From Candidatus Methanomethylophilaceae archaeon (GTDB taxonomy: Archaea; Thermoplasmatota; Thermoplasmata; Methanomassiliicoccales; Methanomethylophilaceae): a stretch of 37,887 nucleotides of DNA. The notes under the pieces were generated by a model. That model had not been told where the DNA came from, did not search any database, and saw only the letters and a program-made list of their open reading frames with translations. The stretch covers positions 1 to 37,887 of the forward strand of contig JAFWTC010000036.1 in the NCBI GenBank assembly GCA_017519045.1. Direction: 5' to 3'. Positions 1 to 37,887 of the stretch are shown in pieces; positions within the stretch are counted from its first letter, which is position 1, and each line of letters opens with the position of its first letter. Position numbers and translations under genes: made by a program.

Positions 1-383
1 CCCGGCGATTATCGCAGCTTGACACGACCTTCCTCGGCGCTCTAGCCGAACCATCCCCCATACGGCGTAGCATCGCCGCTGGCGTATGATCTAGCACACG
101 TCCAGGTTTCGTATGGTCGGCCGTCACTGGGTCCGCCCGCTCTCATCCGACGGGGCCCTCCGGCCTCTTCCCCGGGTCAGCATTGCTGTCCGGGTGCATG
201 AAATGCATCGCACGGTTGTGTCGTGCACTCCCCGCACTACTGTATACTATTTAAAACCTTTTATTATCGGAAGTCTATTCACCTATGCACCGCCCTTACT
301 AGCCAGGACGATTGCTCGTTTGCAGATCCTAGACATGTTCCCTGAATCACCGCAGCGGCGTTGTTCGAAATTCCGACCTTATG
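1..383. other. Gene-poor left end with small inverted repeats
   Basis: I see no convincing gene here. An open frame runs in from position 113, but its composition does not resemble the downstream enzyme and it is probably accidental. Small inverted repeats are present: TGCAT-GAA-ATGCA at 195-207 and GCACG/CGTGC at 210-214 and 222-226. An AT-rich TATA-like stretch (tatttaaaac) lies near 247-257. These could be the 3' structure of an RNA or a second promoter. I cannot tell which. Confidence 0.4.
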
Positions 384-408
384 CTGGATATTATTTTATC
401 ATATCCAG
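384..408 (+). promoter_or_regulatory. TATA box inside an 8-bp inverted repeat, pheA promoter
   Basis: CTGGATAT (384-391) and ATATCCAG (401-408) are perfect 8-bp arms around a 9-nt AT-rich spacer that contains the TATA-like element tattttat (392-399). Archaeal transcription normally begins about 25 nt downstream of TATA, so the start would be near 418-423. A protein bound to this repeat would compete directly with TBP. The repressor reading is inference; the repeat is seen directly. Confidence 0.55.
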
Positions 409-487
409 TGATGCGCCCGAATCAGACGGCTCTGAGGCCGACGAAAACGAGGGTGTTCACATAGGCAGGATTGTAAAAGTAGGCTAC

Positions 488-1030
488 ATGGGCATCCCGT
501 TCTCGAACAGCGAAGAGATGGCCGCGACATTCTCGCGCAAATTCGATTTGAGAGACGTCGAGCTCATCCCCCTGATGAGCGCCAAGAACGTGATCGACGC
601 CCTGAACGTCGGAGACATCGACTACGGAGTCCTGGCCGTGGAGAACAAGACCGCCGGCAGGGTCATCGAGTCGGAGGAGGCGAAGAAGGACATCAGAGGC
701 CTGATCGAACTCGACACGATGTGGTCGCCCATCCACCATTGCGTATTCAAGAAGAATGCCGACGCGAAGGTGGAAAGGCTCGTCTCCCACATACAGGCCC
801 TGCTCCAATCGACCGGAAACCTTCGCAGGCTCTATCCCGGCGCTGAATTCCAGGAATGCGAGGACACGGCGTACGCCGCAGAGATGCTCGCCAAAGGGAT
901 GCTCTCCGAGGGCTCCGCCGCCGTATGCAGGAAGGACGCCGGATTGCACTACGGACTCTATCTCGACAACGAGAACGTCGAGGACGACCCCGACAACATG
1001 ACCCTGTTCTCACTGGTCAGGCTGGAATGA
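488..1030 (+). CDS. pheA: Prephenate dehydratase (catalytic domain only)
   Basis: Likely converts prephenate to phenylpyruvate, the Phe branch from chorismate. The product starts with a VKVGYMG strand followed by SNSEEMA, matching the PheA opening (GYLGP..TFSE). It continues with the GVLAVENKTAG segment, the counterpart of the PheA PIENS-x-G motif, and ends near DDPDNMTLFSLVRLE. No ACT regulatory domain follows, so this is the bare PBP-like catalytic fold of about 180 residues, shorter than bacterial PheA of about 280. The start is uncertain. The first canonical in-frame ATG after the predicted transcription start is 488, but the conserved first strand begins near 470. A rare initiator (ATT at 470) or an upstream ATG (335) is therefore possible. 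The gene converges on aroC and their 3' ends overlap by 21 bp. Confidence 0.72.
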   Translation: MGIPFSNSEEMAATFSRKFDLRDVELIPLMSAKNVIDALNVGDIDYGVLAVENKTAGRVIESEEAKKDIRGLIELDTMWSPIHHCVFKKNADAKVERLVSHIQALLQSTGNLRRLYPGAEFQECEDTAYAAEMLAKGMLSEGSAAVCRKDAGLHYGLYLDNENVEDDPDNMTLFSLVRLE

Positions 1031-2083
1031 CAGGTCCTGGTCCATCACCGTTATCGCGGCCATGGCCTCCACCACGCTCACCGCGCGGGGCACCACGCAA
1101 GGGTCGTGCCTGCCTTTGACCTCGACGTAATCGTCGCGCATCTCGCGGAGGTTCACCGTCCTCTGCCTCTTGGATATCGACGGGGTGGGCTTGAACGCCA
1201 CATTGAAGGTCAGCGGCATGCCGTCGCTCATCCCTCCGCACACCCCGCCCATGTTGTTGCTCAACGCGATTATGCGGCCGTCCCTGACGCAGTACTGGTC
1301 GTTGCTCTCGGAGCCCCTCATGGACGTTATCCCGAATCCCTTCCCGAACTCGACGCCCTTCACCGCGGGTATGGAGAACATCATCCTGGCGACCGACACG
1401 TCCAGCGCGTCGAACCATATGCCTCCGAACCCTATGGGAAGGCCGACGACCATGCATCCTACAACCCCTCCTACGCTGTCCCCGTCCTCTGCGGCTGCCA
1501 ATATCTCCTCGGACATGGCTGAGTCCAGGGAGGCGTCGGCCGCGCGGGTGCGGAACGCCTTGGAGCCTTCGGCCTCCTCGAATCCGCGGTCCTTCGAATC
1601 GCGGACGTTCCCTATGCTCCTGGTGTAGGCCGCGACCCTGATCCCCTTGGATGCCAGGTACTGCTGCGCCACCGCCCCGGCGGCCACTAGGGGGGCCGTG
1701 AGCCTAGCCGAGAACTGCCCTCCGCCGCTCACATCGTAATCCTTGAACTTGAAAAGGGCTGGAAGGTCCGCATGCCCCGGCCTGGGCGTCACGTCGAGCC
1801 CGTCATAAGACGAGGAGCGCCTGTTGCGGTTCATGATCCTTATCGTCACCGGGCCAACGACCTTCCCGTCGACCACGCCGTCCTCGAACAGGACTTCGTC
1901 CGGCTCCTTCCTGGGGGTCCCGATCCCGTCCTTGGGCTTCCTGAGCTCCATCGCCCTGGACACGCCCTCGAAATCTATCTCCATGCCTTCGGGGAGGCCT
2001 TCCAGCACGCATCCCACCGACTCGTCGTGACTTCTGCCGAAGAGCCTCAGGACCAGCTTGTTTCCTACGGAGTAGGTCTCCAT
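1010..2083 (-). CDS. aroC: Chorismate synthase
   Basis: A 357-residue chorismate synthase that makes chorismate from EPSP with reduced FMN. It is a normal length for the family. Visible signatures are the N-terminal GRSHDESVGCVLEG segment with the conserved SH, the SGGGQFSARLTAP segment corresponding to the family RxSARET block, NMGGVCGGMSDGMP, and the C-terminal GRHDPCVVPR motif. The ATG at 2083 lies 1 nt beyond the aroA stop (TGA, 2085-2087), so the two are almost certainly co-translated. It is the last gene of the minus-strand aromatic operon. The gene ends with TGA inside the 3' end of the convergent pheA gene, and no intervening terminator is visible. Confidence 0.95.
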   Translation of the reverse strand: METYSVGNKLVLRLFGRSHDESVGCVLEGLPEGMEIDFEGVSRAMELRKPKDGIGTPRKEPDEVLFEDGVVDGKVVGPVTIRIMNRNRRSSSYDGLDVTPRPGHADLPALFKFKDYDVSGGGQFSARLTAPLVAAGAVAQQYLASKGIRVAAYTRSIGNVRDSKDRGFEEAEGSKAFRTRAADASLDSAMSEEILAAAEDGDSVGGVVGCMVVGLPIGFGGIWFDALDVSVARMMFSIPAVKGVEFGKGFGITSMRGSESNDQYCVRDGRIIALSNNMGGVCGGMSDGMPLTFNVAFKPTPSISKRQRTVNLREMRDDYVEVKGRHDPCVVPRAVSVVEAMAAITVMDQDLSFQPDQ

Positions 2084-2084
2084 G

Positions 2085-3335
2085 TCAGCACCTCATGCCG
2101 AGGGAACGCATCTGCTCCACGAATCCCGGATACGACACGTTCCAGCATCCGTCGTCCTCCATGGACACTGGCCCGTCCGCGACGATCGACGCGACCGCGG
2201 CGGACATCATCAGCCTGTGGTCCCCTCCGTGCTCTATCCTTCCGCCGCGGAGGCGCTCCACGCCCCTTATCACGCAGCCGTCGTCCGTCCCTGTGACGTC
2301 TGCCCCGAGGGCCTTCAGCATCCTCTCCACGGAATCGATCCTGTCACTCTCCTTGAACCTCAGCTGGGGGGCGCCGTAGAGCCTGCTGACGCCGTCGGCG
2401 GTACTCAGGAGGACGGCCACGACCGGGAACAGGTCCGGGATGTCCGACATGTCCACGTCCGTCGCCTTAGGCCTCCCGATACGGCGGCAGACCAGGCATC
2501 CTCCCTCCTCGCAGACCTCGCATCCGCATCCGCGCAGTATGTCGACGATCCTCCTGTCCCCCTGGGGGTCGCCCATGTCCAGCCCCTCTACACGGGCCTC
2601 TCCGCCCAGGGCCCCCGCCACCAGGGGGAACGCCGCGGAGGAGAAGTCGGAAGGGACGCGGTAGTCGCACGGGACGTAGCGCTGAGGCTCGGCATGGTAT
2701 CCGGACGGAATCTCTTGGACGAGGACGCCGAACGAGCGCATGACCGCCAAGGTGACGTCCAGATACGGGCGGGACGCCCTCCTCCCAGTGACGCGGACAT
2801 CCATCGGCCTGCCGACCAGGGGGGCCATCATGAGCATGGAGGACACGAACTGCGAGCTCATGCTTCCGTCGATCTCGACGTAGTCCCCCTTAACCGGGCC
2901 CTTGATTGAGATGGGAGCCTTCCCGTCGTTGGAACGGCATTCGACGCCGCATCCGCGGAGCGCGTCCAGGAGCGGCCCCATCGGCCTCCTCCTTATCGAC
3001 TCGTCGCCGGTTATGACGGTCTCCGAATCGAAGAGGGCGGCGATTCCGGACATCAGCCTCATCGTGGTGCCCGAGTTCAGGACGTCCATGGTCCTGTCGG
3101 GCGCATGAAGGCCGCGGGACTCCACCGTCAGGACCCCGTCCCTGCGCTCGACCTCGGCCCCCATGGACCTGACCGCCTCCACCGTCGCCTTTATGTCGAG
3201 CGAGCATAGCGGATTGGCTATCTCGCATCTCCCTCCGGACAAGGCGGCGGCGATGACCGCCCTGTGAGTATAGCTTTTGGACGGGGGCACCGTGGCCTTC
3301 CCGCTAATGTCCCCTCCGTGAAACGTCATGTCCAT
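2085..3335 (-). CDS. aroA: 3-phosphoshikimate 1-carboxyvinyltransferase (EPSP synthase)
   Basis: A 416-residue EPSP synthase joining PEP to shikimate 3-phosphate. Motifs in order are PPSKSYTHR near the start (substrate-binding Lys), NSGTTMRLM, RRRPMGPLL, SSQFVSSMLM, PSDFSSAAFPLVAGAL, DIPDLFPVVAVL and RFKESDRI. All the usual active-site segments are therefore present. Two close start codons exist (MDM); the first at 3335 lies 1 nt after the shikimate kinase stop (3337-3339). It is embedded in the tight aromatic operon between shikimate kinase and aroC, matching the order of reactions. The stop is TGA. Confidence 0.95.
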   Translation of the reverse strand: MDMTFHGGDISGKATVPPSKSYTHRAVIAAALSGGRCEIANPLCSLDIKATVEAVRSMGAEVERRDGVLTVESRGLHAPDRTMDVLNSGTTMRLMSGIAALFDSETVITGDESIRRRPMGPLLDALRGCGVECRSNDGKAPISIKGPVKGDYVEIDGSMSSQFVSSMLMMAPLVGRPMDVRVTGRRASRPYLDVTLAVMRSFGVLVQEIPSGYHAEPQRYVPCDYRVPSDFSSAAFPLVAGALGGEARVEGLDMGDPQGDRRIVDILRGCGCEVCEEGGCLVCRRIGRPKATDVDMSDIPDLFPVVAVLLSTADGVSRLYGAPQLRFKESDRIDSVERMLKALGADVTGTDDGCVIRGVERLRGGRIEHGGDHRLMMSAAVASIVADGPVSMEDDGCWNVSYPGFVEQMRSLGMRC

Positions 3336-3336
3336 G

Positions 3337-4152
3337 TCATCTGGTCTCCGTGACTATAGTCCTGCATCCCAGGATCCCCGCAAGCCTCGCTCCGTTCCCC
3401 GGGCGGGCGATGACGGCCACGGCCGGGCCGGTTCCGGTGACTCCGGCGGCCAGCGCCCCGGCTTCCAGCGCCTTCTCCGCCAGTCCGTTCTCCACCCCGG
3501 CCAGCTCCGCGACGAACCTGCCGTTCCTGGTCAGAACGTCGAGATAGCCGTCCTTCAGCTGGGGGACCATGGCCCTGTATTCGTCCTCGAGCTCCTTGTA
3601 GCGGTCCACGGGCACCTTGCTCTTGGGGATGGACCTGTCCGGTATGCACACGACGACGTCGTACCTGGGAACCTCCTCGCGGAAGACTAGCGCGTCCTTC
3701 GAGTTGTCGGTCGCCACCAGCCCTCCCAGCCCGCATCCGCAGGCGTCGTCGAAGGCCCCGGTGATGGTCACCTTGCATTCCCTGGCGCAGCCCACGCCGA
3801 GGCGTATGGCCTCCAGGGGATCCATGGAGACGCCGAAATGGTCCAGCACTGCCGCTATGACCGCGTTGCACACGGAGCTGGAGCTCTTCAGGCCCATTGA
3901 CGGCGGGATCTCCGTCCTCACCTTCAAGCGATAGCCGGGCAGGTCGCGGCCTATCGCGTCCAAAGTCCTGGACACGCAGGTCCTGACGAGCAGGTCGTCC
4001 ATCCCCGGCCTTCCCTCCAGCTCCACCGTCACCCCGTCGGACGGGGAGATCTCCGCCTCCGTGCGCAGGGCTATCCCTATCGTGGACCCTATGCCGCACG
4101 GAATCGCGTTGAGGACCGAGACCGCCCCGCCGGAGATGCCGCGTCCCGTCAC
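3337..4152 (-). CDS. aroK: Shikimate kinase, archaeal GHMP type
   Basis: A 271-residue GHMP-family shikimate kinase, the archaeal non-homologous replacement of bacterial AroK. It phosphorylates shikimate at the 3-hydroxyl. The GHMP ATP-binding motif is PPSMGLKSSSSVCNA, followed by ITGAFDDACGCGLGG and the C-terminal motif TGTGPAVAVI. I chose the GTG start at 4152 because it overlaps the upstream AroDE stop as GTGA and gives the expected VTGRGISGGAVSVLNA opening with no extra N-terminus. The frame is open further upstream, but that is shadow of the aroDE gene. The symbol aroK is used loosely; some annotate the archaeal form as shkA. Confidence 0.9.
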   Translation of the reverse strand: MTGRGISGGAVSVLNAIPCGIGSTIGIALRTEAEISPSDGVTVELEGRPGMDDLLVRTCVSRTLDAIGRDLPGYRLKVRTEIPPSMGLKSSSSVCNAVIAAVLDHFGVSMDPLEAIRLGVGCARECKVTITGAFDDACGCGLGGLVATDNSKDALVFREEVPRYDVVVCIPDRSIPKSKVPVDRYKELEDEYRAMVPQLKDGYLDVLTRNGRFVAELAGVENGLAEKALEAGALAAGVTGTGPAVAVIARPGNGARLAGILGCRTIVTETR

Positions 4153-5429
4153 AGGACCGCCTCCCGCATCGCACGGACGTCGGGATCCCTCCCGAACCAG
4201 AGCCTGAAGGACTCCGCCCCCTGGGCGACCAGCATGTCCGTGCCGTCCTTGGCGGGGCATCCTCTGGAGCGCGCGAGGTCCAGCAGCGAGGTGCTCCTGC
4301 CGTAGACCATGTCGAAGACGTGCTGCTCCGGGCGAAGCGACGAGACGTCCGAAGGGTAAATGCCCTCCACCAGCCCGACTGGGGTGCAGTTCACGACCAG
4401 GTCGAATCCCTCCGTCCCGCCGGAATGGGCATGGGCGCCGAACTCGTGACACAGGCGCTTGACCGCGTCGCGGTTCCTTCCGGACACGTGGACCTCCGAA
4501 CCCGCATCGGACAGGGCGTACACGGCCGACCTAGCGGCCCCGCCCGAGCCCATCACGAGCGCTTTCCATTCCCTCAAAGGACATCCTTCCAGCGTGCGGA
4601 CCACTCCCGTCACGTCGGTGTTGAAGCCTTCCAGCCTTCCGCCCGAGTTCACCACGGTGTTCACCGCCCCGACCGCCTCCGCCGTCGAGGAAAGGGAATC
4701 AATCTGATCTATGACATCGCGCTTGTACGGGATGGTGACGTTGACGCCCCTCACGCCGTAGCCCCTGACGAAGTCCTCGAACCTGTCCAGGTCCGGAGAG
4801 TCGAACACCAGGTACCTCCCGTTTATCCCGGCCGCCCTCATGGCGGCCTCCTGCATGACCGGCGACCTGGTATGGGAAAGCGGATGCCCGACGATGCCCA
4901 CGATCTCGCAGCCGTCGCCGAGGGACTCCATCTCCTCCGCGCTCAGCTGCCCCGGGGCGGTGGGCTCCCCTTGGTATCCGAACGTGAACTCGTTCCCCAG
5001 GACGGACTGCCTTATGCGGGTGACCATCCCGATCTCCCCCATGCCGAGGAGGACGTGCCTCCTGCCGAGGGCGCGGGACGCGTCCAGTATGGAGCAGAGG
5101 TCGGCGAAGGACCCGGCGGCGAACGCCCCCTTCGAGACCTCCTGGTCCCCTGACGACAGCATCGAGACTATCTCCTCCGAGGACGGGGTGCGGGAGAAGT
5201 CGTGGAACGACCTGATCCTGCGCCTTCCGCGGAGGACGTCCGACTCGCCGACGTCGACGAGCCCCTGGAAGCCCTCCGGCACCAGGGAAGGGTCCTTCCC
5301 GCACAGCGTGACCACCGATTCGGGGCCCAGGCCGGGAGGGACCTCGTCGAACACGTCCAGGCGGACCTCGTGCATCTCCGCGCCCTTCCTGAGCGGGACG
5401 GGGGACCCGTAGGTCGTGCAGACCCTCAT
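4149..5429 (-). CDS. aroDE: Fused 3-dehydroquinate dehydratase - shikimate dehydrogenase
   Basis: A 426-residue bifunctional protein for two consecutive steps, DHQ to dehydroshikimate to shikimate. The N-terminal part, about residues 19-170, resembles type I dehydroquinase: EVRLD, SFHDF with the catalytic His, VSKGAFA with the Schiff-base Lys, and GEIGMVTRI. It is strongly trimmed, lacking the strand before the EVRLD segment, and the TFR segment reads TLCGK. The C-terminal part, about residues 172-426, is AroE: GHPLSHTRSP, NVTIPYK, GAVNT, GFNTDVTG, the dinucleotide loop GSGGAARSA, and NCTPVG. Start ATG 5429 directly abuts the DHQ synthase stop. The stop TGA overlaps the next GTG. The fusion call is strong; full activity of the reduced AroD half is inferred. 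Confidence 0.92.
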   Translation of the reverse strand: MRVCTTYGSPVPLRKGAEMHEVRLDVFDEVPPGLGPESVVTLCGKDPSLVPEGFQGLVDVGESDVLRGRRRIRSFHDFSRTPSSEEIVSMLSSGDQEVSKGAFAAGSFADLCSILDASRALGRRHVLLGMGEIGMVTRIRQSVLGNEFTFGYQGEPTAPGQLSAEEMESLGDGCEIVGIVGHPLSHTRSPVMQEAAMRAAGINGRYLVFDSPDLDRFEDFVRGYGVRGVNVTIPYKRDVIDQIDSLSSTAEAVGAVNTVVNSGGRLEGFNTDVTGVVRTLEGCPLREWKALVMGSGGAARSAVYALSDAGSEVHVSGRNRDAVKRLCHEFGAHAHSGGTEGFDLVVNCTPVGLVEGIYPSDVSSLRPEQHVFDMVYGRSTSLLDLARSRGCPAKDGTDMLVAQGAESFRLWFGRDPDVRAMREAVL

Positions 5430-6443
5430 TTACCTCTCCGTGATGGATTCCTCGACGGCCATCCCGAAGTGCCTGCCGCCAGACTCCAGCCTCGCCAGGA
5501 CCTTGTCTCCCGGCTTGAGAGACGTCACGGAGACCGCCCCCTCGCGGGCGACCAGCTTGATCGTCTCGGCGTTCTGAAGCATGACGCTGTACTCCCTGGA
5601 GCCGTCCGTGGCGGACACCATCAGCAGGGGCCTCTTCTCAACCTTGCACCTGCCGACCGAGGCCACCCTCGTGCGCCCTATCCTGTCGCAGAGAAGGACG
5701 GGGTCGCCGCTGCGTACGTCCGACAGGTATCTCGTCCCCCCTCCGGGGACGCTTATGTAGCAATGGACCGCGCCGGCGTTGACCCTGAACGGCCTGCTGG
5801 CCACGTACCCGTTGTCCTCGCTCTCCGACTGAACCAGGAAAAGGCAGTTGGAGTACGAGCCGACCAGCATCCCCTCGCCGGGGACCATCATGCTGCAGGT
5901 GTCCACGCAGACCCTGTCCCCCATCTCCACCGGGACCACGGAGGTCACGGTCACCTCGGACAGGTCCTCGGAGGGGCTCTCGGAGACTACGTCCTTGAAC
6001 CCGCGCAGGAGGGAAGGCGAAGGCGAGTCGACGACTATGCCGTCCACCCCCTTCTCCATGGTCGTGAGGAACAGCCTGGCGTCGGCGGGGTCGGAGGCGC
6101 ACGCGTACACGGAGGTCCCGCTCCCGGCGAACCTGGCTATCATGTTCTCCAGCGGGATGACGGTCCAGTCGGAGGTCCTGACGACCACGGCCTTCCTCTT
6201 CCCGGCCAAGGACATCGCCCTCTCCTGGCCCTCTGGGTCGTCGATGTCCACCGACTCCATCGACCCGTCCACGAAGGCGCCGTCCTTGACGTAGAAGACG
6301 GACATCCTCCCGAGGCTCTCGAAGGCCTCGTCGCCTTCCCTCAGAATGAACGAGGAGAACCCCGCCTCCAGGCCTTCGGTCACGTATTCCTTCCTGTCGT
6401 CCGCGTCGTCCGGGACGTCCGCCCTTACGATTATGTCCTTCAT
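5430..6443 (-). CDS. aroB': 3-dehydroquinate synthase II (archaeal)
   Basis: A 337-residue archaeal DHQ synthase II (MJ1249 family). It oxidatively deaminates and cyclises 2-amino-3,7-dideoxy-heptulosonate to 3-dehydroquinate, bypassing DAHP. Recognisable segments are the N-terminal MKDIIVRADVPDD, VDGIVVDSPSP in the middle, and the conserved C-terminal half with DTCSMMVPGEGMLVGSYSN, RPFRVNAGAVHCYI, GGGTRYLSDVRSGD, GRCKVEKRPLLMV and LQNAETI. The start at 6443 is chosen because its ATG overlaps the ADH synthase TGA as ATGA; the frame is open upstream but that stretch is shadow. The stop is TAA, directly abutting the next ATG. Together with the preceding gene it defines the archaeal entry to the shikimate pathway. 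Confidence 0.93.
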   Translation of the reverse strand: MKDIIVRADVPDDADDRKEYVTEGLEAGFSSFILREGDEAFESLGRMSVFYVKDGAFVDGSMESVDIDDPEGQERAMSLAGKRKAVVVRTSDWTVIPLENMIARFAGSGTSVYACASDPADARLFLTTMEKGVDGIVVDSPSPSLLRGFKDVVSESPSEDLSEVTVTSVVPVEMGDRVCVDTCSMMVPGEGMLVGSYSNCLFLVQSESEDNGYVASRPFRVNAGAVHCYISVPGGGTRYLSDVRSGDPVLLCDRIGRTRVASVGRCKVEKRPLLMVSATDGSREYSVMLQNAETIKLVAREGAVSVTSLKPGDKVLARLESGGRHFGMAVEESITER

Positions 6444-7240
6444 CTGAACCCTCGCAGGAACTTGGCCGCTTCCTCGACCGAGTAGCCGTCCAGGACTATG
6501 CTGGATATGGCCTTGGTTATTCCCATGACGTTCCTGTTCTGGAAGACGTTCCTTCCGATGGACACCCCGTGGCCGCCCGCCTCTATGGAGTCGTGGACCA
6601 TGTTCAGGATGTCCATGTCGGAGTCCATCTTGGGGCCTCCGGCAATCACGACCGGCGCGAGCGCGCCCCTGCAGACGTCCTTGAAGGTGTCGATGTCGCC
6701 GGTGTAGCTGACCTTGACTATGTCCGCGCCTATCTCGGAGGCCGCCCTGGCGCAGTGGGCGATCGCGTGGGGGTCGAAGGAATCCTTTATCTCGGGGCCG
6801 CGGGGGTAGGCCATGACGATCAGAGGCATCCCCCAGTCGTTGCACTGCTCGGATATCCTCCCCGCCTGCTCCAGCATGGAAGGCTCGTCGAGGGACCCGA
6901 AGTTGATGTGGATGGAGACGGCGTCCGCGCCGTACTTGATCGCCTCCTCTATGGTGGTGATCTGGACCTTGCTGTTCCTGTTGGGGCCCAGGTCCGTGGA
7001 TGCGGACAGGTGCATTATAAGCCCGACATCCCTCCCCGACTGGCGGTAGGAGTACCTTATCAGACCCTTGTGCATGAGGACGGCGGTGGCCCCTCCGTTG
7101 GACACGTCGTCCACGGTCTTCCTCATGTCGATCAGGCCGTCCAGCGGGCCCACGGATATCCCGTGGTCCATCGGCACTATGACCGCGTTCCCTGTCTTCC
7201 TGTCCGTTATCCTCTCCATGCGTATGCTCTTTCCATACAT
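6440..7240 (-). CDS. aroA': 2-amino-3,7-dideoxy-D-threo-hept-6-ulosonate synthase (ADH synthase)
   Basis: A 266-residue class I aldolase of the FbaB/DhnA family. It condenses a 6-deoxy-5-ketofructose phosphate derivative with aspartate semialdehyde to start archaeal aromatic biosynthesis. Motifs include VPMDHGISVGP near residue 25, ADAVSIHINFGS, VMAYPRGP, the Schiff-base lysine segment DIVKVSYTGD, and the phosphate-binding VVIAGGPK and GGHGVSIGRNVFQ. The pairing with DHQ synthase II by ATGA overlap is the usual archaeal arrangement and separates it from a fructose-bisphosphate aldolase. ATG 7240 is preceded by an AT-rich promoter in the 48-nt gap after tyrA. Confidence 0.93.
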   Translation of the reverse strand: MYGKSIRMERITDRKTGNAVIVPMDHGISVGPLDGLIDMRKTVDDVSNGGATAVLMHKGLIRYSYRQSGRDVGLIMHLSASTDLGPNRNSKVQITTIEEAIKYGADAVSIHINFGSLDEPSMLEQAGRISEQCNDWGMPLIVMAYPRGPEIKDSFDPHAIAHCARAASEIGADIVKVSYTGDIDTFKDVCRGALAPVVIAGGPKMDSDMDILNMVHDSIEAGGHGVSIGRNVFQNRNVMGITKAISSIVLDGYSVEEAAKFLRGFR

Positions 7241-7271
7241 CTTCCGATGCCTCGCGACCTGATGATAAGAT

Positions 7272-7283
7272 TGGTAATAAACT
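7272..7283 (-). promoter_or_regulatory. TATA-like element upstream of the ADH synthase operon
   Basis: On the minus strand the tyrA-ADH synthase gap reads agtttattacc, an AT-rich TATA-like element about 35 nt before the ATG at 7240. This suggests the aro genes can be transcribed independently of tyrA, with a short leader of roughly 10-15 nt. It is a prediction from spacing and composition only. Confidence 0.4.
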
Positions 7284-7288
7284 GTTTT

Positions 7289-8353
7289 TCAACAATCCTC
7301 GGAGCCCTTGAAGTATCTCCTTCCGGCGTCCATGAGCTCGACGAATCCCTTCGGATCGTCGCTCAGGGACCTCTCGCGGAGGTCTTCGACGGCTTTTGAG
7401 AACAAGTCCCACATCTCGTCCCGGTGGGAGTTCATGTGCTGTATCTCGTAGTAGAGCATGGGGTCCTCCGACGCCACGGACATGTTCGTGTCCAGACCCT
7501 TCCCGAAGGTGGTGGACGACACCGTCAGCAAGTCCTCGAAGCCGTATCCGCTCCTCTCCAGGACCGTGAACAGCGCTATGTTGACGGCGTGGGTGAGCCC
7601 CAGGACGTAGGACATGTACGAATCGTGGCTGGAGATGTCCATGACCCTGATGTTGCCGCCCCTGTCGGCGAACAGGGATTCGGCCTCCTAGACCGCCCGC
7701 CGGCATCCGCAGTCGCAGATGATCAGGTTCCTTCCGTACAGCGACGTCGCGGAAGGCCCGAACATCGGGTGGACGGAGCAGACCTTCCTCCTCGTGGCCA
7801 TGTCCCTCAGCCTTCCTTCTACCGGGGTCTTGAGGGAGGTCAGATCGAATATCAGGGTGCTGGATGTACAGATCCCGTCCAGCTCGGACAGGACCCCGTC
7901 GGCGGAATGAATCGGGACGGAGACCACGACGACGTCGCACCCGGCGCACTCGGAGATGTCATGACTGTCGGGAGATGCGGGATCGACCACGATGACGTCG
8001 TGTCCGGAGTCCTTGAAGAACGAGGCGGTCCACGCCCCCATCTTCCCGGCCCCGCCGACCACAGCAATCCTGAGGTTCCCGGAATCCGTCGGGAGGGCCG
8101 CCTCCGCGTCCACCGCCTCCTTTATGACGGCGGAGGCCAGACTCCTGGACACCTCGTCGCTGAGCCCGCAGGAGCGCCCGTTCTCCAAGTATCTGTCTAT
8201 GACCGCGCCCTCGACGGCGACGTTGCGGATAGGGAGGCCCTCGCGCCTCTTGACGCGTCCAATCTCCTTGGCGATCTCGGTGCGCTCGGCCACCAGCCTG
8301 GCTATCTCCACGTCCTTCCTGCGGATCTCGTCCCTCAGCGCGTCCAATTCCAT
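7289..8353 (-). CDS. tyrA: Chorismate mutase / prephenate dehydrogenase with an in-frame TAG codon
   Basis: A bifunctional Tyr-branch enzyme: chorismate to prephenate, then to 4-hydroxyphenylpyruvate. The AroQ-type mutase helix bundle covers about residues 1-85 (LDALRDEIRRKDVEIARLV). The NAD Rossmann loop GGAGKMG lies near residue 98, then SVHPMFGPSATSL, and a C-terminal helical domain with SHDSYMSYVLGLTHA. Codon 222 (7688-7690) is TAG. The frame is unchanged on both sides and the conserved PDH sequence simply resumes (EAESLFADRGGNIRVMD), so this is a point amber codon, not a frameshift. With it read through, the protein is 354 residues, a normal size for the fusion. Candidate explanations are pyrrolysine insertion, recent nonsense decay, or sequencing error. 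The terminal stop is TGA. ATG 8353 is preceded by GGTGA, a ribosome-binding site. Confidence 0.85.
7688..7690 (-). other. In-frame amber (TAG) codon in tyrA, possible pyrrolysine site
   Basis: The minus strand reads GTC TAG GAG GCC, placing TAG at codon 222, between the Rossmann domain and the helix leading into the C-terminal domain. No clear gene in this window uses TAG as its stop. Methanomassiliicoccales are known pyrrolysine users. The local position looks like the start of a surface helix, where a lysine-like residue would be tolerated. Decoding as Pyl is inference. Confidence 0.6.
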
Positions 8354-8390
8354 AAGTTCACCCTGGGCGCGGGACTTCCTGCCCGCAACC

Positions 8391-8414
8391 GTGCTACGTG
8401 TTAACACGGAGCAC
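8391..8414 (-). promoter_or_regulatory. 24-bp near-perfect palindrome, tyrA operator candidate
   Basis: A dyad centred on CGTGTTAACACG (8397-8408, perfect) is extended by GTGCT (8391-8395) and AGCAC (8410-8414), giving 11 of 12 matched pairs. It lies immediately downstream of the tyrA TATA box on the minus strand and covers the expected transcription start (about 8393). This is the geometry of an archaeal repressor site blocking RNA polymerase. The binding protein is not identifiable from this window. Confidence 0.65.
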
Positions 8415-8422
8415 TATATATC
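8414..8422 (-). promoter_or_regulatory. TATA box of tyrA
   Basis: gatatatag on the minus strand, about 65 nt upstream of the tyrA ATG. The predicted start at about 8393 gives a leader of about 40 nt containing GGTGA just before the start codon. The element directly touches the 24-bp palindrome. Confidence 0.6.
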
Positions 8423-8431
8423 GGTAACGGC

Positions 8432-8460
8432 GCCGCCCCCGTCCCTGAGGAGGAGGCGGC
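8432..8460 (-). terminator. GC-rich hairpin downstream of trpB2
   Basis: GCCGCC (8432-8437) and GGCGGC (8455-8460) form a stem just after the trpB2 stop (8468-8470) and before the tyrA promoter. There is no strong T-tract beyond it, so it may act as an mRNA 3' boundary rather than a classic terminator. Confidence 0.4.
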
Positions 8461-8467
8461 TTTGGTT

Positions 8468-9799
8468 TCAGCTGTGGATGTCCGAAGACTGCAGGGTGCC
8501 GTCCATGTACTGCTCGTAGCCGTACAGGTCGAGCAGGCCGTGCCCGGACAGGCAGAAGACGATGGTCCTCTCCTCGTTCTTCTCCTTGGCCTCCAACGCA
8601 AGGTCGATGGCTCCCTTGAGGGCGTGGCAGGACTCCGGAGCGGGGATGATTCCCTCGGTCCTGGCCATCAGGAGCCCGGCCTCGAAGGTCTGGGTCTGGT
8701 CGTAGGACCTCGCGGATATCAGGCCGGTGTCGTAGGCGGCGGAGACCAGAGGGGACATCCCGTGGTACCTGAGGCCGCCGGCGTGGATGGCGGAGGGTAT
8801 GAACTCGCTTCCGAGGGTGTACATCATCAGCAGAGGCGTGAATCCCGCGGTGTCGCCGAAGTCGTACTTGAACTCGCCCTCGGTGAGGCTAGGGGCGGCC
8901 TTGGGCTCCACTGCGACGAACTTGGTGTTCTTGAATCCCTCTCCCCTGATCTTCTTCCCGAGCATCGGGAAGGTCATTCCGGCGAAGTTGGACCCTCCTC
9001 CGGTGCATGCAACGACGTAGTCGGGCTCGATCTCGCCGATGGCCATCTGCTTGATGGTCTCCTGTCCGATGACGGTCTGGTGGAGCATGACGTGGTTCAG
9101 GACGCTTCCGAGGGAGTAGCATATCTCGGGGTCCTTGGCGGCCATCTCGCACGCCTCCGATATGGCGATTCCCAGGGATCCGGAGGTCTCGGGGTGCTCC
9201 TTGAGGACCTTCCTTCCGAACTCGGTGTACTCGCTGGGGGAGGCGTAGATCTTGGCCCCGTAGGTGTTGATGATGGTCTTCCTGAGGGGCTTGGCCATGT
9301 AGCTTCCCTTGACCATGAACACGGTCGTGTCCAGGCCGTACAGGTTGGAGACCATCGCGAGCGCGGTTCCCCACTGCCCGGCCCCGGTCTCGGTGGTCAG
9401 GGTGTGAACCCCGGCCTCGGCGTTGTAGTAGGCCTGGGCCAGCGCGGTGTTCCCTTTGTGGCTTCCGAGGGGGCTCATGTCCTCCCTTTTGAAGTAGATC
9501 TTCGCAGGGGTCTTCAGGTACTTCTCGAGCCTGTACGCCCTCTGGAGGGGGGCCGGCCTGTTGAGGTAGATGAGGTTTTCGCTGACCTCCTCGGGGATGT
9601 CCACGTACCTCTCGGTGGTGCCCTCCTGCCTGATGATCTCCTTACAGAAGATCGCCTCGAAGTCCTCGGGCTTCGCGGGCTCCCCGGTCCCGGGGTTGAG
9701 AGGGGGCTTGAGTCCGGGGAGGTCGGATGCCAGGTTGTACCATCTCTTGGGTATGTCCTCTGGCGACAGATTGATCCTAGCGTCTCTAGGTATTGCCAT
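8468..9799 (-). CDS. trpB: Tryptophan synthase beta-like PLP enzyme (TrpB2)
   Basis: A 443-residue TrpB2-type (long) tryptophan synthase beta chain. This PLP enzyme joins indole and serine, and in many archaea works independently of TrpA. The PLP lysine lies in GSHKGNTAL near residue 115. The phosphate-binding loop is CTGGGSNFAG, and ETGAGQWGTALA is the family segment after the lysine domain. The N-terminal extension (MAIPRDARINLSPEDIPKRWYNL) is typical of TrpB2 and absent from TrpB1. No trpA or other trp gene is adjacent, so it may be an accessory indole-salvage enzyme. It lies upstream of tyrA in the same orientation but has its own promoter with two inverted repeats. The stop is TGA. Confidence 0.9.
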   Translation of the reverse strand: MAIPRDARINLSPEDIPKRWYNLASDLPGLKPPLNPGTGEPAKPEDFEAIFCKEIIRQEGTTERYVDIPEEVSENLIYLNRPAPLQRAYRLEKYLKTPAKIYFKREDMSPLGSHKGNTALAQAYYNAEAGVHTLTTETGAGQWGTALAMVSNLYGLDTTVFMVKGSYMAKPLRKTIINTYGAKIYASPSEYTEFGRKVLKEHPETSGSLGIAISEACEMAAKDPEICYSLGSVLNHVMLHQTVIGQETIKQMAIGEIEPDYVVACTGGGSNFAGMTFPMLGKKIRGEGFKNTKFVAVEPKAAPSLTEGEFKYDFGDTAGFTPLLMMYTLGSEFIPSAIHAGGLRYHGMSPLVSAAYDTGLISARSYDQTQTFEAGLLMARTEGIIPAPESCHALKGAIDLALEAKEKNEERTIVFCLSGHGLLDLYGYEQYMDGTLQSSDIHS

Positions 9800-9813
9800 G
9801 GACTAAGGGATGT

Positions 9814-9861
9814 ATGAACAATATATAATAACTATGTTCATTGATGTATATTTTTATACAT
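9814..9861 (-). promoter_or_regulatory. trpB2 promoter with two inverted repeats around and behind the TATA box
   Basis: The TATA-like stretch atatataataa (9821-9831) lies about 25 nt before the trpB2 ATG, implying a nearly leaderless mRNA. It is flanked by perfect 7-bp arms ATGAACA (9814-9820) and TGTTCAT (9835-9841). Directly upstream is a perfect 18-bp palindrome with arms ATGTATA (9844-9850) and TATACAT (9855-9861). The arrangement suggests regulator binding both over and behind the TATA box. Regulation by tryptophan is a guess from the gene content. Confidence 0.55.
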
Positions 9862-9921
9862 TATACTATGCCTTAGCAGCCCCTCAAGGCTATTATTTCG
9901 GAATTCGGAGGGTTTCGAAAC

Positions 9922-9932
9922 GAATTATAAGT
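9922..9932 (+). promoter_or_regulatory. TATA box of the PHP gene
   Basis: gaattataagt on the plus strand. Its expected start near 9955 lies about 30 nt upstream of the TTG start at 9985. A 7-codon open frame (ATG 9961 to TGA 9982-9984) lies between, in frame with the gene. Confidence 0.45.
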
Positions 9933-9984
9933 ACTATGCACTGGCATCGGAGCGACGATCATGATTCAATCAAAGGTGGCTTGA

Positions 9985-11697
9985 TTGGAGGTAGAATACT
10001 GCAAACCCGATTTGAGGGCCCTTGAGGACGACGGAAAGATGGCCGTGGACATGCATTTCCACACCAACTGCTCCGATTCCTTCACCGACGTGGACCGGCT
10101 GATGGAGCTGGCCCAGGCCCGCCGGGTCGGCGTGGCCATTACGGACCACAACCTCATCGAGTCCGTCAGAAGGATCCAAGGCAACGAGTACTCCGTGCCG
10201 GTGATCCCGGGGATGGAGGTGAGCGCCTCCGACGGGCCGCACATCCTTGTCTATTTCTATGAATACAAGGATCTGGAGGGATTCTGGAGCAGGGAGATCC
10301 GCCCCCGCCTCAACCACTGCCCCTGGCTGGCGCTGAAGGATTGCCCGACCGAGAGGCTCCTCGATCTCCTGGAGGAAGAGGACTGCGTGGTGTCCGCGGC
10401 GCACCCCATGGGCTACATAATGTCCAACAAGGGGGTGGAGGTCTGCATATCCAAGGGATACCTCGGGCAAGAGGTCGCCAAGCGCCTGGACGCCTACGAG
10501 GTCCTATGCAGCGGCATGACCCGCAAATCCAACGATCTCGCCCACGAAGCCGCGGTCAGATACGGGATAGGCTTCACGGGGGGCACTGACGGCCATCTTA
10601 TGACGGAGGTCGGCAACGTCGTGACGGTCTCCGACGCCGTTGACGTCGAAGGCTTCCTGGATTCGATCAAGAATCATGAAGTAAACATATACGGAATCGA
10701 GAAGAGCGCGACGAAGAAGGTGCAGATGGGCTCGGCCTCGACCGCGAAGTTCGTGCGGCATGCCCCGTCCACCGTCCACGTCCAGGCTGAGCAGGCCCTG
10801 ATGTCCATCAAGAGGGGGATCCACAAGCGAGCTCCGCAGCTATGGCGAGGGGCATCGTTTTCAATCATCCCGTCGGGTTCCGACACGGACTCAGGCAGGG
10901 CTCTTCGCCGCCGTCCCGTCGAGCTCCTCGTCCATCGGGAGCGCGTCCTTCAGGATGACATGCGGCGCGTCGTCGTCTTTGGTGATCTCGGCGGTGACGC
11001 CGTAGACGGTGCGCAGGTTCTCGGCGGTTATGACCTGGTTCGGGTCTCCGATGGCATAGACGGAGCCCTCGTGCATCAGGATGATCTTGTCGGAGTACTT
11101 CGCCGCGATGTTGATGTCGTGGCTGATCATCACGATCAGAATCCCCTTCTCCCTGGAAAGCCTCTTGAGCATCTTGGTGACGTCCAGCTGATGCCTCACA
11201 TCCAGATTGGACGTGGGCTCGTCGAGCAGGAGTATCTCCGGCTCCTGGACCAGTCCGCGAGCGAGCATGACCTTCTGGTGCTGCCCGGCCGACAGCTCAT
11301 TGAACGCCCTCATGGCCAGATGCGATATCCCCAGCATCCTGAGCGTCTCGTACACGATGTCCAGGTCTTCGTCCAGGGAGCCCCATTTGCTATGGGGGTG
11401 CCTTCCTATCATCACCGTGTCTATGACGGACAAGGGGAAGGAATCGTTGGCGGAATACGGGACGTACCCGATCTGCTTGGCCAGCTCCTTGAGCTTGATC
11501 TCCGACACGTCCCTGCCGTCGATGAGCACGGTGCCGGAGGTCGGGGCGAGGATCTTGTTGATGCAGTGTATGAGCGTGGATTTCCCGACTCCGTTCGGAC
11601 CGAGTATGGAGACGAGTTCGTTTCCGCTTATATCAAACGACACGTCGTGCAGGACCGGAACGCTCGAATACGAGAAACTGACATTGTTTATCTTTAG
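9985..11697 (+). CDS. PHP-domain phosphoesterase; 3' end unclear
   Basis: The first ~295 residues are a PHP metal-dependent phosphoesterase. It has DMHFHTNCSDS (metal HxH), ITDHNLIE, IPGMEVSASDG, VVSAAHPMGY and GGTDGHLMTE, all expected metal-ligand segments. The substrate cannot be told from sequence; relatives include RNA/DNA phosphoesterases and histidinol-phosphatase-like enzymes. The TTG start at 9985 is supported by an upstream GGTGG; ATG 10039 is an alternative. Recognisable PHP sequence stops near 10850 (KRGIHKRAPQLWRG), but no stop follows. The frame runs antisense through the whole ABC ATPase gene and ends in TAG at 11695-11697. The last ~270 codons are almost certainly not a conserved domain. 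The original stop may have been lost, or a frameshift may lie near 10840-10890. Confidence 0.6.
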   Translation: MEVEYCKPDLRALEDDGKMAVDMHFHTNCSDSFTDVDRLMELAQARRVGVAITDHNLIESVRRIQGNEYSVPVIPGMEVSASDGPHILVYFYEYKDLEGFWSREIRPRLNHCPWLALKDCPTERLLDLLEEEDCVVSAAHPMGYIMSNKGVEVCISKGYLGQEVAKRLDAYEVLCSGMTRKSNDLAHEAAVRYGIGFTGGTDGHLMTEVGNVVTVSDAVDVEGFLDSIKNHEVNIYGIEKSATKKVQMGSASTAKFVRHAPSTVHVQAEQALMSIKRGIHKRAPQLWRGASFSIIPSGSDTDSGRALRRRPVELLVHRERVLQDDMRRVVVFGDLGGDAVDGAQVLGGYDLVRVSDGIDGALVHQDDLVGVLRRDVDVVADHHDQNPLLPGKPLEHLGDVQLMPHIQIGRGLVEQEYLRLLDQSASEHDLLVLPGRQLIERPHGQMRYPQHPERLVHDVQVFVQGAPFAMGVPSYHHRVYDGQGEGIVGGIRDVPDLLGQLLELDLRHVPAVDEHGAGGRGEDLVDAVYERGFPDSVRTEYGDEFVSAYIKRHVVQDRNARIRETDIVYL

Positions 11698-11703
11698 CTC
11701 CAT
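10891..11703 (-). CDS. ABC importer ATPase, FecE/BtuD type (system 1)
   Basis: A 270-residue ABC ATPase powering a FecCD-type importer. Walker A is GPNGVGKST near residue 36, the Q-loop region is KQIGYVPYS, the signature is LSAGQ (Ala for the usual Gly), Walker B is ILLLDEPTSNLD and the H-loop is MISHD. The C-terminal tail (about residues 245-270) is acidic and not conserved with the paralog. It is the last gene of the minus-strand operon SBP - permease - permease - ATPase, 73 nt after the second permease. It is closely similar to the system 2 ATPase at 18919-19758. The substrate is not determinable; iron chelates, heme or corrinoids are usual for the family. The convergent PHP frame overlaps it entirely. 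Confidence 0.93.
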   Translation of the reverse strand: MELKINNVSFSYSSVPVLHDVSFDISGNELVSILGPNGVGKSTLIHCINKILAPTSGTVLIDGRDVSEIKLKELAKQIGYVPYSANDSFPLSVIDTVMIGRHPHSKWGSLDEDLDIVYETLRMLGISHLAMRAFNELSAGQHQKVMLARGLVQEPEILLLDEPTSNLDVRHQLDVTKMLKRLSREKGILIVMISHDINIAAKYSDKIILMHEGSVYAIGDPNQVITAENLRTVYGVTAEITKDDDAPHVILKDALPMDEELDGTAAKSPA

Positions 11704-11776
11704 AGGCCCACCTGTTGGATGTCGCGTCCATGTAAGGGACGCACGTATACTAAGATAGTGAATAATGAAAACACGG

Positions 11777-12841
11777 TCATGCCCAGACGTTCCTCCTCTG
11801 GCGTATGAGTATCCACATGAAGAGGGGCCCTCCGATCATGGAGCTTATGACTCCCACCGGCAGCCCGTTTATCCCGGATACCTTGGCGATGGTGTCCGCA
11901 AGGAGAATGAAGGCGGCGCCGAACGCCGCCGACGCGGGTATGAGGTAACGGTTGTTGGAACCGACGAATATGCGTGCGACGTGAGGACCAACCAGCCCTA
12001 TGAACCCTATGGTCCCGGTGTAGGAGACTATCCCGGCGGTGAGAAGGGACGCCAGGACCATGGTGACTATGCGGATGAACATGGGGTTCTCGCCCAGGGT
12101 TCTGACGCTGCGGTCGCCCACGTACATCACGTTGAGCCTCTTGGCGAACATGTACAGTACCGCGGAGAAGAAGACGGTGGAGACCAGCATGGGCGGGACG
12201 ACGTCCCAGCGTATGCGGTCGAGGGACCCGACCCTCCAGCTATAGGCATCCGCCAGGCTCTCGGACGGGGCGGTCACCATCAGGATCTGGGTTATGGAGC
12301 TGAACAGGAACATCACGGCTATCCCCGTGAGGATCATGCTCATCGGAGTGAGCTTGCGGAACTTGGACACCGCGGCTATCAATGCCACGGGGATGAGCGA
12401 GAACACGTAGGCGTTGGCCACGACCTGGCTGCTCACAGGGACGAACGGAACCACGGAAATGTTCAGGATTATCCCTAACGTGGCTCCCAGGAACGCCCCG
12501 GACGAGATGCCCATGGTATAAGGCTCGGCCAGGGGGTTCTTGAAGTCGTTCTGCATGATCACTCCGGCGATGGACAGCCCCGCGCCCGCAATCAGCGCGC
12601 CGATCGCGCGGGGGACCCTGGTGTTCCAGACGTATTCGTCGGACCTGGGGTCGGAGATGTCGCCGGACAGGTGGTCGAAGAACACCCCGATCGCGTCGAT
12701 GACGGAGATCTTGTAGACGCCGAAGCCCAGGGTCACCAGGAACAGGACGGCGGCCAGCACGACGAAGCATGTCGCCCAAAGGACGCGCCGCCTGTTCCCC
12801 GAGGCGTACTCCCCTTTGACCTGCGCCGCGTCGGGAATCAA
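11777..12841 (-). CDS. FecCD/BtuC-family permease B (system 1)
   Basis: A 354-residue polytopic permease with about 10 membrane segments. It has the family hallmarks RVPRAIGALIAGAGLSIAGVIMQ, NPLAEPYTMGISSGAFLGA, FTG-like YTGTIGFIGLVGPH and the C-terminal GLPVGVISSMIGGPLF. The start is read as TTG at 12841, which overlaps the preceding permease stop as TTGA. Longer upstream open sequence is shadow of that gene. It pairs with the next gene as a non-identical permease, implying a heterodimeric pore, whereas BtuC/FhuB relatives are usually homodimers or internal fusions. The stop is TGA. Confidence 0.9.
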   Translation of the reverse strand: MIPDAAQVKGEYASGNRRRVLWATCFVVLAAVLFLVTLGFGVYKISVIDAIGVFFDHLSGDISDPRSDEYVWNTRVPRAIGALIAGAGLSIAGVIMQNDFKNPLAEPYTMGISSGAFLGATLGIILNISVVPFVPVSSQVVANAYVFSLIPVALIAAVSKFRKLTPMSMILTGIAVMFLFSSITQILMVTAPSESLADAYSWRVGSLDRIRWDVVPPMLVSTVFFSAVLYMFAKRLNVMYVGDRSVRTLGENPMFIRIVTMVLASLLTAGIVSYTGTIGFIGLVGPHVARIFVGSNNRYLIPASAAFGAAFILLADTIAKVSGINGLPVGVISSMIGGPLFMWILIRQRRNVWA

Positions 12842-13926
12842 TAGAGCACCCCCCTCTTGCGGGTGTGGTAGAGGATCAGGGCCAGGAACACCGGGCTGCC
12901 TATGACGCTCATGACCACTCCCACTGGAATATTGGAGAGCAGGTATGCGCAGTAGTCCGCCGCAAGAAGGAGAAGCGCTCCCACCGCCATGGAAATGGGC
13001 ATGACGAACTTGTTGTCGGAGCCGACCAGGAGCCTCACCAGATGGGGAGACACCAGACCGACGAAGCCTATTATCCCGGTGAACGCCACGATGGACGCGG
13101 TCATGAACGCCATTATCACCAAGCAAATGGTTCTGAAGCGCTGGACGTCTATTCCCAGGCTGGTGGCGCTCTTGTCCCCGAGGGCCATGACGTTCAGCTT
13201 ATTCGCCATCAGAAGCACGAACACGGTCCCGACCACGGTTATCGAAAGCATGACCGGGATGTAGCTCCAGGACATTCCGTCCAAGCTCCCTATCTGCCAC
13301 ATGTACGCGCTCTTGAGCGTGTCCGCGTCGGTCGTGACCATGAGGTAGGTTATCATCGAATTGAAGAAGTAGGAGATCGCGGTCCCCAGCAGAATGAGCG
13401 TCGCCGGCGTCATCCGTATCCTGGACGATATCAGGATGATCAACGCGGCCGGAATCAGCGCGCCGATGAAAGCGTTCGTGACAAGTCCCGCCTCGCTGGC
13501 GATTCCGGCGAAGGATACTCCGACGACGATGGCGGAAACGGCTCCGAAGCACGCTCCGGAGGATATGCCCGTGCTGTACGGATCGGCCAACGGATTTCCC
13601 ATGACCGCCTGCATGAGCGTACCGCAGATGGCGAGCGAGGCTCCCGCCAGGATGGCGGCGATGGCATGGGGCATCGCGGTGTTCCAGATGTAGCGGTCCG
13701 CCCACCAGAAGCGGGTGCGAGGCTCGTAGGAGTTTCCGGTTATGTGATTCCATATGACCTCGTACGCTTCCCTCAGGGACAAGTTGTCGTATACGCTCAG
13801 CGAGAAGAGTCCGACGAAGAGGACTATCCCTATGATGCACAGGGCCAGAACGGTCATCTTCCTGGCGATCTGATGGTGGTATTCCCCGATCACCTGTTCC
13901 TTCTCTGTCTCGCCGCCGTAACGCAT
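12838..13926 (-). CDS. FecCD/BtuC-family permease A (system 1)
   Basis: A 362-residue permease with a short cytoplasmic N-terminus (MRYGGETEKEQVIGEYHHQ) and about 10 membrane helices. Hallmarks are AMPHAIAAILAGASLAICGTLMQ, NPLADPYSTGISSGACFGA, FTGIIGFVGLVSPH and NIPVGVVMSVIGSPVF. It carries an extra periplasmic-looking loop (YEPRTRFWWADRYIWNT) that is also found in the system 2 A-type permease but not in the B types. A and B are therefore distinct, separately conserved subunits. ATG 13926 lies 48 nt after the binding-protein gene, with a strong hairpin in the gap. The stop is TGA, overlapping the TTG of the next permease. Confidence 0.92.
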   Translation of the reverse strand: MRYGGETEKEQVIGEYHHQIARKMTVLALCIIGIVLFVGLFSLSVYDNLSLREAYEVIWNHITGNSYEPRTRFWWADRYIWNTAMPHAIAAILAGASLAICGTLMQAVMGNPLADPYSTGISSGACFGAVSAIVVGVSFAGIASEAGLVTNAFIGALIPAALIILISSRIRMTPATLILLGTAISYFFNSMITYLMVTTDADTLKSAYMWQIGSLDGMSWSYIPVMLSITVVGTVFVLLMANKLNVMALGDKSATSLGIDVQRFRTICLVIMAFMTASIVAFTGIIGFVGLVSPHLVRLLVGSDNKFVMPISMAVGALLLLAADYCAYLLSNIPVGVVMSVIGSPVFLALILYHTRKRGVLY

Positions 13927-13949
13927 GGTATCACAATGGAAAGGGTAAT

Positions 13950-13965
13950 GGGGGGCGGACCCCCC
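13950..13965 (-). terminator. Perfect GC hairpin between binding-protein and permease genes
   Basis: GGGGGG (13950-13955), a 4-nt loop and CCCCCC (13960-13965) form a 6-bp all-GC stem only 9 nt after the binding-protein stop. No T-tract follows, so it is more likely a 3' stabiliser or partial terminator that raises binding-protein expression over the permeases, as in many ABC operons. That role is inference. Confidence 0.45.
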
Positions 13966-13974
13966 GGTTTGACA

Positions 13975-16866
13975 TCAGATTCCCGCGGCGGCCTTGTAGT
14001 CGTCGAAGGTGATGTAGGCGAGGACGGAGTCGAGGGTCTGTCCCTTCAAGGGCTCGGATCCGAGGTCGATGTACTTCTGGAGGACGCCGTCGGCCCACTC
14101 CATGCTGAAGAGGTCGCCGTACATGGCATGGGCCATGTATGCGATCTTGACCCCTCCGGGGAGGAGATTGTTGACGTAGACGAGCCTGTCCTCGAAGTCC
14201 TTGAAGTACTCCCTGGAGGAGACCCCGCTGTTGTCGTGGTCCCAGGTCGAGATTATCTCGCTCTTCTCCTCGTCCGCGGTGAGTCCCCAGTCCATCGAGC
14301 GGTTGTTGATGATGATGCCCGCGTCGGTGTAGTTGGAGAGCGCCTCGGTAGAGGTCATCTTGGTGGAGTTCTTGGTGTACTTGGAAGCGAACTCAGAGTT
14401 CAGCGAGGCGTACGGGATTCCTCCCGCGGTGGCCGCGGTGGAGTTGAACGAGGAGTCCGGTCCGCAGACGTAGATGTACATGGTCCCGCAGATGTAGGAG
14501 ACCTTGTCCTTGTCGGCGAGCTTGGAGACCTCCTCCTGGACCTTGTCCTTGACCTCCCATCCGATCTTGGCGTAGTCGCGCCCGACCTTCTCGCAGTCCC
14601 CTCCGAAGAGGAAGCCGAGGGTCAGGACGGTCTGGAGCTCGTCGACGGCGTCGGCGGAGGTGTAGTCGATCATGGGTATGCCGGAGGCCTTGAGGTCGGC
14701 CATGCGGGCCTCGGTGAACTGGGCGATGCCGCTGTGATCCACGAGGACCGCTCCGATTCCTCCGGAGGATGCCAGAGACGCGTCGAGGGCGGTGAAGTTG
14801 GCCCATGCCGCGTCGGTGATCGTCCTCGCGCTGCCCTTGAGGTCGACGGCGTCCTTGAGGGAGGCCTCTGCGACGTCGTAAGACTTGGAGAAGTATCCCG
14901 CCACGTACTGTCCGCCGTTGGCGAAGAGCGTGGGCACCTGCATGTTGGTGGCGTAGGTGACGACGTTCCTCAGGGGGTATTTGACGGCCACGACGGTATC
15001 GTCGCCGTTGACGTCGAGGCAGCGCACGTAGACGGTGCCGGACTCCTTCTTGATCATGCTGTTCACGAGCTCGACGTCCTTGGAGTCGACCTTTCCGTCG
15101 TTGTTGGCGTCGGCCATGGGGAAGTCGGCGAAAGCCTTGGATCCGCCGATGATGGCGTTGATGATGGAGACGTCCTTGGAGTCGATGACGTCGTCGCCGT
15201 TGGCGTTGCCCATGATCATGAGCGTGGCGGTGCTGGTCTCCTCGGCCCCCTTGTGGATGATGAAGTTCATCGCCGCGATGTTGAGCTTGTCGCCGTTGAA
15301 GAACTTGTCCACGAGCTGCTGGTGCAGGTCGTTGGCCCAGTCGACGGAGACGAGGTCGGGGTGCATGACCGCGGCCGCGTAGGCGACCCTCATGGGGACG
15401 GGCATTCCGCCGCAGATGATGTACTGGCCGTCGGTTCCCTTCTCCCAGTCGCCGAAGGCGGAGGTGTAGTCGTTCCAGACCTTGTCGACGTTGACCTCGT
15501 CGGCGTAGTAGTTGCCGGTCCTGAGGTGCAGGATGTAGTCGTAGCTGTACATCAGGGGGTTGTAGAACTGGGGGTTGTCGACGATCTTGACGCTGGTGGA
15601 GGTGGACTGGTAGTTCTCGAGGGCGTACTTTCCGGCGGCCATGAGTCCGACCTTGTTGTAGTCGGAGTTGCCGACGGAGACGTATCCGGTCATGCTGGAG
15701 GCGATGAACCCGGGCTTCTGGGCCTCGGAGACGCTGGCGAGCTTGTCCTCGATCTGAGAGTAGGCCTCGTTGTAGAAGTTCACGAGCTCGATGGACCTGT
15801 CGACCTTGCCGAACAGGAGTCCGCAGAGCAGGGCGCCGTGGGCGAACACGTCGGTCTCGACGGCCGCGGCGGAGACCCTGACGACGTCGATGTTGCTGTT
15901 CTCGTAGCTCTGCCAGTTGGTGATGTAGGTCTGGTTCCAGTCGGTGAAGACCGCGGTGACGTTCTTCTCGGCGATGATGTTGGAGGTGCCGACCTTCCCG
16001 TTCTCGAAGGGGAGGGTCGTGGACGAGGTCCCGATCTTCTCGACCTTGCTGGTGTCGAGGTAGTAGTTCTTGAAGTAGGTGTCGACGGTGCTGCTGTAGC
16101 AGGCCCCCTTGACCTCCTCGGTGACTCCGAGCATCCAGAGGAGCATGAAGGAGTTCGAGGACCCGGTCATGATGAACGAGGTGATGGGGAACTCGGTCTT
16201 CTCGAGGATGCTGTCCATGGTGCCATTGCCGTCCTGGTCGAAGTAGTTGATGTGCCAAATCGGGGTGCTCTGGCGGGCGATGATCTTGTTGACGACGTCG
16301 ACGTCCTTCTGGTCGATGGATCCGTCGTTGTTGGCGTCGGCGATCTTGTTGGCGTCGGAGACCTTGGCCTTGGCGGCGATGAGGCCCTGGATGAGCTTGA
16401 CGTCGTCGGCGTCGATCTTCACGTCTCCGTTGACGTTGCCGAGCACCTTGAGCACGGCGTCGTCCAGGTTGGACACGGTCGGAACCGGAGGGGCGTCCGA
16501 CTTGACGGTGACGATGCAGTTGGCGGTCAATCCGCCGTCCGCGGTCTTGGCGGTTATCGTGGCGGTTCCGTCGGCCACTGCGATGATCCTGCCGCCGGAC
16601 ACGGTGGCCACGCCAGGAGCGCTGGTGGACCAGGTGACATTTTTGTTGGTCGCGTTGGATGGCAGAACCGTGGCCGTGATGGTCTCGGATGCGCCGGGCT
16701 TGAGGGTCACGGTAGTCTTGTTGAGGGTGATCCCGGTCACGCTGACGTCGCCGGTATCCTCGCCTCCTTTGCTGCCGTTCCCAGATGTGAGAAGCACCGC
16801 AGCGGCAATCAGCGCAATGATCGCTATGGCCGCGACGATGATCGCTATCATCTTTTTCTGTTCCAT
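13975..16866 (-). CDS. Double substrate-binding protein with BIG2 and two dockerin-like modules (system 1)
   Basis: A 963-residue membrane-anchored extracellular protein. Residues 6-28 form a single hydrophobic anchor and about 42-122 a BIG2 Ig-like domain (VTGITLNKTTVTLKPGA, ATITAKTADGG). About 140-200 is a type I dockerin-like pair of Ca-binding loops (GNVNGDVKIDADDV, ADANNDGSIDQKDV). About 205-545 is a class III (BtuF/FepB-like) binding domain. About 548-610 is a second dockerin-like pair (GNANGDDVIDSKDV, ADANNDGKVDSKDV), and about 612-963 a second binding domain. ATG 16866 is preferred over GTG 16875 because AGGTAGGTG sits at the right distance. It is the first gene of the system 1 operon and presumably feeds the two permeases. 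Two separate receptors fused in one chain is unusual. No cohesin is seen in the window. Confidence 0.85.
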   Translation of the reverse strand: MEQKKMIAIIVAAIAIIALIAAAVLLTSGNGSKGGEDTGDVSVTGITLNKTTVTLKPGASETITATVLPSNATNKNVTWSTSAPGVATVSGGRIIAVADGTATITAKTADGGLTANCIVTVKSDAPPVPTVSNLDDAVLKVLGNVNGDVKIDADDVKLIQGLIAAKAKVSDANKIADANNDGSIDQKDVDVVNKIIARQSTPIWHINYFDQDGNGTMDSILEKTEFPITSFIMTGSSNSFMLLWMLGVTEEVKGACYSSTVDTYFKNYYLDTSKVEKIGTSSTTLPFENGKVGTSNIIAEKNVTAVFTDWNQTYITNWQSYENSNIDVVRVSAAAVETDVFAHGALLCGLLFGKVDRSIELVNFYNEAYSQIEDKLASVSEAQKPGFIASSMTGYVSVGNSDYNKVGLMAAGKYALENYQSTSTSVKIVDNPQFYNPLMYSYDYILHLRTGNYYADEVNVDKVWNDYTSAFGDWEKGTDGQYIICGGMPVPMRVAYAAAVMHPDLVSVDWANDLHQQLVDKFFNGDKLNIAAMNFIIHKGAEETSTATLMIMGNANGDDVIDSKDVSIINAIIGGSKAFADFPMADANNDGKVDSKDVELVNSMIKKESGTVYVRCLDVNGDDTVVAVKYPLRNVVTYATNMQVPTLFANGGQYVAGYFSKSYDVAEASLKDAVDLKGSARTITDAAWANFTALDASLASSGGIGAVLVDHSGIAQFTEARMADLKASGIPMIDYTSADAVDELQTVLTLGFLFGGDCEKVGRDYAKIGWEVKDKVQEEVSKLADKDKVSYICGTMYIYVCGPDSSFNSTAATAGGIPYASLNSEFASKYTKNSTKMTSTEALSNYTDAGIIINNRSMDWGLTADEEKSEIISTWDHDNSGVSSREYFKDFEDRLVYVNNLLPGGVKIAYMAHAMYGDLFSMEWADGVLQKYIDLGSEPLKGQTLDSVLAYITFDDYKAAAGI

Positions 16867-17192
16867 TTCTTTCACCTACCTAGAGCATCCTCTAGGATTG
16901 TCAGTATAATCCAACCATTCCGTATAAAAGTATCTCGGAGTAAAACTAGCAAAAACGTTTTATATAAAACAAGTTAGAACTTCGTTGATGGAGCATTGCG
17001 TCCACATCTAAGGAGTAAAAACCACCACATATGCATAGGGGCCCGACCTCTTAGAACAGAAGAGATCGCTGCCGTCTGGATTGCGGCCGACAGTAGACAA
17101 GGATGTCGCGAATAACGCCGAAACGTGTCGAATGGCGGTAATACATGATTGCATGAGGGCCGCCGCCCGATACGAGCGGGGCCCAAGGGGTT
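16867..17192 (-). promoter_or_regulatory. 326-bp intergenic region with binding-protein promoter
   Basis: No gene is seen. On the minus strand a TATA-like cttttatacg (16921-16930) lies about 55 nt before the ATG at 16866, with a ribosome-binding AGGTAGGTG just ahead of the start. Further upstream is a perfect 14-bp palindrome, GTTTTATATAAAAC (16957-16970), either a second TATA or a regulator site. At the far end, just after the 514-residue gene, GGGCC (17157-17161) and GGCCC (17180-17184) enclose an inner CCGC/GCGG stem, a likely mRNA 3' hairpin. I see nothing else between 16975 and 17150. Confidence 0.5.
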
Positions 17193-18737
17193 TCAGAACG
17201 CCTTGACGAAGTTCTTGAGCATCTCGTCGTACTGGGCCTCGGTCACGTAGTTGGATCCGACGTCGCTGGAGAGATACATGGGGAGGTTGAGGTAAAGGTC
17301 GAAGTTGGTGGTCTCGTTGAACACGAGGATGTCGCATCCGTCGAGGACCTCTCCGACGCACTGGGTGTACCCGTTGGTGGCCTGCTTGTAGTAGGTGCCG
17401 TAGAGGAGGTAGACCTTGTCGGCGCCGTAGTCCCCGGCTCCGCCCTCCCTCAGGTCCTTGAGGTTCACGGTGGTGGCCATGCCAACCTTGTCGGTCTGGG
17501 ACAGGATGGTCTCGCCCTTGGTGCCGTTCTTGCTGTGCTCCAGCAGGTCGGCGAACTTCGCGGCCGCGGCGGAGACGTCTGCGAGGTGGTACACCTTGAT
17601 GTGGAAGTCCCTGGTCTTGCTAGGGTCCTCGACGCCGTCCACCTTGGTCTTGACGTTGTCCAGGGTGGAGAGGGTCACGACGCCGTTCTCGTCGACGGAG
17701 TCGACCATCAGGACGCCGAAGTCGGTCCCGCACTTGGACAGGAACTTGGTCGCCTTGGACATCGCGTCGGCGGCGGGGACGTAGCTCTCGTCGCAGAGGG
17801 ACCTGACGAACCTGAAGAGGGCCGCCTCGTAGTCCGCCTGGGACACGGAGTCTATGCCGTTGTGCTCCTCGCTGCTGATCGGGAGGCTGTAGTAGAGGTC
17901 GCTGTCGATGGTCTTGTTGAAGACCGCGACCTTGGTGCCGTCCTGGATCGCTCCGACGCACTGGGTGTATCCGTTGTTAGCTTCCTTGTAATAGGAGCCG
18001 TACAGGAGGTACGCCTTGTCGGCGCCGTAGGCCTTCGCGCCGCTCTCCCTGAGGTCGATGAGCTTGACGGGGGTGGAGGCCATGCCGACCTTGTCGGTCT
18101 GGGACAGGATGGTCTCTCCCTTGGAGCCGTTCTTGCTGTTGGCGAGGAAGTCGTTGAACGCCTTCTCCGCGGCGGCCGCGGTGTCGTAGCCGTACACGGT
18201 CATGACGGACTCCCTGGTCTTGGCGGGCTCGGCGACGCCGGGGACCCTGGTCCTCAGGTTGCCCTGGGACTTGAGCTCCACGCTGCCGTCCTCGGCCGTG
18301 GTGGCCGCGAAGTCGCCGAAGGATCCGTCGTACTTGGAGAGGAAGGCGTCCACGTACTGGGAGACCGTGGGGTCGACCACGGGCTGGTTGACCGTGACGT
18401 TGCAGACGTCGGTGTATCCTCCGTCCACAGTCCTCACCTTCACGGTCGCCTCCCCGGCCTTGACGGCCTTGATCTTGCCGTTGTCGACGGTGACCACGGA
18501 TGCGTCACTGGTGCTCCAGTACACCGCCTTGTTGGTGGCGTTGGCGGGAGACACCTCGCAGGTCAGGTCGGCGGATACCCCGACGTCCATTATGACGTTG
18601 TGGACGTCCAGAGTCACGCCGGTGACCGCGACCTTGCCGTCGCCCTTATCTCCGTTGCCCCACAGGAACATACCGGCGAGGATGGCCAGGACGGCCACCG
18701 CGACGACAGCCATGATTGCGATTTTTTTGCTGTCCAT
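17193..18737 (-). CDS. Membrane-anchored BIG2 protein with a duplicated unknown domain
   Basis: A 514-residue surface protein. Residues 5-26 are hydrophobic (signal/anchor) and about 36-118 a BIG2 Ig-like domain (VTGVTLDVHNVIMDVG). Two copies of an unknown domain of about 180 residues follow. The copies share KNGxKGETILSQTDKVGMA, LRE-GA-YGADK-YLLYG-YYK and NGYTQCVG, and then FN-T--DLY--LP, at roughly 600-bp spacing. I do not recognise the repeat family. Its pattern of a strand, an A---F helix and then a VG/DG strand is loosely like the C-terminal repeats of the two binding proteins at 22.0-26.7 kb. The gene lies 181 nt downstream of the system 2 ATPase on the same strand, between the two ABC systems. 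It may be an accessory surface factor of the importers; that is inferred only from position. Confidence 0.8.
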   Translation of the reverse strand: MDSKKIAIMAVVAVAVLAILAGMFLWGNGDKGDGKVAVTGVTLDVHNVIMDVGVSADLTCEVSPANATNKAVYWSTSDASVVTVDNGKIKAVKAGEATVKVRTVDGGYTDVCNVTVNQPVVDPTVSQYVDAFLSKYDGSFGDFAATTAEDGSVELKSQGNLRTRVPGVAEPAKTRESVMTVYGYDTAAAAEKAFNDFLANSKNGSKGETILSQTDKVGMASTPVKLIDLRESGAKAYGADKAYLLYGSYYKEANNGYTQCVGAIQDGTKVAVFNKTIDSDLYYSLPISSEEHNGIDSVSQADYEAALFRFVRSLCDESYVPAADAMSKATKFLSKCGTDFGVLMVDSVDENGVVTLSTLDNVKTKVDGVEDPSKTRDFHIKVYHLADVSAAAAKFADLLEHSKNGTKGETILSQTDKVGMATTVNLKDLREGGAGDYGADKVYLLYGTYYKQATNGYTQCVGEVLDGCDILVFNETTNFDLYLNLPMYLSSDVGSNYVTEAQYDEMLKNFVKAF

Positions 18738-18918
18738 CTAATCACTTGGAATGAATCCGTCAGTGCGTAATTGCTACACATATCAATACGTTTTGGAACA
18801 TGGCGGCGACCTGGCTGAATGACCGAGGATCCGTGTGTAAAACGGATGCGACGAAACCGCGTTCCGACCTGACTTCAGTCCCCTACCGCCAGAGGGATAA
18901 GAGGGTGACGCCCCGGAA

Positions 18919-19758
18919 TCAGTCCATGGGCTTGGAGCTGGTCGCGAATGTCCCCTCCGGCAAGGGGGAGTACGAGGAATCGAACTCCTCGTCCAGCATG
19001 ATTATGTGCGGCCTGCCGTGTATCTCGACCACGTCGGAGTCCACCCCGTACACCTCCTTGACGTTCTCCTTGGTCAGTACCTCGGAGGGCGTCCCGATGG
19101 CGAAGATCGAGCCTTTGGCGAGCATCATCATGGTGTCGGAGTACTTGGCGGCGATGTTCAGGTCGTGGCTTATCATTATCACCAGTATCCCCTTCTTCTG
19201 GGACAGGTCGCGGAGGATGCGCGTGACCTCCATCTGGTGCTTTATGTCGAGGTTCGAGGTGGGCTCGTCCAGCAGGAGGATCTCCGGCTCCTGCACCAGC
19301 CCCCTGGCCAGCATGACCTTCTGATGCTGTCCGGCCGACAGCTCGTCGAAGGACCTCAGCGCCAGGTCCTCTATGTCCAGCAGCCTCAGCGTGTCGTACA
19401 CGATGTCGAGGTCCTCGTCCAGGGACTTGTATGTGGAATGCGGATGCCTGCCCATCAGGACGGTGTCCACCACGGACAGCGGGAACGCGTCGTTGGCCGA
19501 GTACGGCACGTACCCGACCTTCTTGGCCAGCTCCTTGAGCTGGATGGACTTCACGTCCTCCCCGTCGATGGTGACGACCCCCTTCGTGGGCGAAAGGATC
19601 CTGTTGATGCAATGTATCAACGTGGACTTCCCGACCCCGTTCGGCCCTATGATGGAAAGGAGCTGGGGCCCGTTGGCATACAGCGTCACGTTCTCAAGCA
19701 CCGGCGTGCTGGAATAACCGAACTCTAGACCGTCTATAACCAGCTTCATGACAGACAC
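18919..19758 (-). CDS. ABC importer ATPase, FecE/BtuD type (system 2)
   Basis: A 279-residue paralog of the 10891-11703 ATPase. Walker A is GPNGVGKST, then KKVGYVPYS, signature LSAGQ, Walker B ILLLDEPTSNLD and H-loop MISHD. The two ATPases are nearly collinear through the nucleotide-binding core and differ mainly in the tail. The start at 19758 (MSVMKLVIDGLEFGYSS) overlaps the 3' end of the upstream permease by 65 bp; the inner ATG (MKLVIDG) would reduce this slightly. It is the last gene of the permease-permease-ATPase operon of system 2. The stop is TGA. Confidence 0.93.
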   Translation of the reverse strand: MSVMKLVIDGLEFGYSSTPVLENVTLYANGPQLLSIIGPNGVGKSTLIHCINRILSPTKGVVTIDGEDVKSIQLKELAKKVGYVPYSANDAFPLSVVDTVLMGRHPHSTYKSLDEDLDIVYDTLRLLDIEDLALRSFDELSAGQHQKVMLARGLVQEPEILLLDEPTSNLDIKHQMEVTRILRDLSQKKGILVIMISHDLNIAAKYSDTMMMLAKGSIFAIGTPSEVLTKENVKEVYGVDSDVVEIHGRPHIIMLDEEFDSSYSPLPEGTFATSSKPMD

Positions 19759-20809
19759 CTCGTCTCCAAGCGCTCTTCCTGCGCATCCTTACTAAAATGA
19801 TTATGAACAGCGGGCAGCCGATGATGGCGCTGACCACCCCGACGGGAAGCCCGTACTCCCCCGACACCCTGGCGATGCAGTTCGCGACCAGGAGGAAGAA
19901 TCCTCCGAACACGGCCGAGGCGGGAAGCAGGTGCTTGGCCTCCGACCCCACGAACAGCCTCGCGATATGGGGGCCCACCAGCCCCACGAAGCCTATCGTC
20001 CCGGTGAAGCTGACCACCGCCGCGGTCATCAGGGACACCACGGTGATCTCCGTCAGGATCGTGGACCTGGGGTCGACCCCCATGGAGTGGGCGGAGTTCG
20101 ATCCGGCGGTCATGACGTTTATGCGCCTGTGCTGGAAGAACAGGAACGCCATGCAGGGGACGCTGATGGCCAGCGGGATGGGTATCTTGTCCCACGTGGT
20201 GAGGGCGAGCGTGCCCACCCTCCACGCGTAGATGTTGGACAAGGTCTCCTCGGACGACGTGATCATTATGAGCGAGACCACCGCCGAGAAGATGTACATC
20301 ATGGCTATCCCGATGAGGATTATCTTCGTGGGCGTCATCCTGCGACGGATCGAGAACGACAGAATCACCGACACCGGGATCAGCGAGAACACGAACGCCA
20401 TGACCACGGTGGCCCAACGCTCGCTGAAGAACGGGATCGCCCCGCCGAGCACTATCGCCAGGGAGGCCCCCAGGAGCGCTCCGGACGAGACCCCCATCGT
20501 GTAAGGGTCCGCCAGCGGGTTGCGGAGCATCGATTGCATGACGGCTCCGCCGACGGCGAGAACCGCCCCGGTCAGGACGGCGAAGACCCCTATCGGCAGC
20601 CTCGTGTAGATCACTATGTCGTCGGCCGTCTCGTCTACTATGTTGCCGGTGATATGGTCTACGATGACCCTGTAGCAATCCGCGAAGCTCAGGTCGTAGA
20701 GCCCCACCGACAGGGATAGGAACAGCGCCAGGCATATGAGCGCGGAGAACAGGACAACGAACAGCCACTTGCGGCGAACGATCCTGTAATAATCGCCCTT
20801 CCCGGCCAT
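19694..20809 (-). CDS. FecCD/BtuC-family permease B (system 2)
   Basis: A 371-residue permease, the counterpart of the system 1 B subunit. It has TRLPIGVFAVLTGAVLAVGGAVMQ, NPLADPYTMGVSSGALLGA, FTGTIGFVGLVGPH and GLPVGVVSAIIGCPLF. The conserved membrane part ends near IILVRMRRKSAW. A further ~20 residues run out of frame into the ATPase gene before a TGA, giving the 65-bp overlap. ATG 20809 (MAGKGDYYRIVRRKW) lies inside the 3' end of the upstream permease gene, so translation is probably coupled. Confidence 0.9.
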   Translation of the reverse strand: MAGKGDYYRIVRRKWLFVVLFSALICLALFLSLSVGLYDLSFADCYRVIVDHITGNIVDETADDIVIYTRLPIGVFAVLTGAVLAVGGAVMQSMLRNPLADPYTMGVSSGALLGASLAIVLGGAIPFFSERWATVVMAFVFSLIPVSVILSFSIRRRMTPTKIILIGIAMMYIFSAVVSLIMITSSEETLSNIYAWRVGTLALTTWDKIPIPLAISVPCMAFLFFQHRRINVMTAGSNSAHSMGVDPRSTILTEITVVSLMTAAVVSFTGTIGFVGLVGPHIARLFVGSEAKHLLPASAVFGGFFLLVANCIARVSGEYGLPVGVVSAIIGCPLFIIILVRMRRKSAWRRGVCHEAGYRRSRVRLFQHAGA

Positions 20810-21891
20810 CGGAACACGTCCTTCTGCGACTTGCGGCGAACGATCAGATACAGGAACACCGGCGCCCCGATGAACGACATGACCACTCCCAGCGGGACGT
20901 TCCCGTAGGGCATGAGCAGGCGGGAGAGCAAGTCCGCGACGACGAGGACCGCGGAGCCCATCAATATGGATCCGGGGATGACGAAACGGTTGTCGCCTCC
21001 GACCAGGTAGCGGACCATGTGGGGGGCGACCAGACCAATGAACCCGATGACGCCGGTGAACGATATTATCGACGCGATCAGAACCGACGTGAGCACTATG
21101 CAGAGCATGCGGAACTGGACCACGTTCAGCCCCAGGCTCTTGGCGCTCTTCTCCCCCAGGGACATTATGTTGAGCTTCCTCGCGGACAGCTGCACCAGGA
21201 CCACCGACGCGGCGGTCATGACGAACATCAGCGGGAGGTCCGTCCACGAAGCGTTGGTGACGCTCCCGACCTGCCAGATGTAGGCGTCCTGCAGGCTTTC
21301 GGCGCTCGCCGTTATCATGATGAACGTGACCATAGAGTTGAAGAAGAAGGTCAGCGCGGTCCCTATCAGGATGATGGTCGACGGGGAGTTCCCCACGTAC
21401 CTCACCAGGACGATTATCAAGGCCGCCGGGATAAGCGAGCCTATGAACGCGTTGGTGACTATGCCGGCGCTGGACAGGGCGGAGGAGAACGAGAAGCCCA
21501 TGATTATGGCGGTCACCGCCCCCAGACAGGCACCCGAGGAGATTCCGGTGGTGTATGCGTCCGCCAGCGGGTTCTCCATGATACTCTGCATCACCGCGCC
21601 GGCCAATGCGAGCCCCGCGCCGGCCACTAGAGCCATGACGACGCCGGGCATGACGTTGTTCACGATGTAGTAATCAGCCCACCAGTCGGGGCTCCTGGGA
21701 GGATAGGTGACGCCGGTCAAATGGTCCCAGATGACCTGAGCAGTCTTGACGAACTCGTACCCCGTCCCCACGGAGCAGGACACTATCGTGACCACCACGA
21801 GCACGGCCACGCACAGAAGTATGAACGACAACTTACGCTGAACGGAGCTCTTGTACTCGTCCTTCTGGGCATCGTACGTGTCGTCTGGCAT
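20689..21891 (-). CDS. FecCD/BtuC-family permease A (system 2), extended C-terminus
   Basis: A 400-residue A-type permease with an extracellular WWADYYIVNN loop shared with the system 1 A subunit. Hallmarks are MPGVVMALVAGAGLALAGAVMQ, NPLADAYTTGISSGACLGA, FTGVIGFIGLVAPH and NVPLGVVMSFIGAPVF. Family-like sequence ends at YLIVRRKSQKD. The last ~40 residues are Ser/Cys/Arg-rich and are merely the other reading frame of the next permease, whose start lies 121 bp inside this gene. The ancestral stop appears to have been lost at the junction, where a 17-bp direct repeat encodes IVRRK in both genes. ATG 21891 follows an AT-rich divergent promoter. The stop is TGA. Confidence 0.88.
   Translation of the reverse strand: MPDDTYDAQKDEYKSSVQRKLSFILLCVAVLVVVTIVSCSVGTGYEFVKTAQVIWDHLTGVTYPPRSPDWWADYYIVNNVMPGVVMALVAGAGLALAGAVMQSIMENPLADAYTTGISSGACLGAVTAIIMGFSFSSALSSAGIVTNAFIGSLIPAALIIVLVRYVGNSPSTIILIGTALTFFFNSMVTFIMITASAESLQDAYIWQVGSVTNASWTDLPLMFVMTAASVVLVQLSARKLNIMSLGEKSAKSLGLNVVQFRMLCIVLTSVLIASIISFTGVIGFIGLVAPHMVRYLVGGDNRFVIPGSILMGSAVLVVADLLSRLLMPYGNVPLGVVMSFIGAPVFLYLIVRRKSQKDVFRWPGRAIITGSFAASGCSLSCSPRSYAWRCSYPCRWGSTT
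20767..20845. repeat. 17-bp direct repeat at the permease A/B junction (system 2)
   Basis: acttgcggcgaacgatc occurs at 20767-20783 and again at 20829-20845, 62 bp apart. In both copies the minus strand encodes IVRRK: once at the end of permease A and once near the start of permease B, in different reading frames. The repeat may mark a recombination or slippage event that created the long overlap. Confidence 0.6.
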
Positions 21892-22026
21892 GGTTCGGAC
21901 GACGATGCCCTTGCCGTTATTTATTGGCTACCTAATCCATTTCATAAAACGCTGAATAAACGGAATTCGAACGGATGTATAGTCCGTATTTTATACGAAC
22001 AGGCTGTTCCTCAGCCGGAAGTTCAT
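21892..22026. promoter_or_regulatory. Divergent promoter between permease A2 and the tandem binding proteins
   Basis: This 135-bp region serves both directions. Minus: gttttatgaaa (about 21940-21950), about 50 nt before the permease ATG at 21891. Plus: tattttatacg (about 21987-21997), about 30 nt before ATG 22027. The plus-side element is the core of a 19-bp inverted repeat with arms GT-CGTAT and ATACG-AC (21982-22000, one mismatched pair). The half-site CGTATAAAA also occurs in the system 1 promoter at 16921, suggesting shared control. Confidence 0.5.
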
Positions 22027-24363
22027 ATGAACAAGAACACGATGATGATCATCGCCGTCGCAGCCGTGGCCGTCATAGCGGTCGCGGCCGCTGCCCTGTT
22101 CCTGTCGGGGAACGGGGGGAACGACGATGGAAAACATGACGAGAAGACCTATGACGACCCCCTGAGGGTCGACACGAACGTCTCGATGGCCGACCTGGAC
22201 GCCCTCAAGGCGTCGAGCCTCCCGATATTCGGAAACGCCGACGGCGACTCGGCGATCACCCGGAAGGACGCGGACCTCATCAGGAACATGATTTCCAAGG
22301 GAACGCCCCTGTCCTCCAACCCGCTCGCGGATGCGAACAGGGACGGCAAGATCACCTCGGAAGACGCGGAAATCGTCGAGAAGATGGTGAAAGGCGAGAA
22401 GGCGCGCGTCTGGTTCATGGACCAGTACGACCTCGTGGCCGGGACCAACCGCCTCGTGGAGATCCACTATCCCCTGAGCGACGTCGTCACCCAGAACGCG
22501 GACATGCTCCTGCTGACGATGATGATCGACGGGGACGACAAGGTCGCCGGATACATCGCCAACCTGGACAACTACCCGAACGAGTTCTACAAGGTCACCC
22601 ACAACAACAAATCCAAGTCCCTCGGCAACACCGCCAGGTACATCGCCGCCAAGGACTGGGAGGCCATCAAGAACCTGGACGTGGAGCTCCACAAGCAGGA
22701 GAAGGAGATAGGCGCGGTCATCGTCCACAGCGAGTCCTCCCTCGGGGACTACAAGGACGACATACTGAAGGCCGGGCTGCCTCTGATCTACCTCAGATGC
22801 ACCGACCCCGTCTACTCCATGGACGCGGCGGTCCTGCTGGGGGCGCTCTTCGGCCCCGGCTACGCCGAGAAGGCTGTCGCGTATTCCAACGACTGCCGCA
22901 AGACCATAGACGACGTCAGCAAGGCCGTGGCCGGCATCCCCGACGAGCAGCGCGAGAGGTTCATCGCGCTCTGCATGATCTGCTACGTGGCTCAATCCGA
23001 ATCCCAGTACACCAACATCGGGATCCAGGCCGGCGGCAAGGAGATGAGCGGGATGGCGGGCAACACGTCCGTCCGCCTGCAGGACGTCGAGGCCATAACC
23101 AAGTACAACGACAAGATAGACGCTATCCTCAACTGCAGCACCAAGGACTGCGCCAACATCACGCCTGATGTGCTCTGGGAGGACGAGGGCGTCCGCTACC
23201 TGGAGAAAAGCACCCATTACAAGGACATGGTCTGGCTCAACATGTCCATGCCCATTCCCTGCAGGGTCATGTACGTGGCCGCCACGTTCTACCCGGACAT
23301 AGTCTCCATGGACGAGGCGGACGACTACTTCCAGCTGACCGTGGACAAATACATGCCATATCTCCACAAGACCGTGGATGACGGCAGGTTCGACGTCAGG
23401 ACCGACATGTTCACGGTCATGACATACCAGGACTACGTCGACTACAAGGGCGGCGAAGCCCCCGATAGGCCCGTGGTCTCCGACCTTTCAGCATCCTCGA
23501 TGGCCTCGCACTTCCTCGGCGAGATGGACTTCGCCGGATACAGCGGGGTCCCGTTCTCCCTGAAGGACGGCAGCGACGATCAGGAGGCGTCCCTGGTGCC
23601 GACCTCTGGCAAATACTACGCCAACTACAAGCTGTACGAGGACGCCGAATCCGTATTCAAGAAGACCAAGGCCGAGTACGAGAAGAAGATAGGGACCGAC
23701 TCCGCCATGGGCGGCACCTATGTCAAGATCCCGTACGACAGCGGCCTGACCGACGGCATAGGATACTACGTTAACGTCCCCGGCAAGATCGGATCCATGT
23801 ACTACGCGGGATACGTCAAGGAGTGCTACGTCGAGATCCATCTCGGGAAGGTCCCCTCGCTGTCCGAACAGGACCTCAAGGACATCCTCGGATCGATATG
23901 GGGGACCTCCGGAAACGTCTCCGCCATTGAGGCAGCGAAGAAGTTCGACTCGTCCCTGCTGGACGGAATGCTCGGAGCGCCTTACGCCATACTCGAAGGA
24001 GACGACGTCAGCGCCAAGATCGGGAACACGAACGAAAAGAGCAAGGACTATTACGTCAAGTACGACAACAGCCCGGAGGCCGCCGCGGCCTTCGAGTCCA
24101 AGAAGGCCGAATTCATCGAAAAGAACGGCACCGCCTACATGGGCGGGGTCCGCATGGCCATCCCCGTGTGCGGGTTCGACGACGGAGCGGGATTCTACGG
24201 GAACACCGACAGGGGATTCTCGATGATCCAGTACGTCGGCGTCAAGGACGGATGCTACGCGTCCATCTACATCCGCATGAACGACGCCGAGTTCACCCAG
24301 GACAGCGCCGAGGCCATCGTGAAAGCGGTCTCGGCATCCATATCCGCAGGCGGTGGCGCATGA
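22027..24363 (+). CDS. Dockerin-like substrate-binding protein, first of tandem pair (system 2)
   Basis: A 778-residue surface protein. Residues 5-27 form a hydrophobic anchor, then a polar linker. About 67-124 is a dockerin-like pair of Ca loops (GNADGDSAITRKDA, ADANRDGKITSEDA). About 126-470 is a class III binding domain (WFMDQYDLVAGTNRLVEIHYPL, IGAVIVHSESSLGDYKDDI). C-terminal repeats follow at about 490-630 and 637-775, each with a GAPY/GVPF-type start, an A---F helix and a GY/VKDGCY segment. There is no BIG2 domain. The start is the only ATG placing the anchor at the N-terminus; the open frame upstream to 21721 is antisense to the permease. It is divergent from the system 2 permease operon. 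The stop TGA overlaps the next ATG (ATGA). Confidence 0.85.
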   Translation: MNKNTMMIIAVAAVAVIAVAAAALFLSGNGGNDDGKHDEKTYDDPLRVDTNVSMADLDALKASSLPIFGNADGDSAITRKDADLIRNMISKGTPLSSNPLADANRDGKITSEDAEIVEKMVKGEKARVWFMDQYDLVAGTNRLVEIHYPLSDVVTQNADMLLLTMMIDGDDKVAGYIANLDNYPNEFYKVTHNNKSKSLGNTARYIAAKDWEAIKNLDVELHKQEKEIGAVIVHSESSLGDYKDDILKAGLPLIYLRCTDPVYSMDAAVLLGALFGPGYAEKAVAYSNDCRKTIDDVSKAVAGIPDEQRERFIALCMICYVAQSESQYTNIGIQAGGKEMSGMAGNTSVRLQDVEAITKYNDKIDAILNCSTKDCANITPDVLWEDEGVRYLEKSTHYKDMVWLNMSMPIPCRVMYVAATFYPDIVSMDEADDYFQLTVDKYMPYLHKTVDDGRFDVRTDMFTVMTYQDYVDYKGGEAPDRPVVSDLSASSMASHFLGEMDFAGYSGVPFSLKDGSDDQEASLVPTSGKYYANYKLYEDAESVFKKTKAEYEKKIGTDSAMGGTYVKIPYDSGLTDGIGYYVNVPGKIGSMYYAGYVKECYVEIHLGKVPSLSEQDLKDILGSIWGTSGNVSAIEAAKKFDSSLLDGMLGAPYAILEGDDVSAKIGNTNEKSKDYYVKYDNSPEAAAAFESKKAEFIEKNGTAYMGGVRMAIPVCGFDDGAGFYGNTDRGFSMIQYVGVKDGCYASIYIRMNDAEFTQDSAEAIVKAVSASISAGGGA

Positions 24364-26711
24364 GCAGGAACGCCATGATCGCGATAGCGGTCGCCATCGC
24401 GGCGGCAGCGGTGATCGCCGCGGCCGCCGTCATGATGTCCGGGAACGGGGGAGGCGGCGAAAAACAGCCCGTCAATCCCGACGACGTCCCCCTCGGAGTC
24501 GACACGAACGTCTCCAAGACCGACCTGGATGCCCTGAAGGCCACGGGGCTGCCCGTGTTCGGAAACGCGGACGGCGACCTCGGAATCACCCAGAAGGACG
24601 CCGACCTCATCAGGAGCATGGTCTCCCAGAAGGCGTCCCTCTCCTCCCACCCGCTCGCGGATGCGAACAGGGACGGCAAGGTCACGGAGGATGACGCGAA
24701 GATCGTCGAGAAGATGGTGAAAGGCGAGAAGGCCCGCGTCTGGTTCATGGACCAGTACGAGCAGGTGTCCGGCACCCCCCGCCTCGTGGAGGTCGAATAC
24801 CCTCTGGGCAACGTGGTTGCGATCAACCCCGACATGGTGCAGCTCCTCCTGACGTTCGACGGAGACAGGAAGCTTGCCGGATACGCCGCGAACAACAGTT
24901 CCTATCCAGTCATGTTCAGCAAGGTCGACAAGAACGGGTTCACCAAATGCCTCGGCACCACCCCCAGATCCATCGGCCAGGCCGAGTGGGTCGCCCTGAA
25001 GAACCTGAGCGGAGACCTTTACAACAAAGGACAATCGATCGGCGCGGTGCTGGCGTACAACGAGACCGCCCTAGGCGACTACCAGGACGACCTGAAGGCC
25101 GCCGGGATCCCCGTGGCCTACATAAGATGCACCGATCCGATCCTGTCGATCGACGCCGTCGCGCTGCTCGGATTCCTCTACGGGCCGGAATACTCCAAGA
25201 TCGCGGACGAGTATCGTGAGGACTGCCGCCAGGCGCTCGTGGACGTCTCCGACGCGGTGTCGAAGGTCTCCGAGAACGACAGGACGCGCTTCATCGCCAT
25301 GTGCATGTGGAGATACGTGTCCCATCACGACTCGCAGTACACCAAGATCGGGCTGCAGGCCGGCGGAGTCGACGTCGCGAACCTTCCCGGAGACGGATCG
25401 ACCCAGCTCCAGGACCCCGAGGCCCTTGCCGCTTACAACGGAAAGGTCGACGTCCTCCTCAACTGCCGCACGCTGGACTTCAAGAACGCGGACCCTGTGG
25501 CGACCTGGGAGAACAGCAGCCTGGACATGCTGAAGAAGTCCTCGGCCTTCGAGGACATGTTCTTCCTCAACATGTCGCTCCCCACGCCTTGCAGGATCCT
25601 CTACGCCACGTCCATGTTCTATCCCGACGTGATCTCCAAGGACGCCTGCGACGACTATTTCCAGAACATCGTCGACAAGTACCTCCCGTATCTGCACGGA
25701 ACCGTGGAGGACGGGCGCTTCGACGTCAGGAAGGACGTCACCACGGTGATGACCTACCAGGACTACCTCGACGCCAAGGGGGAGGGCCCCGAGCCCGGCA
25801 CGCTGACTCCGAGCGAGGACGTCGTCGCCCTGGCTGAGAGGTTCTTCGGCATCATGGGCCCGAAGCTCAACGACCCCGAGGACATGAAGGACGGCAACAA
25901 GGGATTCTCATACGCCCCGTATGCTCTGTCCGGCGACAACGGGCCCATGGAGGCCAAGGTCGAGTCCAAGAACGGGAGCTACTTCGTCAAGTACTCCATC
26001 GTGGAGGACGCCGCCGGGAAGTACAAGACGCTGACCAAGGAATACGAGACCAAGATCGGCACCTCGTTCAGAGGAGGCGTGTATGCCGGGCTTCCCTTCT
26101 CCAACGGCCTGGCCGAGAGCATGGGATACTACATCAACACGTCTGACTCCGACCCAGTGAAGACGTTCTGCAGCGTGAAGTTCGCCGGATACAAGGGCAA
26201 CTGCCTCGTGGAGATGCAGTTCCTCTGCAGGCCGTCCATGAGCCTGGACGAGCTCGGGAAGCTGGTCGACGCCGCCTACCCGTCCTCCTCGTCCGTCTCC
26301 GCCGAAGCCTGGGCGAAGGCGTTCAAGACGTCCGTCCTCGACGGATACGCGGGAGCGCCCTACTCCATCGCCGACGGCGCGACCCCCGAGAAGGCGTCCG
26401 TGTCCGATTCGAAGGGCAAGCGCTTCGTGTCGTTCTACTCCGGATCCGACGCCTTCTCCACGTTCTCCTCCAAGAAGGCGGAATACATGGAGAAGAGCCT
26501 CACGGAGACGCTGGACGTCTCCGGGTTCGACGACGGCTACGGCATGATCGTCCAGAGGACGAACGGCGGAGGGTTCTGGATGATGTACTTCGCCGGAATG
26601 AAGGACGGCTGCTTCGTGGACGTCGCCCTCAGGAACAACGACTCGGCGGGATTCTCCGCCGCGGAGGCCCAGAAGGTCCTGTCCGAGATCCTTTCATCGG
26701 AACCCGCATGA
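24360..26711 (+). CDS. Dockerin-like substrate-binding protein, second of tandem pair (system 2)
   Basis: A 783-residue paralog of the preceding gene with the same architecture: anchor (residues 5-28), dockerin-like pair (GNADGDLGITQKDA, ADANRDGKVTEDDA) at about 65-125, class III binding domain, and two C-terminal repeats from about 490. The DNA at the dockerin-to-binding-domain junction is nearly identical to its neighbour over 60 bp (22373-22432 versus 24705-24764), while the rest has diverged. Translational coupling by ATGA suggests equal amounts of the two receptors. The pair corresponds to the single fused receptor of system 1. Ligand unknown. The stop is TGA. Confidence 0.85.
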   Translation: MSRNAMIAIAVAIAAAAVIAAAAVMMSGNGGGGEKQPVNPDDVPLGVDTNVSKTDLDALKATGLPVFGNADGDLGITQKDADLIRSMVSQKASLSSHPLADANRDGKVTEDDAKIVEKMVKGEKARVWFMDQYEQVSGTPRLVEVEYPLGNVVAINPDMVQLLLTFDGDRKLAGYAANNSSYPVMFSKVDKNGFTKCLGTTPRSIGQAEWVALKNLSGDLYNKGQSIGAVLAYNETALGDYQDDLKAAGIPVAYIRCTDPILSIDAVALLGFLYGPEYSKIADEYREDCRQALVDVSDAVSKVSENDRTRFIAMCMWRYVSHHDSQYTKIGLQAGGVDVANLPGDGSTQLQDPEALAAYNGKVDVLLNCRTLDFKNADPVATWENSSLDMLKKSSAFEDMFFLNMSLPTPCRILYATSMFYPDVISKDACDDYFQNIVDKYLPYLHGTVEDGRFDVRKDVTTVMTYQDYLDAKGEGPEPGTLTPSEDVVALAERFFGIMGPKLNDPEDMKDGNKGFSYAPYALSGDNGPMEAKVESKNGSYFVKYSIVEDAAGKYKTLTKEYETKIGTSFRGGVYAGLPFSNGLAESMGYYINTSDSDPVKTFCSVKFAGYKGNCLVEMQFLCRPSMSLDELGKLVDAAYPSSSSVSAEAWAKAFKTSVLDGYAGAPYSIADGATPEKASVSDSKGKRFVSFYSGSDAFSTFSSKKAEYMEKSLTETLDVSGFDDGYGMIVQRTNGGGFWMMYFAGMKDGCFVDVALRNNDSAGFSAAEAQKVLSEILSSEPA

Positions 26712-26719
26712 AACCCCTT

Positions 26720-26739
26720 CCCGCCCCTCCGGGGACGGG
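26720..26739. terminator. Hairpin between convergent binding-protein and DUF61 genes
   Basis: CCCG-CCCC, loop TCC, then GGGG-A-CGGG form an 8-bp GC stem with one bulged A in the 33-bp convergent gap. It is placed to end transcripts from both sides. No T-tract is visible. Confidence 0.45.
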
Positions 26740-26744
26740 GCCCC

Positions 26745-27134
26745 TCACGGGGTGAACACGACCATGTACGCGTCGGGGATCAGCTTCTTCAGATCCTTGA
26801 GGTCCGGATTGTACAGGCGCACCCTGTCGTCGCGAAACATGGGCTTCCCCAGGAGCTTGGAGACCACGGAGGCCTCGACCTTCCCCTCCACCTTCCACGC
26901 CCCGTAATCCCCGGAGACGTCGGTGGACACGTAGATGGGGATCCTAAGACGCAGCCTCTCGGAGTCGTCGCACGCGTTCCACAGGACCTCGAACTGCTCC
27001 CTGCCGATGTCGATGACCGACCCGTCCCTGACCTTGTACGTGTAGTCGCCGCTCTGCTCCATCTCGAAAAGAGAGGGCTTGCTGACGGCCAGGTTGCGGT
27101 TCAGGTCGGACATTATGGATTTGACGAAATCCAT
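26745..27134 (-). CDS. DUF61 (UPF0216) family protein
   Basis: A 129-residue conserved archaeal protein of unknown function. The pattern fits UPF0216/DUF61: an N-terminal helix (IMSDLNRNLAVSKPSLFEM), DGSVIDIGREQFEVL, the LRIPIYVSTD segment, the KVEGKVEASVVSKLLGK segment and the closing DLKKLIPDAYMVVFTP. ATG 27134 is only about 20-25 nt from the AT-rich catatatctctta promoter shared with nifB, so the mRNA is probably leaderless. The open frame upstream of 27134 is antisense to nifB. It is convergent with the binding-protein pair. The stop is TGA. Confidence 0.75.
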   Translation of the reverse strand: MDFVKSIMSDLNRNLAVSKPSLFEMEQSGDYTYKVRDGSVIDIGREQFEVLWNACDDSERLRLRIPIYVSTDVSGDYGAWKVEGKVEASVVSKLLGKPMFRDDRVRLYNPDLKDLKKLIPDAYMVVFTP

Positions 27135-27142
27135 GGCTCTGC

Positions 27143-27165
27143 CATATGATAAGAGATATATGGAC
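27143..27165. promoter_or_regulatory. Divergent AT-rich promoter, DUF61 / nifB
   Basis: The 51-bp gap between ATG 27134 (minus) and ATG 27186 (plus) contains atgataagagatatatgg. This AT-rich block can serve as a TATA element in both directions and lies about 25 nt from each start. Confidence 0.4.
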
Positions 27166-27185
27166 GTGTCCGCGATGGCATCGGC

Positions 27186-28430
27186 ATGGCGCAAGAGACG
27201 GACCTTCAGACCGCCCTTTCCGAACATCCCTGCTTCAACGAGGAGGCCCACCGCAAGTTCGCGAGGATGCACCTGCCTGTGGCCCCGAGCTGCAACATCC
27301 AATGCAACTACTGCGACAGGAGGTTCGACTGCTGCAACGAGTCCCGTCCCGGCGTCACCAGCGAGGTGCTCTCCCCCGAGGAGGCCGTCGAGAAGGTTAG
27401 GGCCGTCAAAGAAAAGATTCCGGAGCTGAGGGTCATCGGGATAGCCGGGCCCGGGGACCCGATGGCCAACGTGAGCACCTTCGAAACCCTGAAAAGGATA
27501 AGGGACGAGTTCCCGGAGCTGACGCTCTGCGTATCCACCAACGGCCTCGCCCTTCCGGAGAACGCCGAGAGGCTCCACGGCCTCGGCGTGAGGTTCGTCA
27601 CTGTCACGATGAACGGGATCGATCCGTCTGTATGCGCCAAGGTCTACCGCCACGTGCTGTTCGAAGGAAGGAGGCTTTCCGGGGAGGAGGGCGCCGCGGC
27701 GCTCATCGGCAAGCAACTGGAAGGCATCCGCGCCTGCGTGGAGCTCGGGATGGTCGTGAAGGTCAACGTCGTGATGATCCCCGGGATCAACGACACCCAC
27801 ATCCCGGACCTGGTGAAGAAGGCGAAGGAGCTGGGCGTCTACACGGTGAACATACTGCCGCTCATCCCGGTGAAGGGGACCCCATTCGAGAACTTGCGCT
27901 CTCCCACTCCGCTGGAGCGCCGCGACCTCATGGACAGGTGCTCCCTCGACGCGAGGATCATGCGCCATTGCAGGCAGTGCCGCGCGGACGCCATAGGGCT
28001 CCTGGGAGAGGACAGGTCGCAGGAGTTCGCGCGCTTCGGAGGCTGCTCGGGAGGATGCGGACCCGAGGTCAAGACGATAATGCCGACCTCGAAGGACCCG
28101 AATAAATTTGCGGTGGCGTCGTCGGACGGCGAGAACGCGGACTCCGGGTTCGGCAACGCCGCGAGGTTCCTGATATTCGACGCGGACGGAAGGCTTCTCG
28201 GAGACGTCCCGGTGGACCGCGGGGAAGGGGTCTCGGGAGAATCCCATCGCAGGCACATAGAGTCGGTGGCGTCTTCCCTGGGAGACTGCGGGAACGTCAT
28301 AGTCAACGAGATAGGCCCGCTGCCCTCGAAGGTCCTGAAGAACATCGGAGTGAACGTCATCATAGACGAGGGACCGGCCGAGGAGTGCGTCCTGAGGGCG
28401 TCGAAGCGCCGAGGAGTGCGTCCCTCATAA
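27186..28430 (+). CDS. nifB: NifB: radical SAM protein with C-terminal NifX-like domain
   Basis: A 414-residue NifB. This enzyme fuses iron-sulfur clusters and inserts carbide to make NifB-co, the nitrogenase cofactor precursor. The radical SAM motif is CNIQCNYC near residue 37, followed by DRRFDCCNESRPG, the typical NifB segment. IAGPGDPMAN is the family SAM-binding segment. CRQCRADAIGLLGED and GCSGGCG are further NifB hallmarks. About residues 310-405 form a NifX/NafY-like domain (FLIFDADGRLLGDVPVDR, VNEIGPLPSKVLKNIGV). Many methanogen NifB proteins lack this domain. No nifHDKEN gene is in view, so the nitrogenase role depends on genes elsewhere. The stop is TAA. Confidence 0.92.
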   Translation: MAQETDLQTALSEHPCFNEEAHRKFARMHLPVAPSCNIQCNYCDRRFDCCNESRPGVTSEVLSPEEAVEKVRAVKEKIPELRVIGIAGPGDPMANVSTFETLKRIRDEFPELTLCVSTNGLALPENAERLHGLGVRFVTVTMNGIDPSVCAKVYRHVLFEGRRLSGEEGAAALIGKQLEGIRACVELGMVVKVNVVMIPGINDTHIPDLVKKAKELGVYTVNILPLIPVKGTPFENLRSPTPLERRDLMDRCSLDARIMRHCRQCRADAIGLLGEDRSQEFARFGGCSGGCGPEVKTIMPTSKDPNKFAVASSDGENADSGFGNAARFLIFDADGRLLGDVPVDRGEGVSGESHRRHIESVASSLGDCGNVIVNEIGPLPSKVLKNIGVNVIIDEGPAEECVLRASKRRGVRPS

Positions 28431-28472
28431 CGGGGCAGGCCATAAAAACGGACCAGGGGCCATCCAGACCCA

Positions 28473-28484
28473 TATTTTATTATA
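28473..28484 (+). promoter_or_regulatory. TATA box of alaS
   Basis: tattttattata, about 43-54 nt upstream of the ATG at 28527. The predicted leader is about 20-25 nt. Confidence 0.5.
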
Positions 28485-28526
28485 ATGTTGAGCATAGGCG
28501 GAAGTATTCACGGAGTGCGCTTTTAA

Positions 28527-30305
28527 ATGGACGCTCAAGAGATGAGAGAGAAATACGTCGACTTCTTCAAGTCGAAGGGACACAGCTTCATAAGCTCCGC
28601 ATCCCTGATCCCCGAGAACGACCCCACGGTCCTCTTCACCACCGCAGGCATGCATCCCCTGGTCCCCTACCTCCTCGGCGAGAAGCATCCCGCCGGCACC
28701 AGGCTGACCGATTACCAGAAGTGCGTGAGGACCGGCGACATCGACGAGGTCGGGGACGCCAGCCACCTGACCTTCTTCGAGATGCCCGGGAACTGGTCCC
28801 TCGGCGACTACTTCAAGAAGGAGTCCATAGCGTACAGCTACGAGTTCCTCACCGACGTCCTCGGCATGGATCCGAACAGCCTTGCGGTCACCGCATTCGC
28901 CGGAGAGGACGGGATCCCCAAGGACGACGAGACCGCCGAGCTTTGGAAGAGCCACGGCCTCAGGGACGACCAGATCTTCTTCTACGGGAAGGAGGACAAC
29001 TGGTGGGGCCCCGCCGGACAGACCGGCCCCTGCGGACCCGACACCGAGATTTTCTACGACGACGGCAGGCCCAAGTGCGGCCCCTCCTGCGGGCCGTCCT
29101 GCCACTGCGGGAAGTACACGGAGATCTGGAACAACGTCTTCATGCAGTACTTCAAGGACGCCGAAGGGAAGTTCACCCCCCTCAAGCAGAAGAACGTGGA
29201 CACCGGGATGGGGCTGGAGAGGATCCTCAGGATCCTGAACGGGAAGGAGACCGTGTACGACACCGCCCTGTTCCAAGGCATAATAGCGGACATCGAGGAC
29301 ATCTCCGGGAAGAAGTACGGGGAGGACCCGGAGGACACCAGGGCGTTCAGAATCGTGGCGGACCACATGAGGGCGGCCACGTTCATCCTCGGAGACGGGG
29401 TCGTCCCGGCCAAGATCGGACAGGGATACATCCTCAGGAGGCTCATCAGGAGGTCCAGCAGGTACATGTCCAAGCTGGGATACGAGGACCCCTTCATGCA
29501 GAGGATTGCGGAGACGGTCATCTCCGAGTACGGGAAGGCCTATCCCGAGCTCGAGAGGAACAGGGAGTTCATTATCACCAACATCAACAACGAGGAGCTC
29601 AAGTTCCACAAGGCCGTCATGAAGGGCCTCAGAAGGTTCGACCAGATGGTCGCGGAGAACGGGGACAGCCCCGTCCTCAACGGAGAGACGGTCTTCAGGC
29701 TGTACGACACCTACGGCTTCCCCATAGAGATGACCGTGGAACTCGCCCAGGAGAAGGGCCTCAAGGTGGACATGGATGACTTCAACAGCAGGTTCAAGAC
29801 CCATCAGGACACCTCCCGCTCCGGAGCGGAGCAGAAGTTCAAGGGAGGGCTGGCCGACCACAGCGAGGAGACCACCAAGCTCCACACCGCCACCCACCTG
29901 CTGAACGCCGCCCTCAGGAAGTTCGTCAGCCCAGACATCCAGCAGAAGGGATCCAACATCACCGCCGAGAGGCTCAGATTCGACTTCAACCTGGACAGGA
30001 AGTGCACCCCCGAGGAGCTCGCCGCCGTCGAGAAGTACGTGAACGACGCCATCAAGGCCGCGATACCCGTGGTATGCGAGGAGATGACCTACGAGGAGGC
30101 GAAGAAGCGCGGAGCCATAGGGGTCTTCACCGACAAGTACGGCGAGATGGTCAAGGTGTACACCATGGGCGACGTCTCCTGCGAAATATGCGGAGGTCCC
30201 CACGTGAAGAACACCTCGGAGCTCCAGGGATTCAAGATCAAGAAGGAGGAGAGCTCCGCCGCCGGGATCAGGCGCATAAAGGCCGTCGTCGGCAAGTTCG
30301 ACTGA
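28527..30305 (+). CDS. alaS: Alanyl-tRNA synthetase, short bacterial-like form
   Basis: A 592-residue AlaRS charging tRNA-Ala. The N-terminal catalytic domain has FTTAGMHPLVPYLLGEKHP, YQKCVRTGDIDEVGD, FFEMPGNWSLGDYFKKE and GPAGQTGPCGPDTEIFY. A four-cysteine insert (CGPSCGPSCHCG) is followed by VDTGMGLERIL. The editing domain retains HTATHLL (HxxxH) and CEICGGPHV. The protein stops at the end of the editing domain (SSAAGIRRIKAVVG). The dimerisation helices and C-Ala domain, about 280 residues in standard AlaRS, are absent. The motif wording resembles bacterial short AlaRS rather than archaeal AlaRS, suggesting transfer. tRNA-Ala(UGC) lies 260 bp downstream on the other strand. The stop is TGA. 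Confidence 0.93.
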   Translation: MDAQEMREKYVDFFKSKGHSFISSASLIPENDPTVLFTTAGMHPLVPYLLGEKHPAGTRLTDYQKCVRTGDIDEVGDASHLTFFEMPGNWSLGDYFKKESIAYSYEFLTDVLGMDPNSLAVTAFAGEDGIPKDDETAELWKSHGLRDDQIFFYGKEDNWWGPAGQTGPCGPDTEIFYDDGRPKCGPSCGPSCHCGKYTEIWNNVFMQYFKDAEGKFTPLKQKNVDTGMGLERILRILNGKETVYDTALFQGIIADIEDISGKKYGEDPEDTRAFRIVADHMRAATFILGDGVVPAKIGQGYILRRLIRRSSRYMSKLGYEDPFMQRIAETVISEYGKAYPELERNREFIITNINNEELKFHKAVMKGLRRFDQMVAENGDSPVLNGETVFRLYDTYGFPIEMTVELAQEKGLKVDMDDFNSRFKTHQDTSRSGAEQKFKGGLADHSEETTKLHTATHLLNAALRKFVSPDIQQKGSNITAERLRFDFNLDRKCTPEELAAVEKYVNDAIKAAIPVVCEEMTYEEAKKRGAIGVFTDKYGEMVKVYTMGDVSCEICGGPHVKNTSELQGFKIKKEESSAAGIRRIKAVVGKFD

Positions 30306-30567
30306 GCCGGAGGGCCGTCGGTCCCCGAGACAGCCCATGGGCATCCGTGCCCGATCGCCATCTTCAGGTCCGGCGGCCTTATCTGGCCCTCCTCGTTGCG
30401 TTAGCATATGAGGGATTCCATTTTCAACAGATTTTCAGTGCCTTTGTCGGCTTCTCATCCCGTCATGGCGATTCGTGACAGCCGTCTGATAAACCCTAAA
30501 TATCGCCATCTAGACGTCAATAAACCACCGGAACCGATGTCCTGAAATCAAGAAGAAGGAAGGGAGG
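30306..30567. other. Intergenic region between alaS and tRNA-Ala
   Basis: 262 bp with no convincing gene. Short inverted repeats such as ccatgggcatc/cgtgcccgatcg near 30333-30357 might form 3' structures after alaS. The right half is AT-richer and receives the 3' end of the tRNA transcript. Confidence 0.4.
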
Positions 30568-30640
30568 TGGACTGGGCGAGATTCGAACTCGCGACTTCTT
30601 GCTTGCAAAGCAAGCGATCTGCCAGCTGATCTACCAGCCC
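30568..30640 (-). tRNA. tRNA-Ala (anticodon TGC)
   Basis: A full 73-nt cloverleaf on the minus strand. The acceptor is GGGCTGG/CCAGTCC, with the G3-U70 wobble pair that specifies alanine, and discriminator A. The D arm is GATC/GATC with AGCTGGCA. The anticodon stem is CTTGC/GCAAG with loop TTTGCAA, variable loop AAGTC, and T arm GCGAG-TTCGAAT-CTCGC. No intron is present and CCA is not encoded. A strong TATA box lies about 25 nt upstream. Confidence 0.96.
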
Positions 30641-30663
30641 ACTGGATGCCCCGACTTTTTAGG

Positions 30664-30675
30664 AATTATATAAAG
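30664..30675 (-). promoter_or_regulatory. TATA box of tRNA-Ala
   Basis: ctttatataatt on the minus strand, centred about 29 nt before the first base of the tRNA. This is the expected archaeal spacing. Confidence 0.65.
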
Positions 30676-30702
30676 ATTAGCGTAATCCTAACCGTCCTGA
30701 CT

Positions 30703-31572
30703 TCATTGGATGAGGCCTATAAGCGCCTTCACGCCCTTCGGACTTCCTGCCACATCCTTCTCGATCCCAGACGCGCCCTCCGCCTTGGCGATGGCAGCAA
30801 CGAGCCGGTTCTCATAGGACCACTGTGTGGTCACGTGGATGTTCATCTTGCGGACGGCCAGAAGATTGAAGAAGGTGGAATACAGGCCCAGCGTGACCAC
30901 CAGGAGGACCGCATGCGGCCATAGACGGACGCGGGACCCCGTCAACGAAGTCCTCATCGGCTCATGCACGTCGAGCACGTCCCCCATCGCCTCCACGAAC
31001 AAGGACGTGAATTCGTTCTGGACGGAATCGTGCGACACCACCGTTTTGAACAGGTACGCCGCGGTGACGGACAGCTCCACGACCATCACGGCGGGCATCA
31101 CATCCACTATCAGCTCGCTGTCCTCCTCGCCGATGGTCGCCAGCCTCATCGTTAAAACCAGGAAGATGTTGAATGCTAACAGCAGAAGGAACGCCGCCTT
31201 GGAGGCCTTCATAGCACGGCCGGAGTTCGCCATTCCCTTGGACTCCAGGAAACCGTCCATCTCATCGCTGCCGTGGCCGCACGACCTAGCATAAGACGCC
31301 AGCGCGCCTATCCATTCCGCATCGCGGATGCGGTGCAGGTTCACGCTCTTGACCTCGAGATAAAGGGTGTAAAACAAGATGGTCCATGTCAGGAGGCCTA
31401 TGCCTATCTCCATGCTGATTGTGATCTCCTCTGACCAGCCGTAGCAGATCAGGATTACGAAGAGAGGGCACAGCACGGTCACCGCCAGGACGACGCCGAT
31501 GCGGAACAGCGAATCGCTCTCCGAACGTCTCATGACGCAGTTGAGGAAGCGGTCGGCCTCGGTGACTTCCAT
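30703..31572 (-). CDS. Five-TM membrane protein of unknown function, copy 1 (type A)
   Basis: A 289-residue membrane protein with hydrophobic segments at about 24-46, 51-72, 127-145, 158-180 and 215-240. It has conserved cytosolic-looking stretches DRFLNCVMRRSESDSLFR, YLEVKS-N-HRIRDAEW, SYARSCGHGSDEMD and HDSVQNEFTSLFVEAMGDV. The last helix (LLVVTLGLYSTFFNLLAVRKMNIH) resembles the DUF4234-type TLGIY motif, but this is a weak link. ATG 31572 is chosen because the paralog at 32155-33015 starts the same way (M--ADRFLNCV). It is divergent from its type B partner across only 43 bp. Function unknown. Confidence 0.7.
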   Translation of the reverse strand: MEVTEADRFLNCVMRRSESDSLFRIGVVLAVTVLCPLFVILICYGWSEEITISMEIGIGLLTWTILFYTLYLEVKSVNLHRIRDAEWIGALASYARSCGHGSDEMDGFLESKGMANSGRAMKASKAAFLLLLAFNIFLVLTMRLATIGEEDSELIVDVMPAVMVVELSVTAAYLFKTVVSHDSVQNEFTSLFVEAMGDVLDVHEPMRTSLTGSRVRLWPHAVLLVVTLGLYSTFFNLLAVRKMNIHVTTQWSYENRLVAAIAKAEGASGIEKDVAGSPKGVKALIGLIQ

Positions 31573-31615
31573 GCTCCGCCATAGATTTAACCGTATAAAC
31601 CGATGACCCGTCCCG
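31573..31615. promoter_or_regulatory. Compact divergent promoter, copy 1 of the A/B pair
   Basis: This 43-bp gap contains gatttaaccgtataaacc, which gives TATA-like sequence in both directions. Both mRNAs must be nearly leaderless. Copy 2 has a similar 42-bp gap. Confidence 0.45.
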
Positions 31616-32287
31616 ATGGCCCTTCGGAAGAGAGGCGAAGGCCCGGACAGGGCCAAAGTGCCTGTGCTGCTGGCGATAGGGGAGTTCTTCCTATGCCTGA
31701 CAATTATCCGCTACATGCTCAACTTCCTGATCAACCTGCAGATAAGGGTCGATGACGCCGGAACCATGTCCCTGAGGATCTTCTCGCTGTTGTTCTCCCT
31801 CGCCATGATCCTCATGACCGTGAGCTCCGTGATCGGCATAGCCTCGGCGCGTCCCAAGTCGTGGAGGAGGGTCGTGAGGACCTCGATCCTGCTTCTATTG
31901 GTGAACCTGGGCTACGAGGCGCTGGAAAGCTTGGGGGTGGAGCTCGCTGGCGCGGTATTCGACAACTATTTCCTGGCCGTCACAACGGCGATAACGATAG
32001 GGGTCATGATGCTCCCCTCCGTCCGCCGGTTCTACCTCCCTCCGATGACGGACGACCCTCCGCTGTCGAAATGGGCGGGGTACGTGTTCGCCACGAGGCT
32101 GTTCCCTGAGGCCACATACAGATACGCAAAGGACCGAGGCAGGCGCCCGCTCGATTATGACATCATGTCCTTGAGCACCGCGCTCCTCTTACGGCTCCTC
32201 TCGATCCTCCGGACGTCCGTGGCGGCCTCCGCCTTCGCTATGGCCTCCAACAGCCCCTCCTCATACGCCCATTGGCAGGAGACGTGA
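31616..32287 (+). CDS. Four-TM membrane protein of unknown function, copy 1 (type B)
   Basis: A 223-residue membrane protein with about four helices and the shared family segments KVPVLLAIGEFFL, IIRYML, SVIGIASARPKSWRRVVRT and VMMLPSVRRFYLPPMTDDPPLSKWAGY. Family-like sequence ends near RLFPEATYRYAKDRGRRP. The last ~45 residues run antisense into the type A gene of copy 2, giving a 133-bp overlap, probably through loss of the original stop. ATG 31616 matches the MALW start of the paralog. Function unknown; partnership with type A is inferred from the duplicated divergent arrangement. The stop is TGA. Confidence 0.68.
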   Translation: MALRKRGEGPDRAKVPVLLAIGEFFLCLTIIRYMLNFLINLQIRVDDAGTMSLRIFSLLFSLAMILMTVSSVIGIASARPKSWRRVVRTSILLLLVNLGYEALESLGVELAGAVFDNYFLAVTTAITIGVMMLPSVRRFYLPPMTDDPPLSKWAGYVFATRLFPEATYRYAKDRGRRPLDYDIMSLSTALLLRLLSILRTSVAASAFAMASNSPSSYAHWQET

Positions 32288-33015
32288 AGGTTCATCCTGT
32301 GGACGACGAAGAGGTTGAAGAAAAGCGAATAGATTCCGAGCGTGACCACAAGCAGCAGGATGTGAGGCGGCAGGTCGGACTTCGCCTTGGTGACGTCGGT
32401 GACCATCGGCGACTTGAATCCAATCACGTCGCCCATGTCCTCCACGAACATGGAGGTGAACTCGCACTGCTCGGAGTCATGCTTGGATACGGCCTTGAGG
32501 ATGTATGCCGACGTGAGCACCAGCTCGGCCACGATCATCGCGGTGGCCGCCCAGGACAGGACCGTATGGGTCAATGAGCCGACATCATAGGAACTGGTGA
32601 AGGCCGCCATGGAGGTGTTCGCAACCGCGAATGCGATGAACGTGTACTTGGTGGCCTGCATCATGCGCCCGATGCCCGCCATGCTCGCGGATTCGGCGAG
32701 GGAGTCCATCTCGTCCGTCCCGCGTCCGCAGGACCTGGCATAGGCCGCCAGGGACGACATCCATTCCGAATCGCGCGCGCAATGCGAGTTCAGGCCCTTC
32801 ACCTCCAGATAGAGGACGTACAACACCGCCGTCCACGCCACCAAGGTGACGCCCGTGTCCATGAGCCCCGATCCGGGAATGAGGATCCGAAACATGATGA
32901 AGACGACGGCCAAGGGAGCCAGGACGATCAGCATCAGGATCGCGCCGACGCGGAAAAGGGAGTCGGAATCCGAACGTTTGATGACGCAATTCAGGAAACG
33001 GTCGGCCGCATTCAT
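32155..33015 (-). CDS. Five-TM membrane protein of unknown function, copy 2 (type A)
   Basis: A 286-residue paralog of 30703-31572 sharing ADRFLNCVIKRSDSDSLFRVG, YLEVKGLNSHCARDSEW, AYARSCGRGTDEMDSL, KHDSEQCEFTSMFVEDMGDV and ILLLVVTLGIYSLFFNLFVVHRMNLH. The same five hydrophobic segments are present. The TLGIY motif here is closer to DUF4234 than in copy 1. The start ATG 33015 (MNAADRFLN) matches copy 1; the upstream MSLVPPQ extension is shadow. The stop is TAA. It overlaps the 3' end of the type B gene of copy 1. Confidence 0.7.
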   Translation of the reverse strand: MNAADRFLNCVIKRSDSDSLFRVGAILMLIVLAPLAVVFIMFRILIPGSGLMDTGVTLVAWTAVLYVLYLEVKGLNSHCARDSEWMSSLAAYARSCGRGTDEMDSLAESASMAGIGRMMQATKYTFIAFAVANTSMAAFTSSYDVGSLTHTVLSWAATAMIVAELVLTSAYILKAVSKHDSEQCEFTSMFVEDMGDVIGFKSPMVTDVTKAKSDLPPHILLLVVTLGIYSLFFNLFVVHRMNLHVSCQWAYEEGLLEAIAKAEAATDVRRIERSRKRSAVLKDMMS

Positions 33016-33057
33016 ACGAAAGCATCGTTTTATCCTTATAAGACGATGACTCCGCCG
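33016..33057. promoter_or_regulatory. Compact divergent promoter, copy 2 of the A/B pair
   Basis: This 42-bp gap includes cgttttatccttataagacg, TATA-like on both strands. It matches the length and role of the copy 1 gap, so the promoter was duplicated with the genes. Confidence 0.45.
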
Positions 33058-33588
33058 ATGGCGTTGTGGAGGAACAAGGGACACGACAAGACCAAGGTGC
33101 CTGTCCCGCTGATCGTGGGCGAGATATTCCTGAGCGTGGTCATAGTGCGCTACATGCTCAGCTTCACCTACACGCTCTACATGATCGCGGAAGGGGTCGA
33201 GGAGGTCGCCTACAGGGCGTTCTCATTGGCGTTCCCCGTGGTAATGATCCTGATAGTGGTCAATTCCGTGATCGGAATAGCCTCGGCCAAGCCGACCTCC
33301 TGGAGGAAGGTCATGAGGACGACCCTAATCCTGCTTGTCGTCAACTGGCTACGTGAATTCATCGGCATCACGGGCGTGATGTTCGACGACACCTTCCTCA
33401 TCGTGATAACGGTGCTGACGATGGCCGTGATGATGCTTCCGTCCGTGCGCAGGTTCTATCTACCTCCGATGACCGAGAATCCTCCTCTGACCCGCTGGAT
33501 AGGCTACATATTCCTGTCGCCGCTGTTCAGGGAGGCCGACTACGAGTTCGTCAGAGAGAAGGAGCCGCGCGATCCACCAGCCGCTTGA
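33058..33588 (+). CDS. Four-TM membrane protein of unknown function, copy 2 (type B)
   Basis: A 176-residue paralog of 31616-32287 with KVPVPLIVGEIFLS, VRYMLSF, SVIGIASAKPTSWRKVMRT and VMMLPSVRRFYLPPMTENPPLTRWIGY. It ends shortly after (EADYEFVREKEPRDPPAA), which probably shows the natural length of the family. Its 3' end overlaps the convergent MATE gene by 38 bp. ATG 33046 (MTPPMALW) is an alternative start. Function unknown. The stop is TGA. Confidence 0.68.
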   Translation: MALWRNKGHDKTKVPVPLIVGEIFLSVVIVRYMLSFTYTLYMIAEGVEEVAYRAFSLAFPVVMILIVVNSVIGIASAKPTSWRKVMRTTLILLVVNWLREFIGITGVMFDDTFLIVITVLTMAVMMLPSVRRFYLPPMTENPPLTRWIGYIFLSPLFREADYEFVREKEPRDPPAA

Positions 33589-34915
33589 GATCCTTCCTGG
33601 TCATGTACAAGGCCAAGACGGCGGCAACCGCGCCTGCGGCCACCATGCCCCAGCACATGGTCGGAATCGTGGTCCCGCACAGCAGCGCGAACAGGCTAGT
33701 GGTCAACACCGTGCGCAACGTGGTGACGCACAACGACTTCAGCGGCTTCTTCATCGACTGCATCATGGAGTTGCAGACGAACGTCGCCGAGATCAGCGGA
33801 GCCATGAACGCCTCCACCCTCAGGACCTCCTCCAAAGCCGGCTTCATCGGGGCCATCGACTCCGACATGGTGAACGGGACCAGGAGGTAAGGGGCCAGCA
33901 GCAGGTACGCCACGAGCATGGTCAGCGAGGTGGCCATCGCGCACTTCATGCAGAGCCGGAAGGCGTAGGCGCTCTTGTCCGGCCTCCCGGCGCCGAAATT
34001 GGCGGATGCCACCGGAGTCATGGCCATGGCGAACGCGTTGGGGACGAACGCCGCCAGCATAACCAGGCGGAACGGAACCGAGAACAGCGTCAAGGCGTCG
34101 ACCCCTCCGCAGGCGATCAGAAACGCGCGGTTGATGGCGTCCAAGGCGTCCATCAGGAACATCTCGGACATCTTCGGTATCCCCAGGCGGAGAATCTCGG
34201 CCACGTCCTTGCGGTCGAAGCGATAGCCTCTGAGAGTGAGCGGGACGGTGGTCCTGCGAGCCAAGTACATGTACAGCATCGCGGAGGAGGACACGACGCA
34301 GGAAAGACCGGTGGCCAATCCGGCTCCCGCGACCCCCATGTCCAGCCCGAATATCAGGATCGGGTCTATGGCGATGTTGAACAGCGTCCCGGCGACCATG
34401 GCGTAGTTGGACCTGTTGGCCGCCCCCTCGCCCCTCAGGAAGCCGGAGAGCGTGGGGGAGAGCACCTGGAAGACGTTGAACGCCAGTATCATCTCCAGAT
34501 ACCTTGTGGCGTCCCCTGCGAGCTCCGGGGCCCCCATCCACGATACCATGGGGGATATCAAAAGGTAGACCAGAGGGGCAAGGACGACGGCGATGGCCAC
34601 GGCCAGGACGACTCCCTGGGACACTATCCTCTGCGCCCCGGCGCGGTCTCCGAACCCGATGCGGTGGGCTATGATGACGTTGCAGCCCAGCCCGATCCCC
34701 AGGCCGACGTCGAACACGACCCAGTACAGCGGGGATACGGACTGTATGGCGCTCACGCTGTCCGAGCCCAGCCCGGAGCACCAGGCCAGGTCCGCCAGCA
34801 TATTCACCTGGCCGACCACGATGGATATCAGGAACGGGAGGACCGTGGAGAAGATGGCCTTCTTCGGGTCCCCCAGCATCCTCTCGGTATCCCTCTCGGG
34901 ATTCTTCGCGGACAT
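33551..34915 (-). CDS. MATE-family multidrug/metabolite exporter
   Basis: A 454-residue, 12-helix MATE transporter (NorM/DinF-like), exporting cationic compounds in exchange for Na+ or H+. It shows TVLPFLISIVVGQVNMLADLAW, a FLRGEGAANRSNYAMVAGTLFNIAIDPILIFG segment typical of MATE proteins in the first half, and the repeat in the second half (LGIPKMSEMFLMDALDAINRAFLI). ATG 34915 overlaps the ilvD stop by one base (TGATG) and is preferred over TTG 34918. The two genes are probably co-transcribed. The substrate is unknown. The stop is TGA. Confidence 0.88.
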   Translation of the reverse strand: MSAKNPERDTERMLGDPKKAIFSTVLPFLISIVVGQVNMLADLAWCSGLGSDSVSAIQSVSPLYWVVFDVGLGIGLGCNVIIAHRIGFGDRAGAQRIVSQGVVLAVAIAVVLAPLVYLLISPMVSWMGAPELAGDATRYLEMILAFNVFQVLSPTLSGFLRGEGAANRSNYAMVAGTLFNIAIDPILIFGLDMGVAGAGLATGLSCVVSSSAMLYMYLARRTTVPLTLRGYRFDRKDVAEILRLGIPKMSEMFLMDALDAINRAFLIACGGVDALTLFSVPFRLVMLAAFVPNAFAMAMTPVASANFGAGRPDKSAYAFRLCMKCAMATSLTMLVAYLLLAPYLLVPFTMSESMAPMKPALEEVLRVEAFMAPLISATFVCNSMMQSMKKPLKSLCVTTLRTVLTTSLFALLCGTTIPTMCWGMVAAGAVAAVLALYMTRKDLKRLVDRAAPSL

Positions 34916-36561
34916 CAATCCAGGTACGCGCCGTCTGCTCCGCTGGACACGAGCTTGCGATACTTCCTCTGGACGCCGACGACCGGCCTGTCCAGCCTCT
35001 TGACCTCCGACAGGCGCTTGGATATCTCCTCGTCCGTGAGCCTGACGTCGAGCCTCCTGGCGGGTATGTCTATGTCGATGACGTCCCCGTCCCTCAGGGC
35101 GGCGATGGGGCCTCCGGCGTAGGCCTCGGGGGACACGTGGCCGATCGCCCCTCCCCTGGACGCTCCAGAGAACCTGCCGTCGGTGATCAGGGCGACAGAC
35201 TCCCCCAGGCCCCTGCCGACTATGAGGCTGGTCGGGGAGAGCATCTCGGGCATCCCGGGGGCGCCCATTGGCCCCTCGTACCTTATGACGACCACGTCGC
35301 CCGGGACGATGGACCCGGAAGTGATGGCATCGGCGGCGTCCTTCTCGCCGTCGAAGACCCTGGCCCTCCCGCTGAACCTCATCATCGAGGGGCTGACGGC
35401 CGACTGCTTGACCACTGAGCCCTCGGGAGCGATGTTGCCCTTGAGGACGGCGATGCCCCCCTCCTTGTGGAACGCCTGGGAGACGTCCTTGAGGACCTCC
35501 GGGTTCAGGACCCTGCCCTCCGCGGCTATCTCGGCGATGCTCCTGCCGTTGCAGGTGGGGACGTCGGACAGGGAATCTCTAAGGATATGGAGCACTGCGG
35601 GTATTCCGCCGGCGTCGTCGAAGTCCTTCATGCTGTAGGGCCCTCCGGGCCTCAGGCTGGTGATGTGGGGCGTGACCCTCGATATCTCGTCGAAGTCGTC
35701 AAGAGTCACGGGGCATCCGAAGTCCTTGGAGATCGCGGGCAGATGCAGGGCGGTGTTGGTGGACCCTCCGATGGCCATGTCCACGCGTATGGCGTTGCGG
35801 AAAGACTCCTTGGACACGATGTCCCTGGGCTTCACGTCCGCCTTGACGAGCTCCACTATCCTCCTCCCGGTCTCCCTGGCGATCGCCAGCTTCCTGACGT
35901 CGTCCGCCAGGCATGTGGCGCAGCCGGTGACGCTGAGCCCGAGGGCCTCGGTGAGGCAGGCCATGGTGTTGGCGGTGAACAGCCCGGAGCAGCTTCCCCT
36001 GCCGGGGCATGCGGAGCACTCGATCCTCTTCACGTCGGATTCAGACATCTTGCCGGCGCTGTAGGACCCGAGCGCCTCGAAGACGGACTGGAGGTCCAGA
36101 GCCTTTCCGGAATCCTTCCCGACCTCCATGGCGCCGCCGGTGACGATCATTCCGGGGACGTTCATCCGCCCCATGGCCATCAGCATCCCGGGGGTGACCT
36201 TGTCGCAGTTGCTGACGCCGACCCAGCCGTCGAGGGCGTGGCCTTCGACCATGACCTCGCAGCAGTCGGATATGACCTCCCTGGAGATGAGCGAGTACCT
36301 CATCCCCTTGTGCCCCATGGCGATCCCGTCGCAGACCGCGGGGACGCCGAACACGAAGGGTCTTCCCCCGGCCTCGATGATCCCCTCCCTGACGGCCTCC
36401 ACGATCTCGTTCAGATGGACGTGGCCGGGGACTATGTCGTTCCAGGAGTTCGCGATCCCTATGAAGGGCTTCTCGAAATCGGCATCGTCCAGCCCGTCCG
36501 CGCGAAGGAGGCTCCTGGCGGGGGCCTTGTCTATTCCTTTCTTGACGGCGTCGCTTCTCAT
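34915..36561 (-). CDS. ilvD: Dihydroxy-acid dehydratase
   Basis: A 548-residue IlvD making the 2-keto acids of valine and isoleucine with an Fe-S cluster. It has [43 protein letters not shown] with a cluster Cys, [19 protein letters not shown] with a further cluster Cys, [10 protein letters not shown] and [16 protein letters not shown] chose ATG 36561 ([24 protein letters not shown]) because it matches the usual family start. A palindromic TATA box, CGATATATCG (36583-36592), lies just upstream, which would make the mRNA essentially leaderless. ATG 36573 is also possible; the longer TTG frame would include the promoter. The stop is TGA. Confidence 0.94.
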
Positions 36562-36582
36562 GAGAGCGTCCATGCGGGACGG

Positions 36583-36592
36583 CGATATATCG
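36583..36592 (-). promoter_or_regulatory. TATA box of ilvD
   Basis: CGATATATCG, a perfect 10-bp palindrome, about 25 nt before ATG 36561, predicting a leaderless ilvD-MATE mRNA. Confidence 0.5.
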
Positions 36593-36597
36593 GTTTC

Positions 36598-36652
36598 CAA
36601 AAAAGAACGGTAAAGGGTTGCGGTTCGGAGGGAGGGGATGCCTCCCCCCGTT
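36598..36652 (-). terminator. Hairpin plus T-run after uS10
   Basis: On the minus strand, downstream of the uS10 TAA, ggggggaggc-at-cccctccc (about 36632-36652) can fold into a GC-rich hairpin. A T-rich stretch, ttcttttttgg (36598-36608), follows. This is the best terminator candidate in the window and would end the EF-1alpha-uS10 transcript before ilvD. Confidence 0.55.
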
Positions 36653-36661
36653 GTTTGACGT

Positions 36662-36976
36662 TTACGCGCTGCGGAGGACGATCTCGATGTTGACGCCGTC
36701 GGGGACGTTGATTCTCATGAGCTGCCTGAGGGCACGCTCGTCGGCGTCGAGGTCGATGAGCCTCTTGTGAATGCGCATCTCCCAGCGGTCCCACGTCTCG
36801 CTGCCCTCCCCGTCAGGACTCTTCCTGCAGGGGACCTTCAGCTTCTTGGTGGGAAGGGGGACGGGCCCGCGGATGTCCACACCGGTCCTCTGGGAGATTC
36901 CCTTGATCTGGGTGCAGACACCGTCGACCAGCGCCGGATCGGTTCCGCTCAGAGATATTCTTGCACGCTGTGACAT
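36662..36976 (-). CDS. rps10: Small ribosomal subunit protein uS10
   Basis: A 104-residue uS10, binding the 30S head. It has [39 protein letters not shown] and [37 protein letters not shown], matching archaeal/eukaryotic uS10 (S20e). ATG 36976 (MSQRARISL) is preferred over GTG 36985 by comparison with the usual short N-terminus. It lies directly downstream of EF-1alpha, a classic archaeal pair. The stop is TAA. Confidence 0.95.
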
Positions 36977-36987
36977 TTGGACCACTT

Positions 36988-37887
36988 TCAGGCTTTCTCG
37001 ACCTCGATGCAGACTCCTGCAGCGACGGTCTGTCCCATGTCACGGATGGCGAACCTTCCGAGAGGTCCGAACTCCTTAGCGGCCTCGATGACGAGGGGCT
37101 TGGTGGGCTTGAACTTCACGATGGCGTTGTCGCCGTTCTTCAGGAAGCTGAGGTCCTCGAGCTTCTTTCCAGCGCGCTGGGCGGTGATGATCTCGACCAG
37201 CTGGCAGGCCACCTGGGCGGTGTGGACGTGGAACACGGGGGTGTATCCGACGGTCATGACCGAGGGGTGGTTCAGCACGATGATCTGAGCAGTGAAGGTC
37301 TTGGCGACGGAAGGAGGCGCGTCGACGGGGCCGGCGACGTCTCCCCTCTTGATCTGGTTCTTGGCGACTCCGCCGACGTTGAATCCGACGTTGTCTCCAG
37401 GGATGGCCTGGGGGATCTGCTCGTGGTGCATCTCGATGGATTTGACCTCACCGGTGACGTGGGAGGGCTCGAAGATGACCTTGGTCTTGGGCTTCAGGAT
37501 TCCGGTCTCGACACGTCCGACGGGGACGGTTCCGATTCCGGTGATGGTGTACACGTCCTGGACAGGCAGCCTAAGGGCCTTGTCGGTCTCCTTCTTGGGG
37601 ACGACGAGGTTGTCCAGGGCCTGGATGAGGGTGGGTCCCTTGTACCAGGGGGTGTTGGCGGAGATCGTCTTGATGTTGTCTCCCATGTAGGCGGAGACGG
37701 GGATGAAGGGCATGTTCTCAGCCTTGTTTCCGATCATGGCGAACAGCTTCTTCATGGCGGCGACGGCCTCGTCGTACTTGGCCTGGTCGTACTTGACGGC
37801 GTCCATCTTTTTGATGGCGACGATGATCTGCTTGACGCCGAGGGTGGTGGCGAGGAACACGTGCTCCTTGGTCTGAGCCTGGGGTCC
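36988..37887 (-). CDS. tuf: Translation elongation factor EF-1alpha (aEF1A), 5' part missing
   Basis: The last 299 residues of aEF1A, which carries aminoacyl-tRNA to the ribosome; the gene runs off the right edge. Visible parts are the end of the G domain ([17 protein letters not shown], then the G4 region, and G5 as VSAYMGDN), domain 2 ([25 protein letters not shown]) and domain 3 ([41 protein letters not shown]). The G4 motif reads IKKMD, where NKMD is expected; the codons are AAA AAG ATG GAC. The rest looks ordinary. Only 11 nt separate it from the uS10 ATG, so they are co-transcribed. The stop is TGA. Confidence 0.96.

Follow-up and report, generated by a model that had tools for sequence, protein, structure and literature searches.

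Should an amber codon inside a gene of tyrosine biosynthesis be read as a stop, as an error of the assembly, or as pyrrolysine (Pyl)? The question is raised by tyrA in the window, by which we mean the whole stretch of DNA analysed here, 37,887 nucleotides (positions 1 to 37,887 of contig JAFWTC010000036.1, assembly GCA_017519045.1) from the metagenome-assembled genome (MAG) of a Candidatus Methanomethylophilaceae archaeon, denoted G000 in the comparisons below.

The tyrA gene and its neighbors

With the TAG read through, the tyrA frame on the minus strand opens with ATG at 8353, closes with TGA at 7289-7291, and yields a product of 354 residues. Its features are as follows.

7289..8353, minus strand: tyrA, encoding a bifunctional chorismate mutase/prephenate dehydrogenase; 354 codons, one of them an in-frame TAG (PF01817, PF02153, and PF20463 above cut-off)
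8102..8338, minus strand: chorismate mutase domain CM_2, residues 6-84 (Pfam, above cut-off)
7649..7963, minus strand: PDH_N, nucleotide-binding domain, residues 131-235, with the TAG inside (Pfam, above cut-off)
7688..7690, minus strand: in-frame TAG at codon 222, probably encoding pyrrolysine (a sense codon in 29 of the 29 relatives read)
7328..7633, minus strand: PDH_C, dimerization domain, residues 241-342, located after the TAG (Pfam, above cut-off)

The initial annotation held that both halves of the enzyme lie in one frame, separated by the TAG at codon 222, that there is no frame change, and that the downstream half keeps conserved motifs. All of this was borne out. The 354-codon frame has no lesion besides this TAG; TyrA of the nearest relative, G070, is collinear over 352 residues with 85% identity and the frame unchanged; and the motif SHDSYMSYVLGLTHA is found in the downstream half of the product. 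The best NCBIfam matches are annotated as prephenate dehydrogenase or chorismate mutase/prephenate dehydrogenase (E 3e-41), and among the 25 models listed none reached its curated cut-off. In named genomes, the closest matches come from MAGs of Methanomethylophilaceae/Methanomassiliicoccaceae, many of them from rumen or gut, the closest of all being a water buffalo rumen MAG (85% identity), in a search that may have omitted entries from the genome of the window itself. A profile search of the whole genome for PDH_N returned a single match, tyrA itself, and the second TyrA match in the genome covers chorismate mutase residues only. As the genome is 91% complete, a second prephenate dehydrogenase copy is unlikely.

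The tyrA gene is the first in a minus-strand run and is followed by six genes of the aromatic pathway, all intact, from all of which TAG is absent:

6440..7240, minus strand: 2-amino-3,7-dideoxy-D-threo-hept-6-ulosonate synthase, directly following tyrA (TIGR01949 above cut-off)
5430..6443, minus strand: 3-dehydroquinate synthase II (NF002627, 376 bits, slightly below the model cut-off of 392)
4149..5429, minus strand: N-terminally extended shikimate dehydrogenase aroE (TIGR00507 above cut-off)
3337..4152, minus strand: archaeal shikimate kinase (TIGR01920 above cut-off)
2085..3335, minus strand: aroA, 3-phosphoshikimate 1-carboxyvinyltransferase (TIGR01356 above cut-off)
1010..2083, minus strand: aroC, chorismate synthase (TIGR00033 above cut-off)

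The extended aroE is probably an aroD-aroE fusion, as judged from the NF006802 alignment. The edge of an archaeal 23S rRNA gene lies at the window start (1-82, minus strand).

Selection on tyrA around the TAG

We compared tyrA with its G070 counterpart using a script for the Nei-Gojobori dN/dS (omega). In the 130 codons after the TAG, dN/dS was 0.087 with dS of 0.69, and in the 221 codons before it, 0.159 with dS of 0.76. Positions invariant in 12 relatives are all kept in tyrA, 77 of 77 after the TAG and 81 of 81 before it; two of the relatives, each left out in turn for comparison, kept 77 of 77 and 81 of 83, respectively. Judged from these substitutions, tyrA downstream of the TAG is under purifying selection, and relaxed selection is not seen. 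The possibility of nonsense decay, raised in the initial annotation, was checked against the same data, and neither the omega of the downstream part nor the absence of a second lesion gave a sign of it. The constraint appears long-standing, while the TAG itself may postdate most of the substitutions that separate tyrA from G070; a polarised count of changes in tyrA yielded too few to date the TAG.

Codon 222 in relatives and in the structure model

Of the 102 genomes searched, 89 had a match, and 72, including G000, had a TyrA match at E < 1e-79. TAG is listed in two of these 72 matches, in G000 and in G037. A comparison of this position among related strains had been suggested with the initial annotation. 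In the 29 other genomes for which loci were obtained and codon 222 was read, the residue is Asp (13), Glu (10), Arg (3), Ala (1), Lys (1), or Ile (1), that is, Glu or Asp in 23 of 29, and TAG occurs there in none of the 29. The closest relative has GAG. In alignment A1, all 27 relatives have a polar residue in this column, although Ala or Ile is present in two of the 29 sequences of the codon-level set. In an AlphaFold2 model of TyrA with Lys at this position (mean pLDDT 92.8), whose best PDB match is 2pv7, the TyrA of H. influenzae, residue 222 lies in the helix 218-228, and the polar column suggests that it is surface-exposed.

The tyrA of the more distant relative G037 (locus L048, G037:C8:12500-16500) has Glu in column 222 and its own TAG in column 219, three residues off in the same helix. 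This is probably an independent amber codon in the same tolerant helix. In G037, pylD is over the cut-off and pylS is not.

The pyrrolysine machinery

The genome encodes a complete set of Pyl genes. The search suggested with the initial annotation recovered pylT, pylS, pylB, pylC, and pylD, all on a contig other than that of tyrA. In particular, there is a tRNA-Pyl with the CUA anticodon (L032:10704-10777, minus strand), pylS matches TIGR02367 with 258 bits against the cut-off of 178, and PylB, PylC, and PylD match TIGR03910, TIGR03909, and TIGR03911, respectively, all above cut-offs. The five genes occupy one 19-kb stretch of contig C8 together with the methylamine methyltransferase genes mtmB (PF05369), mtbB, and mttB, each of which has an in-frame TAG. 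In the family, pylD is above the cut-off in 78 of 102 genomes. Rfam PYLIS elements were found in mttB and mtbB (L032), and no Rfam PYLIS match was found anywhere in the window that contains tyrA. According to PMC9499178, Pyl insertion is likely a matter of competition with the release factor, and PYLIS is not required.

Usage of TAG in the genome

We surveyed TAG usage in 36 sequences that together make up a quarter of the genome (470,740 bases, the window included), using a simple codon-usage gene caller, so that some of the calls will be spurious. Among 393 called genes, 288 end with TGA, 48 with TAA, and 30 with TAG, and 27 run off an end. When TAG was read as sense, 27 of 372 genes had an internal TAG. 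We compared 24 TAG-bearing products with protein families: a domain spans the TAG in ten of them, namely MttB, MtbB, MtmB, TyrA, UMP kinase, LarC, two ABC transporters, a histidinol-phosphatase-like PHP protein, and a nitrogenase-like protein, and eight are undecided by domains. Judged by domain ends or coding score, six genes seem to end at TAG or to continue with a short extension:

L035, L045, L095, L096, L100, and L101:1523: apparent TAG-ended genes

As far as these calls go, few genes stop at TAG, which is often an apparent sense codon, while not being purely sense.

Some TAG-bearing genes deserve individual mention. Four long proteins have one or two TAGs with a coding signal on both sides (L092:18364-19851, L101:6850-11436, L101:13420-18234, and L091:2546-4246); three of them contain LRR_5 repeats and one has no family match. 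In L101:1523-5410, a Sel1-repeat gene is followed by TAG and then by an in-frame Tsr3-like domain (Ribo_biogen_C), and this may be either a stop at TAG or a read-through fusion. The nitrogenase-like gene (L093:8227-9261) was considered as CfbD of F430 synthesis and rejected, as it matched only nitrogenase-type NCBIfam models, all below cut-off. With 14 matches in the genome and no CfbD identity, it is not evidence for an essential TAG gene. A nitrogenase-like gene of another genome (L115, G066:C90), 59% identical to that of G000, has one TAG at another position.

Additionally, we scanned codon scores for coding regions interrupted by TAG, TGA, or TAA, with one flank filter, and obtained 14, 7, and 2 interruptions, respectively. 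Once events that had a start codon among their first five codons were removed, 11 TAG and one TGA remained. The three TAG events with an early start codon are at window 19803-20504 (an ORF with no Pfam match), L092:6184, and L099:6796, the last being an ABC transporter in which a domain spans the TAG despite the early start codon. Nine TAG interruptions outside methyltransferases passed the filter. Four genes did not pass it: tyrA, for which the 15 codons preceding the TAG have a weak codon score, the nitrogenase-like gene, mtmB, and LarC.

In hdrC, a gene central to methanogenesis, this MAG has a private TGA (L086:11744-11746, G000:C16). It replaces a conserved Trp, present in the three relatives read, and apart from the interrupted gene no good hdrC match was found in this genome. 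This TGA is probably a MAG consensus error, and suggests that the MAG contains nonsense artefacts. Codons one step from a stop number 23,367 for TAG versus 13,613 for TGA plus TAA; scaled by this opportunity, the one hdrC event leads to an expectation of ∼1.7 artefactual TAGs per sample, with a wide margin, compared with the nine TAG interruptions observed outside methyltransferases. This expectation is the main limit on confidence in the Pyl reading of tyrA.

TAG codons in UMP kinase and RNA polymerase A''

Two further genes of core functions are interrupted by TAG. The archaeal UMP kinase (L036:7743-8474, G000:C4; TIGR02076 above cut-off) has it at codon 115, inside the conserved motif VMGGT-PGHTTDAV, and no other full-length UMP kinase match was found in the genome. 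In the same genus, all 31 genomes have a match, near full length in 26, and among these 26 a TAG is listed for G000 alone; the seven relatives read at codon 115 have Thr, Glu, or Val.

The gene for RNA polymerase A'' (L098:2176-3657, G000:C28) has a TAG at codon 100. It was found in 26 of the 31 genomes of the genus, with one TAG in seven and no internal stop in 19. All seven TAGs, from seven species (loci L098 and L131-L137), fall into one aligned column, and across the whole family, in which the gene was found in 88 of 102 genomes, TAG is listed for the same seven only. Within 48 codons after the TAG, there is no start codon common to all seven, and in one species there is none at all. The 36 codons before the TAG had omega from 0.09 to 0.23 in three of four comparisons and 0.62, a weak value, in the fourth. 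We consider this TAG a candidate conserved pyrrolysine in RNA polymerase, and one more surprising than that of tyrA. As the curated A'' model does not cover the sequence preceding the TAG, which forms an N-terminal extension, a small protein of its own followed by a restart is possible.

How the TAG of tyrA is best explained

We consider it likely that UAG222 is decoded by tRNA-Pyl(CUA) to give a full-length TyrA with pyrrolysine at residue 222. This agrees with the candidate put forward in the initial annotation, as the pyl genes are present and the gene is not decayed; it rests on the unbroken frame, the purifying selection before and after the TAG, the pylTSBCD set, the single prephenate dehydrogenase, and the other TAG-crossed genes. 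An error in the MAG consensus or assembly, in which case the true codon would be sense and TyrA ordinary, is unlikely, while deserving some weight, since the TAG is private to one MAG in which a comparable private TGA breaks hdrC. Nevertheless, TAG interruptions are in excess: 11 of 14 TAG interruptions versus one of nine TGA/TAA interruptions remain after the start-codon removal, whereas codon opportunity favors TAG just 1.7-fold, and the TAG of RNA polymerase A'' recurs in seven genomes. The excess itself is weak (p ∼0.03, or ∼0.07 without the two methyltransferases in the set, by hand arithmetic).

Far less probable is genuine nonsense, with translation stopping after residue 221, tyrA being a recent pseudogene, and the cell taking up tyrosine. 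TAG still seems to terminate some genes in this genome, and a very recent mutation would leave no further trace; yet tRNA-Pyl and its synthetase are present, the downstream part shows low omega and no second lesion, the six neighboring aromatic-pathway genes are intact, and it is hard to regard the TAGs of both UMP kinase and RNA polymerase A'' as null mutations. We give the least credence to a split or regulated enzyme, in which the choice between termination and read-through at the TAG would let Pyl supply purposely tune tyrosine synthesis. Competition at UAG would indeed give some 221-residue product with a complete chorismate mutase domain. Still, the TAG lies within PDH_N rather than between domains, and relatives do not share it, so that no selection for such control is visible.

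If UAG222 is read as Pyl, the lineage of this species would have gained the codon by a one-step change of a glutamate codon. The change to amber would have been nearly neutral, since the helix position tolerates many different residues. A TAG that is private to the genome and in a variable column fits neutral drift. Pyl at residue 222 would have no catalytic role and would require no special insertion element, as Pyl-tRNA and the release factor would compete for the codon and thereby set the fraction of read-through. TyrA would then depend on ongoing Pyl synthesis. The initial annotation had tied tyrosine synthesis to Pyl supply; a special, selected link of this kind is unsupported, the TAG being private and in a variable column, whereas a passive dependence would hold provided that the TAG is real.

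Relation to known pyrrolysine proteins

In methylamine methyltransferases, Pyl is catalytic. MtmB, MtbB, and MttB resemble the predicted TyrA in having Pyl at UAG, and all three have TAG in this genome. In these enzymes, the amber position is conserved within the enzyme class (PMC2933860), in contrast to the private TAG in a variable column of TyrA.

A Pyl residue in TyrA would not be exceptional, contrary to what the initial annotation implied, as in-frame TAGs in non-methyltransferase genes have been published for the order (PMC4153887, PMC5011839). Ca. Methanomethylophilus alvus has 16 predicted Pyl proteins besides methyltransferases, half of them with amber-free homologues in the two other genomes compared, and TAG makes up 1.6% of its stops; the authors argue that amber mutations become stable in such cells and may make Pyl essential (PMC4153887). 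In the rumen strain ISO4-H5, 46 genes, methyltransferases included, have an in-frame amber codon (PMC5011839). Both belong to the same order as G000, share the pyl system, and have TAGs in housekeeping genes as well as in others; those reported for the two include MtxX, Cas1, DGGGP synthase, and geranylgeranyl reductases, as well as adenylate kinase, the latter in ISO4-H5 (PMC4153887, PMC5011839). They differ in that TyrA is absent from Table 7 of PMC4153887, and that the main text of PMC5011839 contains no mention of prephenate, tyrA, chorismate, or tyrosine.

The tRNA-His guanylyltransferase Thg1 of Methanosarcina acetivorans also contains Pyl, which was attributed to neutral evolution (Heinemann 2009, as described in PMC2933860). 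As proposed for TyrA, a single lineage gained an amber codon in a housekeeping enzyme, and the residue is not essential for Thg1 activity (PMC2933860). Unlike Pyl in TyrA, which is a prediction, that in Thg1 has been tested in the laboratory. No report of Pyl or an amber codon in TyrA was found in the openly available articles searched. Reportedly, a 2025 study found Pyl to be encoded by every TAG codon in certain archaea.

TyrA is probably a further case of the Pyl proteins already predicted in this order. It adds a single-copy biosynthetic enzyme to the proteins that probably contain pyrrolysine by drift. For annotation, it means that such tyrA genes will be called as two fragments or as pseudogenes unless the TAG is read through. 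More tentatively, and at slightly less than an even chance, UAG may in effect be a sense codon for Pyl in core metabolism and transcription of this subclade (TyrA, UMP kinase, and RNA polymerase A''); the pyl genes would then be essential even without methylamines, and Pyl may be fixed in the RNA polymerase. With TAGs in TyrA, UMP kinase, and RNA polymerase A'' of one genome, it becomes testable whether Pyl is dispensable for the methanogens of this clade.
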